Positions 1 to 64,000 of a DNA stretch of 64,000 bases are shown here, in pieces. Position 1 is the stretch's first letter; each line of letters starts with the position of its first letter. Under the pieces are notes generated by a model. That model did not search any database, was not told the DNA's origin, and saw only the letters and a program-made list of their open reading frames with translations. Both the position numbers and the translations under genes were made by a program. The stretch spans positions 1,488,001 through 1,552,000 of the forward strand of contig NZ_JBAMHQ010000001.1 of the NCBI RefSeq assembly GCF_037081775.1, written 5' to 3'. The DNA is from Haladaptatus sp. ZSTT2. Lineage in GTDB: Archaea; Halobacteriota; Halobacteria; Halobacteriales; Halococcaceae.

Positions 1-1
1 A

Positions 2-208
2 GACCTCGACTTAGACTTAGATGCCGCCATCCGCCTCGACTACGACATCGCAGACGAGCGCGTCGCAGACCTCGTCTCGGCGCACAAAGACCTCATCGCA
101 AACGAGGTTCGCGCCACCGACGTGGGCGCAGTCGAAGACGGCCACCGCAAAGAATGGGACGTCGAAGGCGTCACGATGACGCTCGCAATCGAAAAGGCAG
201 ACGCCTAA
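2..208 (+). CDS. ileS: Isoleucyl-tRNA synthetase, C-terminal end (partial)
   Basis: Only the last 68 codons are in the window; the gene runs in from the left edge. The reading frame has strong haloarchaeal codon use and ends in TAA at 206-208. The peptide contains RVADLVSAHKDLIANEVRA followed by KEWDVEGVTMTLAIEKA, which resembles the extreme C-terminal domain of archaeal IleRS, a cytosolic enzyme that charges tRNA-Ile. The catalytic core and the signature HIGH and KMSKS motifs lie outside, so the call rests on recognising the tail only. A stretch of AT-rich non-coding DNA follows directly. Confidence 0.7.
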   Translation, partial: DLDLDLDAAIRLDYDIADERVADLVSAHKDLIANEVRATDVGAVEDGHRKEWDVEGVTMTLAIEKADA

Positions 209-545
209 AACATAAATATAAATTCTTTTTAATAGTCTATTATTTGATTTTTTCTGAGACCGTGCTGAATAGAGGGCGCAAGTCGGTCACGAGCGAGTGG
301 TCGAAATCGAGGGGTTGCGTCGACCGATAAAGAGCGAGAATACGACAGGGACCTCTTTGCGTTCCAACCCGGTCAATCGGTGAGTTGTCGGCTCTCTGTA
401 TTGCACAACGCCCGAACGACTGTTTCGGAACCGCCAGCAATCCCTCCTGAGCGAATAGTAGAAAACTACACTTTTACGTAGAATATTGTTCGCGACATAT
501 CTTCTTCTCGTAGGAGAGTGAACAGTAGCTCAGGAAGGGGACTGT
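209..545. other. AT-richer intergenic stretch, no convincing gene
   Basis: These 337 bases start with a T/A-rich run (about 209-250), which could serve as the ileS terminator. They also hold a 66-codon open frame on the minus strand (240-440). Its product is rich in R, C, P and L, has no recognisable domain and no clear promoter, so I do not call it a gene. Base composition is closer to the following Gfo/Idh/MocA gene than to ileS, so this segment may belong to the same acquired block. No tRNA-like or long inverted-repeat structure was seen. Confidence 0.5.
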
Positions 546-1643
546 ATGGCAAACAAACTAAAGTTAGGATTGGTGGGAGCAGATGCCGCTGGCAGAGGCT
601 GGGGACCAGCTGCGCATATCCCAGCATTGCGTGAAATAGAACGGATCGAGTTGGCGGCACTCTGCACAAGTCGTCCCGAATCGGCTGCCGCTGCCGCAGA
701 CGCATTTGGTATAGATCGTGCATATCATAATATCAATGAACTGGTATCGCAACCAGACATCGACATCATTGCGGCTGTTGTAAACATCCCAAGCCATTAC
801 GAAATTGTGATGCCAGCACTAAACGCTGGAAAGCACGTTTACTGTGAGTGGCCGCTCGGTGCAAGTCTCACAGAAACAGAGGAGATGGCGGCACTCGCAC
901 ACGCTAAAGGTGTTGTCACAGCAATTGGGCTTCAAGGGCGTCACGATCCTTCCCTTACTCACATCAAGGAGTTATGTGACGAAGGTTGGTTAGGCGACAT
1001 CCATTCCGTTCAGCTGACATTCCTTGGAACGAGTATCCCTGACCGCTCCTCTCGGATGGAATACGAGCGTGAGATCCATCGAGGAGCCCATTTACTGACA
1101 ATCATTGGTGGACACACGCTTGATTACATTACGTATTGTTTCGGGTCACTAGCTGAGGTTTCAGCCAGAGTAGCAACACGAGTGAAGAAGTTGCGGATGG
1201 CTGATACTGGTGAGATGGTCGATGCAGAAGCAGCCGATAACGTTCTTATTAACGGCGTACTCACCAATGGCGCACTCCTCTCGTACCAGTTATCAGCTGT
1301 TCCATTCCATGGAGACGGGTGGCGGATGGCTGTGTATGGGAGTAAGGGAACAATCATCGCAACGGCCCAGGGGCTACCCCAGATCACGCCGATCAAACTT
1401 GTTGGTGCGCAAGGCGACGAACCGCTTGTTGAACTGCCAGTTCCTGAACGACTGCGAGTAGTGCCAGCATCGGTACCGTTTGGTCCACCACAGAACGTGG
1501 GACAGGCGTATGTACGCATGGCTGAGGCGATTCAAGAAGGGAAACCGTTTGCTCCCAGCTTTGAGGATGCGTTGGAGGCACACAAACTTCTTGACGCAAT
1601 CCAGCAATCTTCGGACGAGGGTCGCGTTATCAGGGTAGTCTAG
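546..1643 (+). CDS. Gfo/Idh/MocA family oxidoreductase, Gal80p-like
   Basis: This 365-residue protein starts with a beta strand and glycine-rich nucleotide site (LGLVGADAAGRGWG), as in NAD(P)-binding Rossmann folds. The motif after the fourth strand is CEWPLG rather than the EKP of most sugar dehydrogenases, and it is followed by GLQGR; this pair is typical of the Gal80p-like branch. The C-terminal half fits the usual alpha/beta substrate domain, and HRGAHLLTIIGGHTLDYI fills the place of the catalytic His helix. Family members oxidise or reduce sugars and cyclitols, or act as sugar sensors; the substrate cannot be read here. The gene is clearly less GC-rich than all neighbours, uses A/T-ending codons, and stands alone between ileS and a broken gene, which suggests acquisition by transfer. 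Confidence 0.85.
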   Translation: MANKLKLGLVGADAAGRGWGPAAHIPALREIERIELAALCTSRPESAAAAADAFGIDRAYHNINELVSQPDIDIIAAVVNIPSHYEIVMPALNAGKHVYCEWPLGASLTETEEMAALAHAKGVVTAIGLQGRHDPSLTHIKELCDEGWLGDIHSVQLTFLGTSIPDRSSRMEYEREIHRGAHLLTIIGGHTLDYITYCFGSLAEVSARVATRVKKLRMADTGEMVDAEAADNVLINGVLTNGALLSYQLSAVPFHGDGWRMAVYGSKGTIIATAQGLPQITPIKLVGAQGDEPLVELPVPERLRVVPASVPFGPPQNVGQAYVRMAEAIQEGKPFAPSFEDALEAHKLLDAIQQSSDEGRVIRVV

Positions 1644-1865
1644 TGCAGTACGGTCACTGATGATGACGGCTGTAAAAAAGAGGGTGTTGACGACGATGAA
1701 GGCGAGCAGACCGTTCGTCAGAAAACGTCGTTTCCTGACGTGGTAGACGGAGAAGAAGACGGCGACAGAAGGAGTTTCTCCTGTGGGATTGACGAGGTCC
1801 GAGAAGAGGAAGAACGCCTGAATCAGTCCTCATAGCGTGAAACCAACCAGCAACTGGTACTTCAT
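1644..1865 (-). pseudogene. Broken small membrane-protein gene
   Basis: Read on the minus strand from ATG at 1865, the frame gives MKYQLLVGFTL, then a TGA stop, then continues in the same frame as GLIQAFFLFSDLVNPTG and, after a basic patch (VRKRRFLTNG), a hydrophobic helix LLAFIVVNTLFFTAVIIS. A single TGG-to-TGA change at codon 12 would account for the stop, since W fits the first helix. The protein-like part ends at the 3' end of the oxidoreductase gene, so it also appears truncated. It looks like a two-helix or larger membrane protein of unknown role. An error in the sequence is possible for the stop, but not for the missing end. Confidence 0.45.
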
Positions 1866-1928
1866 AGATTCTCTCTATTCAGCACGCCAAGACTGTCAAA
1901 CGCATAGGAGTTCAACAGCGCCGAAACG

Positions 1929-2783
1929 TCAGTTTTCGAGCGCCTCGGCAATCGCCGGGGCCACCGTCACGCTGCTCACGGCGCGCTCGATTGTGTCCGT
2001 ACCGTAAATCGCTTCGACGCCCGCGCGCGCGAGTTTCGTCTGGGCGTTGCTGGCGAGCATCGGGTGGACGCAGGTGACAAAGACGCGATTCGGAGAGCGC
2101 CCTTGAAGGATTTCGATGGATTCGCTCATGGTCGACCCGGTGGCGATGATGTCGTCTACGAGCACCACGTCGCGCCCGGACACGTCGGTGTCGCTTGGGG
2201 TGATGTCCACGTCGCTCCCCGAGAGGCGCTTTTTCACGAAGTAGTCGGTGTCGCCTGCGCCGTGGGCGTCGCGCACGGACGCGGCGAGATCGATGGCCCC
2301 CTCGTCGGGTGCGAGGAAGACCGGTTGGTCGAGGTCTGCAGGGAGGGCGTTTGCGAGGTGTGGCGCGGCGTCAACCGACTCGCAGGGAACGGAGAAAAAG
2401 TCACAGAGGAGTTCTTCATGCGGATTGACGGTGATGACCCGGTCGGTTCCGGTGGAGATGGCGCGGGCCATCGCGCGGGCGGAGACGGGTTCGCCCGTTT
2501 TGAACGACTTGTCCTGTCGGCCGTAGCCCATGTACGGGATGACGGTGATGATTTCTTCCGCCCCGGCCTCGCGGGCGGCGTCTTGGAGTTGGAGCAGTTC
2601 GACGTGCGCGTCGCTCGAAACGGTCGAGGAGACGATGATGGCGCGCTCAGCGTCGAACGCGCCGACAGACGCGAGCAGTTCACCGTCCGGAAAGTGTTCG
2701 GTTTCGGTCATCGCAAGTGGTTCGCCCAGCTCGGCTGCGAGTGCCGCTGCGAGCGCCTGCGACGCCGACCCACTGACAATCAT
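1929..2783 (-). CDS. prs: Ribose-phosphate pyrophosphokinase (PRPP synthetase)
   Basis: This enzyme makes PRPP from ribose 5-phosphate and ATP for purine, pyrimidine, histidine and NAD synthesis in the cytosol. The 284-residue product is the usual archaeal length. MIVSGSASQALAAALA is the expected N-terminus, which places the start at 2783 rather than at an in-frame ATG 27 bases further out. EHFPDGE, MGYGRQDKSF and VNPHEE mark the N-terminal substrate domain, and VVLVDDIIATGSTMSES (around residues 201-217) is the PRPP-binding loop. It lies directly downstream of the beta-propeller gene on the same strand (gap about 40 bases). PRPP users hisI, hisA, hisB and pyrE follow within 12 kb but are not co-transcribed. 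Confidence 0.95.
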   Translation of the reverse strand: MIVSGSASQALAAALAAELGEPLAMTETEHFPDGELLASVGAFDAERAIIVSSTVSSDAHVELLQLQDAAREAGAEEIITVIPYMGYGRQDKSFKTGEPVSARAMARAISTGTDRVITVNPHEELLCDFFSVPCESVDAAPHLANALPADLDQPVFLAPDEGAIDLAASVRDAHGAGDTDYFVKKRLSGSDVDITPSDTDVSGRDVVLVDDIIATGSTMSESIEILQGRSPNRVFVTCVHPMLASNAQTKLARAGVEAIYGTDTIERAVSSVTVAPAIAEALEN

Positions 2784-2825
2784 AGTCGAACGGTACACCC
2801 ACGGCATCAACCCATTTTCGGTCCA

Positions 2826-3605
2826 CTACAGCACGCAGAGTGCGTGCACGTCACGCAGGCCAAGCGGGTAGGTGCGCCAGCCCTCCCCTGCGTCGAGGAG
2901 GAACGTGCCGTCCACCGTCGCGGCGTAGGTGGCGTCGGCGTAGGCCACGTCTGCGACCTGCCCCGGGACCGGGAGCGAGATGGCGTCCCACTCGTCGTCG
3001 TGGGCGTAAAATGTGTCTGCGGTGGCGGCGTGCGCTCGGCCGTCTTCGGCGGTGGCGACCATGTAAAAATCGCCGTCGAGGGCGTCCATCCAGCCGTTCC
3101 CGAGGTAGTAGAGGCCGTCTGCGGTGGCGGCGTGTGGCGTTCCGTCGGTGGACACGTCGCGCACCGAGGAGAGTCCGGCTTCGATGCAGTCTGCGGTGGT
3201 GACCTGACAGACGCCCGCGTCGGTGGCGACGAGGTTGCTCGAAATCGCGTTGATTCGGGCGTCGAGTTCCGCGATTGTCGTCCATCCTGCGTCGAAGCGC
3301 GCGAGCGTCCCGTCTTCGGCTCCCGCGAGCAGGACGCCGTCGCTGAATCGGACGGCGGTCGCGGGGCCGAAGTAGGTTTCGGTGAAGTCGTCGCCGTCGT
3401 GGAGCAGTACGTCTTCGTCCGTGGCGATGGCCACTTGGTCGTCGCTCGTCGCTACGTCCCGGGCGGTACACTGCGCTAAGAGTTCTATTTGTCCGACCTG
3501 TTCGCCCGCAAGAGAGACGGCAGCAACGCCAACGTCGGTGGCCGCGAGGACGACGGTCTTACCCGTCTTTTCCCCAAACACCCGTTTTTCCTCGAGGCTT
3601 TGCAT
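2826..3605 (-). CDS. Conserved haloarchaeal beta-propeller-like protein (HVO_0234-like)
   Basis: The product of about 259 residues has no signal peptide or membrane helix and is made of repeated short beta-rich units, for example VLLAGAEDGTLARFDAGW, AATADGLYYLGNGWMDAL and AATVDGTFLLDAGEGW, as in propeller blades. It resembles the family that sits beside prs in other haloarchaea (named after HVO_0234 from memory). No catalytic motif is visible and the role is unknown. The most likely start is ATG at 3605 (MQSLEEKRVFG); another ATG lies three codons upstream. It probably forms a two-gene unit with prs. Confidence 0.7.
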   Translation of the reverse strand: MQSLEEKRVFGEKTGKTVVLAATDVGVAAVSLAGEQVGQIELLAQCTARDVATSDDQVAIATDEDVLLHDGDDFTETYFGPATAVRFSDGVLLAGAEDGTLARFDAGWTTIAELDARINAISSNLVATDAGVCQVTTADCIEAGLSSVRDVSTDGTPHAATADGLYYLGNGWMDALDGDFYMVATAEDGRAHAATADTFYAHDDEWDAISLPVPGQVADVAYADATYAATVDGTFLLDAGEGWRTYPLGLRDVHALCVL

Positions 3606-3650
3606 ACCTGACACACGACTCTGCGGCGGTGAAAACGGTTGTGGAACGAG

Positions 3651-3875
3651 TCAGACCGCCATGACGACCAGCACGAGGCCGATGAAAAGGAATAAACCGC
3701 CGGCAAACGGCGCGAAGTTGGTCTGTCCCGCCGACGGTTCGATGCTTCCAGGCTCCTGCATCGGCCCCGAGCGAAGCGAGATGGCGACGGTGGCGAAAAA
3801 CTCCGGATCGCGGATGGCGAGGACGCCCAGTCCGGCGAACACGAGGCCTCCGAGGATGAGCCCGAAGTTGACCAT
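3651..3875 (-). CDS. Small two-helix membrane protein
   Basis: This 74-residue protein begins MVNFGLILGGLVFAGLGVLAI, a membrane helix, has a polar middle of about 30 residues (SGPMQEPGSIEPSAGQTN) and ends with a second helix, FAGGLFLFIGLVLVVMAV. I chose ATG at 3875 because the longer in-frame extension upstream is basic, non-hydrophobic and runs across the divergent promoter region. It ends 45 bases before the beta-propeller gene on the same strand, so the two may share a transcript. Function is not recognisable. Confidence 0.6.
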   Translation of the reverse strand: MVNFGLILGGLVFAGLGVLAIRDPEFFATVAISLRSGPMQEPGSIEPSAGQTNFAPFAGGLFLFIGLVLVVMAV

Positions 3876-3976
3876 ACGACGCCTGCTCGTGGCGACGTGG
3901 TAGGTTTTGTGGTGATTGGATGACACGAGTGTGCAGGTGGAGGAACGCTTAGGAGCGAAATCGGCGTAGTCCACCT

Positions 3977-4645
3977 ATGGCTCGACTCCATTCGGACGCA
4001 GTGGCTGTACTCCTCGAACTGGCCGGGCCGAACGCGGATGAGATTCTCACAGAGATGGAACAGCGAGCGACCCGCGAGGGGTTTCCTATCGTCGGCGCAG
4101 AAGTTGGCCGGACGCTCGCGCTGTGTGCTCGCCTGCGTGGGGCGAAAACCGTGTTCGAACTCGGCTCTGGGTTTGGGTATTCTGCGTACTGGATTGCGCG
4201 CGTACTCCCCGAAGACGGAACGATCAACCTGACCGACCGAGATGCGGGATTGCTCGCGGATGCGGAGGCGTACTTCGAGCGCGGCAGCCTCGCACAGAAG
4301 GCGACGTTCGCACAGGGCGATGCTATCTCCCTCGCTCGCGAAGCGCGCGGCCCGTTCGACCTCGTCGTCCTCGACCACGACACCGCAGACTACGTCGAGG
4401 GATTCGAGGCGATTCGAGACGCCGTCGCACCGGGCGGGGTGATTATCGCAGACAACGTGCTCAGCACCGACACCGAACAGCCGCTCACCCCCGCAGGCTT
4501 GGAGGCGAAGCTCTCGGGGGAACCAGCGCCGAACGAGCGCACCCGCGCGGTGGCCGCGTATTTTGACCATGTTTCACACGCCGACGGGTTCGAGACCTAC
4601 GCCCTCCCGTTCGGGCAGGGAATCGCCGTATCGTGTCGAATCTGA
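3977..4645 (+). CDS. SAM-dependent O-methyltransferase (COG4122-like)
   Basis: The 222-residue protein carries the class I methyltransferase motif I VFELGSGFGYSAYWIARVL (residues about 57-75), a following acidic strand INLTDRD, and LVVLDHD at motif IV, where an Asp usually binds the metal in catechol-type O-methyltransferases. GGVIIADNVL is the next conserved block, with the second metal-site Asp-Asn pair. It belongs to the family that methylates hydroxyl groups of small molecules using SAM; the substrate is unknown. It is transcribed away from the small membrane protein and followed closely by a DUF1508-like gene. Confidence 0.85.
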   Translation: MARLHSDAVAVLLELAGPNADEILTEMEQRATREGFPIVGAEVGRTLALCARLRGAKTVFELGSGFGYSAYWIARVLPEDGTINLTDRDAGLLADAEAYFERGSLAQKATFAQGDAISLAREARGPFDLVVLDHDTADYVEGFEAIRDAVAPGGVIIADNVLSTDTEQPLTPAGLEAKLSGEPAPNERTRAVAAYFDHVSHADGFETYALPFGQGIAVSCRI

Positions 4646-4685
4646 GACACCACGCTTCTTTGTACTGGTCGTGCGAGAGTCAAGT

Positions 4686-4874
4686 ATGGCAAACACTCCG
4701 ACGTTCGAACTGTTCAAAGACGCCGCAGGCGAGTGGCGCTGGCGGCTCGTCGCCTCGAACGGGAACATCATCGCAGACAGCGGCGAAGGCTACCAGACCA
4801 AACAGGGCGCAGAACGCGGCATCGAGAGCGTGAAGAAGAACGCCCCACGCGCGGACATCGACGTGCTCGATTGA
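4686..4874 (+). CDS. DUF1508 (YegP-like) small protein
   Basis: This 62-residue protein matches the YegP/DUF1508 repeat: FELFKDAAGEWRWRLVASNG, then GEGYQTKQGAERGIESVKKNA, ending in an aspartate-rich strand. One repeat is present, whereas bacterial YegP often has two. The fold is a small alpha/beta unit and no enzymatic role is known. Start ATG at 4686 gives the usual family N-terminus (MANTPTFELFKD). It lies 40 bases after the methyltransferase, possibly in one transcript. A CCCC/GGGG pairing at about 4893-4917 could act as a terminator. Confidence 0.8.
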   Translation: MANTPTFELFKDAAGEWRWRLVASNGNIIADSGEGYQTKQGAERGIESVKKNAPRADIDVLD

Positions 4875-5022
4875 GCAAATCGACAATCTACCCCTGATTT
4901 AGTCGAGTATCGGGGTTTGAGGCTCTCTATCCGGAAAATCCCCCACCACCCGCAAAACATCGGATTTGTGAGCGTCAGCGCTGCTCACACCCGAAATCGC
5001 CAAGAAGACGGATAGCTTGTGG

Positions 5023-5049
5023 ATTAAATACGTGACGCGCTTTGTCACG
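5023..5049 (+). promoter_or_regulatory. TATA-like box with adjoining inverted repeat
   Basis: ATTAAATA at 5023-5030 resembles a haloarchaeal TATA box. It is directly followed by CGTGAC (5031-5036), a 7-base spacer and GTCACG (5044-5049), a perfect dyad lying where a repressor could block the transcription start. The only downstream gene on this strand is the Na/Ca exchanger, about 85 bases away. Confidence 0.45.
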
Positions 5050-5076
5050 GACGAGACACACTACTCGAGACAGACA

Positions 5077-5090
5077 TGATACGCGTATCA
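5077..5090. promoter_or_regulatory. 14-base perfect palindrome in the exchanger leader
   Basis: TGATACGCGTATCA is self-complementary over all 14 bases and lies 45 bases before the chosen start of the exchanger gene. It is a candidate operator for a dimeric regulator; the regulator is not identified. Confidence 0.45.
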
Positions 5091-5134
5091 TCCGCGTGCT
5101 GGAAGGCAGGCGACGAGGAGGGGCGAATCGACTG

Positions 5135-6463
5135 ATGAAACGACAAGCACTCGGTGCGATTGCGGCGACCGTCGCGCTCACGCTGCCGTGGATCGCGGTG
5201 TGGCTGGGGCTGATTCCGTCGCTCTCGACGATGGCCACCGTGGCTGTGAGCGGCCTCGCCGTCCTCGGCGCATCCTTCCTGCTCGCGTGGGGGGCAGAAA
5301 CCGCAGAAAAAGACGTTCCCCGGGCGTTCGCCATCGCCATCTTGGCGGTGCTCGCCGTCGCGCCCGAATACGCGGTTGACGCGCTCTACGCGTGGAACGC
5401 AGGCGTGTACGCCGGCACCGAACGCGGTATCGAAGCCGGAAACCTCGCCGTGGCGAACATGACCGGCGCGAATCGCATTCTCATCGGTCTCGGCTGGGCC
5501 GGAATCGCGCTTTTCACCATCTTCCGGCGCGGGTCTGGGGACGACCCGGCCGTCGAACGCCGCAGTGGCTTCCTCGCAGACGTGGTGACACTCGACCGCG
5601 ACGTCGGCCTCGAAATCGTCTTCCTGCTCGCCGCGACACTCTGGGCGTTCCTCGTCCCGCTCGGCGGCGGCATCGACATCTTCGACATGGCGTTCCTCGT
5701 CGGTCTCTACATCACCTACATCCTCATCGTCCTCAAAGGCGACGTGGAGACCGAAGAACACAACGTGGGCGTGCCCGCCTATCTCCAGCAGTTCCCCCGC
5801 GGGCCGCGCCTTGCAGCCGTCTTCGTGCTGTTTGCCTACTCCGGGCTGATGATTTTCACCGCGGTCGAACCGTTCGCCCACGGCCTCGAAGAGCTCGGCA
5901 CCGCAGTCGGGATTCCGTCCTTCTTCATGATTCAGTGGATTGCGCCGCTCGCCTCTGAGTCGCCCGAACTCATCGTCGTCGCTTACCTCGTGAACAAGGC
6001 GCGCTCGACCGCCGGGTTCAACGCGCTCATCTCCTCGAAACTCAACCAGTGGACGCTCCTCATCGGGACGCTCGTGGTCGTCTACTCCATCGCCCTCGGA
6101 ACCTACGGCGCACTCCCGTTCGACCAGAAACAGTCGGGCGAAATCTGGCTGACCGCAGCCCAGTCGTTCTTCGCCATCGCCCTGCTCGTGAACTTCGAGA
6201 TTTCGGTGCGCGAGGCGATTGCCTTGCTCGTGTTGTTCGTCTCGCAGGTCGTCATGGAGTTCCTGCTCATCCGCGACCTCATCACGCTCTCAATTTCGAG
6301 CTACGAACTCCTGCTCGCCTACACGGCGCTCTACGTCGTCCTCGGGGGAGGCCTGTTCGTCGCCCGGCGCAAGGCCTTCCGCGGCATCTTGAAGCAGACG
6401 GCTGGCACCGTGAACGAGGCGCTTGGAAATGGGAGTAATGGGTCGGTGAGCGCGGACGACTGA
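5135..6463 (+). CDS. Sodium/calcium exchanger family membrane protein
   Basis: The 442-residue protein has about ten membrane helices in two related halves, as in the CaCA (NCX/CAX) superfamily, which exchanges Ca2+ or another cation for Na+ or H+. The two alpha-repeat signatures are visible: VAPEYAVDALYAW with the following GNLAVANMTGANRILIG in the first half, and ASESPELIVVAYLV with FNALISSKLNQW in the second, carrying the acidic residues that bind cations. The start at 5135 (MKRQALGAIAATVALT) begins immediately before the first helix; the longer reading frame upstream is arginine-rich and contains the palindrome. Ion specificity cannot be read. Confidence 0.85.
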   Translation: MKRQALGAIAATVALTLPWIAVWLGLIPSLSTMATVAVSGLAVLGASFLLAWGAETAEKDVPRAFAIAILAVLAVAPEYAVDALYAWNAGVYAGTERGIEAGNLAVANMTGANRILIGLGWAGIALFTIFRRGSGDDPAVERRSGFLADVVTLDRDVGLEIVFLLAATLWAFLVPLGGGIDIFDMAFLVGLYITYILIVLKGDVETEEHNVGVPAYLQQFPRGPRLAAVFVLFAYSGLMIFTAVEPFAHGLEELGTAVGIPSFFMIQWIAPLASESPELIVVAYLVNKARSTAGFNALISSKLNQWTLLIGTLVVVYSIALGTYGALPFDQKQSGEIWLTAAQSFFAIALLVNFEISVREAIALLVLFVSQVVMEFLLIRDLITLSISSYELLLAYTALYVVLGGGLFVARRKAFRGILKQTAGTVNEALGNGSNGSVSADD

Positions 6464-6547
6464 ATCATACATCGCGACTGCTGTTTTTCACCGACACGGA
6501 CATGTCATCCAGAGCTAATTTATCCATCCCTCAGCGAACGCTTTGTT

Positions 6548-6883
6548 GTGCACTTGAAAACTCAACGCACCGTTTCGAAAGGGCTTGCGCTGTTTGTGGC
6601 GACGGTGGTGGCGTGGGGAATCACCAATGACATCGCTCCAACGGTGTTGGGACTACTCTGTGGCTACGCATTCGTCTTTGCAGGTGGGTCGCTCCGGGCT
6701 GTGTACGACGCCGTTCCGGACTACATGGAACTCGGATTCGTCGTGATGGGCGTCGCTGGCGGGGCTGTGTTGCTCGCAGGGGTGAGTCCAGATTTGGCAA
6801 AATTCGCGGTCGTCGTCGGTGTGGGCAACGCGCTGTCCCTTCTCTGGGGGCGACGAACGCCGGAGGCAACCGGTAGCGAGTAG
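6548..6883 (+). CDS. Small membrane protein, GTG start
   Basis: This 111-residue protein has four hydrophobic stretches: LALFVATVVAWGITN, TVLGLLCGYAFVFAGG, LGFVVMGVAGGAVLLAG and FAVVVGVGNALSLLWG. GTG at 6548 is preferred because a TAATTTATC TATA-like element lies about 30 bases upstream, which suits a nearly leaderless haloarchaeal transcript. No family was recognised. It follows the exchanger by 84 bases in the same direction. Confidence 0.55.
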   Translation: MHLKTQRTVSKGLALFVATVVAWGITNDIAPTVLGLLCGYAFVFAGGSLRAVYDAVPDYMELGFVVMGVAGGAVLLAGVSPDLAKFAVVVGVGNALSLLWGRRTPEATGSE

Positions 6884-7033
6884 GGCAAAACAGAGCAAGG
6901 TGGTCGGTTTGATATCTCCGTTACTGGTTTATCACGCCGTGCACACCTGACCGTCGAATCCTGCCCGAGACTGCCACACACCCGCCGGAGAACGTCGCAA
7001 GGCTTTCAATTGGCCGCCGCTAGGGATTCGACA

Positions 7034-8428
7034 ATGAAAGTATTCGGGTCGAGTGGCACCCGTGGGGTGGCGAATATCGAACTCACGCCCTCGTTCGCCC
7101 TGCGCGTCGCCGCGGCCGCTGGAACGGTCTGGAACGCAGACCGCGTCGCCGTTGGCCGAGACACACGAACCACTGGACGGATGTTCGCAGACGCCGCCGC
7201 GAGCGGGCTTGCGAGCACCGGGGCGAACGTAGACCGCCTCGGCATCATCCCGACGCCGGGCTTACAGGCATATGCCGAGCGCGAAGGCGTCCCCGGGCTC
7301 ATGATTACGGCGAGTCACAACCCGCCGGAGTACAACGGCATCAAACTCATCGGTGACGACGGCGTCGAACTCTCGAAACACCAGCTCGAACGCGTCGAGG
7401 GCACCATTCTCGGGGAGAAGTTCGACAAGGTAGCGTGGAACGAGACGGGCACTACCCGCGTCGTCGATGGCGCACGCGATGCGTACGTCGAAGAACTCCT
7501 CGACTCGGTCGACCGCGAGCAAATCGCCGCGGCGAACCTGACCGTCGCCCTCGACCCGGGCCACGGCGCAGGCTCGCTCACCAGCCCCGACTTCTTCCGC
7601 GAACTCGGCTGCGAGGTCGTGACCGTAAACGCCCAACCGGACGGCCACTTCCCCGGACGCGACCCCGAACCCATCCCCGAAAATCTTGCAGACCTCGGCC
7701 GCCTCGTCCGGGCGTCGGGTGCGGATATCGGCATCGCCCACGACGGCGACGCAGACCGCGCCATCTTCTACGACGAGAAAGGGCGCTACATCGAAGGTGA
7801 CGCCACGCTCGCCGCGCTTGCGGAGGCTGAACTCACGCCCGACGACGCCACCGTCTCGGCGGTAAACGTCTCCCAGCGCCTCGTTGACCTGACCACCGAA
7901 ATCGGTGCGTCGCTCGAACTCACGCCGGTGGGAAGCACGAACATCATTACGCGCATCGAAGAACTCCAGCGGGGCGACGTGCACGTCCCAGTCGCCGGAG
8001 AGGGCAACGGCGGCGTGTTGTTCCCCGACTATCGGCTTGCCCGTGATGGGGCGTACACCGCCGCGAAGTTCCTCGAACTGCTCGCAGACCGCACCGCGAG
8101 CGAGGTCGTAAACCGCTTCGAGGGCTACGAGAACGTCCGGACGAAGATTCACTACGACTCCGACGCCGAGTACGACGCGATGCTGCACGCCGCAGAGCAG
8201 CAAGCAGAGAAGGCGTCTGCGGAACTTTCGACCATCGACGGCTTCCGCCTCGACTACGGCGATGCGTGGGTGCTCGTCCGCCCGAGCGGCACCGAACCGC
8301 TCATCCGCATCTACGCCGAAGCCCGCGGCATCCACCGCGCACAGGAACTCGCAGACGGGATGTACGACGCGCTGATTGCGGCCAAAGAAGAAGCCATCGA
8401 AGCCGAGAAAGAAGAAGCGACTCAGTAG
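7034..8428 (+). CDS. glmM: Phosphoglucosamine/phosphohexose mutase
   Basis: The 464-residue protein is an alpha-D-phosphohexomutase. [14 protein letters not shown] is the conserved N-terminus, [12 protein letters not shown] (about residues 95-106) holds the phosphoserine, [11 protein letters not shown] is the metal-binding loop, [12 protein letters not shown] is the sugar-recognition loop and [15 protein letters not shown] the phosphate-binding loop. Length and loops best fit archaeal phosphoglucosamine mutase, which makes glucosamine 1-phosphate towards UDP-GlcNAc; phosphomannomutase activity is also possible in this family. ATG at 7034 gives the typical start. UDP-GlcNAc would feed wecB about 39 kb away. 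The 3' end overlaps hisI tail to tail by 7 bases. Confidence 0.85.
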
Positions 8429-8781
8429 ACCTCCTCCGGGTCGAACGCCTTTTCACCGACCACTTCACCCGAGAGCGTGCGGTAGAAACATGAGCGATAG
8501 CCCGTGTGACAGGCCCCGCCGCCGTCCTGCTGGACGAGGTAGAGTAGGGTGTCGCCATCACAATCGACGCGAATATCGGAGACGTGCTGGACGTGGCCGC
8601 TGGTTGCCCCCTTCTTCCAGAGTTCGTCGCGCGAACGCGAGTAGTAGTGGGCAAATCCGGTCTCCTCGGTTTTCGCAACGGCTTCTTCAGTGACGTAGGC
8701 GAGCATCAGCACCTCGCCCGTCTCATCGTCCTGTGTGATGGCTGGGAGCAGGCCGTTCTCGTCGAACGCGAGGTCAATCAT
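8422..8781 (-). CDS. hisI: Phosphoribosyl-AMP cyclohydrolase
   Basis: HisI opens the adenine ring of PR-AMP in the third step of histidine synthesis. The 119-residue protein has the family hallmarks: [35 protein letters not shown], the metal-binding [11 protein letters not shown] and the Cys/His zinc site [12 protein letters not shown]. It is the stand-alone form with no fused HisE domain. It starts 35 bases after the prepilin peptidase gene on the same strand, so it is probably transcribed with it, away from hisA and hisB, which lie 3.3 kb further on. Confidence 0.95.
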
Positions 8782-8816
8782 AGTCGGGAGAAGGGAGGAG
8801 GCGGCTTTGAGTCTTT

Positions 8817-9818
8817 TCACGCGAGTCCGAGCGCCTGCAACAGCGAATACAGCACGTCGCCGTAGGTGAGCGCGACGAGCAGGCCGAAAAACAGCGGGAC
8901 GATGAACGGCACACCCGGCGACACCCACACCTCGTCTGCGGTGACGAGTAAGTCGAGTCCCTCGCGCAGTTGGGCGGGCGTGGTGCCGTAGGCCGAGTGG
9001 TCGATGTCGTCGAGAAACGCCTGTGCGCCCCACGGGTCGTTTGCGGTGGGGTCTGCGGGGTCGGGTTCGGTCGCTTCGAGTTCGACGCCACCGTCGGTGA
9101 GCGCACCGTCGCCCGGCGGATTCGGCTCTGCGGGAAGCGACCGCGGGTCGCGGTACGTATCAGGATCGCCTCTGACGGCTTCGAGCGTCAGCCCGCGATA
9201 GCGCAGGTACATCCGCAGCGCGTCGATGTCGAGACCGCCGCGCGTAAAGCCTGCAGGCGTTTCGAGCAGGCGGCCATAGGATTGGGTGACTCGCTGCCAC
9301 GAGACGGGTCTGCCGACGAACATCACCGCAGAGACGTTGCCAGAGAGGGCGTTTCTAAGCGTCAGCACCACCGGGTAGAACAGCCCGATGAGGACGGTGT
9401 TCGTGAGGATGGTGAGCGAGAAGACGCCAATCGGCGTCCAGGCGTAGGGGAGCACCGTGTCCGCGACACGATAGACGGGAAACGTCGGGAACAGGACGGC
9501 GAGGACGAACATCGCCTTCGCGTCTGCGCCGCCAAAGCCGCCGATGCGCCAGAACAGGTAGCTGAGCGGGATGACGAGGCCGACGCTGAGGCCTGCACGG
9601 ATGAGGAACAACTGGCGGGCGAACGCGCTGCTGGTGTAGGCGGTATAGCCGTCCCAGGCGAACAGCGAGACGGCGAGGAGTGCGAGGGGAATCCACGTCG
9701 CGTTTGGCACCCGGCGCGTCTTGATATCGCGCCACGCCGCCCACCCGAGAACCGGAATGATGAGAAGCCGCAGGAGGTCTGGAATCGAAGCGAACACTGA
9801 CAGAATACGGACACTCAA
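8817..9818 (-). CDS. Type IV prepilin/archaellin peptidase (A24 family)
   Basis: This 333-residue membrane protein is a GxGD-type aspartic protease. The first catalytic Asp is in [15 protein letters not shown] (residues about 25-39) and the second in [10 protein letters not shown] (about residues 95-104). Six or so membrane helices surround a long, acidic cytosolic loop (roughly residues 190-290) rich in Asp, Glu and Pro. Family members (PibD/FlaK) cut the signal peptides of archaellins and type IV pilins at the membrane. The long acidic insert and the C-terminal helix are typical of haloarchaeal members. It probably forms an operon with hisI. Confidence 0.85.
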
Positions 9819-9894
9819 GCGAGATAAGCGTTTGTGGTGGGCGAGTGCTGTGGCTCACGGCTGTAGCAGCGCGGAAAAGGTTGCAGGGAAGCGT

Positions 9895-10284
9895 TTAGAT
9901 GACGCGGTTCTGCAGGTAGTCGAGGTGCTTTGCGTTGTAGACGATTTTGATCTCGTCAGCGGCAGGGCTGCCGATGCAGGTCAGGCGGACGCCCTTCTCC
10001 TCGACTTCTTCGTCGGAGAGAATCTGCTGCATGTCCATCTCGATTTCGCCTTCCATGATGATGGCTGCGCAGTTTGCACAGGCACCAGCACGGCACGAGA
10101 ATGGCCAGTCGTAGCCCTGTGCCTCTGCGGCTTCGAGGACGTACTCGCCCTGGTTGACTTCGAGGGTACCGTAGTCCTCTGCGTCGAGACCGGCGTCTGC
10201 AGCCTGCTCGAAGAGGTCGTCGTCGTCCATGTCCCAGCCCTGGTCGTCCAGTACTTCGTAGTTGAGGTATTCTACCGTGGGCAT
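9895..10284 (-). CDS. fer: [2Fe-2S] ferredoxin, halophilic plant type
   Basis: This 129-residue electron carrier has the four cluster cysteines in [10 protein letters not shown] and LTCIGSP, as in plant-type [2Fe-2S] ferredoxins. The N-terminal insertion [22 protein letters not shown] is the acidic extra domain specific to haloarchaeal ferredoxin and adapts it to high salt. ATG at 10284 gives [10 protein letters not shown]; the ATG just before it is less likely. The protein accepts electrons from pyruvate and 2-oxoglutarate:ferredoxin oxidoreductases. It appears monocistronic. Confidence 0.97.
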
Positions 10285-10355
10285 CATGGCTCGGTTGGGT
10301 CGCCTGCTTGTTAGACCTTGCTGTTTGCGAGGTCATGATAAATCAGGCGGGATGC

Positions 10356-11549
10356 TCACAGAAACGGGGCAAAGCGGAAGAGTAGGTATGACGCGACGGC
10401 GGCGAGCGTCGGCGTGAGCAACCAGAGCATGATGACTTTGCCCGTCGCCTGCGGGTCGAACAGCTCGCTCGCGGTGATGGAGTCGGGTTGCTGTTCGCCA
10501 ATCTTTGGCACCGTATCCTCGCGCTCTGCGGTGAGCGCGTTCACCGAGACGCCGCCGTCTTCGGCCGTCGCACCGCCTGCAGTTCCCCTGACCGCGACGC
10601 TCGCGGCCTGTGAGATGGTCACGGTTCGGGTGGCGCGCCCCCAGCCGAGGCCGATGATGCACATCGTCGCGCTCACGGCGAGGCTCGCGGGAATGCCGAG
10701 GTACGAGAGGCCCGTAATCAGGCTCGCGCTCACGACTTCCACGATGAGCGCGGCGAGAATCGGGAGGTCCGTCAGGTCGTTACCAACCGTATCGAGGGTG
10801 CGCCGGGCGATGGTGAACGCCCCGAGGCCGATTGCGCCCCCGGCGAGCAGGATGCCCTGATTCATCGTGATAGCGCCGTTGCCATACAGCGGAGCGATGG
10901 CGTTTGCGACGTTCGACGCGCCCGCAGAGAAGGCCATGTAACAGCCAATGGCTATGACGAGGACGCCGCCGAGGATGTTTCGCGGGCTCACAGTCTCTCC
11001 GAAGTGGGGCCGCGGGATGACCCCCGAGCGGTCGAGTTCGATGAACGCGCCGTCGCTTCGGTCTAAGGCAAACCAGTGGTCGAGATAGGGGTAGAGATAG
11101 CGCCCGATGACCGCACACACCCAGAAGGCGAGGATGGGCGCGACGAGCCACCAGCTCACGATGTGGCCCATCACGGCCCAGTCGATGCTGCCGGTAGCGA
11201 CGCCGAGGCCCGCAATCGCGCCGACGGCGGTCATCGAGGTTGAAGCAGGGACGCCAAACAGGTTCGAGATGAGCAGCGCGAGACCGATGAAAAACAGGAT
11301 GGCGACGCTCGCCGCGAGCGTGAAGTAGTCCTGTGGGACGATTTGGCCACCCATGGTTTCGACCACGTTGCGGCCCACAGTCCAGCCGCCGAGCAGGGCG
11401 AAGCCGGACATCAACGCGGCAGCGGCGAGTTTCGAGATGACGCGACTGCCAACAGCCGGGCCGAAGGCCACGCCCGTAGAGGAACCACCGATGTTGAAAC
11501 CAACAAAGGCAGCGACGAGCAAGCCAACGATGAGCAGCGCGCTAAGCAC
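10356..11549 (-). CDS. PiT family inorganic phosphate permease
   Basis: The 397-residue protein has the two homologous PiT repeats. The first carries FVGFNIGGSSTGVAFGPAVG near the N-terminus, and the second AFSAGASNVANAIAPLYGNG at about residues 205-224, both versions of the GANDVANA signature. About ten helices are seen, with a polar acidic loop of some 60 residues (about 305-365) before the last helix. The family imports phosphate with Na+ or H+. A second, more divergent relative is encoded at 28466-29656. Confidence 0.85.
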   Translation of the reverse strand: MLSALLIVGLLVAAFVGFNIGGSSTGVAFGPAVGSRVISKLAAAALMSGFALLGGWTVGRNVVETMGGQIVPQDYFTLAASVAILFFIGLALLISNLFGVPASTSMTAVGAIAGLGVATGSIDWAVMGHIVSWWLVAPILAFWVCAVIGRYLYPYLDHWFALDRSDGAFIELDRSGVIPRPHFGETVSPRNILGGVLVIAIGCYMAFSAGASNVANAIAPLYGNGAITMNQGILLAGGAIGLGAFTIARRTLDTVGNDLTDLPILAALIVEVVSASLITGLSYLGIPASLAVSATMCIIGLGWGRATRTVTISQAASVAVRGTAGGATAEDGGVSVNALTAEREDTVPKIGEQQPDSITASELFDPQATGKVIMLWLLTPTLAAVASYLLFRFAPFL

Positions 11550-11636
11550 GTCACATCGATGGGGACGAGGCGGTTAAACCGTGTCGGCCTCGGAAACGGC
11601 CAACGGAGGTATATTGTCGAATGGTGTAACTGGGCT

Positions 11637-12053
11637 ATGATAGAACGGTTGGCGTTCGTCACGGTGTATGTCGAAGACCAGGACGACGCGCTCGACTTCT
11701 ACACCAACACGCTCGGGTTCGTCCCGCGTGAGGATACGGAGGTCGCACCGGGCGTTCGGTGGGTCACGGTGACCCCATGGGCACAGACGGAAGTGGCAAT
11801 CGCACTGGAAAAACCACACGACGAGTTTCACGGGCCGGAGACCGCCGCGCGAATGCGCGCCCAAATCGGGAACGCCACGCCGTGGGCCTACGTGGTTCAC
11901 GACTGTCGGGGCACCATCGAACAACTCGCGGAGGGCAACGTGACGATTCGCCAGCAACCGGCAGAACGGCTGTTCGGCCTCGAAGCCGTCATCGAGGATT
12001 TGTACGGCAACCCGCTGGTGCTCGTCGAACCCGACGAGGACGAAGCCGAGTAG
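11637..12053 (+). CDS. VOC (glyoxalase/dioxygenase superfamily) protein
   Basis: This 138-residue protein has the beta-alpha-beta-beta-beta pattern of a VOC domain: MIERLAFVTVYVEDQDDALDFY, LGFVPREDTE, VRWVTVTPWAQTEVAI and the C-terminal EAVIEDLYGNPLVLVEP. Members bind a metal and include glyoxalase I, dioxygenases and resistance proteins. The usual final Glu ligand lies in the EDLYGNPLVLVEP region, but the substrate cannot be assigned. ATG at 11637 is chosen because the domain starts there. It is divergent from the phosphate permease. Confidence 0.8.
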   Translation: MIERLAFVTVYVEDQDDALDFYTNTLGFVPREDTEVAPGVRWVTVTPWAQTEVAIALEKPHDEFHGPETAARMRAQIGNATPWAYVVHDCRGTIEQLAEGNVTIRQQPAERLFGLEAVIEDLYGNPLVLVEPDEDEAE

Positions 12054-12107
12054 CAGTTCCTGCCGAAGCCGAGGGCTTTACGCACACGCCCTCCCCACCT
12101 CCGGGCA

Positions 12108-12836
12108 ATGAGCGCATTTCCAGAGTTTTGCGTCATCCCGGCAGTGGACATGCAAGACGGACAGGTCGTCCAGCTCGTCGGCGGCGAGCGCGGCACGGAA
12201 AAGACCTACGGCGACCCCGTCGAAGCCGCAGAAAAGTGGATTGCGGCGGGCGCGACCACCCTCCACCTCGTGGACTTAGACGGCGCGTTCGAGGGCGAAC
12301 GACAGAACGCGACGGCCGTCGAAGCCATTCTCGACGCTGTGGACGTGGACGTGCAGCTAGGCGGTGGAATTCGCACTGCGGAAGACGCCTTCGACCTGCT
12401 CTCGCGTGGCGTTGACCGCGTGATTCTCGGAACCGCCGCCATCGAGAATCCGGAGATTGTCGAGGAAATCAACGAACAGTATCCGGGCAGCGTGATGGTC
12501 TCGCTCGACGCGAAAGGTGGCGAAGTCGTGGTTTCGGGATGGACTGAGGGCACGGGACTCGACCCGGCAGAGGCAGCCAAACGCTACGAGGAATTGGGTG
12601 CGGGCGCGATTCTCTTCACCGACGTGGACGTGGAGGGCAGGCTGGAAGGCGTCCAGACTGAGCCGGTGAAACGACTTGCGGAAGTAGTCGAGATTCCAAT
12701 CGTTGCAAGTGGCGGCGTGGCGACTATCGAGGACGTGGTGGCGCTGCGAGATGCGGGGGCGGACGCCGTCGTGGTCGGGAGTGCGCTGTACGAGGGGCGA
12801 TTCTCGCTCGAAGAAGCGCAAGCGGCGTTGGAGTAA
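12108..12836 (+). CDS. hisA: ProFAR isomerase
   Basis: HisA catalyses the Amadori isomerisation of ProFAR in histidine synthesis. The 242-residue TIM-barrel protein shows the two phosphate-binding half-barrels: VQLGGGIRTAEDAFDLL in the first half and IVASGGVATIEDVVALRDAG in the second, with VIPAVDMQDGQVVQLVGG at the N-terminus containing the catalytic Asp. A second Asp follows in ILFTDVDVEGRLEG. hisB begins 49 bases downstream after a small hairpin. Confidence 0.95.
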   Translation: MSAFPEFCVIPAVDMQDGQVVQLVGGERGTEKTYGDPVEAAEKWIAAGATTLHLVDLDGAFEGERQNATAVEAILDAVDVDVQLGGGIRTAEDAFDLLSRGVDRVILGTAAIENPEIVEEINEQYPGSVMVSLDAKGGEVVVSGWTEGTGLDPAEAAKRYEELGAGAILFTDVDVEGRLEGVQTEPVKRLAEVVEIPIVASGGVATIEDVVALRDAGADAVVVGSALYEGRFSLEEAQAALE

Positions 12837-12852
12837 ACCCGGATAAACGGAA

Positions 12853-12878
12853 CCACCATGTAGGTGGACAGTCTTTTT
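12853..12878 (+). terminator. Hairpin plus T-run between hisA and hisB
   Basis: CCACC (12853-12857) pairs with GGTGG (12863-12867) around a 5-base loop and is followed by five T residues (12874-12878). It could be a partial terminator or a leader structure of hisB. The stem is short, so chance is possible. Confidence 0.3.
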
Positions 12879-12884
12879 CCTGCT

Positions 12885-13472
12885 ATGAGTGAACGCTCGG
12901 CGGCCGTCACGCGCGAAACGGCCGAGACGGACATCGAGGTTACCCTCGGAATCGACGGCGAGGGCGAATCCGTCGTGGACACGGGCATCGGCTTTTTCGA
13001 CCACATGCTCGAAGCATTCGCCACCCACGGGCTGTTCGACCTGACAGTGCGGTGTGACGGCGACTTGGAGATTGACGACCACCACACCGTAGAAGACGTG
13101 GCCATCACCCTCGGCCAAGCCTTCGACGAGGCACTTGGCGACAAACGCGGCATCGTCCGCTACGCAGACCGCAAGGTACCGCTGGACGAGGCCGTTGCGT
13201 CGGTGGTTGTGGACATCTCGGGACGCCCCTACTTCGGCTTCGAAGGCGAGTTCTCCCAAGATCACATCGGTGAGTTCACGAGCCACATGGCAGAGCACTT
13301 CGCCATGTCGCTCGCCATGAACGCCGGGCTGACGCTGCACGCGAGCGTCACCGGCGACAACGCCCACCACGAGGTCGAGGCGCTGTTCAAAGCCCTCGCC
13401 CGGAGCCTCGACGACGCGACGCGAATCGACGAGCGGCGGACGGACACGCCGAGTACGAAAGGTGCGCTCTGA
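12885..13472 (+). CDS. hisB: Imidazoleglycerol-phosphate dehydratase
   Basis: HisB removes water from imidazoleglycerol phosphate in the histidine pathway. The 195-residue product has both Mn-binding HHxxE modules, [11 protein letters not shown] (about residues 65-75) and [17 protein letters not shown] (about 162-178), plus [16 protein letters not shown] and the central [12 protein letters not shown]. It is the single-function form without the phosphatase domain. ATG at 12885 gives [12 protein letters not shown], the usual archaeal start. The stop codon touches the start of the ACT-domain gene, so the two are probably translated together. Confidence 0.95.
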
Positions 13473-13976
13473 ATGTTCGACGAAATCATGCAGAAGTTCG
13501 AGGGCAGCCCGAGCCAGCAGGCGGTCATCCGCCTCCTCTTAGAACGCGGCTTCTCGGTGAACGAACAGGGCCGGGTCGTTTCTGGCGGTATTGAAATCCC
13601 GAACACGGGCATCGCCCGCGAGATTGACGTAGACCGCAGAGTCGTAGACGCGACGACCGACGCGATTCTCGCAGACGAGGAACTCAAACGTATCTTCGAG
13701 AACATCTCCGCGATTCCGAGCCTGCGCGACCTCGCGCCGGTGCTCGATTTGACCGTGCTGACCGTCGAAGTCGCGGACGCAGACGAACCGGGCATCGTCG
13801 CCACGGTGACGGGCCTGCTCGCGGACAACGGCATCTCGATTCGCCAGACCATCAGCGAAGACCCGGAGTTCACCGACGAACCGCGCCTCTACATCATCAT
13901 GGACGACGAGCTGCCCGGCGACCTCATCAATGAGATTCGTCGCCTGCCGTTCGTCCGGAAAATCGAACTCGAATAG
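13473..13976 (+). CDS. ACT-domain protein, predicted regulator
   Basis: The 167-residue protein begins with a helical region that looks like a small DNA- or RNA-binding domain (QQAVIRLLLERGFSVNEQGRVVSGG, a winged-helix-like pattern) and ends with an ACT domain (LTVEVADADEPGIVATVTGLLADNGISIRQTIS). ACT domains bind amino acids. It matches a conserved archaeal family (COG2150-like) described as predicted regulators of amino acid metabolism. Its ATG directly follows the hisB stop codon, so an effect on histidine synthesis is plausible but not shown. Confidence 0.75.
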   Translation: MFDEIMQKFEGSPSQQAVIRLLLERGFSVNEQGRVVSGGIEIPNTGIAREIDVDRRVVDATTDAILADEELKRIFENISAIPSLRDLAPVLDLTVLTVEVADADEPGIVATVTGLLADNGISIRQTISEDPEFTDEPRLYIIMDDELPGDLINEIRRLPFVRKIELE

Positions 13977-14012
13977 ACAACGTTTTTGCCGCCTCTCGCA
14001 GTCGAATTGGCA

Positions 14013-14543
14013 ATGGCTGACATTGCGTCTCTTATCGAGGAGTGTGGCGCTGTGAAGTACGGCGAGTTCGAACTGGCGAGCGGCGAGACCTCGACGTACT
14101 ACGTGGATAAGTATATCTTCGAGACCCAACCGGCGGTGCTCGAAGCGATTGCCGATGAGATTGCGTCGATGCTCGCAGACAGCGACATTGACGTGATAGC
14201 TGGCCCCGAGTTGGGCGCAGTGCCGCTCGTCGCCGCGGTGACGATGAAGACGGGCATCAAGGGTGCGTTCATCCGCAAGGAGGCGAAGGGCTACGGCACC
14301 GACACCCGCATCGAGGGAACTATCGAGGAAGGCGACAAGGTTGCACTCCTCGAAGACGTGACGACGACCGGCGGCACGATTCTCGAAACCGCCCAGTTCG
14401 TCGAAACCGAACTCGGCGCAACCGTCTCTCGGCTCATCGTGGTCGTCGACCGCAATCAGGGCGCCGTCGAGAACTTAGCGGAGGGTGGCTTCGACCTCGA
14501 AGCCATCGTCCGCGTGGGCGAAGACTTAGACGTGAGTAAGTAA
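14013..14543 (+). CDS. pyrE: Orotate phosphoribosyltransferase
   Basis: PyrE joins orotate to PRPP to give OMP in pyrimidine synthesis. The 176-residue length suits the enzyme. GEFELASGETSTYYVDKY is the N-terminal substrate region, FIRKEAKGYGTD is the flexible catalytic loop, and VALLEDVTTTGGTILETA is the PRPP-binding motif with its acidic pair. ATG at 14013 gives MADIASLIEECGAVKYG, the known haloarchaeal N-terminus. It lies 36 bases after the ACT-domain gene in the same direction. Confidence 0.95.
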   Translation: MADIASLIEECGAVKYGEFELASGETSTYYVDKYIFETQPAVLEAIADEIASMLADSDIDVIAGPELGAVPLVAAVTMKTGIKGAFIRKEAKGYGTDTRIEGTIEEGDKVALLEDVTTTGGTILETAQFVETELGATVSRLIVVVDRNQGAVENLAEGGFDLEAIVRVGEDLDVSK

Positions 14544-14765
14544 CACGTGTAACAAAACCCGCCGCTGAGCCCCCCAATTCGGTCGATGGATTGAATAGAA
14601 GCGCCGTAAACGTACACATGGCGACGGACTGAAACGACGCGACCCGTCTACGCCGTCGCAGTCAGAGGCACCATCGAACCACGTTCTCTCCCGGAGAGGG
14701 CATTGGCCCTCGCTTTTCTCATCTTCTCGTAACGCGTATAGGCGCGCCTGTCGAAGCCATCGGAC

Positions 14766-15365
14766 ATGACGACAGACCCGTATCGCACCGTTCTCGGCCG
14801 CGGCGAAGCCCGCGTTTCCGTGCGCGGGTCTGAGTTCATCGGCCACGCCATGCCCGCCTCGACCGTCGAGGACGCAGAGGCATTCATCGACGCCGTTTCC
14901 GACGAGTACGCAGACGCCACGCACAACGTGCCCGCCTACCGAATACGAGCAGACCCGCTGCGCGAGTGGGCGAGCGACGACGGCGAACCGACGAACTCTG
15001 CGGGCAAACCCGCGCTCTCCGTCCTGAAACACGAGGAGTTGGAGAACGTCGTCGTCGTGATTACGCGCTATTACGGCGGGACGAACCTCGGCGTTGGTGG
15101 GCTGGTTCGCGCCTACTCACAAGCGACAAAGAAAGCGGTTGAGGCGGCGGGTATCAAAGAAGAACGACCCCACGAGCAGGTGTCGATTACCATCGAATAC
15201 GACGATTCGGGCACAGTTCGCGGCATCATCGAATCGACGGGCTACGAGTTCGACGCGGCCTACGAGGCGGACGTTTCTTTTTCAGTGCGCACACCGGTTT
15301 CTGAAGCCGCGACGCTCCGTGACCGAATTCAAAGTGCGACGAGCGGCCGCGCAAAAATCGAGTGA
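14766..15365 (+). CDS. IMPACT/YigZ family protein
   Basis: The 199-residue protein fits the YigZ/UPF0029 family: GSEFIGHAMPASTVEDAEAFI, the DATHNVPAYRI region, DDGEPTNSAGKPAL, and the signature VVVVITRYYGGTNLGVGGLVRAYS (about residues 95-118). A C-terminal domain of ferredoxin-like fold (HEQVSITIEYDDSGTVRGII) completes it. Relatives are ribosome- or GCN1-linked IMPACT proteins; the biochemical role in archaea is not established. It ends just before the convergent TRAP permease gene. Confidence 0.85.
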   Translation: MTTDPYRTVLGRGEARVSVRGSEFIGHAMPASTVEDAEAFIDAVSDEYADATHNVPAYRIRADPLREWASDDGEPTNSAGKPALSVLKHEELENVVVVITRYYGGTNLGVGGLVRAYSQATKKAVEAAGIKEERPHEQVSITIEYDDSGTVRGIIESTGYEFDAAYEADVSFSVRTPVSEAATLRDRIQSATSGRAKIE

Positions 15366-15377
15366 CCGAGTTGTAAA

Positions 15378-18059
15378 TTATGCCGTCGTGTCAGAAGTCG
15401 CGCTCGCGCCCTCAGCCCGAGGACCGGCGGCGCGACGGTTCGTGACGACGAGCAGGACGAACAGGATAGCACCCACGCCGCGAAGCGCGAGTTGCACGAT
15501 ACCGAGTTCGCCCGTGTTCGCAACCGAGTTCACAACGTCAGTGAGCATCCCCGGAGCCATGAGCAACAGCGCGGAGAGTGCAAAGGCAGCACGGTTCACG
15601 CGGCTCACGTCGGTGTAGAGGTAGCCAATGACCGTCGCGCCGAGGCCGACAACGCCGACGAACACGGCGATGATTGGCAAGACGACTTCAGGGATGAAGA
15701 ATCCGAAGTCGAGCACGTCGGCCGCGTTCAGGACGTGGACTTCCTCGCCCGTCCCAACCCCGCGGATGAGCAGGATGCCCGGCGAGAGGACGAACGCGAA
15801 CGGCACGATCGCCTTGTTCAGCGAGAGGCTGAACGCTTCGACCCCGGTTTGGAAGGGGTCGGATTTTGCGACACCGGACGCGGCGTAGGCAGCCACGGCC
15901 ACTGGCGGCGTGATGTCTGCGATGACGCCGAAGTAGAGGATGAACAGGTGAGCTGCGAGAATCGGAATCCCAAAGGAGGTCATCGCTGGCCCGAGCATCG
16001 ACACCAGAATGATGTAGGTGACGGTGGTCGGCATCCCCATCCCGAGGATGATACAGGAGATAGCCGTGATGATCAACAAGAGGACGAACGACGTGCCTGC
16101 GATGTTCAAAATAAGCGCCGTCAGATTCGGTCCGAGGCCGGAGGTCGCGATGACGCCCGGGATGATACCGGCAGCAGCGACAGCCACGACGACGGTGGTC
16201 GCGGTGCGCGCACCGCCGTCCATCGCCTTCAGGATGAAGGTGGCGTACCGTGCGGCCGCAGTGTCCATCAACCGTTCCCGGTTGAGCACATTGCCGACCG
16301 TCTCCGCTGCGTCATCGACTTGGTCGTCGTATTCGAGCAGCGGTGCCTCGATGTTCGGCCGGGCGAGCAACGTCGCCACGCCGACGCCGAGCATGATGAT
16401 GCCGAGCGAGCCGCCAGCGGCGAACAGCGCTTCGACGGCACCTAGGGCAGGCCCCGTCTCGCCGAGTGCCGCGCCGACGAGACCCGTTCCCGTGAACAGG
16501 TAGGCAGCGAACTGTAGCGCGAACAGGCCAACGATAGAGCCGATGAGCGGGACGCGCGTCCGTTCGTTGTAGGCGGCCACCACCACGATGAGCGCCATGA
16601 TGGCTAGCAGCGTGAACCACGCAGAGCGGGCCACAGAGAGGCGCACGATGATGAGGTAGTAGAGCAGCAAGCCAAGCGGCAGGAGGTAGAACCAGCCGCT
16701 TTTCATGTGGTCACCGACGTTGACGAGGTCAACGCCTTCGACGCCACCGATGTCGAGCCGAGAGGCTTCGAGGTGGACCATCACCCAGACACCGAAGAAG
16801 AACACGATTGCGGGGATGGCGGCGGCAATGATGACGTCCGGGTACGGCGTCAGCGTGTACTCAACGATGAGGAACGCGGCCGCGCCCATGACGGGCGGGA
16901 GAATCTGGCCACCCGAGGAGGCCGAGGCTTCGACCGCCCCCGCGAACTCGGGGCGGTAGCCAGAGCGCTTCATCAGCGGGATGGTGAACGCACCGGTCGT
17001 CACCGTGTTCGCAATCGACGACCCAGAGATGGTTCCCATGAAGCCTGAAGCGAGAATCGACGCCTTCGCCGGGCCACCCTTGCGCTTCCCGGTCACGGAG
17101 TAGGCGAGGTCGATGAACCACTGACCCGCCCCCGAGGTTTCGAGGAACGCCCCGAACAGGATGAAGATGTAGATGAACTCAAGCGAGACGCGCACGGGAA
17201 CCCCGAGAATCCCTTGGTCTGTGTACCAGAGATTGCGGATGATTTGCCCCCACGACGTGTCCGTAATCGAGAGCACGCCAATGAAAGGCGTGTTGGGGGC
17301 GATGAGCCAGCCGAACTTCGCATAGACGATGAAAAAGCCCACGATGGCCATCAAGTAGAACCCAAGCGCCCGGCGGGTCGCCTCTAAGACGAGCAAAACG
17401 GCGATAATACCGAGCAGATACGCCCACGACGAGGTTCCAATGATGGGCAGGGCGTCGAGCGGGGCGAGGAACGTGTACACCTCACCGAGCGTGCGACCCG
17501 ACGCGAGGCCGACCGCCCGGAGGTTCAAGATTTCATCGAAGTTCGTGAGGTAGTAGTGGCCCGCGAGCATCGCGAGGAGTACCAACACGAGGTCGTAGGG
17601 TGTGATGCGGTCGATGTTTCGGTCGCCCATGAACCAGTAGAAAAAGTCAGCCACGCGGTCTGCAACACCCGCGACCGCGCTGTTCTCGCCCGCAGACTCA
17701 CGCACCCACGAATGCAGGCGGGCGAGTCGGCCAGAGACGAAGCCATCGCCGGTCGAGGGCGGAAAGAGTAAGAACGCAATCACGAGGGCGAACACGACGT
17801 GGATGGCGTTTAGCTGGAGCGACTGGAGCTGGCCAAACCCAACTTCGCCCACGAACGGGAGGGTGACGTTGAACTCAAACCCGCGTGCGGCAAGCCACAT
17901 CTGATAGGTCGAGAAGGCGAGTGCGATTACCGTGACGACAATCGAGGCGACGCCACGGAGTGACCGCTTTCGTTCGAGTTCCTTTAACAACGCTTCTTGT
18001 TCTTCTTCGGATAGTTCGTCTACAGCCGAGGGGTCGTCCGGTTGTGTGGTATCAGTCAT
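15378..18059 (-). CDS. TRAP transporter fused DctQ-DctM permease
   Basis: This 893-residue membrane protein fuses the small DctQ-like part with the large DctM permease. The N-terminal 60 residues are acidic and cytosolic. Helices then follow through ILFGAFLETSGAGQWFIDLAY and the conserved KRKGGPAKASILASGFMGTISGSSIANTVTTGAFTIPLMKR region (central DctM part). GMGMPTTVTYIILVSMLGPAM and GVIADITPPVAVAAYAASGVA mark the second inverted repeat. Such fused permeases work with TAXI-type binding proteins and are driven by an ion gradient. Substrates in the family are often C4-dicarboxylates or glutamate; none can be assigned. Its start overlaps the DUF1850 gene by 4 bases. Confidence 0.92.
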   Translation of the reverse strand: MTDTTQPDDPSAVDELSEEEQEALLKELERKRSLRGVASIVVTVIALAFSTYQMWLAARGFEFNVTLPFVGEVGFGQLQSLQLNAIHVVFALVIAFLLFPPSTGDGFVSGRLARLHSWVRESAGENSAVAGVADRVADFFYWFMGDRNIDRITPYDLVLVLLAMLAGHYYLTNFDEILNLRAVGLASGRTLGEVYTFLAPLDALPIIGTSSWAYLLGIIAVLLVLEATRRALGFYLMAIVGFFIVYAKFGWLIAPNTPFIGVLSITDTSWGQIIRNLWYTDQGILGVPVRVSLEFIYIFILFGAFLETSGAGQWFIDLAYSVTGKRKGGPAKASILASGFMGTISGSSIANTVTTGAFTIPLMKRSGYRPEFAGAVEASASSGGQILPPVMGAAAFLIVEYTLTPYPDVIIAAAIPAIVFFFGVWVMVHLEASRLDIGGVEGVDLVNVGDHMKSGWFYLLPLGLLLYYLIIVRLSVARSAWFTLLAIMALIVVVAAYNERTRVPLIGSIVGLFALQFAAYLFTGTGLVGAALGETGPALGAVEALFAAGGSLGIIMLGVGVATLLARPNIEAPLLEYDDQVDDAAETVGNVLNRERLMDTAAARYATFILKAMDGGARTATTVVVAVAAAGIIPGVIATSGLGPNLTALILNIAGTSFVLLLIITAISCIILGMGMPTTVTYIILVSMLGPAMTSFGIPILAAHLFILYFGVIADITPPVAVAAYAASGVAKSDPFQTGVEAFSLSLNKAIVPFAFVLSPGILLIRGVGTGEEVHVLNAADVLDFGFFIPEVVLPIIAVFVGVVGLGATVIGYLYTDVSRVNRAAFALSALLLMAPGMLTDVVNSVANTGELGIVQLALRGVGAILFVLLVVTNRRAAGPRAEGASATSDTTA

Positions 18060-18553
18060 GGTTCAAGTGAGAGGGCGGTTGAGAGCACAGAGCGGCGCTC
18101 TACGGTGATGCTGACGGATTGAGCGTCAGAGAGCGAGACGAGGTCGTACGTCTGGTCACCGACGGTCAAGCGATGAGAGGCGATACGACCCGGCTTGACG
18201 TAAAGTTCATCATACGACCGATTTTCTGGGTTGAATACGAAAAAGCCGTTTTCGGCGTGGACGTCCTCTCGGGCCGGGAGCCCCCAGCCGTACGACTGGA
18301 AGCGCATCTCCGTGTTATCAAGGCGCTCGCCGTGAATTTCGTAAATGTCGTACACGGGGGTCTTTTCGACGCTGTGCATGTAGGAAAGGTTCACCGTCGT
18401 GTTTTCTTCGACGGAGACGGCCAGTAACTGCTCGCCAGTGTCTGCATCGGAGACGACGAGGACGCGTTCGCCCGGAATCGCTGTCGCAAGCCCTGCACTG
18501 CAGACAAGCAAGAGCACGGCAAGCGCAACGAGTTTGTATCGATGTTGGGACAT
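18056..18553 (-). CDS. DUF1850 secreted protein of the TRAP operon
   Basis: This 165-residue protein has an N-terminal hydrophobic segment (YKLVALAVLLLVCSAGLATA) suggesting export or a membrane anchor, and then a beta-rich domain with NLSYMHSVEKTPVYDIYEI and LPAREDVHAENGFFVF. These blocks match DUF1850, which is commonly found between TAXI binding proteins and fused TRAP permeases. It probably assists substrate delivery outside the membrane, but this is inferred from gene order. The start at 18553 removes six residues before the signal. It overlaps the permease gene by ATGA. Confidence 0.8.
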   Translation of the reverse strand: MSQHRYKLVALAVLLLVCSAGLATAIPGERVLVVSDADTGEQLLAVSVEENTTVNLSYMHSVEKTPVYDIYEIHGERLDNTEMRFQSYGWGLPAREDVHAENGFFVFNPENRSYDELYVKPGRIASHRLTVGDQTYDLVSLSDAQSVSITVERRSVLSTALSLEP

Positions 18554-18603
18554 TGTCTCAGGAGACAGCAAAGATGAGTGCGCGTTCGAAAGGGTACAGG
18601 TGC

Positions 18604-19578
18604 TTAGCCGAAGTAGGCGGCTGCGCCTTCGTGGAGGTCAATCGACATACCCTCTTGAGCCGTTTCCTTGCTGATAAAGTTCTTTTTGATTTCCAGCTGG
18701 TCGGTGTTGTCGAAGATTGCCGCGGTCACGCCTTCGACGGTGTCAGCTTCGAGTTCGGCGCGCGTGGCGATCATCGCCTTAACGGAGACCGTCTCGCGGT
18801 CCTCGCTCACGCCCCCGTACGTACCACCGGGGATGGTGTCCTCTGCGTAGAACGGGGCGGCGTCGAGCACTTTCTGGCGGGCGTCGCCGGTGAACGAAAC
18901 GATTTCGATGTCGTTGTTCGCGGCGAGGTCGGAAATCGCACCGACTGGCCACCCACCGACGACGAACGCGGCGTCGATGTCGCCGTTTCTGAGCTGGTCT
19001 GCGGCCGTCGAGAAGCCGGCGTTCTGCTCTTCGTAGTCGGTGATGCCGATGGCTTCGAGAATCTGGACGGCGTTGACCTGTGTCCCGGAGCCAAGGTCAC
19101 CGGTGTTGATGGTCTTGCCTGCGAGGTCTGCCGGCTCGGTGATACCCGTCGATTTCAGCGTGACGAGGGTGATGGTCTCTGGATAGAGTGTTGCGACGCC
19201 ACGGAGGTTCTCCACGGGGTTGCCCTCGAACGCTTCGATGCCTTCACCGTTCTTTGCGAAGTAGGCAACGTCGTTCTGGATGAGCGCGAAGTCCGCGTCG
19301 CCAGACTGGAGCGACCCCACGTTCTCGACAGATGCACCGGTCGACTGCACCTGCAATGTGAAGTCCGAGTGCTCCTCGACGATGGTCTTGAACTCGTTCG
19401 AGAGTGGGAAGTACGTCCCGCCCGTTCCGCCTGCGTGCCAGGAGAGACGGGTCGTGTCGCCACCGCCGCCTCCGGTACAACCAGCGAGCGCGGCGATACC
19501 TGTGGCACCAGCCACCTGCATGAATGTCCGACGGCTTGTGTTCGAACCAGTTGATTGGTTGGAATTGCTATCTGCCAT
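18604..19578 (-). CDS. TAXI family TRAP transporter solute-binding lipoprotein
   Basis: The 324-residue precursor carries a Tat motif SRRTFMQVAGATGIAAL and a lipobox ending LAGC, so it should be exported folded and lipid-anchored, as is usual in haloarchaea. A glycine-rich linker follows. The mature part starts LSWHAGGTGGTYFPLSNEF, the typical TAXI phosphate/carboxylate-binding segment, with VGSLQSGDADFALIQNDVAYFA and AGKTINTGDLGSGTQVNA further on. It captures an unknown small ligand for the fused permease. ATG at 19578 fits the signal; the longer frame would add 13 residues before it. It is the first gene of the three-gene operon. Confidence 0.92.
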   Translation of the reverse strand: MADSNSNQSTGSNTSRRTFMQVAGATGIAALAGCTGGGGGDTTRLSWHAGGTGGTYFPLSNEFKTIVEEHSDFTLQVQSTGASVENVGSLQSGDADFALIQNDVAYFAKNGEGIEAFEGNPVENLRGVATLYPETITLVTLKSTGITEPADLAGKTINTGDLGSGTQVNAVQILEAIGITDYEEQNAGFSTAADQLRNGDIDAAFVVGGWPVGAISDLAANNDIEIVSFTGDARQKVLDAAPFYAEDTIPGGTYGGVSEDRETVSVKAMIATRAELEADTVEGVTAAIFDNTDQLEIKKNFISKETAQEGMSIDLHEGAAAYFG

Positions 19579-19937
19579 ACTGCCGTAATAGCGACTCTGA
19601 ATGAAAAGCTTATTCACTCACGGTGACGACCCGTTCGACTCTATAGATAGATTGGCAAATATGTTTGAGTCTATATATTTGAGCAAAATACGGGCCCAGT
19701 GTTTGAGCAGCAGTTCGTAATGCACGCAAAACCGAAACCATAGTGTCACGATTCGGTAGAATTTACTGTTTTATTTGTGACTAGAATAATTGATGCACAC
19801 AACTATATAGAACAACTATAGTTTGTTTAGCTGATAGGACGGTCAAGACGAATGCCTGCATGAAAAAGCCGGTCAGCGGACTGAAGTCACACCGACAGAC
19901 CACCGAGTAGTGAGGACGCCTGCCGTGGTATATGGAC

Positions 19938-19960
19938 CCCCCACGAGAAAAACAGGGGTC
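19938..19960 (+). repeat. ORB-like element, weaker copy
   Basis: CCAC, then GAGAAAAACAGGGGTC, aligns to the two strong copies at about 14 of 23 positions, keeping CCAC, GAAA and GGGTC. It also forms a GACCCC/GGGGTC inverted repeat (19935-19940 and 19955-19960). Confidence 0.4.
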
Positions 19961-20007
19961 TGTTTCGGTAGCGATTTCCCACCGAACATTCGACTTCCTG
20001 CTGTGGG

Positions 20008-20030
20008 TTTCCACCCGAAACCAGAGGGTT
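20008..20030 (+). repeat. ORB-like element 1
   Basis: TTTCCACCCGAAAC is followed by a short variable spacer and GGGTT. This matches the general plan of archaeal origin recognition boxes (a TTTCCA..GAAAC dyad plus a G-rich arm) bound by Orc1/Cdc6. The first 14 bases are identical to those of the copy at 20158. Confidence 0.6.
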
Positions 20031-20157
20031 CGATGTGGCGACACCGCGATGCGAGCGGCCACGACAACCGACTCGTGTGACTATCTTTCGCTATAGAGAT
20101 GAAAGTGGTTGAGTTCGTTCGGAACTTCGGCGCCGGCATCCGAGTTTCCGCAGGCGA

Positions 20158-20180
20158 TTTCCACCCGAAACAGGAGGGTC
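20158..20180 (+). repeat. ORB-like element 2
   Basis: TTTCCACCCGAAAC followed by AGGA and GGGTC; same orientation as the copy 150 bases upstream. Its last two bases overlap the stop codon of the small zinc-finger gene on the minus strand. Confidence 0.6.
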
Positions 20181-20385
20181 AGTCGATGATGATTTCGCTC
20201 GACCCGTCACCGACGGTTTCAGGGCCGGGTTGCATCTCCCGCTGGTAGCGGGCAATCCAAGTGGCAAAACAGTCCGGACAGAGGCGTTGGGCGTCAATCT
20301 GCGACCGGTCTACGCTCAGTCGGACGGTTCGCGTCAGGGCATCGGCCACGGCGTCGCCGCAGTCGTCACAGGGAGCATCGCTCAT
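20179..20385 (-). CDS. Small CxxC zinc-finger protein
   Basis: This 68-residue acidic protein has two CxxC pairs, CDDCG at residues 6-10 and CPDC at about 36-39, that can hold one zinc ion. Between them is a short beta segment, RTVRLSVDRSQID, and after them an amphipathic helix. Haloarchaea encode many such one-domain zinc fingers, mostly of unknown role and possibly regulatory. It lies 35 bases downstream of nothing else on its strand and after upp, so it may be the last gene of an upp transcript in the minus direction. Confidence 0.65.
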   Translation of the reverse strand: MSDAPCDDCGDAVADALTRTVRLSVDRSQIDAQRLCPDCFATWIARYQREMQPGPETVGDGSSEIIID

Positions 20386-20420
20386 GTCACGAAATCTGGC
20401 TGAAAAGATATAAGTCTAGA

Positions 20421-21095
20421 TTACTGGGTGCGGAACGCACGGTCGCCAGCGTCACCGAGGCCGGGGATGATGTAGCCGTCGTCATCGAGGTAGTCATCGA
20501 TAGCGACGGTGAGGATGTCCGCTTCGGGAACCGCATCCGCGACACGAAGCAGGCCTGGCGGCGCGCTCACCGCAGAGAGTACGATGAGGTCCTGTGGGTC
20601 TGGTGCGTCTTCGAGGACGTGTTCTAAGACGGTGCACATCGTCGAGCCCGTTGCGAGCATCGGGTCTGCGACGATGACCGTGTCGGTTTCCTTGATTTCG
20701 GGGAGTTTCACGTAGTCAATCGTGATGGGGAACTCGCCGTCCGCCATCCCGGCTTCCTCGTCGCGTCCGGCGCTGATGACGCCCTGTTTCGCGCGGGGGA
20801 ACGCTTTGAGGAGGCCTTCGACGAACGGCGTCGCCGCGCGGAGCACGTTGATGATGACGACGTCATCTAAGCCTTTGACGCGCTCGCCGGTCGTCTCCTG
20901 CATCGGCGTCTGGATGGTGACGTACTCGGTTTCCATGACGCCGTCGATGATTTCGTAGCCACAGATGCGCCCAAGCTTGACGAGGCCTTTGCGGAAGGCT
21001 ACCTGTGAGGTCTTTACGTCTCTGAGTTTCGACAGCGTGTCTTTGGCCAGTGCGTGCGTGACGACTTGCGCGTCGCCGCGGTCCTCGATGGTCAT
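20421..21095 (-). CDS. upp: Uracil phosphoribosyltransferase
   Basis: Upp converts uracil and PRPP to UMP in pyrimidine salvage. The 224-residue protein shows [27 protein letters not shown], the PRPP loop [20 protein letters not shown] (about residues 128-147) and the C-terminal uracil-binding [18 protein letters not shown] at 21095 gives [26 protein letters not shown], the family start; the upstream in-frame extension does not resemble it. A small membrane protein is encoded 59 bases upstream on the same strand. Confidence 0.95.
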
Positions 21096-21154
21096 TGTTC
21101 GTATGGGCAACGCCGATTGCCATAAATGACCGGATGTGACCCACGGACGCGACA

Positions 21155-21340
21155 CTATCGCATGATGACGAGATAGGTGAGCGCGGTCAACACGAGCGCG
21201 GCGGTCGCGACGTTCTCAAAGGTGAACGCAAGCAAGTCGATGAACGACGCACCCCAGACGACCACCGTCGCAAACAGCGCAGAGAGAACGAGATTCATCA
21301 CGAAAAGGACGCGCGGGTCGCCCTGTGACTTCTGACTCAT
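21155..21340 (-). CDS. Small two-helix membrane protein
   Basis: This 61-residue protein begins with a short polar segment ([10 protein letters not shown]) and has two membrane helices, [20 protein letters not shown] and [18 protein letters not shown]. No family was recognised. It sits directly upstream of upp on the same strand, so the two may be co-transcribed, though no uracil permease features are present. Confidence 0.55.
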
Positions 21341-21476
21341 GGCCTTTCTCGCCGTTCCGGTGACTTATACTGTCGGGTGTCTCCGCAGAAACTCGCTGGA
21401 ATCGGCCGTTTGCCGCAGGTAGTTCCGTGATAATCGATAAGACACATTCTTGGTACGTCATGGCGTACCATAAGGT

Positions 21477-21791
21477 ATGGCGCTTCGGACTCGTCGCAAC
21501 CAACCAATAGACCCCGTCCCGTTTCTCGTCGTCCTGTGTACGGCGTTCCTGCTCATCTTCTCTGCGGGGCCGGTGTACGTGCTTTCGCTGGGCGCGCCGA
21601 TTCATACGGCGGTTGGCGCGTCTATCGCCGTTTTCCTCGGCTGTGCGGCCGTTATCTACTACCAGATGGTCTGGGTGGCCCGCCCCGAACTCGCTGGTGA
21701 GGTCCCCGCACAGGCTGTCCTCGAACGCTACTTCTACGGTATCATCGCCGCGTTGCTCGTGATGGTCCTCCTGAGTCTCCCGTTCCTCTAG
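21477..21791 (+). CDS. Small three-helix membrane protein
   Basis: The 104-residue protein has three membrane segments: VPFLVVLCTAFLLIFSAG, AVGASIAVFLGCAAVIYYQ and YFYGIIAALLVMVLLSLPFL, with short charged loops. The regular haloarchaeal codon use supports it as a gene. It is followed 64 bases later by a zinc-ribbon gene in the same direction. Function is unknown. Confidence 0.55.
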   Translation: MALRTRRNQPIDPVPFLVVLCTAFLLIFSAGPVYVLSLGAPIHTAVGASIAVFLGCAAVIYYQMVWVARPELAGEVPAQAVLERYFYGIIAALLVMVLLSLPFL

Positions 21792-21855
21792 CGGCCGTGC
21801 GCGAGGCACGGACACGCGAGATAGTACTATACACGACGACTCTGAGCACAGAGCT

Positions 21856-22077
21856 ATGGGCCTGCTCGACACACTCAAAGAAACGTTCGAAGCGTCCACC
21901 CAATCGACCAATCGCGGCGGTGGAACCCGAGAATCGAAAGGTGCCTACTGGTGTCACGACTGCGCAGAGCGCATCCTCGACCTGAACTTTGAGGGAGAAA
22001 CACCGCCTGCGTGTCCCGCGTGCGGTGACGACATGGCGTTCGAACGCTCGCCCGGTTCGACCGGCTGTGCCTGTTAG
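21856..22077 (+). CDS. Small zinc-ribbon protein
   Basis: This 73-residue protein has an N-terminal helix MGLLDTLKETFEAS, a flexible linker and a zinc ribbon formed by YWCHDC and PACPACGDD, with two further cysteines at the C-terminus (GCAC). It resembles the zinc-ribbon proteins common in haloarchaea. Its 3' end overlaps that of the convergent COG0523 GTPase gene by 4 bases. Since COG0523 proteins can be zinc-linked, the pairing is worth noting, but a functional tie is not shown. Confidence 0.65.
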   Translation: MGLLDTLKETFEASTQSTNRGGGTRESKGAYWCHDCAERILDLNFEGETPPACPACGDDMAFERSPGSTGCAC

Positions 22078-23297
22078 GGTTCTGCGAGCACGACGAGGTC
22101 GCCGAGTTCCGTCGGCAGTGGATTCTCAAAGGCGTCCCAGTCTGCGGCCATCTCCTCGTTGGTGAGCAAGCAGGCTTCGAGGTTTTCGCGCACGGTGGCT
22201 TCCTGTAAGTCGGTTCCAATGAACACGAGTTCCGTGCGTCGGTCGCCCCACTCGTCGTCCCAGTCGAGATTCGGTCTATTTGCCTTGTAGAGTTCTTGGT
22301 CGAGTTCCGACAGACTCGCAATCCACGGCCCCGACACCTCGATTCGCGCGGACGGGCCTGCCTGCCCGAAAACGAGTTTGTTGTCGCCACAGCCTGCCGC
22401 CCAGCACGCCCCTTTCGAGCGGATGATGCCCCGTGGCAGGTCGCCGAGGAGGGCTGCGATGCGCGTCGGGTGGAAGGGCCGTCGCGCGCGGAAGGTAAAC
22501 GATGAGACGCCGTACACCGCCTCGGGGTGGGCATGGTCGTGGTGACTGTGCCCGTGGCTGTGGTCGTGTTCGTCGTCTGCGGCGAGCGCCTGTTTCCAGC
22601 CCGCCGCGTCGGCCGCCGTCTGCGGGTTGTAGAGATGCTGACCGAGGAGTTCGTGTGGGTCGAGTGCACCATGCGAGGTGTAGCGAAGTTCCGCGTCCGG
22701 GCGGAGGGCGCGAACCAGTTCCGCCACCGTCTCTAACTCCTCGTCGGTGACGAGGTCGGTTTTGTTCAACACGACCAGATTCGAGAACTCGACCTGTTCG
22801 ATGAGCAGGTCTGAGAGCGGACGGGTGTCTGCGTCGTCTGTGTCGCGACGTTCCGGGATACCCTCACCGCCGAAGGCGTCAAAAAAGAGCCGTGAGTCAA
22901 CGACGGTGACGAGTGAATCGACGGTATAGAGCGCCGCCGCGCGCGACTCAGTGGTGAACAGCCGGGCGACGGGTTCGGGTTCGCTGATGCCAGAGGACTC
23001 AACGACGAGGTGGTCGAAGTCGCGGTTCTGTGCGAGGCGGACGACGGCTTCGTTCAGGTCGTCTTGGAGCTCACAGCAGATACAGCCATTCGAGAGTTCG
23101 GTGACGCCACCGTCTGCGACCGAGAGTTCTGAGTTGTCACTCACGAGCGCCGCGTCGATGTTGATTTCGCCCATGTCGTTTACGAGCACGGCGATGTCGA
23201 GGTCGCCCGCGTTGTGCAGGAGGTGGTTGAGCAAGGTAGTCTTCCCCGCACCGAGGCTCCCCGAGAGAATCGTGACGGGAATGGCGTCCGCGTTCAT
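22074..23297 (-). CDS. COG0523 (CobW/G3E) metal GTPase
   Basis: This 407-residue cytosolic GTPase has a Walker A site SGSLGAGKTTLLNHLL, the COG0523 metal motif GCICC (about residue 70), the Walker B/G3E segment HLVVESSGISEPEP and the base motif VLNKTDLVTDEE. A His-rich linker (HDHSHGHSHHDHAH, about residues 240-253) suggests metal storage or binding. The C-terminal CobW_C domain contains FTFRARRPFHPTRIAALL. The family delivers Zn, Co or another metal to target enzymes, often in zinc shortage. No zinc-responsive operator was recognised upstream. Confidence 0.9.
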   Translation of the reverse strand: MNADAIPVTILSGSLGAGKTTLLNHLLHNAGDLDIAVLVNDMGEINIDAALVSDNSELSVADGGVTELSNGCICCELQDDLNEAVVRLAQNRDFDHLVVESSGISEPEPVARLFTTESRAAALYTVDSLVTVVDSRLFFDAFGGEGIPERRDTDDADTRPLSDLLIEQVEFSNLVVLNKTDLVTDEELETVAELVRALRPDAELRYTSHGALDPHELLGQHLYNPQTAADAAGWKQALAADDEHDHSHGHSHHDHAHPEAVYGVSSFTFRARRPFHPTRIAALLGDLPRGIIRSKGACWAAGCGDNKLVFGQAGPSARIEVSGPWIASLSELDQELYKANRPNLDWDDEWGDRRTELVFIGTDLQEATVRENLEACLLTNEEMAADWDAFENPLPTELGDLVVLAEP

Positions 23298-23391
23298 GCC
23301 TGCTTCGTCGCTTGTGGAACACCTTCAGTGTTACCGAGTTGCACGCGGAGGCGACACTGTTTTATCCGACACCACAGGAGGTTGTGAACAG

Positions 23392-23688
23392 ATGACACTC
23401 GCAGCGCGGATTGCGGCATTTCGGGAGGTGCTCGAAGAGTGGTTGGCCGGGCTGTATCACGGGATGATTGCCCATCCGGCCTACGAACTCGTAGAGAAGG
23501 AAGCAGAGGACGTAGAAGACGACTTCATGCTCGCGTGTTTCCCCGACGCGTTTGGCATCCCGAGCCCCATCTCCTACTACACCGCAGAACTCCTGCCGTA
23601 CTTAGAAGACGAGTTCGAGGCATGGGAGCGGCGCATGTGGGACCGTGGGTCGATGCTCGAACGCAAGGGCCAGCAGTACCACTTCTAA
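23392..23688 (+). CDS. Conserved hypothetical protein upstream of ArsA-like ATPase
   Basis: The 98-residue protein is largely helical and acidic (EEWLAGLYHGMIAHPAYELV, YYTAELLPYLEDEFEAWERR), with no cysteines other than one in LACFPDAFG and no membrane segment. I recognise no family. Its stop codon is 2 bases from the ATG of the ArsA-like ATPase, so the two are surely translated from one message and probably act together, for example as a partner or client-binding subunit. Confidence 0.65.
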   Translation: MTLAARIAAFREVLEEWLAGLYHGMIAHPAYELVEKEAEDVEDDFMLACFPDAFGIPSPISYYTAELLPYLEDEFEAWERRMWDRGSMLERKGQQYHF

Positions 23689-23690
23689 CC

Positions 23691-24647
23691 ATGCGCAAAT
23701 TCGTCTTCTTCGGCGGCAAAGGCGGTGTTGGCAAGACCACCGTCTCCTCTGCGTTCGCGCGCAAGTGTGCGACCGCGGACATGGACACACTGCTGGTTTC
23801 GACTGACCCCGCCCATAGCACCTCAGATGTGTTCGACCAGCAGTTTACGGACACGCCGAGTTCGGTCGAGGGCATCCCCAACTTGGACGCGATGGAAATC
23901 GACCCCGACGAGGAGGTTTCGAGACATCTCATGGAGACCAAACGCGCGCTCTCAGACCAAGTGAGCGCGGCGATGGTCAACCAAATCGACCGCCAAATCG
24001 AGATGGCACACCAGACGCCCGGCGCCTACGAGGCGGCGCTGTTCGACCGGTTCGTGGACGTGATGCGAAACTCCCCGACGTACGACCGCGTCGTGTTCGA
24101 CACTTCGCCCACGGGCGGCACCCTCCGGTTGCTCTCGCTTCCTGAGTTCCTCGACGGCTGGATTCAACGCCTGCTGCTCAAGCGAAAACAGAGCGTTAAG
24201 CTGTACGAGCGGGCGGCGATTGGCAACAACGAACCGCGGCGCATGATGGACGGCGACCCCATCATCGAGCGCCTGCAAAAACGAAAGGAGATGTTCGAGT
24301 TCGCCACCGAAACGCTCCGCGAGGACGCGGCCTTCTTCCTCGTGTTCAACCCAGACCAGCTCTCGATTCGAGAAAGCGAGCGTGCCATTGAGCAACTCGA
24401 AAGCCAAGAGTTGCTTGTCGCGGGTCTCGTCGCAAACCGCCTGACACCGGAACCAGATCCGGACGAAGACGGGCGCGGGGCGCGCTATCTCCGCGACCGT
24501 GTGGCGACCGAGCGCGAGCGACTCGAAACCGCACACGACGTGTTCGGCCCGCCCATCGTCGCAGAAATCGAGACGCGAATTTCCGAAATCAAAGGCGAGT
24601 TCCTCACCGATGTTTCGAGCGAATTAGCTATTGATTTGACAATTTGA
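23691..24647 (+). CDS. ArsA/GET3 family ATPase
   Basis: The 318-residue protein starts with the deviant Walker A FFGGKGGVGKTTVSSAFARK (residues about 5-24), then LLVSTDPAHSTSDVFDQ, the A-loop/switch I region of ArsA and GET3, and VVFDTSPTGGTLRLLSLPE (switch II). VANRLTPEPDPDEDGRGARYL gives the base-recognition Asn. There is a single ATPase domain and no clear arsenite-binding cysteine triad, so a role in membrane-protein targeting or other client handling is more likely than arsenite export. It follows the 98-residue protein gene directly. Confidence 0.85.
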   Translation: MRKFVFFGGKGGVGKTTVSSAFARKCATADMDTLLVSTDPAHSTSDVFDQQFTDTPSSVEGIPNLDAMEIDPDEEVSRHLMETKRALSDQVSAAMVNQIDRQIEMAHQTPGAYEAALFDRFVDVMRNSPTYDRVVFDTSPTGGTLRLLSLPEFLDGWIQRLLLKRKQSVKLYERAAIGNNEPRRMMDGDPIIERLQKRKEMFEFATETLREDAAFFLVFNPDQLSIRESERAIEQLESQELLVAGLVANRLTPEPDPDEDGRGARYLRDRVATERERLETAHDVFGPPIVAEIETRISEIKGEFLTDVSSELAIDLTI

Positions 24648-24724
24648 AGTTGGAAATAACGAGACGCTTACGCAGACTATTGCACCGGAAGCGACAATCC
24701 ATCTAGGTAAAACAATAGTTAACC

Positions 24725-24732
24725 TTTATATA
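24725..24732 (+). promoter_or_regulatory. TATA box of the cstA gene
   Basis: TTTATATA lies about 24 bases upstream of ATG 24753. With transcription starting around 25 bases after the box, the message would be nearly leaderless, which supports that start codon or the next ATG at 24768. Confidence 0.6.
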
Positions 24733-24752
24733 CGATTTCTCCATGGTTGAGA

Positions 24753-26603
24753 ATGAGTCACGCAACCATGGTACAGATAATTTGGCTGGTGTTAACATCG
24801 CTCATCCTGTTCACCGTCGGCTACCTGGGCTATTCGCGGTACCTCGCCCGGTTCGTTGACCTGGATGACAGTCGTGAAACGCCCGCCCACAAGTACGAAG
24901 ACGGGCAAGAGTACGTTCCGGCGAAAAAGCCGGTGCTCCTTGGCCATCACTATTCAAGTATTGCAGGCGGTGCGCCGATTGTCGGCCCCATCACCGCCGC
25001 CGCAGTGTGGGGCTGGTTCCCCGCACTGCTCTGGATTGCCATCGGCAACCCGCTTTTAGGCAGTGTTCACGACTTCGTCTCGCTCGCGGCAAGTCTCCGC
25101 CACGAGGGGAAGTCCATCGGATACATCATCGGTGAGTACGTCGGCGAGCGCGGCAAGAACATGCTGCTCTGGTTCGCCTTCCTCACCATCATCCTCGTCG
25201 TCGCGGTGTTCGCCCTCGTGGTTGGCATCGTGTTCAATGCCTATCCGCAGGCGGCAACTGCGAGTCTGTTGTACATCGCGCTCGCGTTCATCTTCGGGGT
25301 GTACCTCTATCAGATGAACCTGCCGTTCCTCCCGGGAACGGTCGTGTTCGTCGCTGGCGTGTTCGCAAGCGTCTGGGTCGGTATCCAGTACCCAATCGCG
25401 CTCACGCCGCTCGCCGAGACACCGGCGACGTGGCCGAGCAACGTCATCATCCTGTTGAACGGGCCACTCCCCGTTCCGAACGTTATCAACGCAAACGTCG
25501 CGGCGTGGATTCCAATCGTCATGATTTACGCCGCAGCAGCGAGCGTCCTCCCGGTGTGGATGCTCCTGCAACCGCGTGACTACCTCTCCTCGTTCCTGCT
25601 CTACGCAGGTGTCGGTGGCGCACTGCTCGCCATCATCGTCGGCACGCTCGGCAGCGCGCTTGGCATCGGCGCAATCACGCCAAGCCAGCCACTCGTCATC
25701 AGCGACCAGATTCCGGCGTTCGCCGGCTTCTGGGGGACAACCGGTTCCACGCCATTGTTCCCGTTGCTGTTCATCACCATCGCGTGCGGGACAATCAGCG
25801 GGTTCCACTCACTCGTCTCCTCGGGGACGACCTCGAAACAGCTCCACAAGGAATCTGACGCCCGCGTCATCGGCTACGGTGGCATGCTCGGCGAAGGCCT
25901 GCTCGCCACCATCGCACTCGGAACGATCGCCATCGCTGGCGTGACCGCCGGCACTGGCATCGGCCGGGCACTGCCCAACTTCGCAGCGGGCGGTGGCATC
26001 ATGCTCACCAGCTTTGGCATTCCAGCGGCCTACGGTGCGCCGTTCATGGGCCTCGTGCTCGTGAGCTTCCTGCTCACCAGTACGGACACCGCCGTGCGTC
26101 TCGGGCGCTACATGATGGAAGAAATCGTGGGCACGCCCGAATCGAGCGTCGAATCGCTCGCCGCGAACCGCTACTCGAACGCCGTTATCCAGACCGTCCC
26201 CGCTTACGTCCTCATCACGAGTGGGTCGTGGCTCACGCTCTGGCAGCTGTTCGGCGGCGCGAATCAGTTGCTCGCTGCCCTCGCACTCCTGACGGCGACC
26301 GTGTGGCTTGCAAACTGGGACGAGAGCAAGCAGCTCATCTCGACGGGCGTCCCGATGGCGGTGATGGTCTCTATCACCATCCTCGGGCTCGGTTGGCTCG
26401 CGTTCTACGAGAATATCTACGCCAAGTTCTTGAGCGACGCGTGGATGGCCGAGGCAACACTAAGCGCCCAACTCTCTGCGGTCGTACAGATTGTGTTGGC
26501 ACTCACACTGATTGGACTCGCACTCGCGCTCGTCCGTATCGGCTACACCAACATCAAAGACGCTCGAGCTGGAACCTCCATCGCGCAACCGAGCGACGAC
26601 TGA
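24753..26603 (+). CDS. cstA: Carbon starvation protein CstA (peptide/pyruvate transporter family)
   Basis: The 616-residue membrane protein has about 16 helices and the CstA hallmarks: GYSRYLARFVDLDD, the loop KKPVLLGHHYSSIAGGAPIVGP, ALLWIAIGNPLLGSVHDF, and FHSLVSSGTTSKQLHKESDAR near the middle. Relatives import peptides or pyruvate under carbon limitation. TTG six bases upstream could add two residues, but ATG at 24753 fits the TATA box. The gene appears monocistronic and ends at a T-rich terminator shared with the convergent neighbour. Confidence 0.92.
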   Translation: MSHATMVQIIWLVLTSLILFTVGYLGYSRYLARFVDLDDSRETPAHKYEDGQEYVPAKKPVLLGHHYSSIAGGAPIVGPITAAAVWGWFPALLWIAIGNPLLGSVHDFVSLAASLRHEGKSIGYIIGEYVGERGKNMLLWFAFLTIILVVAVFALVVGIVFNAYPQAATASLLYIALAFIFGVYLYQMNLPFLPGTVVFVAGVFASVWVGIQYPIALTPLAETPATWPSNVIILLNGPLPVPNVINANVAAWIPIVMIYAAAASVLPVWMLLQPRDYLSSFLLYAGVGGALLAIIVGTLGSALGIGAITPSQPLVISDQIPAFAGFWGTTGSTPLFPLLFITIACGTISGFHSLVSSGTTSKQLHKESDARVIGYGGMLGEGLLATIALGTIAIAGVTAGTGIGRALPNFAAGGGIMLTSFGIPAAYGAPFMGLVLVSFLLTSTDTAVRLGRYMMEEIVGTPESSVESLAANRYSNAVIQTVPAYVLITSGSWLTLWQLFGGANQLLAALALLTATVWLANWDESKQLISTGVPMAVMVSITILGLGWLAFYENIYAKFLSDAWMAEATLSAQLSAVVQIVLALTLIGLALALVRIGYTNIKDARAGTSIAQPSDD

Positions 26604-26614
26604 CGCAGAACCAG

Positions 26615-26626
26615 TTTTTCTTTTTT
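26615..26626. terminator. T-rich tract between convergent genes
   Basis: Five T, one C and six T residues directly after the cstA stop codon resemble an archaeal T-tract terminator on the plus strand. No stable hairpin is evident. Confidence 0.5.
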
Positions 26627-26633
26627 CGACCGC

Positions 26634-27224
26634 TTAGCGCCGCAGCCGTCCAAGCAGGCGCGAGACGAAGCCCGGTTTTTCGAGATCGAGGTCGGCCCAC
26701 AGCGAAAAGGCCTGTGCGACGTCCGCGCTCTCGCTTGCGACGATATCCTCGCGCTGTGGGGCGACGACGATGAGGCTGATTTCGTAGTGGCCGTAGTAGC
26801 CGTATTTGATGAGCGTCCGGTCGCTGAACGTGTCGACAAACGAGCGAACATCCTCAGAGATTTCGGGGACGACGAATGCGTAGGTGAAATCCGTGCCAAA
26901 GTGCGTTTCGTCAGCCGCGATCCACTCGTCTGCGAGGTCGTGAGCCAGCTCGACGGCGCGTTCTAAATCGGCCACCGAGAGCGTCGGCCGGCGTTGGACG
27001 AACAGGTGTTCTTCTGACTCGTGGTTGGCGTAGTTGATGGAGGGGTGAAGAAACTGTTTTTGGGTCTGAAGGTTCATCCGCCCATACAGCGTGTACGTCT
27101 CGCCACGGACGCGCCGGTCTTTTTCGAGGTCGTAGTTGAACATCAGCCGGTCGCTCACCCGGTCTACGTAGGCGTCTTCCCAGTCGGGAACGGCTGGTTC
27201 CTCCGGTTCTGTCCCCTCGGTCAT
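26634..27224 (-). CDS. Conserved hypothetical haloarchaeal protein
   Basis: The 196-residue acidic cytosolic protein contains RVSDRLMFNYDLEKDRRVRGE, FVQRRPTLSVADLERAVELA and FGTDFTYAFVVPEISEDVRSF, a mixed alpha/beta pattern with no signal peptide, membrane helix or metal motif. It ends in a basic tail (SRLLGRLRR). I recognise no domain family. It is convergent with cstA and faces a small plus-strand gene upstream. Confidence 0.65.
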   Translation of the reverse strand: MTEGTEPEEPAVPDWEDAYVDRVSDRLMFNYDLEKDRRVRGETYTLYGRMNLQTQKQFLHPSINYANHESEEHLFVQRRPTLSVADLERAVELAHDLADEWIAADETHFGTDFTYAFVVPEISEDVRSFVDTFSDRTLIKYGYYGHYEISLIVVAPQREDIVASESADVAQAFSLWADLDLEKPGFVSRLLGRLRR

Positions 27225-27364
27225 GGTCGCCTCCCGTCGCGCGCAAACCCGGCTCGAAGATACATGTGTGTGCAGATAGCATGGACGCTAAAAAAGCCCG
27301 TCGGGGTTCTCCGAACACCAATAGTTAACATCATCGTCGGCACAGTAGCGTGTAAGAGTGAGTC

Positions 27365-27595
27365 ATGGGAGGGAAAAACGTCGAAACCTGCGGTCGGTGC
27401 GCGATGAGTTCCGTCGTGTCGGTCACGACCGACGGCAAAGACAGCGAGGACCGCGAGCGACACGACCCCTTTGGCACCGCTCGCATCGAAGTCGATGACG
27501 ACGACTTACGGACGGTGTCGCCCGGCGCGTGGCTGTCGGGGCTGCAAGCGCGGCTTGACAACCTGGCGACGCGGCTGACCTACGGACGCGACTGA
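27365..27595 (+). CDS. Small acidic protein with CxxC
   Basis: This 76-residue protein starts METC-like (VETCGRCAMSS), has a run of acidic residues (IEVDDDDLRTVSPGAW) and a C-terminal helix LQARLDNLATRLTYGRD. One CxxC alone cannot complete a zinc site, so metal binding would need a dimer. Codon use is haloarchaeal and the gene fits the gap between neighbours. Function unknown; moderate confidence that it is real. Confidence 0.5.
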   Translation: MGGKNVETCGRCAMSSVVSVTTDGKDSEDRERHDPFGTARIEVDDDDLRTVSPGAWLSGLQARLDNLATRLTYGRD

Positions 27596-27649
27596 TTGTA
27601 CACCAGCGGTGACGTTTTATACTGGCCCAGCCAAGGCCTGTGCTAAGCG

Positions 27650-28330
27650 ATGGAAGAGAGTATCTCCGGATTCAAACGTCGGGGGTCGTGGGGCGATATC
27701 GTCGAACACGGCGAGCGCATCACGCGTGCGCTGCGCGACCTCGGGATAGATGGTGAGGCCTTCGAAGCGTGGGACGAATGGCGGCCAAAGAGCCACGAAC
27801 GACTCGACGAGGACGTAAGTGAGAAAACCGCGAAGCAAGCCTCCATCAGCGAGGGGCGGGGGGAGAAAGCGGGCAAAGAACCGAATGACGACCTGAAGAC
27901 AGCGGGCAAGAAGCTGTCCGAGTCCTACGAGAAGTTAGACGACCCGGATGAGGCGATGGGGCGGTGGAACGAATCCATCGACTACGTCGCGCGTGCGGCG
28001 GACTCCGCGGGGCGCAAAGCCATCCGCAAGGTCGAAGACACCGTCTATCGCAAGGTCATGACCCAACTCGCACCGTACTACTTCGACAACGAACTCGTGA
28101 GCGCGAACCTCCAGCAAACCGCGCGCTTCGAGGCTGAAGAGACGTTCGTCTTCGAGGTGAACGTCAACGACGACGCGGTGAAAGCGCAGGTTTCAGACCT
28201 CCTCACCGAGTACGAAGACACCATCGACCGCTGGCACATCGACATCGAAAAACAGACCGAGACGGTCGAAGCCGCAGAGGGCGTCGAAGCCCCCGAGTCA
28301 AAAGGGCGGTCGCGTTCGACGACGAACTGA
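27650..28330 (+). CDS. DUF5828-like conserved haloarchaeal protein
   Basis: The 226-residue protein begins MEESISGFKRRGSWGDIVEHGERITRALRD and has a long, highly charged middle segment with coiled-coil character (about residues 55-130), then an ordered domain with TVYRKVMTQLAPYYFDNELVSANL and ETFVFEVNVNDDAVKAQV. It is cytosolic, with no catalytic motif. It resembles a family I remember as DUF5828, known from haloarchaea; the role is unknown. A T-run (28340-28345) follows the stop codon. Confidence 0.65.
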   Translation: MEESISGFKRRGSWGDIVEHGERITRALRDLGIDGEAFEAWDEWRPKSHERLDEDVSEKTAKQASISEGRGEKAGKEPNDDLKTAGKKLSESYEKLDDPDEAMGRWNESIDYVARAADSAGRKAIRKVEDTVYRKVMTQLAPYYFDNELVSANLQQTARFEAEETFVFEVNVNDDAVKAQVSDLLTEYEDTIDRWHIDIEKQTETVEAAEGVEAPESKGRSRSTTN

Positions 28331-28339
28331 CTGGGTGCG

Positions 28340-28345
28340 TTTTTT
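28340..28345 (+). terminator. T-run terminator
   Basis: Six T residues about 10 bases after the stop codon of the preceding gene, before a divergent AT-richer promoter region, suit an archaeal transcription terminator. Confidence 0.4.
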
Positions 28346-28465
28346 CGCGGACGCGGCGAGATTGGTGGTCAGACGTTCATGAGAAATAGCACCACCGACA
28401 CGGCGATGCCCGTGAAATGTTCCAGCCGATAGTGTAATACCGACACCGACTGTAGGCCTGCCCAG

Positions 28466-29656
28466 ATGGTCGACGCAGGGACACTCCTGACAGTCGTCGT
28501 TGCCGGTGGCGCGAGTTTCTTCATGGCCTGGGCAATCGGAGCCGGTTCCTCAGGCTCGACACCGTTCGCACCCGCCGTCGGAGCGAACGCTATCTCTGTC
28601 ATGCGCGCCGGATTCATCGTTGGCCTGCTCGGCCTCGCCGGAGCCATCTTACAGGGCGCAAACGTCTCAGAGGCCGTTGGCAGAGAGCTCATTACGGGCG
28701 TCTCGCTGTCGCCACTCGCGGCGACGGTTGCCTTGCTCACCGCCGCGACGCTCGTCGCAATCGGTGTGTTCGCGGGATACCCCATCGCCACCGCATTCAC
28801 CGTGACCGGCGCGGTTGTCGGCGTGGGCCTCGCCGCGGGCGGGAATCCTGCGTGGGCGAAGTACCAGCAGATAACCATCCTCTGGGTGCTCGTGCCCTTT
28901 GTCGGCGGCGGGACGGCCTACGCCACCGCACGCCTGCTCAGAAGTCCGAACGTCAACGAAGAACTTGCCGTCCCCGCACTCGCCGGCCTCATCGGCCTCA
29001 TCCTCGCGAACGTCGAGTTCGCCATCTTCGGCCCACCGGGATTCGGCGACTCCTTTGCGGCACTGATGGCAAAGCAGGCGTCAAGCCCGCCGATTTTCGG
29101 CATCCCACTCATTCACATTCTCGTCTCGCTGGCCGTGGCGCTCACCGTGGCACTGTTGCTCGCCCGCGACATTCGTGGGAACAAAGCGCGCGGCCAGCGC
29201 CACTTCCTGCTCGCTCTCGGCGGTCTGGTCGCCTTCTCGGCCGGCGGCAGTCAGGTTGGCCTCGCCATCGGCCCGATGCTTCCGCTGCTCGAACCCTACA
29301 CGATTCCGCTCACGGCAACGCTCGTCGGCGGCGGGTGTGGCCTCTTACTTGGCAGTTGGACCGGCGCGCCGCGTATGATAAAGGCGCTCGCCCAAGACTA
29401 CTCCTCGCTCGGGCCGCGGCGGTCGATTGCCGCGCTCATCCCGTCGTTTGCGATTGCCCAAGTTGCGGTGTTCCTCGGCGTCCCCGTCTCGTTCAACGAA
29501 ATCATCGTGAGTGCCATTATCGGCAGCGGCTATGCGGCACAAAACGCCGGTGTCAGCCGGAAGAAAATGGTGTTTACCGTCCTCGCGTGGATTGGGTCGC
29601 TCGCCCTCGCCCTCGGCGTGGGCTACGGGCTGTTTTCCGCCGTTTCGAGCCTATGA
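28466..29656 (+). CDS. PiT-like inorganic phosphate permease, divergent
   Basis: The 396-residue protein has about ten helices and PiT-type repeats: AIGAGSSGSTPFAPAVGANAIS near the N-terminus and AFSAGGSQVGLAIGPMLPL at about residues 255-273. The second repeat departs from the usual GANDVANA form, so the substrate may be phosphate or another anion. There is no large cytosolic loop, unlike the permease at 10356-11549. Its end overlaps the convergent CBS-domain gene by 6 bases. Confidence 0.75.
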   Translation: MVDAGTLLTVVVAGGASFFMAWAIGAGSSGSTPFAPAVGANAISVMRAGFIVGLLGLAGAILQGANVSEAVGRELITGVSLSPLAATVALLTAATLVAIGVFAGYPIATAFTVTGAVVGVGLAAGGNPAWAKYQQITILWVLVPFVGGGTAYATARLLRSPNVNEELAVPALAGLIGLILANVEFAIFGPPGFGDSFAALMAKQASSPPIFGIPLIHILVSLAVALTVALLLARDIRGNKARGQRHFLLALGGLVAFSAGGSQVGLAIGPMLPLLEPYTIPLTATLVGGGCGLLLGSWTGAPRMIKALAQDYSSLGPRRSIAALIPSFAIAQVAVFLGVPVSFNEIIVSAIIGSGYAAQNAGVSRKKMVFTVLAWIGSLALALGVGYGLFSAVSSL

Positions 29657-31039
29657 GGAGACTTCTTCGGGGTCTGTCTCTTCGAGTTCTTCGTCCGGCG
29701 TAATCGAGACGCGCGCTTTCATGATGCGGGTGTTCTCGACCTTCTCAACTTGGATGCGGACGCCGTCGTAGGTGATGACCTCACCCTCTTCGACGAGCCG
29801 ACCCACGCGGTTGAAGATGAACCCGGCGATGGTCTCGAACTCCTCGCCTTCAGGCAGGTCAATTTCGAGCGCGTCGTTCACCTCGTCGATGTTGACCTCG
29901 CCGCGGACGAGCGCGGTGGTCTCGTCTAAGAACTCGATTGGCTCTTCTTCCTCGCTTTCGAGTATCTCACCGACGATTTCCTCGGTCATGTCCTCGGTGG
30001 TCGCAAGCCCTTCGGTCGTCCCGAACTCGTCGATGACGATGACCATGTGCATGCGCTCTTTGCGCATCTCTGCGAGCAGGTCATCGACGTTTTTGGATTC
30101 GGGGACGTGGAGAACCGGCTCCAACAGGTCTTCTAAGTTGAGGTTCTCGCCGCCCTCACCGTAGTTCAGGTCGCGCACGAGGTCGCGGATGTGGACGACG
30201 CCGAGGATGTTGTCGAGGCCGCCTTCGTACACGGGAATCCGCGCGTGGCCGCTCTGGACACACGTCTCGATGGCCTCTTCTAAGCTGGCATCTTTCGGCA
30301 CGCCAGTCACGTCGAGGCGAGGCGTCATGACCTCCTTTACGATGGTACTGTTAAAGCGGAAGATGCGCTGGAGCATCTCGTGTTCTTCTTCCTCTAAGAC
30401 ACCTTCGCGCTCGCCGGTTTCGAGCAGGTCTTGGAGTTCTTGGCGGGTGATGTACGAGGTTTCGATGGACGACCGCCCGCCGGTCACCTTGTTCACCAGC
30501 CGCGTGAGGTAGTCGAAAGTGACGACCAGCGGGAGCAAGATGTACTCAGAGAGTTTGAGCGGGCGGGCGATTTTGAGCGCCCACGACTCGGTGTTCTCGA
30601 CGGCGTAGGACTTCGGCGCACTCTCACCGAACAGCAATACGAGCGCGGTGATGCCGAGGGTGGCGATGAGCACCGACTCGCCGCCGGAAAACCCGAGCAA
30701 CGCAAGCAGCCCCGTCGCAATCGAGGACATGGCGATGTTGGCGATGTTGTTGCCAACGAGAATCGTCACTAACAGCCGATGCGGGTCATCTTTCAGGTCT
30801 TTCAGGACGCTCGCGCCGGGTTTGCCGTCTTCGACCAGCGACTCGACGCGGTGGGCGGCGAGCGAGAACATTGCAATCTCCGAAGAGGAGAAGAATGCAG
30901 ACAGCGCGATGAGCCCGATAATTGCTACAACGCCGAGACCGATGAAGGTCCCATCGGCCACTTGCAACCCGAACACCTCGACGTCGAGGGGGACGGGTGG
31001 AGTTGCGACAAGTGGCGTCGTAGCCGCAGATATACCCAT
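29651..31039 (-). CDS. CNNM/CorC-type membrane protein with CBS domains
   Basis: The 462-residue protein has a DUF21 membrane domain of about four helices (FIGLGVVAIIGLIALSAFFSSSEIAMFSL, VTILVGNNIANIAMSSIATGLLALL), a pair of CBS domains (EVMTPRLDVTGVPKDASLEEAIE; ILGVVHIRDLVRDLNYG; VDDLLAEMRKERMHMVIVIDE) and a C-terminal CorC_HlyC domain (LVRGEVNIDEVNDALEIDLPEG). Families of this layout bind Mg-ATP and move Mg2+ or other divalent ions. Earlier names call them hemolysins, which is misleading. It is convergent with the PiT-like gene. Confidence 0.9.
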   Translation of the reverse strand: MGISAATTPLVATPPVPLDVEVFGLQVADGTFIGLGVVAIIGLIALSAFFSSSEIAMFSLAAHRVESLVEDGKPGASVLKDLKDDPHRLLVTILVGNNIANIAMSSIATGLLALLGFSGGESVLIATLGITALVLLFGESAPKSYAVENTESWALKIARPLKLSEYILLPLVVTFDYLTRLVNKVTGGRSSIETSYITRQELQDLLETGEREGVLEEEEHEMLQRIFRFNSTIVKEVMTPRLDVTGVPKDASLEEAIETCVQSGHARIPVYEGGLDNILGVVHIRDLVRDLNYGEGGENLNLEDLLEPVLHVPESKNVDDLLAEMRKERMHMVIVIDEFGTTEGLATTEDMTEEIVGEILESEEEEPIEFLDETTALVRGEVNIDEVNDALEIDLPEGEEFETIAGFIFNRVGRLVEEGEVITYDGVRIQVEKVENTRIMKARVSITPDEELEETDPEEVSS

Positions 31040-31130
31040 TAACGTGTCGCTATTGAGAGTGTGCAGGATTAAGAGTTGTCATACCTCAGTTGAGCGAAGC
31101 GCTCTTTGGCGTGACCCCCGAAGTGCGGGT

Positions 31131-31394
31131 ATGTCAGACACTCCGTCGATTACGCTGTACCGGTTGCAGGCCTGTCCGTACTGCGAGCGCGTCGTGCGAA
31201 AGCTCCAAGAGTACGATGTCGAATACGACTCGCGGTTCGTCGAGGCGATGCACTCAGAGCGCAACGTCGTCAAGCGCATCAGCGGGAAGCGAACCGTCCC
31301 CGCCATCGTCGACGAGGAGACGGGCGTGACCATGTCAGAGAGCGCAAACATCGTCGCGTATCTCGACCGCGTCTACGGCGAGGAGGCAGCCTAA
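31131..31394 (+). CDS. Glutaredoxin-like / GST N-terminal domain protein
   Basis: The 87-residue thioredoxin-fold protein has the active-site motif ACPYCERVVRKLQEY (CPYC at residues 15-18), KRTVPAIVDEETGVTMSES with the cis-Pro, and a C-terminal helix ANIVAYLDRVYG. CPYC is the classic glutaredoxin motif, whereas the C-terminal SES is GST-like. It can reduce disulfides or glutathione/gamma-glutamylcysteine adducts in the cytosol. Its stop codon overlaps the start of the next gene (TAATG), so the two are translationally coupled. Confidence 0.85.
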   Translation: MSDTPSITLYRLQACPYCERVVRKLQEYDVEYDSRFVEAMHSERNVVKRISGKRTVPAIVDEETGVTMSESANIVAYLDRVYGEEAA

Positions 31395-31897
31395 TGGTCG
31401 ATTTCGACGTCGTCGACCTTCCCGAGACAGACCACGTGGATGTCGGCGACACCGCCCCCGACTTCACGCGTCCGCTCGTAAACGAGGAGTACTGGGAGGA
31501 CGTTGCACTCTCGGACCTGTTCGAAGATGGCCCGGTCCTGCTCGTCTTCCACCCGATGGACGGCGCGTTCCCCGCGACCTACATCTGGAACGAGATTCGC
31601 GACCGCAACTGGGGCGACCACCTGCAGGTCGTTGGCCTCTCTATCTCCTCGCCCTACGAGCACAAGACGTTCATCGCAGCACGCGAGATGGACTATCAGC
31701 TATTTTCAGACCCCGCAAACGAGGTCGCAGAGTCCTACGGCATCGTGAACGACTTAGACGGGATGGCAGGAATCGAAGAACCGCGCCCGGCCATCTTCCG
31801 CATCGATGAAGACGGCATCGTCGACTTCGCATGGGTCGCCTCCGAGTGGCCAGACTTCCCCGACTACGACGCCGTCGAAGAAGCCATCTCGAACTGA
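31394..31897 (+). CDS. Peroxiredoxin-fold protein lacking all cysteines
   Basis: The 167-residue protein has the layout of the AhpC/TSA redoxin family: VGDTAPDFTRPLVNEEYW, LLVFHPMDGAFPATYIWNEIRD, VVGLSISSPYEHKTFIAA and FRIDEDGIVDFAWVA. The catalytic Cys that follows the proline loop in peroxiredoxins is missing, and the protein contains no cysteine anywhere. It may serve as a binding or scaffold partner for the glutaredoxin encoded just upstream, whose stop codon overlaps its start. A YrdC-family gene follows three bases after its stop. Confidence 0.75.
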   Translation: MVDFDVVDLPETDHVDVGDTAPDFTRPLVNEEYWEDVALSDLFEDGPVLLVFHPMDGAFPATYIWNEIRDRNWGDHLQVVGLSISSPYEHKTFIAAREMDYQLFSDPANEVAESYGIVNDLDGMAGIEEPRPAIFRIDEDGIVDFAWVASEWPDFPDYDAVEEAISN

Positions 31898-31900
31898 ACG

Positions 31901-32494
31901 ATGACGGTCAGTGACGCCGACATTGACCGCGCTGCACGCGCCATCCGCGACGGTGACGTGGTCATTTTCCCGACCGAAACCGTGTACGGGCTCGGAGCCG
32001 ACGCACTCAACCCCGCCGCCATCGACCGCGTCTTCGAGCTAAAGGGCCGCGCCCGTGACAAGCCGCTCTCGCTCGGCGTGCCCGACGTGGAGACGGCGCT
32101 CGACTATACCACGCCGACCGACCGCGAACGGCGGTTCATGGAACAGTTCCTACCGGGGCCGGTGACGGTCATCGTCGAAGGCAAACCGGTGGTTCCAGAC
32201 GAACTCACGGGTGGACTCGACAAGGTCGGCATTCGGATTCCCGACCACGAGGTGGCGCTCTCGCTCTTGGGCAAAGTCGATCCAGTGACCGCGACGAGCG
32301 CGAACATTAGCGGCCAGCCGAGCGCCCACGTCATCGAAGACATCGATCCGGAACTCCGCGAGGCCGTCGCTGTCGTCCTCGACGCGGGCGAAACCCGCGG
32401 CACCGAAAGCACCGTGGTCGACGTGGAAGCGGGCGTCATCCACCGCCGGGGCACCTTGGCCGACGACATCGAAGCGTGGCTAGGAGAGCAGTGA
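31901..32494 (+). CDS. Threonylcarbamoyl-AMP synthase, YrdC/Sua5 family
   Basis: The 197-residue protein has the YrdC fold: GDVVIFPTETVYGLGADAL, KGRARDKPLSLGVPD, FLPGPVTVIVEGKPVVP and SANISGQPSAHVIEDIDPELRE, plus TESTVVDVEAGVIHRRG. It would make threonylcarbamoyl-AMP from threonine, bicarbonate and ATP for the t6A37 modification of ANN-decoding tRNAs. It has only the YrdC domain, without the C-terminal Sua5 domain. It lies in the glutaredoxin-redoxin transcript and overlaps the 3' end of the convergent Cas4-like gene. Confidence 0.9.
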   Translation: MTVSDADIDRAARAIRDGDVVIFPTETVYGLGADALNPAAIDRVFELKGRARDKPLSLGVPDVETALDYTTPTDRERRFMEQFLPGPVTVIVEGKPVVPDELTGGLDKVGIRIPDHEVALSLLGKVDPVTATSANISGQPSAHVIEDIDPELREAVAVVLDAGETRGTESTVVDVEAGVIHRRGTLADDIEAWLGEQ

Positions 32495-33124
32495 GCGCAA
32501 CGAGCGTGTTTTCACCCCGCATTTGGTGCGAAAGTCACACGCGCCACACTTCTCGCGATTGTTGAGGCGGGGCGGCGGCCCGTCTAACGCGCGGACAGTT
32601 CGAAGCGCCCGACGATAGGTCGCCTTTTTGCGAGTCGTCAGGCACACCTCGCGGACGATGCCGTGAGTCGGGTACTCCACGAACGCGCGTTCGACCGGCG
32701 TTTCTCGCTCCCACGAGAGGGCCTTCGCCGCGGCGACGGCGTGGACGGTTTGGGGATGCCAGACACCGTTGGGGGGCGGCGACCCAGTGAACACAAGCGA
32801 GGGGGCAGGCGGGTCGTCAATGACTTTGTGCGCGATGCCACGGGCGTCTTTGCCTGTGAGGAGAACCCTCTCGTCAGCGGGGTCAGCGAGTTCATCGAAT
32901 CGGTCGAATCGTGCGCGTGCGCAGTGTAGATTCGTTCGAAACTGCGTGGGCGTCACGGCGATTTCGGTGGGAAGTTCGTCCACCTCCAACAATTCAGGAT
33001 ATTGAAAGGCCAGTTTCCGTTTCGCAGCCACCTCGGGCGGTGGCGACCGGTCGGCTTCCCGACGCTCGTAGTACAACTGACGCGGGCAGTAGGCGGCGAT
33101 CGCGAGGTCTCGGAACGTCGGCAC
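32480..33124 (-). CDS. Stand-alone Cas4-like PD-(D/E)XK family protein
   Basis: The 214-residue protein shows the Cas4 cysteine layout: AAYCPRQLYYERRE at the N-terminus and CGACDFRTKCG at the C-terminus, four cysteines that can bind a [4Fe-4S] cluster. The nuclease core between them looks altered: after LLTGKDARGIAHKV the usual acidic-x-Lys catalytic strand reads SLVFTGSPPPNGVWHPQ, and I cannot point to a full Asp-Glu-Lys triad. There is no CRISPR array, cas1 or cas2 nearby. A TTTATATT box about 25 bases upstream (minus strand) serves the gene. Confidence 0.7.
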   Translation of the reverse strand: MPTFRDLAIAAYCPRQLYYERREADRSPPPEVAAKRKLAFQYPELLEVDELPTEIAVTPTQFRTNLHCARARFDRFDELADPADERVLLTGKDARGIAHKVIDDPPAPSLVFTGSPPPNGVWHPQTVHAVAAAKALSWERETPVERAFVEYPTHGIVREVCLTTRKKATYRRALRTVRALDGPPPRLNNREKCGACDFRTKCGVKTRSLRSLLS

Positions 33125-33245
33125 AGCCCCCTCTGGTTCCGGAATCGAATATAAATTTCAGGGCGGAGACGGTGCGGTCGCTCAGGTAGTTAGAAAATTG
33201 ATGCGTGCGGTGCTGTGCAGTGGCGGTAGCCATCCAGTGGGGTAT

Positions 33246-33270
33246 CCGAACTCGCCGATGGCGAGTTCGG
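33246..33270. repeat. Perfect 11-base hairpin
   Basis: CCGAACTCGCC and GGCGAGTTCGG pair perfectly around a 3-base loop and are followed by CC and five T residues on the plus strand, like an intrinsic terminator. No plus-strand gene ends just before it; it lies about 120 bases upstream of the Cas4-like start and downstream of the Cmi4-like gene. Confidence 0.6.
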
Positions 33271-33280
33271 CCTTTTTCAT

Positions 33281-33334
33281 GAAAGTTTTTGCGCTGAGCG
33301 GTGTGCGAAGCGCACCCGAAGCGGAAAAAGTTTC
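33281..33334. repeat. Long imperfect inverted repeat with nested hairpin
   Basis: GAAAGTTTTTGCGCT (33281-33295) and AGCGGAAAAAGTTTC (33320-33334) are complementary at 13 of 15 positions, and enclose GTGCG-AAG-CGCAC (33303-33315). The element ends just before the stop codon of the Cmi4-like gene and may be its terminator. Confidence 0.55.
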
Positions 33335-33335
33335 T

Positions 33336-33929
33336 CTAGAAGGAAACGTTCGACTCCATCCCCTCGGTCGCATCCTCAAGGCCAGTTTCGCGGGTGGATT
33401 TGGTCATTGAGGTGCTGAGGTTGGCGTCTAAGACTTCTTCGAAGTCGCTCACGAATCGGTCGCTGACGCGGCGGCGTGCGGCTTGGGCGTTGATGACGCG
33501 CTGAGCGCGGCGAACCGTGGCGTCGTCGGTGTCGAGGTCGGTGGCGATGGTCGTGACTGGGGTGTCGGCGGCGAGCGCGGTGCGGAGGGCGTCGAGGTCG
33601 AAGTCGGTGTCCACGTCGCTGTCGCGGACGAGGTGGAGGTCCATGCGCGCGTGGAACACGGTTTCTGGCGTCACGTCGAGCGTGGTGGCGATGGCGTCGT
33701 CGGATTCGTCTTCGTAGTAGGCTTCGACGAGGGTGGCGAGTTTCGCGTCCGTGAGTTCCGTCGTGAACGCGTAGCGCTCGCGCATCTTTGCGATGATGGC
33801 GGTGAGGCGTTTTCTCACCCCGGTTTTCGGCGTGAGCGACCCGCGGCTTGCTTCCTGTTGTTCGGTGACGGTGGTGTCGCCCGCGACCGAGAGGAAGAGA
33901 TTTCGGAGGGATTCTGTTTTTTCGTCCAT
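33336..33929 (-). CDS. Conditioned medium-induced protein 4 (Cmi4)-like
   Basis: The 197-residue acidic protein starts MDEKTESLRNLFLSVAGDTTVTEQQEASRGSL, like the haloarchaeal Cmi4 family. It contains two helix-turn-helix-like segments (LATLVEAYYEDESDDAIATTLDVTPETVFHARMD and ALRTALAADTPVTTIATDLDTDDATVRRAQRVI), so a DNA-binding regulator is likely. The name comes from induction by spent medium, as I recall from related halophiles. It is divergent from the biotin transporter genes. Confidence 0.7.
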   Translation of the reverse strand: MDEKTESLRNLFLSVAGDTTVTEQQEASRGSLTPKTGVRKRLTAIIAKMRERYAFTTELTDAKLATLVEAYYEDESDDAIATTLDVTPETVFHARMDLHLVRDSDVDTDFDLDALRTALAADTPVTTIATDLDTDDATVRRAQRVINAQAARRRVSDRFVSDFEEVLDANLSTSMTKSTRETGLEDATEGMESNVSF

Positions 33930-33989
33930 GGCTGCGATACCGAGAATCTGAGACCGTCGAAGGGTAAATAGCTGTTGGCGAGCCAAGTC

Positions 33990-34017
33990 GTCAACCGAAG
34001 AATTAACCGTGGTTGAC
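33990..34017 (+). promoter_or_regulatory. BirA-like biotin operator upstream of bioY
   Basis: GTCAACC (33990-33996), 14 bases, then GGTTGAC (34011-34017) form a perfect dyad. The layout matches the known BirA operator plan (a TAACC-like half, 14-16 bases, a GGTTA-like half) and the site lies 49 bases before bioY. A DNA-binding BirA is not in the window. Confidence 0.65.
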
Positions 34018-34065
34018 GGGAAGGTGGAAGATGATGTTTGCAGTTGAACTTCCGGGTGAGCGCAG

Positions 34066-34647
34066 ATGAGTGTCGATACGAGCGATGTGAACCTCGTTGG
34101 CGACGAAATCGTGTTGAACGTGGCGCGGGCGGCGCTGATGGCCGCGTTGACCGGCGCATTCGCGTACATTTCTTTCCCGATTCCGTTTTCGAGCGTGCCG
34201 TTTTCGATGCAAGTGCTCGGCGTGTTCCTTGCCGGACTCCTGCTCGGTCCCGTCTGGGGTGGCGCGTCAATGGCGCTCTACCTGCTCGCCGGAGCGGTTG
34301 GCGCACCCGTGTTCCAAGGCGGTGCGGCCGGAGTTGGCCACCTGTTCGGGAGCACCGCGGGCTACCTCTGGTCGTACTTGTTCGCGGCCGTTCTCATCGG
34401 CTTCATCGCCCACGGCGGCCTCGAAATCAAGCCAGCCGAAGAGCTTCCGGTACCCCGAATGGTGGTTGGGCTCCTCGTCGGGACCGCCGTCATCTACGGC
34501 CTTGGCGTCCTCGGCCTCATCGTGATTGCAGACCTCGGTGCGATGGCGGCGCTCACCGCAGGCGCGCTCGTGTTCATCCCCGGTGAGCTGTTGAAAATCG
34601 CCGCGGCCGTGGCAATTGTTCGGAGTGACCGTCTCGTCGCCGCATGA
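34066..34647 (+). CDS. bioY: Biotin transporter S component
   Basis: The 193-residue membrane protein has six helices and the BioY pattern: AALMAALTGAFAYISFPIPFSSVPFSMQVLGVFLAGLLLGPVWG, then GGASMALYLLAGAVGAPVFQGG. It binds biotin and forms an ECF transporter with the two following genes (ATPase and EcfT). Its stop overlaps the ATPase start by 4 bases. A BirA-like dyad lies in its promoter region, consistent with repression by biotin. Confidence 0.95.
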   Translation: MSVDTSDVNLVGDEIVLNVARAALMAALTGAFAYISFPIPFSSVPFSMQVLGVFLAGLLLGPVWGGASMALYLLAGAVGAPVFQGGAAGVGHLFGSTAGYLWSYLFAAVLIGFIAHGGLEIKPAEELPVPRMVVGLLVGTAVIYGLGVLGLIVIADLGAMAALTAGALVFIPGELLKIAAAVAIVRSDRLVAA

Positions 34648-35345
34648 TTGCGGTCGAGGGTCTCGTCCACCGGTACGCAGGCGTGGCGGCCGTAGACGAC
34701 GTCTCGCTCTCGATAGCCGACGGCGAGTTTCTCATTCTCGCCGGGCCGAACGGCTCGGGTAAGACGACGCTCGTTCGTCACCTGAACGGCCTGCTCGAAC
34801 CCGACGAGGGAAGCGTCTGCGTGAACGGGATTTCCGTACAAGACGACCTCGTCGCCGCGCGCGTCGCCGTGGGCATGGTGTTTCAAGACCCGCGCGACGG
34901 CTTCGTCGCCGCGACGGTTGGCGAAGACGTGCGCTTTGGCCCGGAGAATTTGGGACTCTCGCATGCAGAGATCGACCGCCGAGTCGACGCTGCGCTCGCG
35001 TCGGTGAACATGGCAGGCCGTGAGGCAGAGCGCATCGACCGGCTCTCGGGCGGCGAGCAAGAGCGCGTCGCCATCGCGGGCGCGCTTGCGATGGAACCCG
35101 ATTTTCTCGTCCTTGACGAACCCTTCACCGGTCTCGACGAACCCGCCCGTCAGTCGGTGCTCGCGCGACTCGAATCCCTCCAGGAAGCCGGGACAGGCAT
35201 CATCATCGTGACCCACGACCTGCGCGACGTGTTCTCGCTCGCAGACCGCGTCGTGGTGATGAGCGACGGGCAGATTGGGGTCTCTGGCACGCCGGAGGCG
35301 GTGCGCTCCGCTCTCTCAGACCTCGGCGTTCGCCCGCCATGTTGA
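34644..35345 (+). CDS. bioM: ECF transporter ATPase (BioM-like)
   Basis: This 233-residue ABC ATPase has a Walker A GPNGSGKTTLVRHLNGLLEP, Q-loop GMVFQDPRDGF, signature RLSGGEQERVAIAGALAMEP, Walker B FLVLDEP and the switch His in IVTHDLRDV. It powers biotin import with the BioY and EcfT components at the inner face of the membrane. It overlaps bioY by 4 bases and the EcfT gene by 7 bases, so all three are coupled. Confidence 0.93.
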   Translation: MIAVEGLVHRYAGVAAVDDVSLSIADGEFLILAGPNGSGKTTLVRHLNGLLEPDEGSVCVNGISVQDDLVAARVAVGMVFQDPRDGFVAATVGEDVRFGPENLGLSHAEIDRRVDAALASVNMAGREAERIDRLSGGEQERVAIAGALAMEPDFLVLDEPFTGLDEPARQSVLARLESLQEAGTGIIIVTHDLRDVFSLADRVVVMSDGQIGVSGTPEAVRSALSDLGVRPPC

Positions 35346-36043
35346 CGTACGAACCCGGCGAGTCGTTCGCCCACGCGCTCGACCCGCGAACCAAATTGGC
35401 GTTCCAGCTTGCGTTTGCGGTGGCGGCGTTCGCCCACACCACATTCGCGGGGTTGGCCGCGCTGTCGATTGTTGCGGGCGTCTCGCTGTGGGTGTCGGAG
35501 ACGCCGCTTTTCGCCGCGTTGCGCGAGTTGCGCATCGTCCTCGCAGTGCTCGTGTTCGCGCCGATACTCGAAGGGCTGGTGCTCGGCCCGCCGTGGTTTT
35601 CGATTGCAGAGGCGACCGGCCCGGCGCTCGCCAGTTATCGCGCGGTGCTCATCGTGCTCGTCGCGGCGACATACGTCCGGACGACCCCAGCACGGGCCTC
35701 GCGGGCGGCGATTCAGCGCGTGATTCCCGGGAAGGCAGGCCAGTTTCTCGGGATGGGCGTCTCGCTCGTGTTCCGATTTTTGCCCGTGTTACTCGCGGAT
35801 ATTCGCCGGATGCGGCTGGCGATAGACGCCCGCCTTGGCGACCAGCGCTCGATTCCAGAGCGCGCGAGCATCATCGCGCTGTCTGGCCTCGCGCGGGCGT
35901 TCTCGCGCGCGGACACGCTCTCGCTAGCGCTCCGAGCGCGGTGTTTCGCATGGAATCCGACGCTCCCACGGCTACGCTTTGCGCGCCGCGACGTGCCCGG
36001 ACTGGTGGCGGCGGCTGGGTTGGTGGCCGTCGCTTTCGTATAA
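35339..36043 (+). CDS. bioN: ECF transporter transmembrane component EcfT (BioN-like)
   Basis: The 234-residue membrane protein contains the EcfT coupling helices: SVSLVFRFLPVLLADIRRMRLAIDARLG and a second coupling segment SRADTLSLALRARCFAWN with the Ala-Arg-X motif. N-terminal FAHALDPRTKLAFQLAFAVAAF is also typical. It links the ATPase to BioY. It ends the operon, and a new promoter region follows before the next gene. Confidence 0.88.
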   Translation: MLTYEPGESFAHALDPRTKLAFQLAFAVAAFAHTTFAGLAALSIVAGVSLWVSETPLFAALRELRIVLAVLVFAPILEGLVLGPPWFSIAEATGPALASYRAVLIVLVAATYVRTTPARASRAAIQRVIPGKAGQFLGMGVSLVFRFLPVLLADIRRMRLAIDARLGDQRSIPERASIIALSGLARAFSRADTLSLALRARCFAWNPTLPRLRFARRDVPGLVAAAGLVAVAFV

Positions 36044-36138
36044 ACTTTAACTAAATTGTTCGTTTACGAAGACGGAGCCATGGCTAGGCTTGCGTGGGTG
36101 ACAAGACTTAAGCGCGTATTGTTCCACGGTGATTATAG

Positions 36139-38229
36139 ATGACACTCCTCCTTCAGGCGGGAGCAACGCAGACGCGGCCAACGTTTTGGCAGATCAGCCC
36201 AGTCGGTGAGGTGCTGTTCTACTATCTGGCCGCCGTCGTCGTCGCCGTGTTCCTCTACGGCGTCTACGACCGCTTTGCCCGCTACACCCGAGGCACGGAC
36301 GACTGGTTCGAGCGCCTCGACGACCTTCCGGGGCGCATCGTGAGCGCCGTGAAAATCGTCGGCTCGAACGAGAAACAGTTCAACAGAGACCTCTATGGCG
36401 GCGTGATGCACGCCTTCATCATGTGGGGCTTTCTGACCCTGCTTATCGGGACGACCATCCTCGCCATCGACATGGACATCTGGACCAAGGCGCTTGGTCA
36501 ACCGTCGTTCTTCGTAAACGAGTTCTACCTCTCGTACTCGCTCGTGATGGACGCCCTTGGTTTCCTGTTCGTCATCGGTATCGGCATGGCGCTCTACCGG
36601 CGCTACGCCGTCCGCAAAGACCGCCTCTGGGGCAAACACACCTCGCTCGAAGACGACCTCTTCATCTGGACGCTGTTCCTGCTCGGCGTCGGTGGCTACC
36701 TCACCGAGGGTATCCGTATCCTCGCACAGGACTTCCCCGGCTTCGAGACCGTGAGCTTCGTCGGCTGGTTCGTCGCAGACGTACTCAGAGTCGCGGGCGT
36801 CACGCCAGAACAGGCGCTTGCACTCTACCCGCTTTCGTGGTGGAGCCACGCGCTGCTCGCGCTCATCTTCGTCGCCGCGGTGCCGTACGCGAAGCCGTTC
36901 CACATGATTTCGAGTTTCGCAAACGTCGTCACCCGCGACGAGATGGCCGGCAAACGGCTTCCCGGCGTGCCCGCAGACGCCAGCCCGGACGAGATCGGCG
37001 CGTCCTCGATTGACGACTTCTCGTGGAAGCAGATCCTCGACCAGGACGCGTGTACGAAGTGTGGCCGGTGTTCGTCGGTCTGTCCGGCGAACGCCTCCGG
37101 CCGCCCGCTCGACCCACGCGACGTGATTCTCGACCTGAAATCCTACCGCGAAGGCCTCGACGCTGGCACCACCGAAGAGATGCCGATCATCGCAGACGGT
37201 GGCACAAGCGTCATTGACAGCCACACGATGGAGTCGTGTATGGCGTGTATGGCCTGCATGGACGCCTGCCCCGTCGAAATCGAGCACCTCTCCTCCTTTA
37301 CGGAGATGAACCGGCGGCTCACCGAGTCGGGCCAGATGTCCGAGAACGTTCAGGAAGCCATGATGAACATCTTCTCGAACGGCAACTCCTTCGGTGACCC
37401 ACAGCGCAAACGCGCAGACTGGACCGACCAGTTGGACTTCGAGATTCCGGACGCGCGCGAGGAACCCGTCGAGTACCTCTGGTACGTCGGTGACTACCCA
37501 AGCTACGACGAGCGCAACAAGCGCGTCGCTCGCGCCCTCGCCACCATCTTCCACGAGTCCGGCGTGAGCTTCGGGATTCTCTACGACGACGAGCAGAACG
37601 ACGGCAACGACGTGCGCCGCGTCGGTGAGGAAGGCCTCTACGAGATGCTCACCGAGGACAACATCGCCGCCTTCGAGGACTGTGAGTTCGAGAAGGTCGT
37701 CTGTACCGACCCCCACTCCTACAACACGTTCAAAAACGAGTACCCAGACTTCGGCTGGGGCGGCGAAGTGTACCACTACACGCAAGTGGTCGAAGAACTC
37801 GTGAATTCGGGTACCCTCGGCCTCCGCGGAACCGAACTCGACTACACCGTCACGTACCACGACCCGTGTCACCTCGGGCGGTACAACGACGAGTACGAGG
37901 CACCCCGCGAAGTCATCCGCGCGACGGGCGTGATGCTCGATGAGATGCCGCGCAACCGTAGCAATTCGTTCTGTTGTGGCGGCGGTGGCGGCGGTCTCTG
38001 GATGGACTTCGAAGAGACCTCGAAACCGAGCGAAGAGCGCATCCGCGAAGCGCTTGAGGACACCGACACCGGCAGCGCCGTCGAGAAGTTCGTCGTCGCC
38101 TGCCCGATGTGCATGACGATGTACGAAGACGGCCGCAAGACCGGCGACTTCGAAGACGACATCGACGTCGTGGACATCTCCGAACTCGTCGTCGAAGCGC
38201 TCGGGGCAATGGACAAAGCGAACCTCTAA
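36139..38229 (+). CDS. Membrane Fe-S oxidoreductase, EtfD/HdrD-like
   Basis: The 696-residue protein has an N-terminal NarI-like heme b membrane domain (five helices, about residues 20-265), a 4Fe-4S ferredoxin domain with CTKCGRCSSVCP and CMACMACMDACP (about 305-380), and a C-terminal CCG-type domain: HDPCHLGRYNDEY, CCGGGGGGLW and ACPMCMTMYED. This layout matches EtfD of mycobacteria (an ETF:menaquinone oxidoreductase) and heterodisulfide-reductase-like subunits. It probably passes electrons from beta-oxidation, via ETF, to menaquinone; that role is inferred. No etfAB genes are in the window. It appears monocistronic. Confidence 0.85.
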   Translation: MTLLLQAGATQTRPTFWQISPVGEVLFYYLAAVVVAVFLYGVYDRFARYTRGTDDWFERLDDLPGRIVSAVKIVGSNEKQFNRDLYGGVMHAFIMWGFLTLLIGTTILAIDMDIWTKALGQPSFFVNEFYLSYSLVMDALGFLFVIGIGMALYRRYAVRKDRLWGKHTSLEDDLFIWTLFLLGVGGYLTEGIRILAQDFPGFETVSFVGWFVADVLRVAGVTPEQALALYPLSWWSHALLALIFVAAVPYAKPFHMISSFANVVTRDEMAGKRLPGVPADASPDEIGASSIDDFSWKQILDQDACTKCGRCSSVCPANASGRPLDPRDVILDLKSYREGLDAGTTEEMPIIADGGTSVIDSHTMESCMACMACMDACPVEIEHLSSFTEMNRRLTESGQMSENVQEAMMNIFSNGNSFGDPQRKRADWTDQLDFEIPDAREEPVEYLWYVGDYPSYDERNKRVARALATIFHESGVSFGILYDDEQNDGNDVRRVGEEGLYEMLTEDNIAAFEDCEFEKVVCTDPHSYNTFKNEYPDFGWGGEVYHYTQVVEELVNSGTLGLRGTELDYTVTYHDPCHLGRYNDEYEAPREVIRATGVMLDEMPRNRSNSFCCGGGGGGLWMDFEETSKPSEERIREALEDTDTGSAVEKFVVACPMCMTMYEDGRKTGDFEDDIDVVDISELVVEALGAMDKANL

Positions 38230-38307
38230 TCGGCCCCTCGTTGTCCGATTTCTTACAGAAAGGTTGTTCTGCTGATTTTTAAGTGAACGCTTTCCGCATG
38301 TGTAGAC

Positions 38308-39399
38308 ATGGATTCTCGTATTCGTGAGCAAGCAGCGGTCATCGTCAATCACTCGACGGGCGTCGAACAGGGAGACAACGTCATCATCACCGGCTCTCCC
38401 GAGTCAGAAGACCTCATCGTCGCCGTCTCAGAGCTGTGTGGCGAAATTGGGGCGACCACAGAGGTCAAGATAAGCAGCGAGCGAGCGACGCGCGCCTACA
38501 TGCGAGCGGTCGATGAAGACGATATCACGCTGAACGAGATGGCACTCGCGGGAATCGAGGCTGCGGATGTGTTCATCGCCATCCGCGGGCAGTCGAACAT
38601 GAACGAGCAAAGCGACGTCCCACCGAAGAAAAACCAGAAGAAAGCAGCCGAGAACCGCGAGATTCAGGAAGCCTACTTAGAAAAGCGCTGGAACCTCACA
38701 CAGTTCCCGACGAAAGCCGGCGCACAGAAAGCAGAGATGTCCACGGACGCCTACGAAAACTTCGTCTTCAGCGCGGTCAACAAAGACTGGGACGCCGTCA
38801 AAGAACACCAAGCGCAACTGGTCGAGATTCTCGAAGACGCAGACGAAGTCCACATCAAATCGGGCGACACGACGGACGTGACCATGTCAATCAAAGGTAA
38901 TCTTGTGCTCAACGACAACGGCGAGCACAACATGCCCGGCGGCGAGGTGTTCACCGCGCCCGTCCCCGATTCCGTCGAGGGTGAAGTGCTGTTCGACAAG
39001 CCCGTGATGGTTCAGGGCCGGGAAGTCAACGGCGCGTGGCTCAAGTTCGAAAACGGCGAGGTCGTGGAGTTCACAGCAGACAAGAACGAAGACGTACTCA
39101 AAGCACTCCTCGACACGGACGACGGGGCACGTCGGCTCGGTGAACTGGGGATTGGGATGAATCGAGATATCGACCAGTTCACCTACAACATGCTGTTTGA
39201 CGAAAAGATGGGCGACACCGTCCACATGGCCGTCGGCCGCGCCTACGACGACACCGTTGGCGAGGGCAACGAACGGAACGATTCGGTCGTGCACACCGAC
39301 ATGATTGTGGACATGAGCGAGGACTCGTTCATCACGGTGGATGGCGAGGTTATCCAGCGCAACGGCACGTTCATCTTCGAAGACGGCTTCGAGAAATAG
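38308..39399 (+). CDS. M29 family metallo-aminopeptidase
   Basis: The 363-residue protein fits thermophilic aminopeptidase AmpS/PepS family M29. QGDNVIITGSPESEDLIVAV is at the N-terminus, NMPGGEVFTAPVPDSVEGEV supplies a metal-binding Glu, FDEKMGDTVHMAVGRAYDD a Glu and His, and SVVHTDMIVDM the last His and Asp ligands. It should remove N-terminal residues from peptides in the cytosol using two metal ions. It starts 78 bases after the Fe-S protein gene and is followed by a hairpin-rich gap. Confidence 0.88.
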   Translation: MDSRIREQAAVIVNHSTGVEQGDNVIITGSPESEDLIVAVSELCGEIGATTEVKISSERATRAYMRAVDEDDITLNEMALAGIEAADVFIAIRGQSNMNEQSDVPPKKNQKKAAENREIQEAYLEKRWNLTQFPTKAGAQKAEMSTDAYENFVFSAVNKDWDAVKEHQAQLVEILEDADEVHIKSGDTTDVTMSIKGNLVLNDNGEHNMPGGEVFTAPVPDSVEGEVLFDKPVMVQGREVNGAWLKFENGEVVEFTADKNEDVLKALLDTDDGARRLGELGIGMNRDIDQFTYNMLFDEKMGDTVHMAVGRAYDDTVGEGNERNDSVVHTDMIVDMSEDSFITVDGEVIQRNGTFIFEDGFEK

Positions 39400-39427
39400 A
39401 CGCACGCAACGCGGTTTTTGGTGTCGG

Positions 39428-39523
39428 GCGAGACGCTTTGCGTCTCGCTGACCCCGTGAAACTTTCTTTCACAGGACAGGTTTTTCGTGCGCAACTCCTG
39501 TCGCGCACCCAAAAAGGTGCGAC
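39428..39523. repeat. Cluster of short hairpins
   Basis: Three or four inverted repeats sit in 96 bases. GCGAGACGC-TTT-GCGTCTCGC (39428-39448) is a perfect 9-base stem; GTGAAA-N5-TTTCAC is at 39456-39472; GACAGG and CCTGTC pair at 39475-39480 and 39497-39502; and GCACC-CAAAAA-GGTGC is at about 39505-39520. The first one follows a T-run (39414-39418) after the aminopeptidase gene and may act in termination. The dense pairing could also be a small structured RNA. Confidence 0.5.
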
Positions 39524-39597
39524 TGGCACGTTCCGGTGGGAAGACGGATTCGAGGGCTGAGACGCATCCTTATCTTTCACAGACACCTCCCTCAAGC

Positions 39598-40245
39598 ATG
39601 GCAGCGAAACGTGTGGGAATTCTCGGGAGCGGGGACGTTGGACAGGCACTCGGTCGCGGCTTTGCCCGCCACGGCTACGAGGTCATGCTCGGCACACGCA
39701 GCACCGACAAACTCACCGAGTGGGTCGACGAAGTGGACGATGCCGGGTCGGTTGGCTCGTTCGCAGAGGCGGCCGCGTTTGGTGACATCGTCGTACTCGC
39801 GCTGAACGGCGAGGGTGCCGAGAACGCCCTTGAGATGGCTGGCCCCGAAAACTTCGCGGGCAAGCTCGTCCTCGACGCGACGAACCCGCTCGATTTCTCC
39901 GTGGGGATGCCACCTCACCTCTTTACCGGCGGCCAGGACTCACTTGGCGAGCGGATTCAGGCAAGACTACCGGACGCCCGCGTCGTGAAGTGCTTTAACA
40001 CGGTGACGAACGCCCAGATGGTTGACCCGGAATTTGAGGGCGAAACGCCGAACATGTTCATCTGCGGGAACGATGAGGGGGCGAAAGCAGAAACCGACGA
40101 CCTGCTCAAAGAACTCGGCTGGCCCGGCGCGTTCGACGTGGGCGACATCACCGCGGCGCGCTATCTCGAAGCGCTCGTGCCGCTCTGGGTGCGGGCTGGA
40201 AGCGAACTCGACACCTACATGCACGCGTTTACGGTCGTAAAGTAG
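39598..40245 (+). CDS. NADPH:F420-type oxidoreductase (NpdG-like)
   Basis: The 215-residue protein has an N-terminal nucleotide-binding Rossmann motif RVGILGSGDVGQALGRGFARHGYEVMLGTRS with the Arg-Ser expected for NADP(H) specificity. LVLDATNPLDFSVG and VVKCFNTVTNAQMVDP follow, the F420-reductase-type substrate region. It could transfer hydride between NADPH and coenzyme F420, which haloarchaea make; other substrates in the family exist. It begins after the hairpin cluster and ends 4 bases before the convergent PQQ-repeat gene. Confidence 0.75.
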   Translation: MAAKRVGILGSGDVGQALGRGFARHGYEVMLGTRSTDKLTEWVDEVDDAGSVGSFAEAAAFGDIVVLALNGEGAENALEMAGPENFAGKLVLDATNPLDFSVGMPPHLFTGGQDSLGERIQARLPDARVVKCFNTVTNAQMVDPEFEGETPNMFICGNDEGAKAETDDLLKELGWPGAFDVGDITAARYLEALVPLWVRAGSELDTYMHAFTVVK

Positions 40246-40249
40246 CCAG

Positions 40250-41416
40250 CTACCCGAGTGCGTAGAGCCAGCCGTCGTTGAGCGCCACGTAGAGTCGGTC
40301 GTGGGCGGGAACGAGCGTCGCCCGAAGTGGTACATCGAGGCGCTCACGGAGCGACAGCTCGCGCGTCCAACGAGTCGACCCGGCTTCGAGGCCAGTGAGC
40401 AAGCCGTGTTCGGTTGCGAGCGCGACAGTCTGATTGGCGGCGACAAGCGGCGAGGCGACGCCGCCGTTGAGAAACGACCGCCACTGTACGTCGCCGGTCG
40501 CTGCGTCGAGGCCGGTCACGCGGCCGGTATTGTCTGCGGCGGTGACGGCGTCTGCGGTCACGCACGGACACGAGAGACCGATTTTCTCACCGAGCGTGCG
40601 CTCCCACACGCGCGTACTATCGGTTTCGAACACGCTGAGACCGCTCGCCGTGGTGGCGTAGACGCGACCGTTCGCCACGACGGGCGGGCGCGTGATCGGG
40701 ACGGAAAGCCGACGCCGCCAGCGAACCTCGCCGGTCGCTGCGGTAAGCGAGACGAGCTCGCCGCCGTCTGCGACGAATACGGATTCGTCGTGGAGCGCCG
40801 CCCGTGGCCCGTTAGTTCGCGCGACGATGGACGTCGTCCACTGGCGGTCACCGTCGTGGCTAAACGACGAGACGCCGCCGCTTGGCGCGGCCGTGAGCAC
40901 CACAATCCGGTCGTCGGTGACGACGGGCGGGCCGTGGGCGGCGCTGTCGAGAAAGTTCGTCCAGCGGGTGTCGCCGGTTTCTTTCTCGAACTTCGCAAGT
41001 CGCGGGCCGGACGGACCACTCGCCGTGACGAGGAGGCCGTCTTCGGTGACCGCGAGACCGCTCACCGTTTTGTGCGAAAAGTCGTGCGACCAGAGTTGGT
41101 CGCCATCGGGTGCAGAAAGCGCCGTCACCCGCGAATCCGCCGCGGCGTAGACGGTGTCCGTGTCGGTGACGACGTGCGGACTGACCGACCCGCCCGTCGT
41201 CGGTGCGAGGTGGCGAGTCCACGCCTCGGCTTGATTCTGGAGTGGGTCAGAAGCCGGATTTTGCCCCGTCCCTGCTGGGCCAAACCCAGCCATTGGCCAC
41301 GGTGCAGTCGCCGTGAACTCCGCGACTGGGTCGGGCGGCGGCGACGTCGTCCGCCCACCAACACAGCCACAAACCCCAACACTGCCCACCAAAGAGAGAA
41401 AACCCCTACGTTGCAT
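40250..41416 (-). CDS. PQQ-repeat beta-propeller lipoprotein
   Basis: The 388-residue protein begins MQRRGFLSLVGSVGVCGCVGG, with twin Arg residues and a cysteine after a short hydrophobic stretch, a probable Tat lipoprotein signal. The rest is built of PQQ-type blades such as DGDQLWSHDFSHKTVSGLAVTEDGLLVTAS, ATGEVRWRRRLSVPI and ATGDVQWRSFLNG. There is no obvious quinone-binding or catalytic site, so it may be a binding or assembly factor outside the membrane. ATG at 41416 is chosen; an ATG three codons upstream also exists. Confidence 0.8.
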   Translation of the reverse strand: MQRRGFLSLVGSVGVCGCVGGRTTSPPPDPVAEFTATAPWPMAGFGPAGTGQNPASDPLQNQAEAWTRHLAPTTGGSVSPHVVTDTDTVYAAADSRVTALSAPDGDQLWSHDFSHKTVSGLAVTEDGLLVTASGPSGPRLAKFEKETGDTRWTNFLDSAAHGPPVVTDDRIVVLTAAPSGGVSSFSHDGDRQWTTSIVARTNGPRAALHDESVFVADGGELVSLTAATGEVRWRRRLSVPITRPPVVANGRVYATTASGLSVFETDSTRVWERTLGEKIGLSCPCVTADAVTAADNTGRVTGLDAATGDVQWRSFLNGGVASPLVAANQTVALATEHGLLTGLEAGSTRWTRELSLRERLDVPLRATLVPAHDRLYVALNDGWLYALG

Positions 41417-41491
41417 TATTGACAACTTCGCTGGTCGGTCAGTAAAGCGTGTTGAAATGTCAAAGAGCTATTTCATCGACCACGCGGCGTG

Positions 41492-42010
41492 TTACCATTC
41501 GTCCTCTAAGTTGGCGTAGTAGTGCGTATCGACGAACTCGCCGTCGTCGTACTCCTCGTCGCGGTGGGTGCCCTCGTGGGTGAAGCCAAGTTTCTCCCAG
41601 ATGCGCTGGGAGGCGGGGTTCGTTTCGAGCACGCGCGTCTGCACGCGGTGGAGACGCTGTTCTGCAAAGGCAAAGTCGAGGATGAGCGTTGAGGCCGCCG
41701 TGCCGTAGCCGGTGCCGTGGAACTCGGGGTCGACCCAGATGGCAATCTCGGCGGGCGACTTTGAACAGCGTATTCATGCCGACCGGCGTGTGCCGTCGGG
41801 CGTGCAAATCAGCAGGTGAAACGAGTCGTCTTCTTTCGAAATGTGGTCTTCGAAGTACTGGCGCGTCTCGGCCATCGTCCGGGGAATGGTCGAGGTGAGC
41901 GGGCGGCGCACCGCGGGGTTGTTGATGTTGCGATTCATGAACGACAGGTCGTCTTCAGAAACCGTACAGAGCACCACGTCGTCACCAAGCAGGAATGGGT
42001 CGCCAGGCAT
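41492..42010 (-). pseudogene. GNAT N-acetyltransferase gene with two frameshifts
   Basis: From ATG at 42010 the frame encodes [25 protein letters not shown] and reaches [12 protein letters not shown], then hits TGA at 41774-41776. A second frame, [11 protein letters not shown], continues, and then the original frame resumes with AEIAIWVDPEFHGTGYGTAA, RVLETNPASQRIWEKLGFTHEG and YYANLEDEW before TAA at 41492-41494. The GNAT acetyl-CoA-binding loop and C-terminus are intact, so the gene was recently working. One shift looks like a 2-base AC duplication near 41790; the other lies near 41755. The net frame is kept. Sequence errors are possible. Confidence 0.75.
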
Positions 42011-42100
42011 ATTGGAAAGTTGACTAGTGTGGTGAAAGCCGTTTTGAGATGCAAGCACCCATCCGAGAACCCTTTTAGCGTTCCTCACCCACGTGCGCAC

Positions 42101-43081
42101 ATGGACCTCACCCACCGGCCACGCCGTCTGCGAACCGACGGTGTGCGCCCCCTCGTGCGCGAAACCGAGCTGTCTGCGAGCGACCTCATCACGCCCGTGT
42201 TCGTTGATGCGACCATCGATGAACGCGTAGCGATTCAGTCGATGCCGGGCCACGAGCGCGTGCCACTCGATGAGATTGTAAATCGCGTCGAAGAGGTCAG
42301 AGAGACGGGCGTCGAAGCCATCATGCTGTTCGGCATTCCGCAGTCGAAAGACCCCGACGGTTCGCGGGCGTGGGCCGAAGACGGCGTGATTCAGGAGGCG
42401 ACCCGCCGGATTACGGCGGAGACGGACGCCTACGTCATGACCGACATCTGCCTCTGTGAGTACACCGACCACGGCCACTGCGGGCCGCTTGAGGAGGGCG
42501 CACCCGAACACGCGCACATGACGGTGGACAACGACGCAACCCTGCCGTTGCTCCAGAAAATCGCCGTCTCGCACGCCGAAGCCGGAGCCGAGATGGTCGC
42601 TCCGAGCGGGATGATGGACGGGATGGTTGGCGCGATTCGAGAGGGACTGGACGAAGCCGGGCACACTGACGTGTCGATTATGGCGTACTCCGCGAAGTAC
42701 CAGAGCGCGTTCTACGGGCCGTTTCGGGACGCAGCGGACGGCGCGCCCTCCTTTGGTGACCGGCGTCACTACCAGATGGACCCGGCGAACAAGCGCGAAG
42801 CGCTCCGCGAGGCCACGCTCGACGCCGAGCAAGGGGCAGACATCCTGATGGTCAAGCCCGCCCTGCCGTACCTCGATATCGTCTCCGACCTGCGCCGAGA
42901 GTTCGACCACCCGATTGCGGCGTACAACGTGAGCGGCGAGTATGCGATGCTCCACGCCGCCGCGGAGAAGGGGTGGCTGAATCTCGAAGCAGTCGCCTAC
43001 GAATCGTTGCTCTCTGCAAAACGTGCGGGGGCAGACCTGATTCTCACCTACTTCGCCGCAGACCTCGCAGACCGGCTCTGA
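42101..43081 (+). CDS. hemB: Delta-aminolevulinic acid dehydratase (porphobilinogen synthase)
   Basis: HemB joins two molecules of 5-aminolevulinate to porphobilinogen. The 326-residue protein has the zinc-type metal site [14 protein letters not shown] (about residues 115-128), the active-site lysines in [16 protein letters not shown] and [12 protein letters not shown], and [10 protein letters not shown]. The start at 42101 lies about 25 bases after a CCTTTTAGC TATA-like box, so the message is nearly leaderless. It is separated from the other tetrapyrrole genes (hemL, hemC, cobA, hemD) by 15 kb. Confidence 0.97.
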
Positions 43082-43125
43082 GGCGCGTCACGCGCGCCAC
43101 GCGACGACAGCGCCACGAACGACAG

Positions 43126-43153
43126 TGGACAATTGTCCAGCTTTTTACTGGAC
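43126..43153 (+). promoter_or_regulatory. TGGACAATTGTCCA palindrome with extra half-site
   Basis: TGGACAATTGTCCA (43126-43139) is a perfect 14-base palindrome, and the TTGTCC part pairs again with GGAC at 43150-43153 after an 11-base spacer. The same half-sites recur upstream of the second amt gene, so it is a candidate nitrogen operator for the amt-glnK pair. Confidence 0.55.
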
Positions 43154-43243
43154 GAACCGCTACTTTTGTGAAAGAGAATAACCTTAAATAGATAATAGTA
43201 TCCCTAATATTCGCCGTTTGTTATTTTATGCATTTTGAAAATT

Positions 43244-43286
43244 GTGATTGTCAACTCTAACTTTTATATACTCAGTGATAGTCAAC
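43244..43286 (+). promoter_or_regulatory. TATA box flanked by a direct repeat
   Basis: TTTTATATA (43262-43270) is a good TATA box for the first amt gene. It is bracketed by GTGATTGTCAAC (43244-43255) and GTGATAGTCAAC (43275-43286), which differ at one position and are 31 bases apart, about three helical turns. This suggests paired binding sites over the promoter. A leader of about 80 bases would follow. Confidence 0.5.
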
Positions 43287-43370
43287 ATCAAGCGTGATTT
43301 GGAACACTAAACACGAGGTTTGGGACGGATTGGTGGGCGAATGTCCAGTGTCATGTGCGGGAGTTGAACC

Positions 43371-44738
43371 ATGACGGTACCACTGGCACTTGACCCAGCC
43401 ATCATCGCCCAAGGTGTGAACAACACCTGGATTCTGATGGTCTCGTTCCTCATCTTCTTCATGCAGGCGGGCTTCGCCCTGCTCGAAGTCGGGCAGGTTC
43501 GCGCGAAGAACGTCGGTAACGTCCTGATGAAAAACATGATGGACTGGTCGCTTGGCGTCCTCGTCTACTTCTTCGCCGGACTCGCCATCGCGAGCATCGC
43601 GGCGGGACTCACCTCCAGTGGGTCGTACAACATCGCAGAGGCGTTCGCGTACATCAACAACCCCGATGCGTGGATTGGCTGGCTGTTCGGTGCGGTGTTC
43701 GCCATGACCGCCGCCACCATCGTCTCGGGCGCGGTCGCAGAGCGCATCAAGTTCAAGGCGTACGTCTTCTACTCGGTCGGCATCACCGCCGTTGTCTACC
43801 CCGTGATTCAGGGTTTCGCGTGGGGCGGCGGCCTGCTGTCTGCTGACGGGTTCATCGGCGCGGCGCTCGGCGTTGGCTACTTAGACTTCGCGGGCGCGAC
43901 GGTCGTCCACATGCTCGGCGGCGTCGCCGGGCTCGTGGCCGCCTACATGGTCGGCCCACGCCGCGGCCGGTTCGACGAGAAGGGCAACAGCATCCCGATT
44001 CCGGGCCACTCGATCACCTTCGCGGTGCTCGGGACGCTCATCCTCGCCTTTGGCTGGTACGGCTTCAACGTCGGCACGCAGGCCGCCGTCCTCGAAGTCG
44101 CCGCAGACGGCGAATCACTCGTCTACAATGGCGCAGCGCTCGGGCGCGTCGCCCTCGTGACGACACTCGGCATGGGTGCCGGTGCGGTCGCGGCCTCGCT
44201 CATGACGACGTACACCGAAGGCAAGCCCGACCCACTGTTCACCGCAAACGGTCTGCTCGCGGGCCTCGTTGGCGTGACCGGTGCGGTTCCCCACGTCACG
44301 TGGTGGGGCGGCATCATCATCGGTCTACTCGCCGGTGCACAGGCTCCGCTCGTCTACCGCTTCGTCGTAGACAAGCTGAAAATCGACGACGTGTGTGGCG
44401 TCTTCCCGGTTCACGGTAGCGCCGGGGCGCTCGGCACGTTCCTGATTCCGGTCTTCGCCGTAGGCGGCTTCTCGGCCACCCAACTGCTGATGCAGGGCGT
44501 TGGCATCGTCGTCATCGCCGCCTGGACCATCGTCACGACGGTCATCATCTTCAAAATCGCAGACGCTGCGGTCGGCCTCAACGTCAGCGAAGAAGAGGAA
44601 CTCGAAGGACTCGACCAGGGCGAACACGGCATCTCCGCGTACCCAGAGTTCGTTGGCAACAACAACCCAGACCGCGCGCTCGCCGGTGTGAGCACGGACG
44701 GTGGCGTCCGCACGGATGGAGGGAAGACCGATGAGTGA
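43371..44738 (+). CDS. amt: Ammonium transporter, copy 1
   Basis: The 455-residue membrane protein has 11 helices and Amt hallmarks: [57 protein letters not shown] and [25 protein letters not shown] with the pore His, plus [19 protein letters not shown] with the second pore His. It conducts ammonium and is probably blocked by GlnK, whose gene overlaps its end by 8 bases (GlnK start at 44731). The C-terminal tail is acidic and Gly-rich, as in Amt that bind GlnK. Confidence 0.95.
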
Positions 44739-45096
44739 GACCCCGAACGACGGTGGCATCAAACTCGTCATGGCGTACATCCGCCCCGACAAGCTCGGCG
44801 ACGTGAAAAAGGCGCTCGCGGAAGTCGGCGCACCGAGCATCTCGGTGACGAACGTCAGCGGCCGGGGCAGTCAACCCGCCAAGAAAGGCCAATGGCGTGG
44901 TGAGGAGTACACGGTCGACCTCCACCAGAAGGTCAAAGTCGAGTGTATCGTCGCCGACATCCCCGCAGAAACCGTCGTTGAGGCCATCGTCGAGGGTGCG
45001 AGTACCGGCCAACCGGGTGACGGCAAGGTGTTCGTCCTTCCGGTCGAGGAGGCCGTCCAGATTCGCACGGGCCTCGAAGGGACAAAGGCGGTCTGA
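44731..45096 (+). CDS. glnK: PII nitrogen regulatory protein GlnK, copy 1
   Basis: The 121-residue PII protein begins [29 protein letters not shown]. The T-loop contains [21 protein letters not shown] with a Tyr that can be modified, and the C-terminal part has [19 protein letters not shown], the ATP and 2-oxoglutarate-sensing side. It gates the adjacent Amt in response to nitrogen status. It overlaps amt by 8 bases. Two DNA segments of the gene (44761-44810 and 44917-44978) are identical to parts of the second copy. Confidence 0.95.
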
Positions 45097-45487
45097 GGGA
45101 CCACCGCTTGCGCGCACCACCGCGCGCACACTGAGGGAGGGAGAGGGGCTCAGAGAGAATCGACAGCGGGCGACACTTTTTGCGAAACGTCTCACACGCA
45201 GGCGGTGAAACAGCCAAAAATACAGCTGGTTTACATTCCCAACATCTGTGGCAACATTTGTCCTGCCAGTGGACAAAATACATCCTTATATCACTCTTAT
45301 CCGTTTGTAATTTGCACGTTTGGCGAGTTATCCTCCAAAAATAGGTGTTTTTTCAACGCCAACACATATGTATGGCCATACCATGGCAAACTACTGTGAC
45401 TCAGTACAGTAACGCACGTTTCACTGCGGATTTAGTGGACGAACGGGCACATACACACGAAAAACCATTACAGATGGCGGGGGGAAC
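45097..45487. other. Intergenic region and promoter of the second amt-glnK pair
   Basis: These 391 bases hold no gene. They contain the TTTGTCC-N7-GGACAAA dyad (45257-45277), a TATA-like TTATATCA (45285-45292) a few bases after it, and a 12-base palindrome GTATGGCCATAC at 45370-45381. The segment is AT-richer than the flanking genes. The leader from that TATA box to the amt ATG at 45488 would be about 170 bases, so another start nearer the gene is possible. Confidence 0.6.
45257..45277 (+). promoter_or_regulatory. TTTGTCC-N7-GGACAAA dyad
   Basis: Perfect 7-base arms (45257-45263 and 45271-45277) share half-sites with the palindrome upstream of the first amt gene and lie next to the TATA-like box at 45285. 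It is a candidate operator for a nitrogen regulator, which is not identified here. Confidence 0.6.
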
Positions 45488-46816
45488 ATGCTGACGCTTC
45501 CACTGCAGGTAGATCCGGCAGTCATCGTAGAGGGCGTCAATCTGCTGTGGGTGCTGGTTGGCACCTTCCTCATCTTCTTCATGCACGCCGGCTTTGCCAT
45601 GCTCGAAGCCGGACAGGTGCGCTCGAAGAACGTCGCAAACCAGCTCACGAAGAACATGCTGACGTGGAGCGTCGGCGTCATAGTCTTCTTCCTCGTTGGC
45701 GCGGCTGTTTCGACCATCGTCGGTGACATCACCGGCGGCAGCGCGTACTCGGTTGGCGGGGCGTTCGCAGACACGCTCTCGCCTGCGAGTAGTAACGCAT
45801 GGGTCGGTTGGCTGTTCGGCGCGGTGTTCGCCATGACCGCAGCCACCATCGTCTCGGGCGCGGTCGCCGGCCGGTGTAAACTCCGTGCCTACGTGGCCTA
45901 CACCATCCTGCTCGCCGCCATCATCTACCCAGTCGTCGTCGGCTTCACGTGGGCCGGTGGCATGCTCGCCGCGCTTGGTTTCCACGACTTCGCCGGCGGC
46001 ATGATCGTCCACGGCATGGGCGGCATTGCGGGCCTCACCGCGGCGTGGATTATTGGCCCGCGCCTCGACCGCTTCAACGCAGACGGCAGCGCGAACGTCA
46101 TCCCCGGCCACTCCGTGACGTTCGCGGTGCTCGGCACGCTCATCCTCGCCTTCGGCTGGTACGGCTTCAACGTCGCCACCGCGGCAACGGTGTTCGCCGT
46201 CGAAGACGGCCAACTCGTCCTCGGCGCGTTCCAGTCGGTCGGTCGGGTCGCGCTCATCACCACCCTCGGGATGGCTGCGGGCGCAATCGGTGCGGGCGGA
46301 CTCTCACTCATCCGGACGAAGAAAGTAGACACGCTCTACGTGGCAAACGGCATGCTCGCCGGACTCGTCGCCATCACGAGCAGCGCAGACGACCTCGTCT
46401 GGACCGGCGGCCTCATCATTGGCCTGCTCGCGGGCGCACAGCTCCCGCTTGTCTTCGAGTTCTTAGAAAAGCGCCTCCAAATCGACGACGTGTGTGCGGT
46501 GTTCCCCGTCCACGGCTCTGCGGGCATCCTCGGTGCGATTCTCTACCCCTTCTTCGCCGTCTCGGGCTTCTCCGTAAGCCAGCTCATCGCCCAACTCGCG
46601 GGCGTCGGCGTCATCGCCGTCTGGACGATTGCCTCGACGGTAGTCGTCTTCGGCGTCATCAAGGCGCTCGGTGAAGCGCGCGTGAGCGCAGAACACGAGC
46701 GCGAAGGCCTCGACATCTCCGAACACGGCGTGGACACCTACCCCGAATTCGGCCAGCCAGACACCCTGACCGATGGTGGTATCCGGACGGACGGCGGAGT
46801 GTGTGACGATGAGTGA
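45488..46816 (+). CDS. amt: Ammonium transporter, copy 2
   Basis: The 442-residue Amt resembles copy 1 throughout: [57 protein letters not shown], the pore His in [18 protein letters not shown] and [19 protein letters not shown]. It differs in loops and in the C-terminal tail. It is followed by its own glnK, overlapping by 8 bases. The two Amt proteins may differ in affinity, but this cannot be read from sequence. Confidence 0.95.
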
Positions 46817-47174
46817 CACGGCAAACGACGGGCAGATTAAACTCGTCATGGCGTACATCCGCCCCGACAAGCTCGGCGACGTGAAAAAAGCACTCTCCGA
46901 GGCGGGCGCGCCCAGTATTTCGGTGACGAACGTGAGCGGCCGGGGCAGCCAACCCGCCAAGAAAGGGCAGTGGCGCGGCGAAGAGTACACCGTTGACCTC
47001 CACCAGAAGGTCAAAGTCGAGTGTATCGTCGCCGACATCCCCGCAGAAACCGTCGTGAGCGCGATTCAGGAGGCGGCGAACACCGGGCAGCCGGGCGACG
47101 GGAAAATCTTCGTCCTTCCGGTCGAGGAAGCCGTCCAGATTCGCACGGGCAAGCGCGGCCGCGACGCGGTATAG
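46809..47174 (+). CDS. glnK: PII nitrogen regulatory protein GlnK, copy 2
   Basis: This 121-residue PII protein is nearly identical to copy 1, differing mainly in the N-terminus ([16 protein letters not shown]), a few central residues and the C-terminus (TGKRGRDAV). The T-loop [21 protein letters not shown] is the same. Stretches of 50 and 62 bases identical to copy 1, including silent sites, point to recent duplication or gene conversion. It pairs with the second Amt. Confidence 0.95.
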
Positions 47175-47258
47175 ACCAGTCTCTTCGGGCTCTTTTTCCG
47201 CCTGCTCCCTAACAGGTCAGCCCAAACAAATAACTCGCTCGTCCAGTATGCTTTCGTA

Positions 47259-48395
47259 GTGACAAAAGCCCCTCCACAGCCGTGGCACTTGCTTTTCGTC
47301 GTCGGCACGCGACCAGAGATTATCAAGATGTCACCGGTCATTCGCGCAGCCGAGGCCCACGACGACGTGACGTTCACGATTTGCCACACGAACCAACACT
47401 ATGACGAGGAGATGAGTGCCGTGTTTTTCGAGACACTCGGGCTTTCGAATCCGGCCGAAAATCTCGGCGTTGGGAGCGGCGGCCACGCTCAACAAACCGC
47501 AGACGCGCTCACCGAAATCGACAGCCTGCTCGATATCTACGAGCCTGACGTGGTCGTTGCACAGGGAGACACGAATGCAGTGCTCTCTGCGGCACTCGCC
47601 ACGAGCAAAGCCCCAGCCCTGTTCGCACACGTCGAAGCCGGCCTCCGAAGCGGCGACCAAGCGATGCCAGAGGAAGTAAATCGGGCGCTCGCAGACGACG
47701 TGGCAGACTTGCTGTTCGCTCCAACCGAAACCGCCCGAGAGAACCTCCAGAATGAGGGTATCGAAGACGGGGTGTTCGTGACTGGAAACACCATCGTAGA
47801 CGCCTGCGAGGAGAACCTCGCTATCGCCAAGCGCAAATCGACGATTCACGACGCGCTCTCGCTTGAGGAACCCTACGCCGTGGCGACGATTCATCGACCG
47901 CGAAACACCGATTCGACTGCCCGGCTCCACGCCATTCTGTCGGCGCTTGCGTCACTGCCGTTCCCCGTGGTGCTCCCAGCCCATCCGCGCGTCGCCGCGA
48001 AAATCGACACCTGGAGCGAGGGAGACCCGACGGCGCTCACGGTCACAGAACCGCTCGACTACGTCGATTTCCTCAGCCTCCTCGCAGACGCCCGCGTGGT
48101 CGTGACCGATTCGGGTGGCGTCCAAGAGGAAGCGTCCATCCTTGAGGTGCCCTGTCTCACCGTCAGGCCGAACACCGAACGCCCCGAAACCGTCGCCCAT
48201 GGCGTAAACGAGTTGGTGACACCCGATGCCCTCGGCGACCGCCTCAGAACCCTGTTCGAGGATGCCGAGGCGCGGGCGGCGATGCGCGGTGCGCCGACCC
48301 TCTACGGCGACGGCACTGCTGGCACCCAGATTATCGACCGTATCTGCACCGCACTCGAACCACCGGGTCAGCGAGCGACCGCCACCGCCGAATAA
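47259..48395 (+). CDS. wecB: UDP-GlcNAc 2-epimerase (non-hydrolysing)
   Basis: The 378-residue enzyme converts UDP-GlcNAc to UDP-ManNAc. VVGTRPEIIKMSPVIRAAE, HVEAGLRSGDQAMPEEVNRALAD, VATIHRPRNTDS and VTDSGGVQEEASILEVPCLTVRPNTERPET are the family blocks, with acidic and His residues for catalysis. The start is GTG at 47259 (no ATG precedes the first motif). It opens the glycan gene cluster, and the product would be oxidised by WecC encoded 1.3 kb downstream. Confidence 0.93.
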   Translation: MTKAPPQPWHLLFVVGTRPEIIKMSPVIRAAEAHDDVTFTICHTNQHYDEEMSAVFFETLGLSNPAENLGVGSGGHAQQTADALTEIDSLLDIYEPDVVVAQGDTNAVLSAALATSKAPALFAHVEAGLRSGDQAMPEEVNRALADDVADLLFAPTETARENLQNEGIEDGVFVTGNTIVDACEENLAIAKRKSTIHDALSLEEPYAVATIHRPRNTDSTARLHAILSALASLPFPVVLPAHPRVAAKIDTWSEGDPTALTVTEPLDYVDFLSLLADARVVVTDSGGVQEEASILEVPCLTVRPNTERPETVAHGVNELVTPDALGDRLRTLFEDAEARAAMRGAPTLYGDGTAGTQIIDRICTALEPPGQRATATAE

Positions 48396-48407
48396 CAAAC
48401 ACAGTCA

Positions 48408-49643
48408 ATGCACATTTGTATGGTTCTCGCGCACACGTACCCGCCAGACGTGCGTATCGAAAAAGAAGTCGCCTCGCTCACGAAGGCAGGGCACACGGTC
48501 ACGCTTCTGTGCCGAGGCGAACCCGGCGCACCGACGCGCGAGCGCGCAGACGGAATGGACATCGTCCGAATCGAAGAGGGATCGCTCACCGCGAAAACAC
48601 GGCGACTGACGAGCGCGGCGGTCAATCTGCTCGCAAACGTTCACCCGCTCTGGGTGCGCAAACTCGACGCGCTCGTCGCCGAAACAGACGCAGACGCCAT
48701 CCACGTCCACGACCTTCCGCTCGTCCGAGAGGGGGTCATCGTCGGGAATCGATCCGGGATTCCCGTCGTCGCAGACCTCCACGAGAACTACCCCGAGGCA
48801 CTCCGACTGTGGCGAGAACCTCATTCGGTGAAGACCGCCCTCGACGACCCCGAGTTCGCGGTCCACTGGGCACTCAAGCCCGTTTCACGCTACAAGCGCA
48901 TCGAACGGCGGTGTGTGAAAGCCGTAGACCACGTCGTGACCGTCACCGAAGAGGCAGCAACCCACTACCATCACGACTGCGCCCTCTCGCCGTTTCGTTC
49001 GACCGTCGTCTCGAACACGGTCAATCTCGACTGGTTCACCGGCGACGAAACCCCCGTTCCCGGCTACGAAGACGAGTTCGTCATCAGCTACGTCGGGACG
49101 TTCGGCGTCCACCGGGGGCTGACGACCGCGGTGAAAGCGCTGGAAACCATCGTCACCAACGTCCCGAACGCGCGCCTCCTGCTCGTTGGCGCTGGCGCAG
49201 AACCCTACGAGAACGAACTGCGCGAACTTGCAGCACGTCACGGCGTGACAGATCGGGTCACGTTCACCGGGTGGGTTGACTTCGCTGACTTCCCGGCGTA
49301 CATGGCGGCGAGCGACGTGTGTCTCGTCCCCCACGCCTCGACCCCCCACACGAACACCACCATCCCCCACAAACTGTTCCAGTACATGGCGATGGCGAAA
49401 CCGGTCATCGTGACGGATCTCCCGCCGCTTGCTCGCGTGGTCGAAGATGCCGACGCTGGCCGGGTCGTCGAAGCCGGAGACGCCACCGCACTCGCGGAGG
49501 CGGCCTGCGCGCTCGCCGCGGCTCCAGACGAAGCCACGCGGCTCGGAAAAAACGGGAGGGACGCGGTCGAACACCGCTACAACTGGGAGCTCGAAGGTGA
49601 GAAACTCGTGGCGATGTACGAAGGCCTGCTCGCAGACGAGTGA
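48408..49643 (+). CDS. Glycosyltransferase family 4, first copy
   Basis: The 411-residue GT-B enzyme begins MHICMVLAHTYPPDVRIEKEVASL, and has VISYVGTFGVHRGLTTAVKAL at the start of the donor-binding domain and VCLVPHASTPHTNTTIPHKLFQYMAMAKPVIVTD around the catalytic/donor Glu-like loop. It moves a sugar from an activated nucleotide donor to a growing glycan at the membrane. It closely resembles the glycosyltransferase at 55835-57061; parts of the genes are identical in DNA. It lies 12 bases after wecB. Confidence 0.9.
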   Translation: MHICMVLAHTYPPDVRIEKEVASLTKAGHTVTLLCRGEPGAPTRERADGMDIVRIEEGSLTAKTRRLTSAAVNLLANVHPLWVRKLDALVAETDADAIHVHDLPLVREGVIVGNRSGIPVVADLHENYPEALRLWREPHSVKTALDDPEFAVHWALKPVSRYKRIERRCVKAVDHVVTVTEEAATHYHHDCALSPFRSTVVSNTVNLDWFTGDETPVPGYEDEFVISYVGTFGVHRGLTTAVKALETIVTNVPNARLLLVGAGAEPYENELRELAARHGVTDRVTFTGWVDFADFPAYMAASDVCLVPHASTPHTNTTIPHKLFQYMAMAKPVIVTDLPPLARVVEDADAGRVVEAGDATALAEAACALAAAPDEATRLGKNGRDAVEHRYNWELEGEKLVAMYEGLLADE

Positions 49644-49646
49644 GGG

Positions 49647-50918
49647 CTACGTGGTGCCGTCACCGAGCACGGAGACGCGAAAGCCAGCCTGCTCCCACTG
49701 GGCCTGGTCGATGAGTGCGCGCGTGTCAACGACGGTTTTCGTCGCCATCTGTGCACTGACTGACGACGGGTCGAGCGTTGCGAACTCGCTGTGGTCGGTG
49801 AGGATGACGATGCAATCGCTGTCAGCGACCGCCGAGTCGAGTGGTTCTGGTTCCACGACGAATTCGGTGACGAACGGGTCGTAGACGCGAATCTCGTAGC
49901 CGAGTCCGGTGAGGAGTTCGACGAGCCGTTTTGCCGGCGTCCTGCGGGTGTCGCCAACGTCTGCCTTGTAGGCCGCGCCGAACAGCGTGACCGTCGCCCT
50001 CGTGTCGTCTGAAAGCACCGACCGAATCAGGCGGACGACGTGGCCCGCCATCGAGGAGTTCACCTCGCGGGCCAACGAGATGAGTCGGTCGTGGGTCGCG
50101 TGCTGCGAGAGGAACTGTGGGTCGACGGGGATGCAGTGGCCGCCAACACCCGGCCCGGCGCGGTGGACGTTCACTCGCGGATGCTCGTTTGCGAGCGCTG
50201 TGGCTTCGTGTCCGTCGAGGGAGAACTCCTCTGCGATGAGCGCGAACTCGTTTGCCAGCGCGATGTTCACGTCACGAAAAGTGTTCTCGACGAGTTTGAC
50301 GAACTCGGCGGTTCGGGGCGTCGTCGTGCGAATCGCGCCGTCTACGAACGAGTCGTAGAACGCGACGGCGTGAGTTATCGATGCCTCGTCTGTGCCGCCA
50401 ACGACGCGGTTGTTCTGCGTGATTTCCGTGAGGGTGTCACCCGGACTCGCCCGTTCGGGGCAGTAGGAGAGGTGAAACTCCCCGATTGAGAGCCCGCTGT
50501 CTTCGAGAATTGGCGCGATAAGTCGCTCGGTCGTTCCCGGTGGCACCGTCGATTCGAGAATTACGAGGTCTCCCGCAGCGAGCGTCGGGACGACCATCTC
50601 TGCTGCCGCGCGGATGTAGCTCAAATCCGCAATCCGGCTCTCGGTGTGAACCGGTGTTGGTGTGACGATGACATAGATATCCGCGTCAACAACGCTCGTG
50701 TGGGCCGAAAATCGGTCTGTGACCGCTGCATAGAGGTCGTCGATACCCGGTTCGGAGACCGGAACGTCGCCGTCGTTGAGCGCGGCGACGTGGTCGGCAT
50801 CGATATCCACGCCGACGACGTCGTGTGACTGGGCGGCGAGCAGGGCAGTTGGGAGGCCAACGTGGCCAAGCCCAAGGACGCACACACGCGCGTCGGAAGC
50901 CAGCTGTTCTGCGCTCAT
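49647..50918 (-). CDS. wecC: UDP-N-acetyl-D-mannosamine dehydrogenase
   Basis: The 423-residue nucleotide-sugar dehydrogenase has VCVLGLGHVGLPTALLAAQ at the NAD site, DVPVSEPGIDDL, VILESTVPPGTTERL, YCPERASPGDTL and the catalytic Cys loop GPGVGGHCIPVDPQFL (about residues 255-270). It oxidises UDP-ManNAc twice to UDP-ManNAcA; neighbourhood with wecB favours this substrate over UDP-glucose. ATG at 50918 overlaps the end of the methyltransferase fusion gene by 4 bases, so both are co-translated. Its stop codon lies 3 bases from that of the convergent GT4. Confidence 0.9.
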   Translation of the reverse strand: MSAEQLASDARVCVLGLGHVGLPTALLAAQSHDVVGVDIDADHVAALNDGDVPVSEPGIDDLYAAVTDRFSAHTSVVDADIYVIVTPTPVHTESRIADLSYIRAAAEMVVPTLAAGDLVILESTVPPGTTERLIAPILEDSGLSIGEFHLSYCPERASPGDTLTEITQNNRVVGGTDEASITHAVAFYDSFVDGAIRTTTPRTAEFVKLVENTFRDVNIALANEFALIAEEFSLDGHEATALANEHPRVNVHRAGPGVGGHCIPVDPQFLSQHATHDRLISLAREVNSSMAGHVVRLIRSVLSDDTRATVTLFGAAYKADVGDTRRTPAKRLVELLTGLGYEIRVYDPFVTEFVVEPEPLDSAVADSDCIVILTDHSEFATLDPSSVSAQMATKTVVDTRALIDQAQWEQAGFRVSVLGDGTT

Positions 50919-52738
50919 CGGAACGGCCCGTCTGCGTCGAGGAGATTGGTGAGCGCCATGATGTACGAGCCGACTTCGTAGGCTCCCTTGTACATCTGGT
51001 CGGGGACGTCCATGTGGCCATCTCGGGTCACGAATCGCATTGGGACGCCGAGGCCGCTCAGCTCTGTGAGGTCTGCGTCGAGCGCGTTGGTTCCGTATAT
51101 CCACGCCATGGCCTCACCGACTGCGCGGTCGTAGTCGCGCTCACCACCGGCGGCATAGTAGTGGGTGACGGCGTTCACGAAGAACGTCTGGTGACACTCG
51201 TACAGGAAGTCCCAGTGTGGCGGACGGCGGTCGAAGAAGTCGATGACGAACTCCGTCCAGCCGCGAATCGGCTGAGCGACGTCCTCCCAGATGAACGCAC
51301 CGTCTGCCTGCATTCGCTCGTCGATAGTGTAGTCCAACACGAGTTCGAGGCTGTCTAAGTAGCCCGTCTTGCCCGTCACCTCGATGGCGCGGGCCATCCC
51401 CCAGATGGTGTACATCTGATTCTGATGGCGGCGGGTCGTGCCGTTGTCGAACTGGAAGGTTCCAGAGGGTGGGTCGAGCCGTTCGTTGATCTCCCAGAGC
51501 GCATCCTCGATGGCGGCGAGCACGTCCTCGTCACCGGTCTGTTCGTAGAGATACGACCAGCCGTAGGCGAGCAGGCTGTCCTCCGCGTGAGAGAAGTCAA
51601 ACGCCTCGCGCGAGTAGTCGAACAGCGTGCGTGCCATCTCAGCATACTCCTCCTCGAAGACGGAATCAGCGAGCGCGTAGCTCAGGATGAGCGGGCCGAC
51701 GCCGTAACTGGGCATTCCGATTCGGCTGGGGTCGTCTGCGAGTTTGTCCTCAAAGTAGGCGAGTTGGTCGCGCAGCTTCTCGTCTACGGCGTCAGTTCCT
51801 CGCTCGGAGACGCGCCACTGCATCGCCCCCATGAGCGCGAACGGGGCGTAGCGCCACTGGATGGTGTCGTCGCGGGTCCACGAGAGGTCCGCCGGGCCTG
51901 CCGGGGCGTGTTCCCCGGTGTCGATGGAGTAGTCGAGACCGCGGATGAACTTCGAGTCGTGTGTATCCCAGAAACCGTTGTCCTCGGCCTGACGAAACAG
52001 GCACTCGAGGGCGCTTTCGAGCGAGTCGTCGTACTCCATGGGTTTCGCGCCGAGCACGAGATACGCCGCCTCGTTCCAGCGGTCGCGTTTGGTGAGTTCC
52101 TTCGTGGCGCGCCACGAGAAGTCCACGAACGGTTCTTGCATCGTGGTCGGCAGCGACTTCACGATGCGGTGGATGCGGTCGGGGTACTGGAACACGAGGT
52201 CGTAATCGACCAGTTGCCAGTCGGGCGCGATGATGTCGAGCGCCTCGTCGGGTTCGTAGTAGCGAAAGCGGTTGCGCCCACGGGTGGCGTACGGCGAGCG
52301 GGGCGTCGGGACAGAAAACGAAAAGAGGCCGTCCGATTCGAGGACGCGGTTGACCTCCGCGGTGAGGTGGTCGATGTCGAGGAACTTCCAGTCGTACGGC
52401 CCAATTGACACGGCGGCGTCGAAATGGTCGTCCGGAAACGGGAGGTCGGGTTTCTCTGGGTCTGTGACCTCGTATCTGTCTACGTCATCACCGAGAATGT
52501 CACGGGCGTGGTCGATTGCGTCGGGCGAAAAGTCAACGCGGGCGACTGCTTCAGCCTGCAACCCGGCGGTGACGTTCGACTCTGAGGCGATGTCGAGCAC
52601 CCGCGTTCGCTCGCCGAGTTGCTCCCAGGCGTTCAGTCGCTCTGCATCCCTGAGATACTGGATTTCCGGACTCGCCGGCGGTTGCTTGACCCATCGCTGG
52701 AGGACTTTGTCTCGCATTCGTTTCGACAGTGGAGTCAC
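50915..52738 (-). CDS. Methyltransferase-like domain fused to an alpha-barrel glycosidase-like domain
   Basis: This 607-residue protein has an N-terminal SAM-methyltransferase-like half (about residues 1-235): TRVLDIASESNVTAG in place of the usual glycine-rich motif I, VARVDFSPDAIDHAR, FPDDHFDAAVSIG, and VLESDGLFSFSVP. The C-terminal half (about 245-607) is all-helical with repeated Tyr/Trp-rich segments such as DSLLAYGWSYLYEQTGDEDV, NQMYTIWGMARAIEVTGKTGYLDS and ECHQTFFVNAVTHYYAAGG, as in (alpha/alpha) toroid glycosidases, lyases and epimerases. The glycine-rich loop is degraded, so methyl transfer is uncertain. It lies within the glycan cluster and overlaps wecC by 4 bases. I do not know the combined function. 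Confidence 0.7.
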   Translation of the reverse strand: MTPLSKRMRDKVLQRWVKQPPASPEIQYLRDAERLNAWEQLGERTRVLDIASESNVTAGLQAEAVARVDFSPDAIDHARDILGDDVDRYEVTDPEKPDLPFPDDHFDAAVSIGPYDWKFLDIDHLTAEVNRVLESDGLFSFSVPTPRSPYATRGRNRFRYYEPDEALDIIAPDWQLVDYDLVFQYPDRIHRIVKSLPTTMQEPFVDFSWRATKELTKRDRWNEAAYLVLGAKPMEYDDSLESALECLFRQAEDNGFWDTHDSKFIRGLDYSIDTGEHAPAGPADLSWTRDDTIQWRYAPFALMGAMQWRVSERGTDAVDEKLRDQLAYFEDKLADDPSRIGMPSYGVGPLILSYALADSVFEEEYAEMARTLFDYSREAFDFSHAEDSLLAYGWSYLYEQTGDEDVLAAIEDALWEINERLDPPSGTFQFDNGTTRRHQNQMYTIWGMARAIEVTGKTGYLDSLELVLDYTIDERMQADGAFIWEDVAQPIRGWTEFVIDFFDRRPPHWDFLYECHQTFFVNAVTHYYAAGGERDYDRAVGEAMAWIYGTNALDADLTELSGLGVPMRFVTRDGHMDVPDQMYKGAYEVGSYIMALTNLLDADGPFR

Positions 52739-52807
52739 ACACCGTAAGTGTCACGGCCAAGACCACTTGCAAACGCGCCGAGGGCGCGCGAAGAAGGACA
52801 CGGACGG

Positions 52808-54217
52808 TCAGCGGTAGCCGAGGTCTTCGAGTCGGTCGAGGACGGCATCATCCATCGGCGTTTCGTCCTCTTCCGCGGCCACGGAAACGGCACCGAGAGC
52901 GGTGTCGAACTCGGTTCTCACCCACGAGGGTACCGACGACGTGTCAGGCGGTCTCGATTGCCAGCACGGTCTGTCGTGGTCGAGTTCGACCGCCTGCTCG
53001 ACACCGAGACTGTCCCACTCGTATTTCGTCTCGCCGTCGTACACACAGCGGATGCGTCGGGTCCAGTACGCAGGGTCGGTTTCTCGAAGCGGGTCGTTTC
53101 CGGGCGTCATCGCGAGCACCTCCGCGGGGATGCGGTCTGCGGTCACGTCAGGCGTTTCGTCGTGCGCCAGCCCCGCGAGCAAGCGACGGAGTTCGAGATG
53201 GGAGACATAGTCGGATTCGACGGCGTCGTAACCGGCAGGCGGATTGATGATGAGCAACGGAACGTGCAGGACCCCTTCCGTGAGACTCGTGATGTGCCCG
53301 AGGTGCCCGTCGTCTTCGGGCAGTGCGAGGTTTTCGCCGTGGTCTGCCGTGATGACGACAGTCGTTTCGCGGTCGGTCGCGGCGAGGACGTCGCTCACGA
53401 ACTCGTCGACGACGCGGTCGAGGTACGCAATCGACGCGCCGTAGAGGTCGCGATACCAGCCGAGCTGTCGGTTGATTTCGGGCGACGGCTCCACCGCGTC
53501 CCACGTCTGGAGTGGGCGAGACGACCAGCCCGTGGGCACGTCGTAGCTTTCACGGTCGTAGCCCAGCGTGTCGCGGTGGGGTTCGTGCCCCTCCATGAAG
53601 TTCACGAACAAGAAGTAGGGGTCGTCGCGGCCGTCGATTCGAGAGCGTGCCGCTCGACACGCCGACCTCGCCCCGTCGTCGAAGAGAGCCGGGAATTTCG
53701 AGAGCGGGCCGTTTCGCGAGAGATGCTGGAGTTGGGCGGCAACGGTGTTCGCGAAACTCGTTCCCGTCTCGGGGTGGGCGAGGCAGGCGCGAAGGACGGC
53801 GGCGTATCGCGCCAGCCCCGGCTCGGTCTCTTCTGCGATGAACGTCGGGGCGTCGAGCGCGTCGGGGTAGCGGTGGTCGCGGGTGATGTCCACGAACTCG
53901 TCGAAGATGGCGTCAAAGCCGTAGGCCGACCCGGCGTAGATGTTCGAACTCACGCCGAGAAACTGGTGGTCGGGCAGGTCGTCACGAATGGTCTCACGCG
54001 CTGAGAGGGCGTCGAGACGCGGGTTTTTCGCGTGTATCCCGTGTTCGTGGGGGAGGTCGCCGGTGACCATGCTCGCGTGGCTCGGCACGCTCCAGCAACT
54101 GGCCGCGCGACACTGCTCGAAGGTGACGTCAGCTCGGTCCTGCAGGCGCGTCGCAAACCGGTCGAAAAAGTCCTTCCTGACCGTGTCGAGACAGCACAGG
54201 ACGACGTTTCGTGACAT
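52808..54217 (-). CDS. Sulfatase/alkaline-phosphatase-fold enzyme
   Basis: The 469-residue protein has CCLDTVRKDFFDRF (N-terminal metal Asp), ASCWSVPSHASMVTGDLPHEHGIH in the active-site loop, GWYRDLYGASIAYLDRVVDEF, TTVVITADHGENLALPED (second metal site) and a C-terminal substrate domain. In sulfatases the catalytic residue is a Cys or Ser modified to formylglycine in C/S-X-P-S/A-R; here the loop reads S-V-P-S-H, so Arg is replaced and Ser, not Cys, is in place. It could act as a sulfatase, phosphodiesterase or phosphoglycerol transferase. The start at 54217 was chosen from MSRNVVLCCLDT. Confidence 0.8.
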   Translation of the reverse strand: MSRNVVLCCLDTVRKDFFDRFATRLQDRADVTFEQCRAASCWSVPSHASMVTGDLPHEHGIHAKNPRLDALSARETIRDDLPDHQFLGVSSNIYAGSAYGFDAIFDEFVDITRDHRYPDALDAPTFIAEETEPGLARYAAVLRACLAHPETGTSFANTVAAQLQHLSRNGPLSKFPALFDDGARSACRAARSRIDGRDDPYFLFVNFMEGHEPHRDTLGYDRESYDVPTGWSSRPLQTWDAVEPSPEINRQLGWYRDLYGASIAYLDRVVDEFVSDVLAATDRETTVVITADHGENLALPEDDGHLGHITSLTEGVLHVPLLIINPPAGYDAVESDYVSHLELRRLLAGLAHDETPDVTADRIPAEVLAMTPGNDPLRETDPAYWTRRIRCVYDGETKYEWDSLGVEQAVELDHDRPCWQSRPPDTSSVPSWVRTEFDTALGAVSVAAEEDETPMDDAVLDRLEDLGYR

Positions 54218-54264
54218 GCAGCTACTCGACGCAAAGCGGGCGACTCGCATAAGCCCACGGGCAG

Positions 54265-55680
54265 TCAGAACAGGCCGCTTCCGAGCAAGCGTTCGCGCAT
54301 GGTGACGTTGGTCAGAATGACGCCACCGTACACGAGCGCACCGACGGCGACGAGCGCGAACAGGCCGAATTCGTTGCCAAGCGGGAAGACGCCGGCCAAC
54401 GCGGCGACGACGACGCCCATGACGACCGCGCCGCCAGCCTGCCACGCGAGCGTGACGTAATTGACACGTATCTCGATGTACTGGCGGAGATAGTAGACCT
54501 GCGAGACGGCGGCCACGGTTGCCGTGGTGAAGGTTGCGACGGCCGCACCAAGCATGCCGAACGGCGGCACGAGGATGAGGTTGAGCACGACGTTCGCGCC
54601 AAGGGTGAGGATGTTCGTCCAGAAGACGTGTTCGGGCTGGTCAATCCCGAACAACGTGTTCTGCGTGATGTTCTTCACACCCTCTGAAATCTGCCCGGTG
54701 AGGAGGATGAGGAGGATGGTGGTTCCGGCGCTGTAGCCATAGAGCGTCTGGAGCAGCGAATCACCGATGAGGTATGCGCCGATGAGCGCGGGAAACACGA
54801 GGATGAGTGCGAACGAGAGCCCCTGCGTGAACCCGCGTTCGACACGGTAGAGTTGGCCCGCCTCGTGCCAGCGCGTCATCGACGGGGCGAGCGAGATGCC
54901 GATGACTTGGGCGGCCAGAAGCGTGACCGCACTCAGCATCCAGACCGTCTCGTAGATGCCGACCGCGGCTTTGGTGGCGAATGCGGCGAGGACGAGCGTG
55001 TCAGCCCAGTTGTAGGCGAGCGAACTGACGTTCATCCCGACGGTGTACTTAGAGAAGTCAAAGAGGCTCGTGAGCGTCGTGAGTGTGGGCACCGAAAACG
55101 AGGTTTCGAGGACGGCGTAGGAGGCGATTCCCTTGAGGACGTTCCCGGAGATCCGCCCGACGACGAGGGCGAGGACGCCCCAGCCTGCAACGAGGAGGGC
55201 GACGCTAATCGCGAGGCGGCTAATCTGGTCGAGCAGTTCTAACACCGCCGTCGTCGCGACGCGGTTTTCGCCCTTGAGTGCGGAGCTGAGCAGGTTCGAA
55301 CTGACGGCAATCGCAACCCCTGCAACCGCGAGCGGTGCCGCGGCAGCGAGGCCGACGTAGTCAGTCAACTGCGGGCCAAACAGCAACAACAAGCCGCCCG
55401 CGATGGCGAACGGAACGATGAGTAAGACAAACGACCCCGAGAGATATCGACCTCGCTCGTGGTCGGTTTTCGCCTGATTCATCCGCTTGACCACTGCCCC
55501 CGGCAGGCCGAATTTCGAGAAAACGCCGGTCACACTCACCACGGTAACGAAGGTGAAGTAGACGCCGAGACCCTCCGCTCCAAGCTGTTGGGCGAAGTAG
55601 ATGACGCTCACGAATCCGAGCAACTGAGAGAGGATTCGCGACCCGAACAGCGCGATGCTCGCGCGGTCTACCTCACCCAT
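54265..55680 (-). CDS. Polysaccharide flippase, MOP superfamily (Wzx-like)
   Basis: The 471-residue membrane protein has about 14 helices in the MOP pattern: ASIALFGSRILSQLLGFVSVIYFAQQLGAEGLGVYF, LLSSALKGENRVATTAVLELLDQISRLAIS and GNVVLNLILVPPFGMLGAAVATF-like end (ANVVLNLILVPPFGMLGAAVA). It would flip lipid-linked oligosaccharides made by the neighbouring glycosyltransferases across the membrane. It is the first gene of the minus-strand set flippase, sulfatase, fusion protein, wecC. Confidence 0.9.
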   Translation of the reverse strand: MGEVDRASIALFGSRILSQLLGFVSVIYFAQQLGAEGLGVYFTFVTVVSVTGVFSKFGLPGAVVKRMNQAKTDHERGRYLSGSFVLLIVPFAIAGGLLLLFGPQLTDYVGLAAAAPLAVAGVAIAVSSNLLSSALKGENRVATTAVLELLDQISRLAISVALLVAGWGVLALVVGRISGNVLKGIASYAVLETSFSVPTLTTLTSLFDFSKYTVGMNVSSLAYNWADTLVLAAFATKAAVGIYETVWMLSAVTLLAAQVIGISLAPSMTRWHEAGQLYRVERGFTQGLSFALILVFPALIGAYLIGDSLLQTLYGYSAGTTILLILLTGQISEGVKNITQNTLFGIDQPEHVFWTNILTLGANVVLNLILVPPFGMLGAAVATFTTATVAAVSQVYYLRQYIEIRVNYVTLAWQAGGAVVMGVVVAALAGVFPLGNEFGLFALVAVGALVYGGVILTNVTMRERLLGSGLF

Positions 55681-55834
55681 CGTGTGCCATCACTCCGAAC
55701 GCGACCAGGCCGGTCATTGCCTGCATGCTCAGTCGACCGGCCCCTTTGCTCTTTCGTCCACGAGTCACGAAAATCGACTTGCGGCACCGCCGCGGGCAAC
55801 AGAATTAAGCCGCCACCGCCGAAGTCCACAGGAA

Positions 55835-57061
55835 ATGCACGTCTGCATGGTGCTCCGAAAGGAGTTTCCGCGAGACATCCGCGTCGCAAAAGAGGCGCGC
55901 GCCCTGCAGGCCGCTGGTCACGACGTGACGCTCATCTGTCGCACAACAGCCAAGAAGCCAGCCCGCGAGACCGTCGACGGCATCGATGTGTGGCGTTTTT
56001 CCGAACACGACCAGTCTCCACTGAGACGCCAACGCCAGACGTTGCAGTATCTCGTGACGTTCGTCCACCCCTTCTGGAAACGCGCCATCGAAACCGTCCA
56101 CGAATCGAAGTCAATCGACGCCATCCACGTCCACGACCTCCCGCTCGTGGGCACGGGACTTGCCGTCGGCGACGACCGCAGCGTCCCGGTGGTTGCAGAC
56201 CTCCACGAGAACTACCCAGAGGCCATCCGACAGTGGCGTCGGATGCACAGCGTCGAAGACGTGGTGACGAATGTTGGGTTGCTCACGAAGTACGCCGCCC
56301 TGCCGATACGGCGGTGGAAGCGACTCGAACGAAACTGCGTCCAGCGCGCAGACGGCGTCCTTGCCGTCTGCGAGGAGGCAAAAGCCCACTACGTGACCGA
56401 TTGTGGGGCCGACGCCGACTCGGTCGCTATCGTCGGAAACACGGTCGACCGAACCCACTTCGACACCGACGCGAAGCCCGTCGCTGGGTTCGAAGACGAG
56501 TTCGTCATCAGCTACGTCGGCAAGTTCGCCCCTCACCGCGGCCTCGAACCTGTGGTCGAAGGGTTCGCCGCAGTCCGCGACCGACTTCCGAACAGCCGCA
56601 TTCTCATCGTTGGCGCGCCCGGAAGCGCCGAGTATGGCAGTCGATTCGACGCCTTCTGCGAGCGCCACGGCGTGACGGATGCGATGACGTTCACCGGGTG
56701 GGTCGATTTCGAGGAAGTCCCCGCCTACATGGCGGCGAGCGACGTGTGTCTCGTCCCCCACGCCTCGACCCCCCATACGGACACCACCATCCCCCACAAA
56801 CTGTTCCAGTACATGGCGATGGGCAAACCCGTGCTCGTCTCCGACGTGCCACCGTTAGAGCGCGTCGTCGGTGAAACGGACGCTGGCGTTGTTGCGACAG
56901 CCGACGACGCAGACGCAATGGCGGCCGCACTGGTCGAACTTGGCACCGACCAAGAGCAAGCGGCGCAGTGGGGGGAGAATGGCCGCAGAGCCGTAGCAGA
57001 GCGGTACAACTGGATGCACGATGCGAAAACGTTGCGAGAGACGTACGACTCGCTCTGCTGA
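55835..57061 (+). CDS. Glycosyltransferase family 4, second copy
   Basis: The 408-residue GT-B enzyme begins MHVCMVLRKEFPRDIRVAKEARAL and shares the plan of the first copy, with ADLHENYPEAIRQWRRMHS, VISYVGKFAPHRGLEPVVEGF and VCLVPHASTPHTDTTIPHKLFQYMAMGKPVLVSD. The DNA of the conserved block (56726-56775) is identical to 49299-49348 in the first copy. ATG at 55835 fits the family. It is divergent from the flippase, and its end meets the convergent DoxX gene. Confidence 0.9.
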   Translation: MHVCMVLRKEFPRDIRVAKEARALQAAGHDVTLICRTTAKKPARETVDGIDVWRFSEHDQSPLRRQRQTLQYLVTFVHPFWKRAIETVHESKSIDAIHVHDLPLVGTGLAVGDDRSVPVVADLHENYPEAIRQWRRMHSVEDVVTNVGLLTKYAALPIRRWKRLERNCVQRADGVLAVCEEAKAHYVTDCGADADSVAIVGNTVDRTHFDTDAKPVAGFEDEFVISYVGKFAPHRGLEPVVEGFAAVRDRLPNSRILIVGAPGSAEYGSRFDAFCERHGVTDAMTFTGWVDFEEVPAYMAASDVCLVPHASTPHTDTTIPHKLFQYMAMGKPVLVSDVPPLERVVGETDAGVVATADDADAMAAALVELGTDQEQAAQWGENGRRAVAERYNWMHDAKTLRETYDSLC

Positions 57062-57063
57062 GT

Positions 57064-57579
57064 TCAGCCGAGTAGGTAGCGGAGCCACCGGTGTTCGGCG
57101 GCGACTGCCGATTGCTCTAGCCTTGCATCGAGGCCAGCGATGCGGCCCGCGCCGAACGCGGAGAGACAACCGAGCGCGATGATGTAGATGATGTGTTGAT
57201 CCACAAGGATGCCGTTCGAGAGCGGGAGGCTGCTCGCCCAGAACATCGCCATCATCGCGCTCGCCCAGAGTGCGCTCCAGCGGACAAACGCGCCGAGCAA
57301 GAGGCAAAGGCCGGTGAGGGTGAGGCCCCACTGGACGAGTAAATCGACGGCAGGGATCGTGGCGAGGGTGGGCCAGAGGGTGGAAAACGGGTTACCGGCC
57401 GGAACGGCGTTTTCGAGGTAGCCAGCGGCTGTCCACGTCGGGTCGGTGACCTTGGTGATTCCGCCATAGAAGAATACCCACCCGAGGGTGACGCGGAGCA
57501 CGACGAGCGCCGGAGCGGCGAGGAAACTCGTAGAGAACGCGTTGCCGTGGCCGGCCGCCACTGAGCGATCAGGAGCCAT
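57064..57579 (-). CDS. DoxX family membrane protein
   Basis: The 171-residue protein has four membrane helices: ALVVLRVTLGWVFFYGGITKV, TIPAVDLLVQWGLTLTGLCLLLGAF, ALWASAMMAMFWASSL and HIIYIIALGCLSAFG. LGWVFFYGGITK is the DoxX signature. Relatives are linked to quinol oxidases and redox stress, but many are of unknown role. A 16-base palindrome overlapping a TATA-like element lies upstream, so it is likely regulated. Confidence 0.8.
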   Translation of the reverse strand: MAPDRSVAAGHGNAFSTSFLAAPALVVLRVTLGWVFFYGGITKVTDPTWTAAGYLENAVPAGNPFSTLWPTLATIPAVDLLVQWGLTLTGLCLLLGAFVRWSALWASAMMAMFWASSLPLSNGILVDQHIIYIIALGCLSAFGAGRIAGLDARLEQSAVAAEHRWLRYLLG

Positions 57580-57904
57580 GTTCAGACCTCCGTGCCGGTC
57601 GCGGTTTGGTGTCGGTACGTGAAATGCGTGCCATTAACGGGTAGCGCATATTTTTAGACGCGTCTAAAGATATTATTAGTGTTACGGAAACAATTGATTC
57701 GTGTTGGAGGATAGTGAAGTTCCCAAATTCTCTCTTCGGGTGGCTGAGTGTCAGCAACGGGCAGAAACAGACGTACCGAGTTGAGAACGGGAATTGTTAT
57801 AAATTGTATTCTGCTATACGAAATTCGGATGTGGCCGTGCGGTCGCGCGTGGAAATTCGCACGAGAGACAGCGATAAAGGTGGCTGACCCCGAATAACGG
57901 GATA
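57580..57904. other. AT-rich divergent intergenic region
   Basis: These 325 bases contain no gene. They hold the DoxX promoter with its palindrome (57653-57668) and the promoter of the small membrane protein transcribed to the right. Runs of AT (about 57640-57700 and 57795-57830) stand out. No other repeats or RNA structures were recognised. Confidence 0.6.
57653..57668. promoter_or_regulatory. Perfect 16-base palindrome over the DoxX promoter
   Basis: TTTAGACGCGTCTAAA is self-complementary over 16 bases and overlaps an A/T-rich TATA-like stretch (TAAAAATAT on the minus strand, about 57647-57655), 74 bases before the DoxX start. It is a strong candidate repressor site. Confidence 0.6.
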
Positions 57905-58240
57905 ATGGAGTTGGGAGTGCCGGGAGTAGCGTTGCACGCGGCGACGACGGCGACAGACCTGTCGCTGGTTGCAGTCGTCGCGCTCGCGTCGATTGGGGGT
58001 GCGCTCTTGCTCGGACTCGCCCTCGCCGCGTTTCTTCGCCGGCAGTCGCGGCCGTACCTGCTTGTCGCCCTCGCGCTTGCGGCGCTCGTCGCCCGGTCGG
58101 TCGTCGCGGCACTCGCGATGACGGGGACGGTCGATACGAACGTCCACCACCTGCTCGAACACGGCTTCGACGTGGCGCTCGTCGCCCTCGTCATCGGCGC
58201 GGTGTACTACGCGCGGACGATTTCACAGGAGGCTGTCTGA
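57905..58240 (+). CDS. Small membrane protein coupled to a winged-helix regulator
   Basis: The 111-residue protein has three hydrophobic helices: LVAVVALASIGGALLLGLALAAFL, YLLVALALAALVARSVVAALA and FDVALVALVIGAVYYARTI, with a loop MTGTVDTNVHHLLEHG containing His residues. Its stop codon overlaps the next ATG by one base, so it and the regulator are coupled. Such pairs recur in haloarchaea. The protein may be the sensor or target of the regulator; this is inferred. Confidence 0.65.
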   Translation: MELGVPGVALHAATTATDLSLVAVVALASIGGALLLGLALAAFLRRQSRPYLLVALALAALVARSVVAALAMTGTVDTNVHHLLEHGFDVALVALVIGAVYYARTISQEAV

Positions 58241-58752
58241 TGGCCCACCAACGCGACCGCATCTTCGCCCACATCGACGCCCACGCGGGGTTACACTTCA
58301 ACGAGCTGGCGCGCCAACTCGACTTGGCCCCCGGACAGGTGCAGTACCACACCCGGAAACTGGAGCATCAAGGAAAAATCGTCGCGGAGGCGCTGTTCGG
58401 CCAGACGCACTATTTTACCACCGGCTACGACCCGTGGGAGCGCAGAACGCTCGCGCTGTTTCGCCGCGAGACCGTCCGTGACGTGCTGATTTACCTGCTC
58501 GAACACGGCCCCTCGCGGCCGAACGCGGTGGCTGACGCGCTCGACATTGCGCGGAGTACGCTCGAATGGCACCTCGATAACCTCGTCGAGGCAGCGATTG
58601 TCGAAAAGCGCCGCGACGAGCAAAATCGCGTGACGCTCGCGCTGTGTCGGCCAGCTGAGACGGCGCGACTGCTTGGTTCGATTACGTCATCGGTCCCCGA
58701 CCGGTTCGTAGACCGATTCATCAGGTTGGTCGATTCGTTCCTCGCGGAGTGA
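58240..58752 (+). CDS. Winged helix-turn-helix regulator, two-domain
   Basis: The 170-residue protein has two winged-helix segments. The first, [35 protein letters not shown], is the ArsR/MarR-like archaeal type; the second, [36 protein letters not shown], is similar. No ligand domain is seen. Such two-domain proteins regulate transcription in haloarchaea, and coupling to the upstream membrane protein suggests membrane-linked sensing. Confidence 0.88.
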
Positions 58753-58792
58753 GAGAGTCAGTTCTTTCGTCCCCGAGCGAGAAGCACCGGCC

Positions 58793-60130
58793 ATGAACGA
58801 GTCGAACTCGCGCGCACTCTACGACCGAGCGCTGTCGGTGCTCCCCGGCGGGGTCAACTCACCAGTCCGGGCAACCAGACCGTATCCCTTCTTCATCAAT
58901 CGCGGCGACGGCGGCCACGTCATCGACGCGGACGGTAACCGCTACATCGACTACGTGAACGGCTACGGCCCGCTTTTGTTGGGTCACGACCTCCCAGACC
59001 AGGTGACCGCAGCCATCCAGCGCACCGTCGCCGAAGGCCCGATGTTCGGCGCCCCAACGGAAGTCGAAGTCGAGCACGCAGAGTTCATCTCCCGCCACGT
59101 CCCGAGCGTCGAGATGGTGCGCTTTGTCAACAGCGGCACGGAAGCGACGGTGTCTGCGGTGCGACTGGCTCGCGGCTACACCGGTCGCGACAAAATCGTC
59201 GTCATGCAAGGCGGCTACCACGGCGCACAGGAATCGACGCTCGTCAAAGGCGACGCGTCGGGGGTCGCCCCATCGAGTCCGGGCATCCCGGCCGAGTTCG
59301 CCGCGAAGTCGATTCCCGTCCCGTTCAACGACGAGGAGGCGATCCGCGAGGTGTTCGACGCCCACGGCGACGAGATTGCGGCGGTGATAACCGAACCGAT
59401 TCTCGGCAACTACGGCATCGTTCCGCCCGTCGAGGGCTACCTCGAATCGCTCCGGGCGATTACCGAGAATCACGGCAGCCTGCTCATTCTCGACGAGGTC
59501 ATCACCGGCTTTCGCGTTGGCGGCCTCGGGTGTGCACAGGGGAAATTCGGCGTCGACCCCGACCTCACAACCTTCGGCAAGGTCATCGGCGGCGGGTTCC
59601 CTGTCGGCGCAATCGGCGGCAAAGTCGAAATCATGGAGCAGTTCACCCCGTCTGGCGACGTGTTCCAAGCCGGGACGTTCTCAGGCCACCCCGTGACGAT
59701 GGCTGCGGGGCTTGAAACCCTGAAATTCGCCGCCGAGAACAAGGTGTACGACCACATCAACGCGCTCGGCGACCAACTGCGTCGGGGGCTCACGGACCTC
59801 GTCGAAGACCAGGCCCCGTCGTACACCGTGGCGGGCACCGACAGCATGTTCAAACTCATTTTCACCCGCGACGCGCCCGACTCGTGGGACGGCCACTGCG
59901 AAGCTGGCTGTACCCAGAACCCCGACTGCCCGCGGTATTCGACCTGTCCGAAAAACGGCGGCGACGTGAAAGCCGCAGAGACCGACCGCTGGGAGCGCCT
60001 GTTCTGGCCGAAGATGAAAGAACAGGGTATCTTCCTCACGGCCAATCAGTTCGAATCCCAGTTCGTGAGCTACGCGCACACGGAAGAAGACATCGAGCAG
60101 ACGCTCGAAGCGTACAAACACGCGCTGTAG
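58793..60130 (+). CDS. hemL: Glutamate-1-semialdehyde 2,1-aminomutase
   Basis: HemL moves the amino group of glutamate-1-semialdehyde to give 5-aminolevulinate, the start of haem and corrin synthesis. The 445-residue PLP enzyme has [51 protein letters not shown] and the PLP lysine in [18 protein letters not shown] (about residue 262). It is followed 94 bases later by hemC. A T-run at 60133-60138 after its stop suggests partial termination. Confidence 0.96.
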
Positions 60131-60132
60131 CG

Positions 60133-60138
60133 TTTTTT
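60133..60138 (+). terminator. T-run after hemL
   Basis: Six T residues begin two bases after the hemL stop codon, in the 94-base gap before hemC. This is a weak terminator candidate within the gene cluster. Confidence 0.35.
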
Positions 60139-60224
60139 GTAGGCAGCCTATTGCACTGGCGTCGCGGTCACCGCCTGACCCCGAACGAATGTGCTTTTGC
60201 ACGTCGAACGCAGAGAGCCACGTA

Positions 60225-61331
60225 ATGACTACCGAGAAGACGACGATTCGCCTAGCCACGCGAGGCTCTGACCTTGCGCTGCGACAGGCGAGCATCGTCA
60301 AGACGGCGCTCGAAGACCGCCGTCACGAGGTCGAACTCGTGGAGGTGGAGACCACGGGCGACCAACTCGAAGACGCCCTCATCCACCAACTGGGCAAGAC
60401 GGGCGCGTTCGTCCGCAGTCTGGACGAAAAAGTGCTCGACGGCGAGGTTGACGCCGCCGTCCACTCGATGAAAGACATGCCGACCGAGATGCCTGAAAAC
60501 CTCGTCGTCGCGGGCGTCCCCCAGCGCACCCACCCCGGCGACGTGCTCGTGACCGAGGACGGGAGCGAGTTGAACGAACTCCCACAGGGCGCGGTGGTCG
60601 GCACGTCGAGTCTCCGGCGCAAAGCCCAACTGCTCGCAGAACGCCCGGATCTGCAGGTCGAACCCATCCGCGGCAACGTCGATACTCGCGTCCAGAAGCT
60701 GTTTGCCACCCGTTTGCAGAAAGAGCACGAACAGCGCATGGAGGCAGAGCACGCGCGCAAAGGGAATCTCGACAATCCCGACTACGAAAACGAGTACCGC
60801 CGGAACTTCGAACAGTGGTTCAACGACCTCTCCGAGTTCGAAAAGGGCGTCCTCGAATACGACCCAGAGCCGCGATACGACGCGCTCGTGATGGCCGAAG
60901 CCGGCCTCGTGCGCTCCGGGTTAGACGAGAAAGTCAACATGAAGCGCCTGCCGATGACCTCGTTCGTTCCTGCGCCCGGCCAAGGTGCGATTGCGGTCAC
61001 CGCCCTCGACGGCGAACTGGGCGACTTCCTCCACAAGAAACTCGACCATCCTCGAACGCGCGTCGAGACGACGGTCGAGCGAACCATTCTCGCTGAACTG
61101 AACGGCGGGTGTATCGCGCCGATTGGCGTCACCGCCGTCGTTCAAGGCGCACACGTCCACACGACCGTTCGCGTGCTGAGTCAGGATGGCGAAGACACGA
61201 TTTCCGTGACCCGCGATTTGAAAATCGAACGCCATCCCGTCCAAGCTCGCGACCTCGCCCACGAACTCGCAGACCGCGGGGCGCGCGAACTCGTCGAGGA
61301 AGCAAAGCGCGCGCTCGACAGCGAGGAATAA
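60225..61331 (+). CDS. hemC: Hydroxymethylbilane synthase (porphobilinogen deaminase)
   Basis: HemC joins four porphobilinogens into hydroxymethylbilane. The 368-residue protein has IRLATRGSDLALRQAS, AAVHSMKDMPTEMPEN, GTSSLRRKAQLLAERPDLQVEPIRGNVDTRV and the dipyrromethane-cofactor Cys in LNGGCIAPIGV (about residue 297). Between the N-terminal domains and the YDALVMAEAGL strand lies a charged insertion (about residues 165-215), absent from bacterial HemC, as is seen in halophile versions. ATG at 60225 is chosen. It lies one base before cobA. Confidence 0.96.
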   Translation: MTTEKTTIRLATRGSDLALRQASIVKTALEDRRHEVELVEVETTGDQLEDALIHQLGKTGAFVRSLDEKVLDGEVDAAVHSMKDMPTEMPENLVVAGVPQRTHPGDVLVTEDGSELNELPQGAVVGTSSLRRKAQLLAERPDLQVEPIRGNVDTRVQKLFATRLQKEHEQRMEAEHARKGNLDNPDYENEYRRNFEQWFNDLSEFEKGVLEYDPEPRYDALVMAEAGLVRSGLDEKVNMKRLPMTSFVPAPGQGAIAVTALDGELGDFLHKKLDHPRTRVETTVERTILAELNGGCIAPIGVTAVVQGAHVHTTVRVLSQDGEDTISVTRDLKIERHPVQARDLAHELADRGARELVEEAKRALDSEE

Positions 61332-61332
61332 C

Positions 61333-62076
61333 ATGACGGGGAAGGTCTATCTCGTCGGTAGCGGCCCGGGCGACCCCGAGTTGATGACCGTCAAAGCCCG
61401 CCGGCTGCTCGATGTAGCCGACGTCGTCCTCCACGACAAACTGCCCGGCCCGGAAATCATCGACCTCATTCCCGAAGCCCGACGCGAGGACGTGGGCAAG
61501 CGCGCCGGCGGCGAGTGGACGCCCCAAGAGTACACGAACAACCGGCTGGTCGAACTTGCCCGCGAGGGGAAAACCGTCGTGCGACTCAAAGGTGGCGACC
61601 CGTTCGTGTTCGGCCGCGGTGGCGAGGAGATGGAACACCTTGCCGAGAATGAAATTCCGTTCGAAATCGTCCCCGGCGTGACTTCGACGATTGGCGGGCC
61701 GGGCGTCGCGGGCATCCCCGTCACCCACCGCGACCACGCCTCAAGCGTTTCGTTCGTCACGGGTCACGAAGACCCGACAAAAGAGGAATCGGCGGTCAAC
61801 TGGCAGGCGCTCGCGGACACCGGCGGCACCATCGTCGTCGTGATGGGCGTCGGCAAGCTCCCGAACTACACGAAGGCACTGCTGGAAGCGGGCATGGCCC
61901 CTGATACTCCCGTCGCACTCATCGAACGCGCGACGTGGCCCGACATGCGCGTGGCGATGGGCACGCTCGACACCATCGTTAACGTGCGCGACGAAGAAGG
62001 CATCAAACCGCCCGCAATCACCGTGATTGGTGAAGTCGCCGCGACCCGCGAGAAGGTCAAGGAGTTCCTCCGATGA
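61333..62076 (+). CDS. cobA: Uroporphyrinogen-III C-methyltransferase
   Basis: CobA (SUMT) methylates uroporphyrinogen III twice to precorrin-2, the branch to sirohaem, cobalamin and archaeal haem. The 247-residue protein has VYLVGSGPGDPELMTVKARRLL, the SAM site GDPFVFGRGGEEMEHL, VPGVTSTIGGPGVAGIPVTHRD and VVVMGVGKLPNY. It starts one base after hemC and overlaps hemD by 4 bases, so the three genes are co-translated. Confidence 0.95.
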   Translation: MTGKVYLVGSGPGDPELMTVKARRLLDVADVVLHDKLPGPEIIDLIPEARREDVGKRAGGEWTPQEYTNNRLVELAREGKTVVRLKGGDPFVFGRGGEEMEHLAENEIPFEIVPGVTSTIGGPGVAGIPVTHRDHASSVSFVTGHEDPTKEESAVNWQALADTGGTIVVVMGVGKLPNYTKALLEAGMAPDTPVALIERATWPDMRVAMGTLDTIVNVRDEEGIKPPAITVIGEVAATREKVKEFLR

Positions 62077-62789
62077 TTGCCGTCTTCCGTCCCGATGACG
62101 GCCGCCTTGAGGCCGCCGTCAAATTCATCGAATCGCTCGGCGCAGACGCACTCGGCGACGCCATGCTCGAAGTCCGCCCGACCGGAACCGCTCCCCGCGA
62201 GGACGGCGACTTCACGATTCTCACGAGCAAGACCGGCGTCGAACTTGCGAACCAAACGGGCTGGAACGCGAAGGGAACCATCTGCGCGGTTGGCGAGGGA
62301 ACCGCCAGCCGACTCCGCGACTTCGAGTATCCCGTCCACCGCATCCCCGACGAATTTTCGTCTGCCGGATTGGTCGAAGAACTTGCTGCCGACGTGGACG
62401 GCGCGCGCGTCGAAGTCGCCAGAAGCGACCACGGCAGCCCTGTCCTCACCGACGGTCTCGAAGCCGCCGGAGCCTACGTTCACGAGACGATTCTGTACGA
62501 ACTCGTGCGTCCCGAGGATGCCGGAAGCTCCGCAGAGGCGGCCGCCGCAGGCGAGCTTTCAGGCGCGATTTTTACCTCCTCGCTGATGGTCCAGAACTTC
62601 TTGGATGCGGCAGAGAAACGAGGGCTTCGCAGTGAAGCATTGGCAGGCCTGAACGACGCGGTGGTCGGCGTCATTGGCGAACCCACGAAATCGACGGCCG
62701 AGGGGCTTGGAATCGCAGTCGACGTAGTGCCTGAAAAGGCGGATTTTGAGACGCTCGCGCGGGCAGTCATCGCGGCGTCTGCAAACTAA
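62073..62789 (+). CDS. hemD: Uroporphyrinogen-III synthase
   Basis: HemD closes hydroxymethylbilane to uroporphyrinogen III with inversion of ring D. The 238-residue protein has low sequence conservation, as usual, but shows the bi-lobed pattern: IAVFRPDDGRLEAAVKFIESLGAD, ILTSKTGVELANQ, ICAVGEGTASRLRDFEYPV, and IFTSSLMVQNFLDAAEKRG with VVGVIGEPTKSTAEGLGIAVD. Its place after cobA in an operon supports the call. It is followed by a DHH gene. Confidence 0.88.
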   Translation: MIAVFRPDDGRLEAAVKFIESLGADALGDAMLEVRPTGTAPREDGDFTILTSKTGVELANQTGWNAKGTICAVGEGTASRLRDFEYPVHRIPDEFSSAGLVEELAADVDGARVEVARSDHGSPVLTDGLEAAGAYVHETILYELVRPEDAGSSAEAAAAGELSGAIFTSSLMVQNFLDAAEKRGLRSEALAGLNDAVVGVIGEPTKSTAEGLGIAVDVVPEKADFETLARAVIAASAN

Positions 62790-62845
62790 CTGTTCTGCTC
62801 GCAGCAAGCGAGTCTTTAAACGGGATACCGCCCCAACCATGGATA

Positions 62846-64000
62846 ATGGCCGGTCCCGTCCCCGAACTCGAAGCCCGCGCCGAGGCGTGCGCTGACCGTC
62901 TCCGCGAGGCGGACAAAGTGCTGCTCGCCTCACACATCGACGCAGACGGACTCACGAGCGCGGCGATAGCCTCGCGCGCGCTCGAACGCGCTGAGGTTCC
63001 CTTCGAGACGGTGTTCAAAAAGCAACTGGACGAGACCGAAATCGCCTCGATTGCGGCGTGTGACTACGAGACGGTTCTGTTTACTGACTTCGGCAGCGGG
63101 CAACTCGACGCGATTGGCGCTCACGAGGAGGCGGGCGATTTTACGCCGATAATCGCAGACCACCACCAGCCCGCAGAGACCGAGACAGCGTTCCATCTGA
63201 ATCCGCTGCTGTTCGGGTTGGATGGTGCCTCGGAGCTTTCGGGAGCCGGCGCGGCATACGTGCTCGCGCGGGCATTAGGGGGCGAAGAGAATCGAGACTT
63301 GGCCGCCCTCGCCGTGGTCGGCGCGGTAGGCGACATGCAAGCCACCGACGGCGAGTTGCTGGGCGCGAACGCGAACATCGTGGCAGAGGGCGTCGAAGTC
63401 GGCGTCCTCGACACCGGCACCGACCTCACCTTTTATGGGAAACAGACGCGCCCACTCCCGAGGCTCCTCGAATACGCGAGCGACGTCAACATCCCCGGGA
63501 TTTCGAACTCAGAGCGCGGGGCGCACAACTTCCTCTCGAAGCTTGACCTCGACTTGAAAGACGGGAACGAGTGGCGGCGCTGGGTTGACCTGTCGCTCGA
63601 CGAGCGCCAGACACTTGCGAGTGCGTTGCTCAAACACGCCATCAGCCGTGGCGTGCCCGCAGACCGGATTCAAAGTTTGGTGGGCACGTCCTACACGCTC
63701 GCCACAGAGGACGAGGGGACGGAACTGCGCGACCCGAGTGAGTTTTCGACGCTGCTCAACGCCACCGCCCGCTACGACCGCGCAGACGTTGGACTCGCCG
63801 TCTGTCTCGGGGACCGCGAAGGGGCGCTCGACCGTGCGCGAAAACTGCTCTCGAATCACCGTCGAAATCTCTCGGATGGTCTGCGCTGGGTCACTGAGGA
63901 GGGCGTGAATCGGGAAGAACACATCCAGTGGTTCCACGCGGGCGACCGCATCCGCGAGACGATTGTCGGCATCATCGCGGGGATGGCCGTGGGCGCAGAC
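62846..64000 (+). CDS. DHH family RecJ-like phosphoesterase, N-terminal 385 codons (partial)
   Basis: The gene runs off the right edge. The protein starts MAGPVPELEARAEACADRLREADKVLLASHIDADGLTSAAI, containing the first Asp of the DHH metal site (SHIDADG). LFTDFGSGQLDAIG, IIADHHQPAE (the DHH motif) and VVGAVGDMQATDG follow, all within the first 190 residues. This resembles the archaeal RecJ-like/GAN exonucleases linked to replication, although DHH proteins also hydrolyse nucleotides. Start ATG at 62846 lies 56 bases after hemD. The DHHA1 domain is beyond the window. Confidence 0.85.
   Translation, partial: MAGPVPELEARAEACADRLREADKVLLASHIDADGLTSAAIASRALERAEVPFETVFKKQLDETEIASIAACDYETVLFTDFGSGQLDAIGAHEEAGDFTPIIADHHQPAETETAFHLNPLLFGLDGASELSGAGAAYVLARALGGEENRDLAALAVVGAVGDMQATDGELLGANANIVAEGVEVGVLDTGTDLTFYGKQTRPLPRLLEYASDVNIPGISNSERGAHNFLSKLDLDLKDGNEWRRWVDLSLDERQTLASALLKHAISRGVPADRIQSLVGTSYTLATEDEGTELRDPSEFSTLLNATARYDRADVGLAVCLGDREGALDRARKLLSNHRRNLSDGLRWVTEEGVNREEHIQWFHAGDRIRETIVGIIAGMAVGAD

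Follow-up and report, generated by a model that had tools for sequence, protein, structure and literature searches.

Does a stretch of DNA that carries ORB-like repeats, but has no orc1/cdc6 gene beside it, represent a replication origin, or could its boxes serve another role? The question is raised by a gene-free stretch (19579-20178) within the window, the 64,000 nucleotides analysed here (C1:1488001-1552000), where the box site lies 100 kb from oriC1. A preliminary description of this stretch recognised in its repeats and AT-rich segment the known plan of haloarchaeal origins, and proposed either a dormant or secondary origin or an Orc1-binding cluster with another role.

Boxes of the oriC1 class in the window

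The element TTTCCACCCGAAACNNGAGGGT occurs on the + strand as two near-perfect copies (20008-20029 and 20158-20179) that are 150 bp apart, a pair for which the expectation from 100 dinucleotide shuffles of the window is 0. When scored with a weight matrix built from hand-picked oriC1-type boxes of haloarchaeal genomes, this genome among them, the proximal ORB (20159..20179, + strand, TTCCACCCGAAACAGGAGGGT), which overlaps the stop codon of a DUF7569 gene by 1 bp, reaches 26.2 bits and the distal ORB (20009..20029, + strand, TTCCACCCGAAACCAGAGGGT) 22.9 bits. Both boxes possess the G-string of haloarchaeal oriC ORBs, in the form AGGGT rather than GGGGT. Judged by their sequence, the repeats at 20009-20029 and 20159-20179 are real and are ORBs of the oriC1 class. 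Across the whole 3.23-Mb genome, only a single further copy of TTTCCACCCGAAACNNGAGGGT with up to three mismatches was found (C1:1608485), and this lies inside the canonical oriC1, with orc1 on one side and a gene for an Era-like GTPase on the other. In oriC1 of this chromosome an inverted ORB pair flanks an AT-rich element. The genome contains seven Cdc6/Orc lid-domain matches, none of which falls in the window, as the preliminary description had observed; the orc1 gene beside oriC1 is ~98 kb from the site. No oriC1-class box was found at the loci of the other six Orc genes, and the two Orc loci searched for repeats (L006 and L009) carry different repeat classes.

The two boxes are identical at 39 of 41 positions (95%) between this genome (G000) and its sister species G001, compared with 66.9% for the intergenic DNA without the boxes (Fisher p=2.7e-5). 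G001 retains 19 of the 20 bases of 20159-20178 in the proximal ORB and 20 of 21 in the distal ORB, and the 150-bp spacing is identical in the two genomes. A weaker copy reported at 19938 corresponds to a degenerate third ORB-like element (19939..19959, + strand, CCCCACGAGAAAAACAGGGGT) that scores only 9.9 bits, yet G001 retains 20 of its 21 bases, compared with 67% identity in the surrounding intergenic DNA. The very weak copy suggested near 19731 is not kept in G001 and probably arose by chance.

The stretch is bordered by genes on the - strand, in the order TAXI/TRAP gene, boxes, DUF7569 and then upp. The DUF7569 gene (PF24453; 20179..20385; Pfam E=4.3e-34) encodes a 68-aa zinc-ribbon protein that matches its family with 116.8 bits against a cut-off of 27. 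Its conserved neighbour is upp, encoding uracil phosphoribosyltransferase (20421..21155, likely start 21098; TIGR01091 E=5.4e-71), and on the opposite flank lies a gene for a TAXI family TRAP transporter solute-binding protein (18604..19578; TIGR02122 E=1.8e-85). The AT-rich segment noted in the preliminary description is present in the window (19620..19850), upstream of the TAXI gene, but AT profiles in relatives indicate that it is not a conserved part of the ORB unit; it is missing beside the ORB pair in Halogeometricum, Haloarchaeobius, Halorussus and Haloferax mucosum, the last of which also lacks TAXI at the locus. It can thus be ruled out as an unwinding element, and looks like the promoter region of the adjoining TRAP gene. 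Ahead of the TAXI gene, some 50 AT-rich bases (19760-19812) are almost identical in G000 and G001 and are probably promoter or regulator sites. Alignments of G000 with G001, within Haloferax and across genera reveal a conserved spacer block between the two ORBs (20075..20123), containing a CGAAC/CGAAAC...ACC motif, that is possibly a site for another protein; a search of the spacer for structured RNA yielded no Rfam match up to E 0.1.

A pair of boxes linked to DUF7569

In Haloferax, Halogeometricum, Haloarchaeobius, Halorussus and the window's genus, the ORB pair is kept as a unit directly past the DUF7569 stop codon, in most cases on the downstream side of upp. The first four of these genera have direct-repeat pairs spaced 134-150 bp apart, including all 11 Haloferax species examined (a set without Hfx. 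mediterranei), and in Haloferax the conserved parts of the interval between DUF7569 and TAXI are the two boxes and the spacer block. Haloferax volcanii also has DUF7569. Over 80 named haloarchaeal upp loci, which share descent and so are not independent trials, no ORB of at least 18 bits was present in 451,838 bp upstream of upp, compared with 71 in 461,748 bp downstream. In Halobellus, whose upp gene is near the origin, some of the downstream matches form inverted pairs and in this resemble true oriC1 boxes. A profile search with the unit's sequence gave matches in 109 of 146 genomes, strongest right after DUF7569, although many of the weak ones represent single boxes or oriC1 itself.

The arrangement varies between lineages. 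Another member of the window's genus (G002) possesses a degenerate pair with 132 bp spacing between upp and TAXI, and like Natrialbaceae retains a box without DUF7569. Most Halorubrum loci, in contrast, retain DUF7569 without an adjacent pair; their box lies 3.4-5.7 kb downstream of upp, where the simple gene caller is unreliable as to coding status. Some lineages, such as Halorubrum and Natrialbaceae, keep one box or have lost the pair, and others have neither, so the pair is not essential everywhere.

A box is located within 400 bp after the stop codon at 52 of 93 DUF7569 loci, and two boxes at 39, the 93 being drawn from named and unnamed sets that partly overlap and include some duplicates. 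Placement is fixed at 0-80 bp past DUF7569 with constant orientation: all 91 boxes following the stop codon lie on the strand opposite to the gene (91 to 0), which reflects shared descent and linkage rather than independent events. When DUF7569 is relocated the pair travels with it, as observed in Haladaptatus and one Halorussus genome. In the former, DUF7569 is beside the gene for the small subunit of polD, 50-100 kb from upp, and the boxes follow its stop codon immediately, from the very next base. Halorussus G045 has DUF7569 and the pair 32 kb from upp, whereas both are 1-4 kb from upp in other Halorussus genomes. Since the boxes follow DUF7569 when it leaves upp, a tie to upp itself can be ruled out. 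We also rejected a fixed orientation relative to oriC1 or fork direction, as most of the boxes in Halorussus and in the window's genus face oriC1, but those in Haladaptatus and G108 point away from it. A search limited to open-access papers found no literature naming DUF7569.

In two further genomes (G113 and G158) upp is ~1 kb from the polD small-subunit gene, and these arrangements suggest that upp, DUF7569 and polD come from one ancestral gene neighbourhood close to oriC1. In four Haladaptatus loci (L149 and L151-L153) the polD small-subunit gene has, within it or at its start, two inverted ORBs separated by 57 bp (e.g. L149:6485-6562), and single ORB-like matches occur inside this gene in other genera.

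The distribution of boxes around oriC1

Among 30 largely complete haloarchaeal genomes, related by descent and hence not independent samples, a strict ORB pattern gave 147 matches, compared with 1 for a reversed-pattern control; the matches include a few coding coincidences (argD in Halorussus and internal to polD). Measured from the polD small-subunit gene (DP1), a marker that lies near oriC1, and with wrap-around chromosome lengths that are approximate in some of the genomes, the density of strict ORBs is 95.6/Mb at 0-15 kb (oriC1 included), 11.9 at 15-50 kb, 4.0 at 50-100 kb, 2.7 at 100-200 kb, 0.33 at 200-400 kb and 0.05 beyond 400 kb. Boxes of the oriC1 type thus surround oriC1 as a halo. 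A perfect look-alike in Halorussus, ~100 kb from oriC1 (CTCCAGTCGAAACTGAGGGGT; L048:4553-4573 and other Halorussus), was discarded as a coding coincidence because it is argD coding sequence, encoding LQSKLRG; such look-alikes are a trap for motif scans.

Within 400 kb around oriC1 of the present genome there are 17 boxes of at least 18 bits, 12 of them outside oriC1 where ~0.2 would be expected. Sixteen of the 17 have a box of at least 18 bits at the syntenic place in G001, the exception (1742257) falling below this threshold. Nine of the 12 off-origin boxes are intergenic, compared with 15% of the DNA being non-coding by a simple gene call, in which the box overlapping a stop codon by 1 base was counted as intergenic. 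Six intergenic oriC1-type ORBs outside the window (G000:C1:1573503, 1595876, 1595957, 1597531, 1613238 and 1786348) lie off the origin, at positions between -34 kb and +178 kb relative to oriC1, and G001 has a counterpart of each; 1595876 and 1595957 form an inverted pair, 81 bp apart. The distance of the site from oriC1 is partly plain synteny, since at least 81 of 117 genomes have upp within 130 kb of the gene for the polD small subunit. In the open-access literature searched, we found no description of ORBs that lie far from haloarchaeal origins.

Possible roles of the off-origin boxes

In the haloarchaeal origin plan, inverted ORBs flank an AT-rich unwinding element (PMC3936714, PMC4595724), and the ORBs and AT-rich stretch of the window, together with box ends that face the AT side as they do at oriC1, speak for a dormant or secondary origin. 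The likeness to this plan does not extend further. The window pair is a direct repeat with no partner box on the other side, and the AT-rich stretch does not accompany it in relatives. Nor does GC skew turn at the site: the cumulative curve is still rising there, at 1508 kb, and its high points fall at ~1610 kb (near oriC1) and at 1680 kb. Moreover, the deletion genetics of Hfx. mediterranei allow for no additional origin that is active in its own place (PMC4595724). On these structural and genetic grounds an origin at the site is unlikely, and we regard a dormant or secondary one as very improbable. It is somewhat easier to imagine, though still improbable, that the pair is the functionless remnant of an old origin or of an ORB cluster once adjacent to oriC1 and moved by rearrangement. 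The proximity of upp or DUF7569 to the polD small-subunit gene near oriC1 in some lineages and the degeneracy of several copies are consistent with this, but the retention of the boxes at 95% against a 67% background, and across genera at similar spacing, argues otherwise.

The strict placement past DUF7569, and the movement of the pair with this gene, might instead indicate Orc1-dependent control of transcription, with Orc1 beyond the stop codon blocking or ending upp-DUF7569 transcription, or repressing antisense or TRAP transcription. We consider this doubtful, since the boxes follow the gene rather than lying at a promoter, linkage alone accounts for their fixed orientation, Natrialbaceae and G002 have a box without DUF7569, and the DUF7569 link would be explained but not the halo. 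Rather less doubtful, although on balance unlikely, is a mark of the origin domain for segregation or organisation, in which Orc1 on scattered ORBs would act like ParB on parS in partition or folding. Such a role would suit boxes that are scattered within ~200 kb of oriC1, are for the most part single and intergenic, and recur at syntenic places in the sister species; DUF7569 could provide a partner. This reading fits the halo nearly as well as restraint of oriC1, and nothing in the data separates it from titration. The bacterial parS sites around oriC are likewise short and scattered in an origin-centred domain, but they differ in protein and sequence, and a marking role for the window boxes is a proposal. 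No partition protein or Orc1 link was found, however, and haloarchaea, being polyploid, may manage without strict partition.

The reading that we tentatively favour, with somewhat less than an even chance of being correct, is that the site is a conserved off-origin pair of putative Orc1-binding boxes, within a halo centred on oriC1, that serves to restrain oriC1. This corresponds to the alternative offered in the preliminary description, an Orc1-binding cluster with another role, which is the best supported of the readings. Each of the two boxes would bind Orc1, the initiator encoded beside oriC1. In most genomes their distance from oriC1 is 30-110 kb, so that they would be doubled soon after oriC1 fires; by this early duplication they would divert Orc1 from the origin and make re-firing less likely. 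In Escherichia coli, datA is a cluster of DnaA boxes away from oriC that is replicated early and restrains initiation. The window site resembles datA in having initiator boxes off the origin that are nevertheless early-replicated, but datA belongs to the bacterial DnaA system and has no link to a DUF7569 gene, and restraint at the window site is what we infer. In Haloarcula hispanica a separate ORB-rich, non-origin region, oriC2D, restrains oriC2, likely by titrating Cdc6E, as proposed from genetics (PMC3936714). Like oriC2D, the window site consists of ORBs apart from an origin core, and these are of the class of the origin that they would control; oriC2D, however, adjoins its origin, serves Cdc6E and oriC2, and contains many ORBs, whereas the window has a DUF7569-linked pair ~100 kb from oriC1 that is conserved across genera. 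From oriC1 itself, with which it shares the ORB class and G-string, the site differs in lacking an inverted pair, a conserved AT-rich element and an adjacent orc1.

By analogy with datA and oriC2D, off-origin Orc1 binding would most likely regulate initiation at oriC1. A pair of boxes would offer little capacity for simple titration unless the halo as a whole takes part, and pure titration does not predict tight linkage to one gene or a conserved spacer block. A broader proposal, which we hold to be less probable than restraint by the pair, is that the field of putative Orc1 boxes extending to ~200 kb from oriC1 forms one distributed system that controls or marks the main origin. In such a system the DUF7569-linked pair would be the best conserved of the distal nodes, and DUF7569 itself a candidate partner.

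For archaea that have several origins and many copies of the chromosome, it is still largely an open question how initiation is limited. The conserved pair within a cloud of boxes suggests that the origin is controlled or marked in a manner not described before, rather than that a second origin is present, and illustrates that ORB clusters alone do not predict origins. The conserved field of boxes, with its cross-genus node at a small zinc-ribbon gene, offers defined sites and a candidate protein for deletion.
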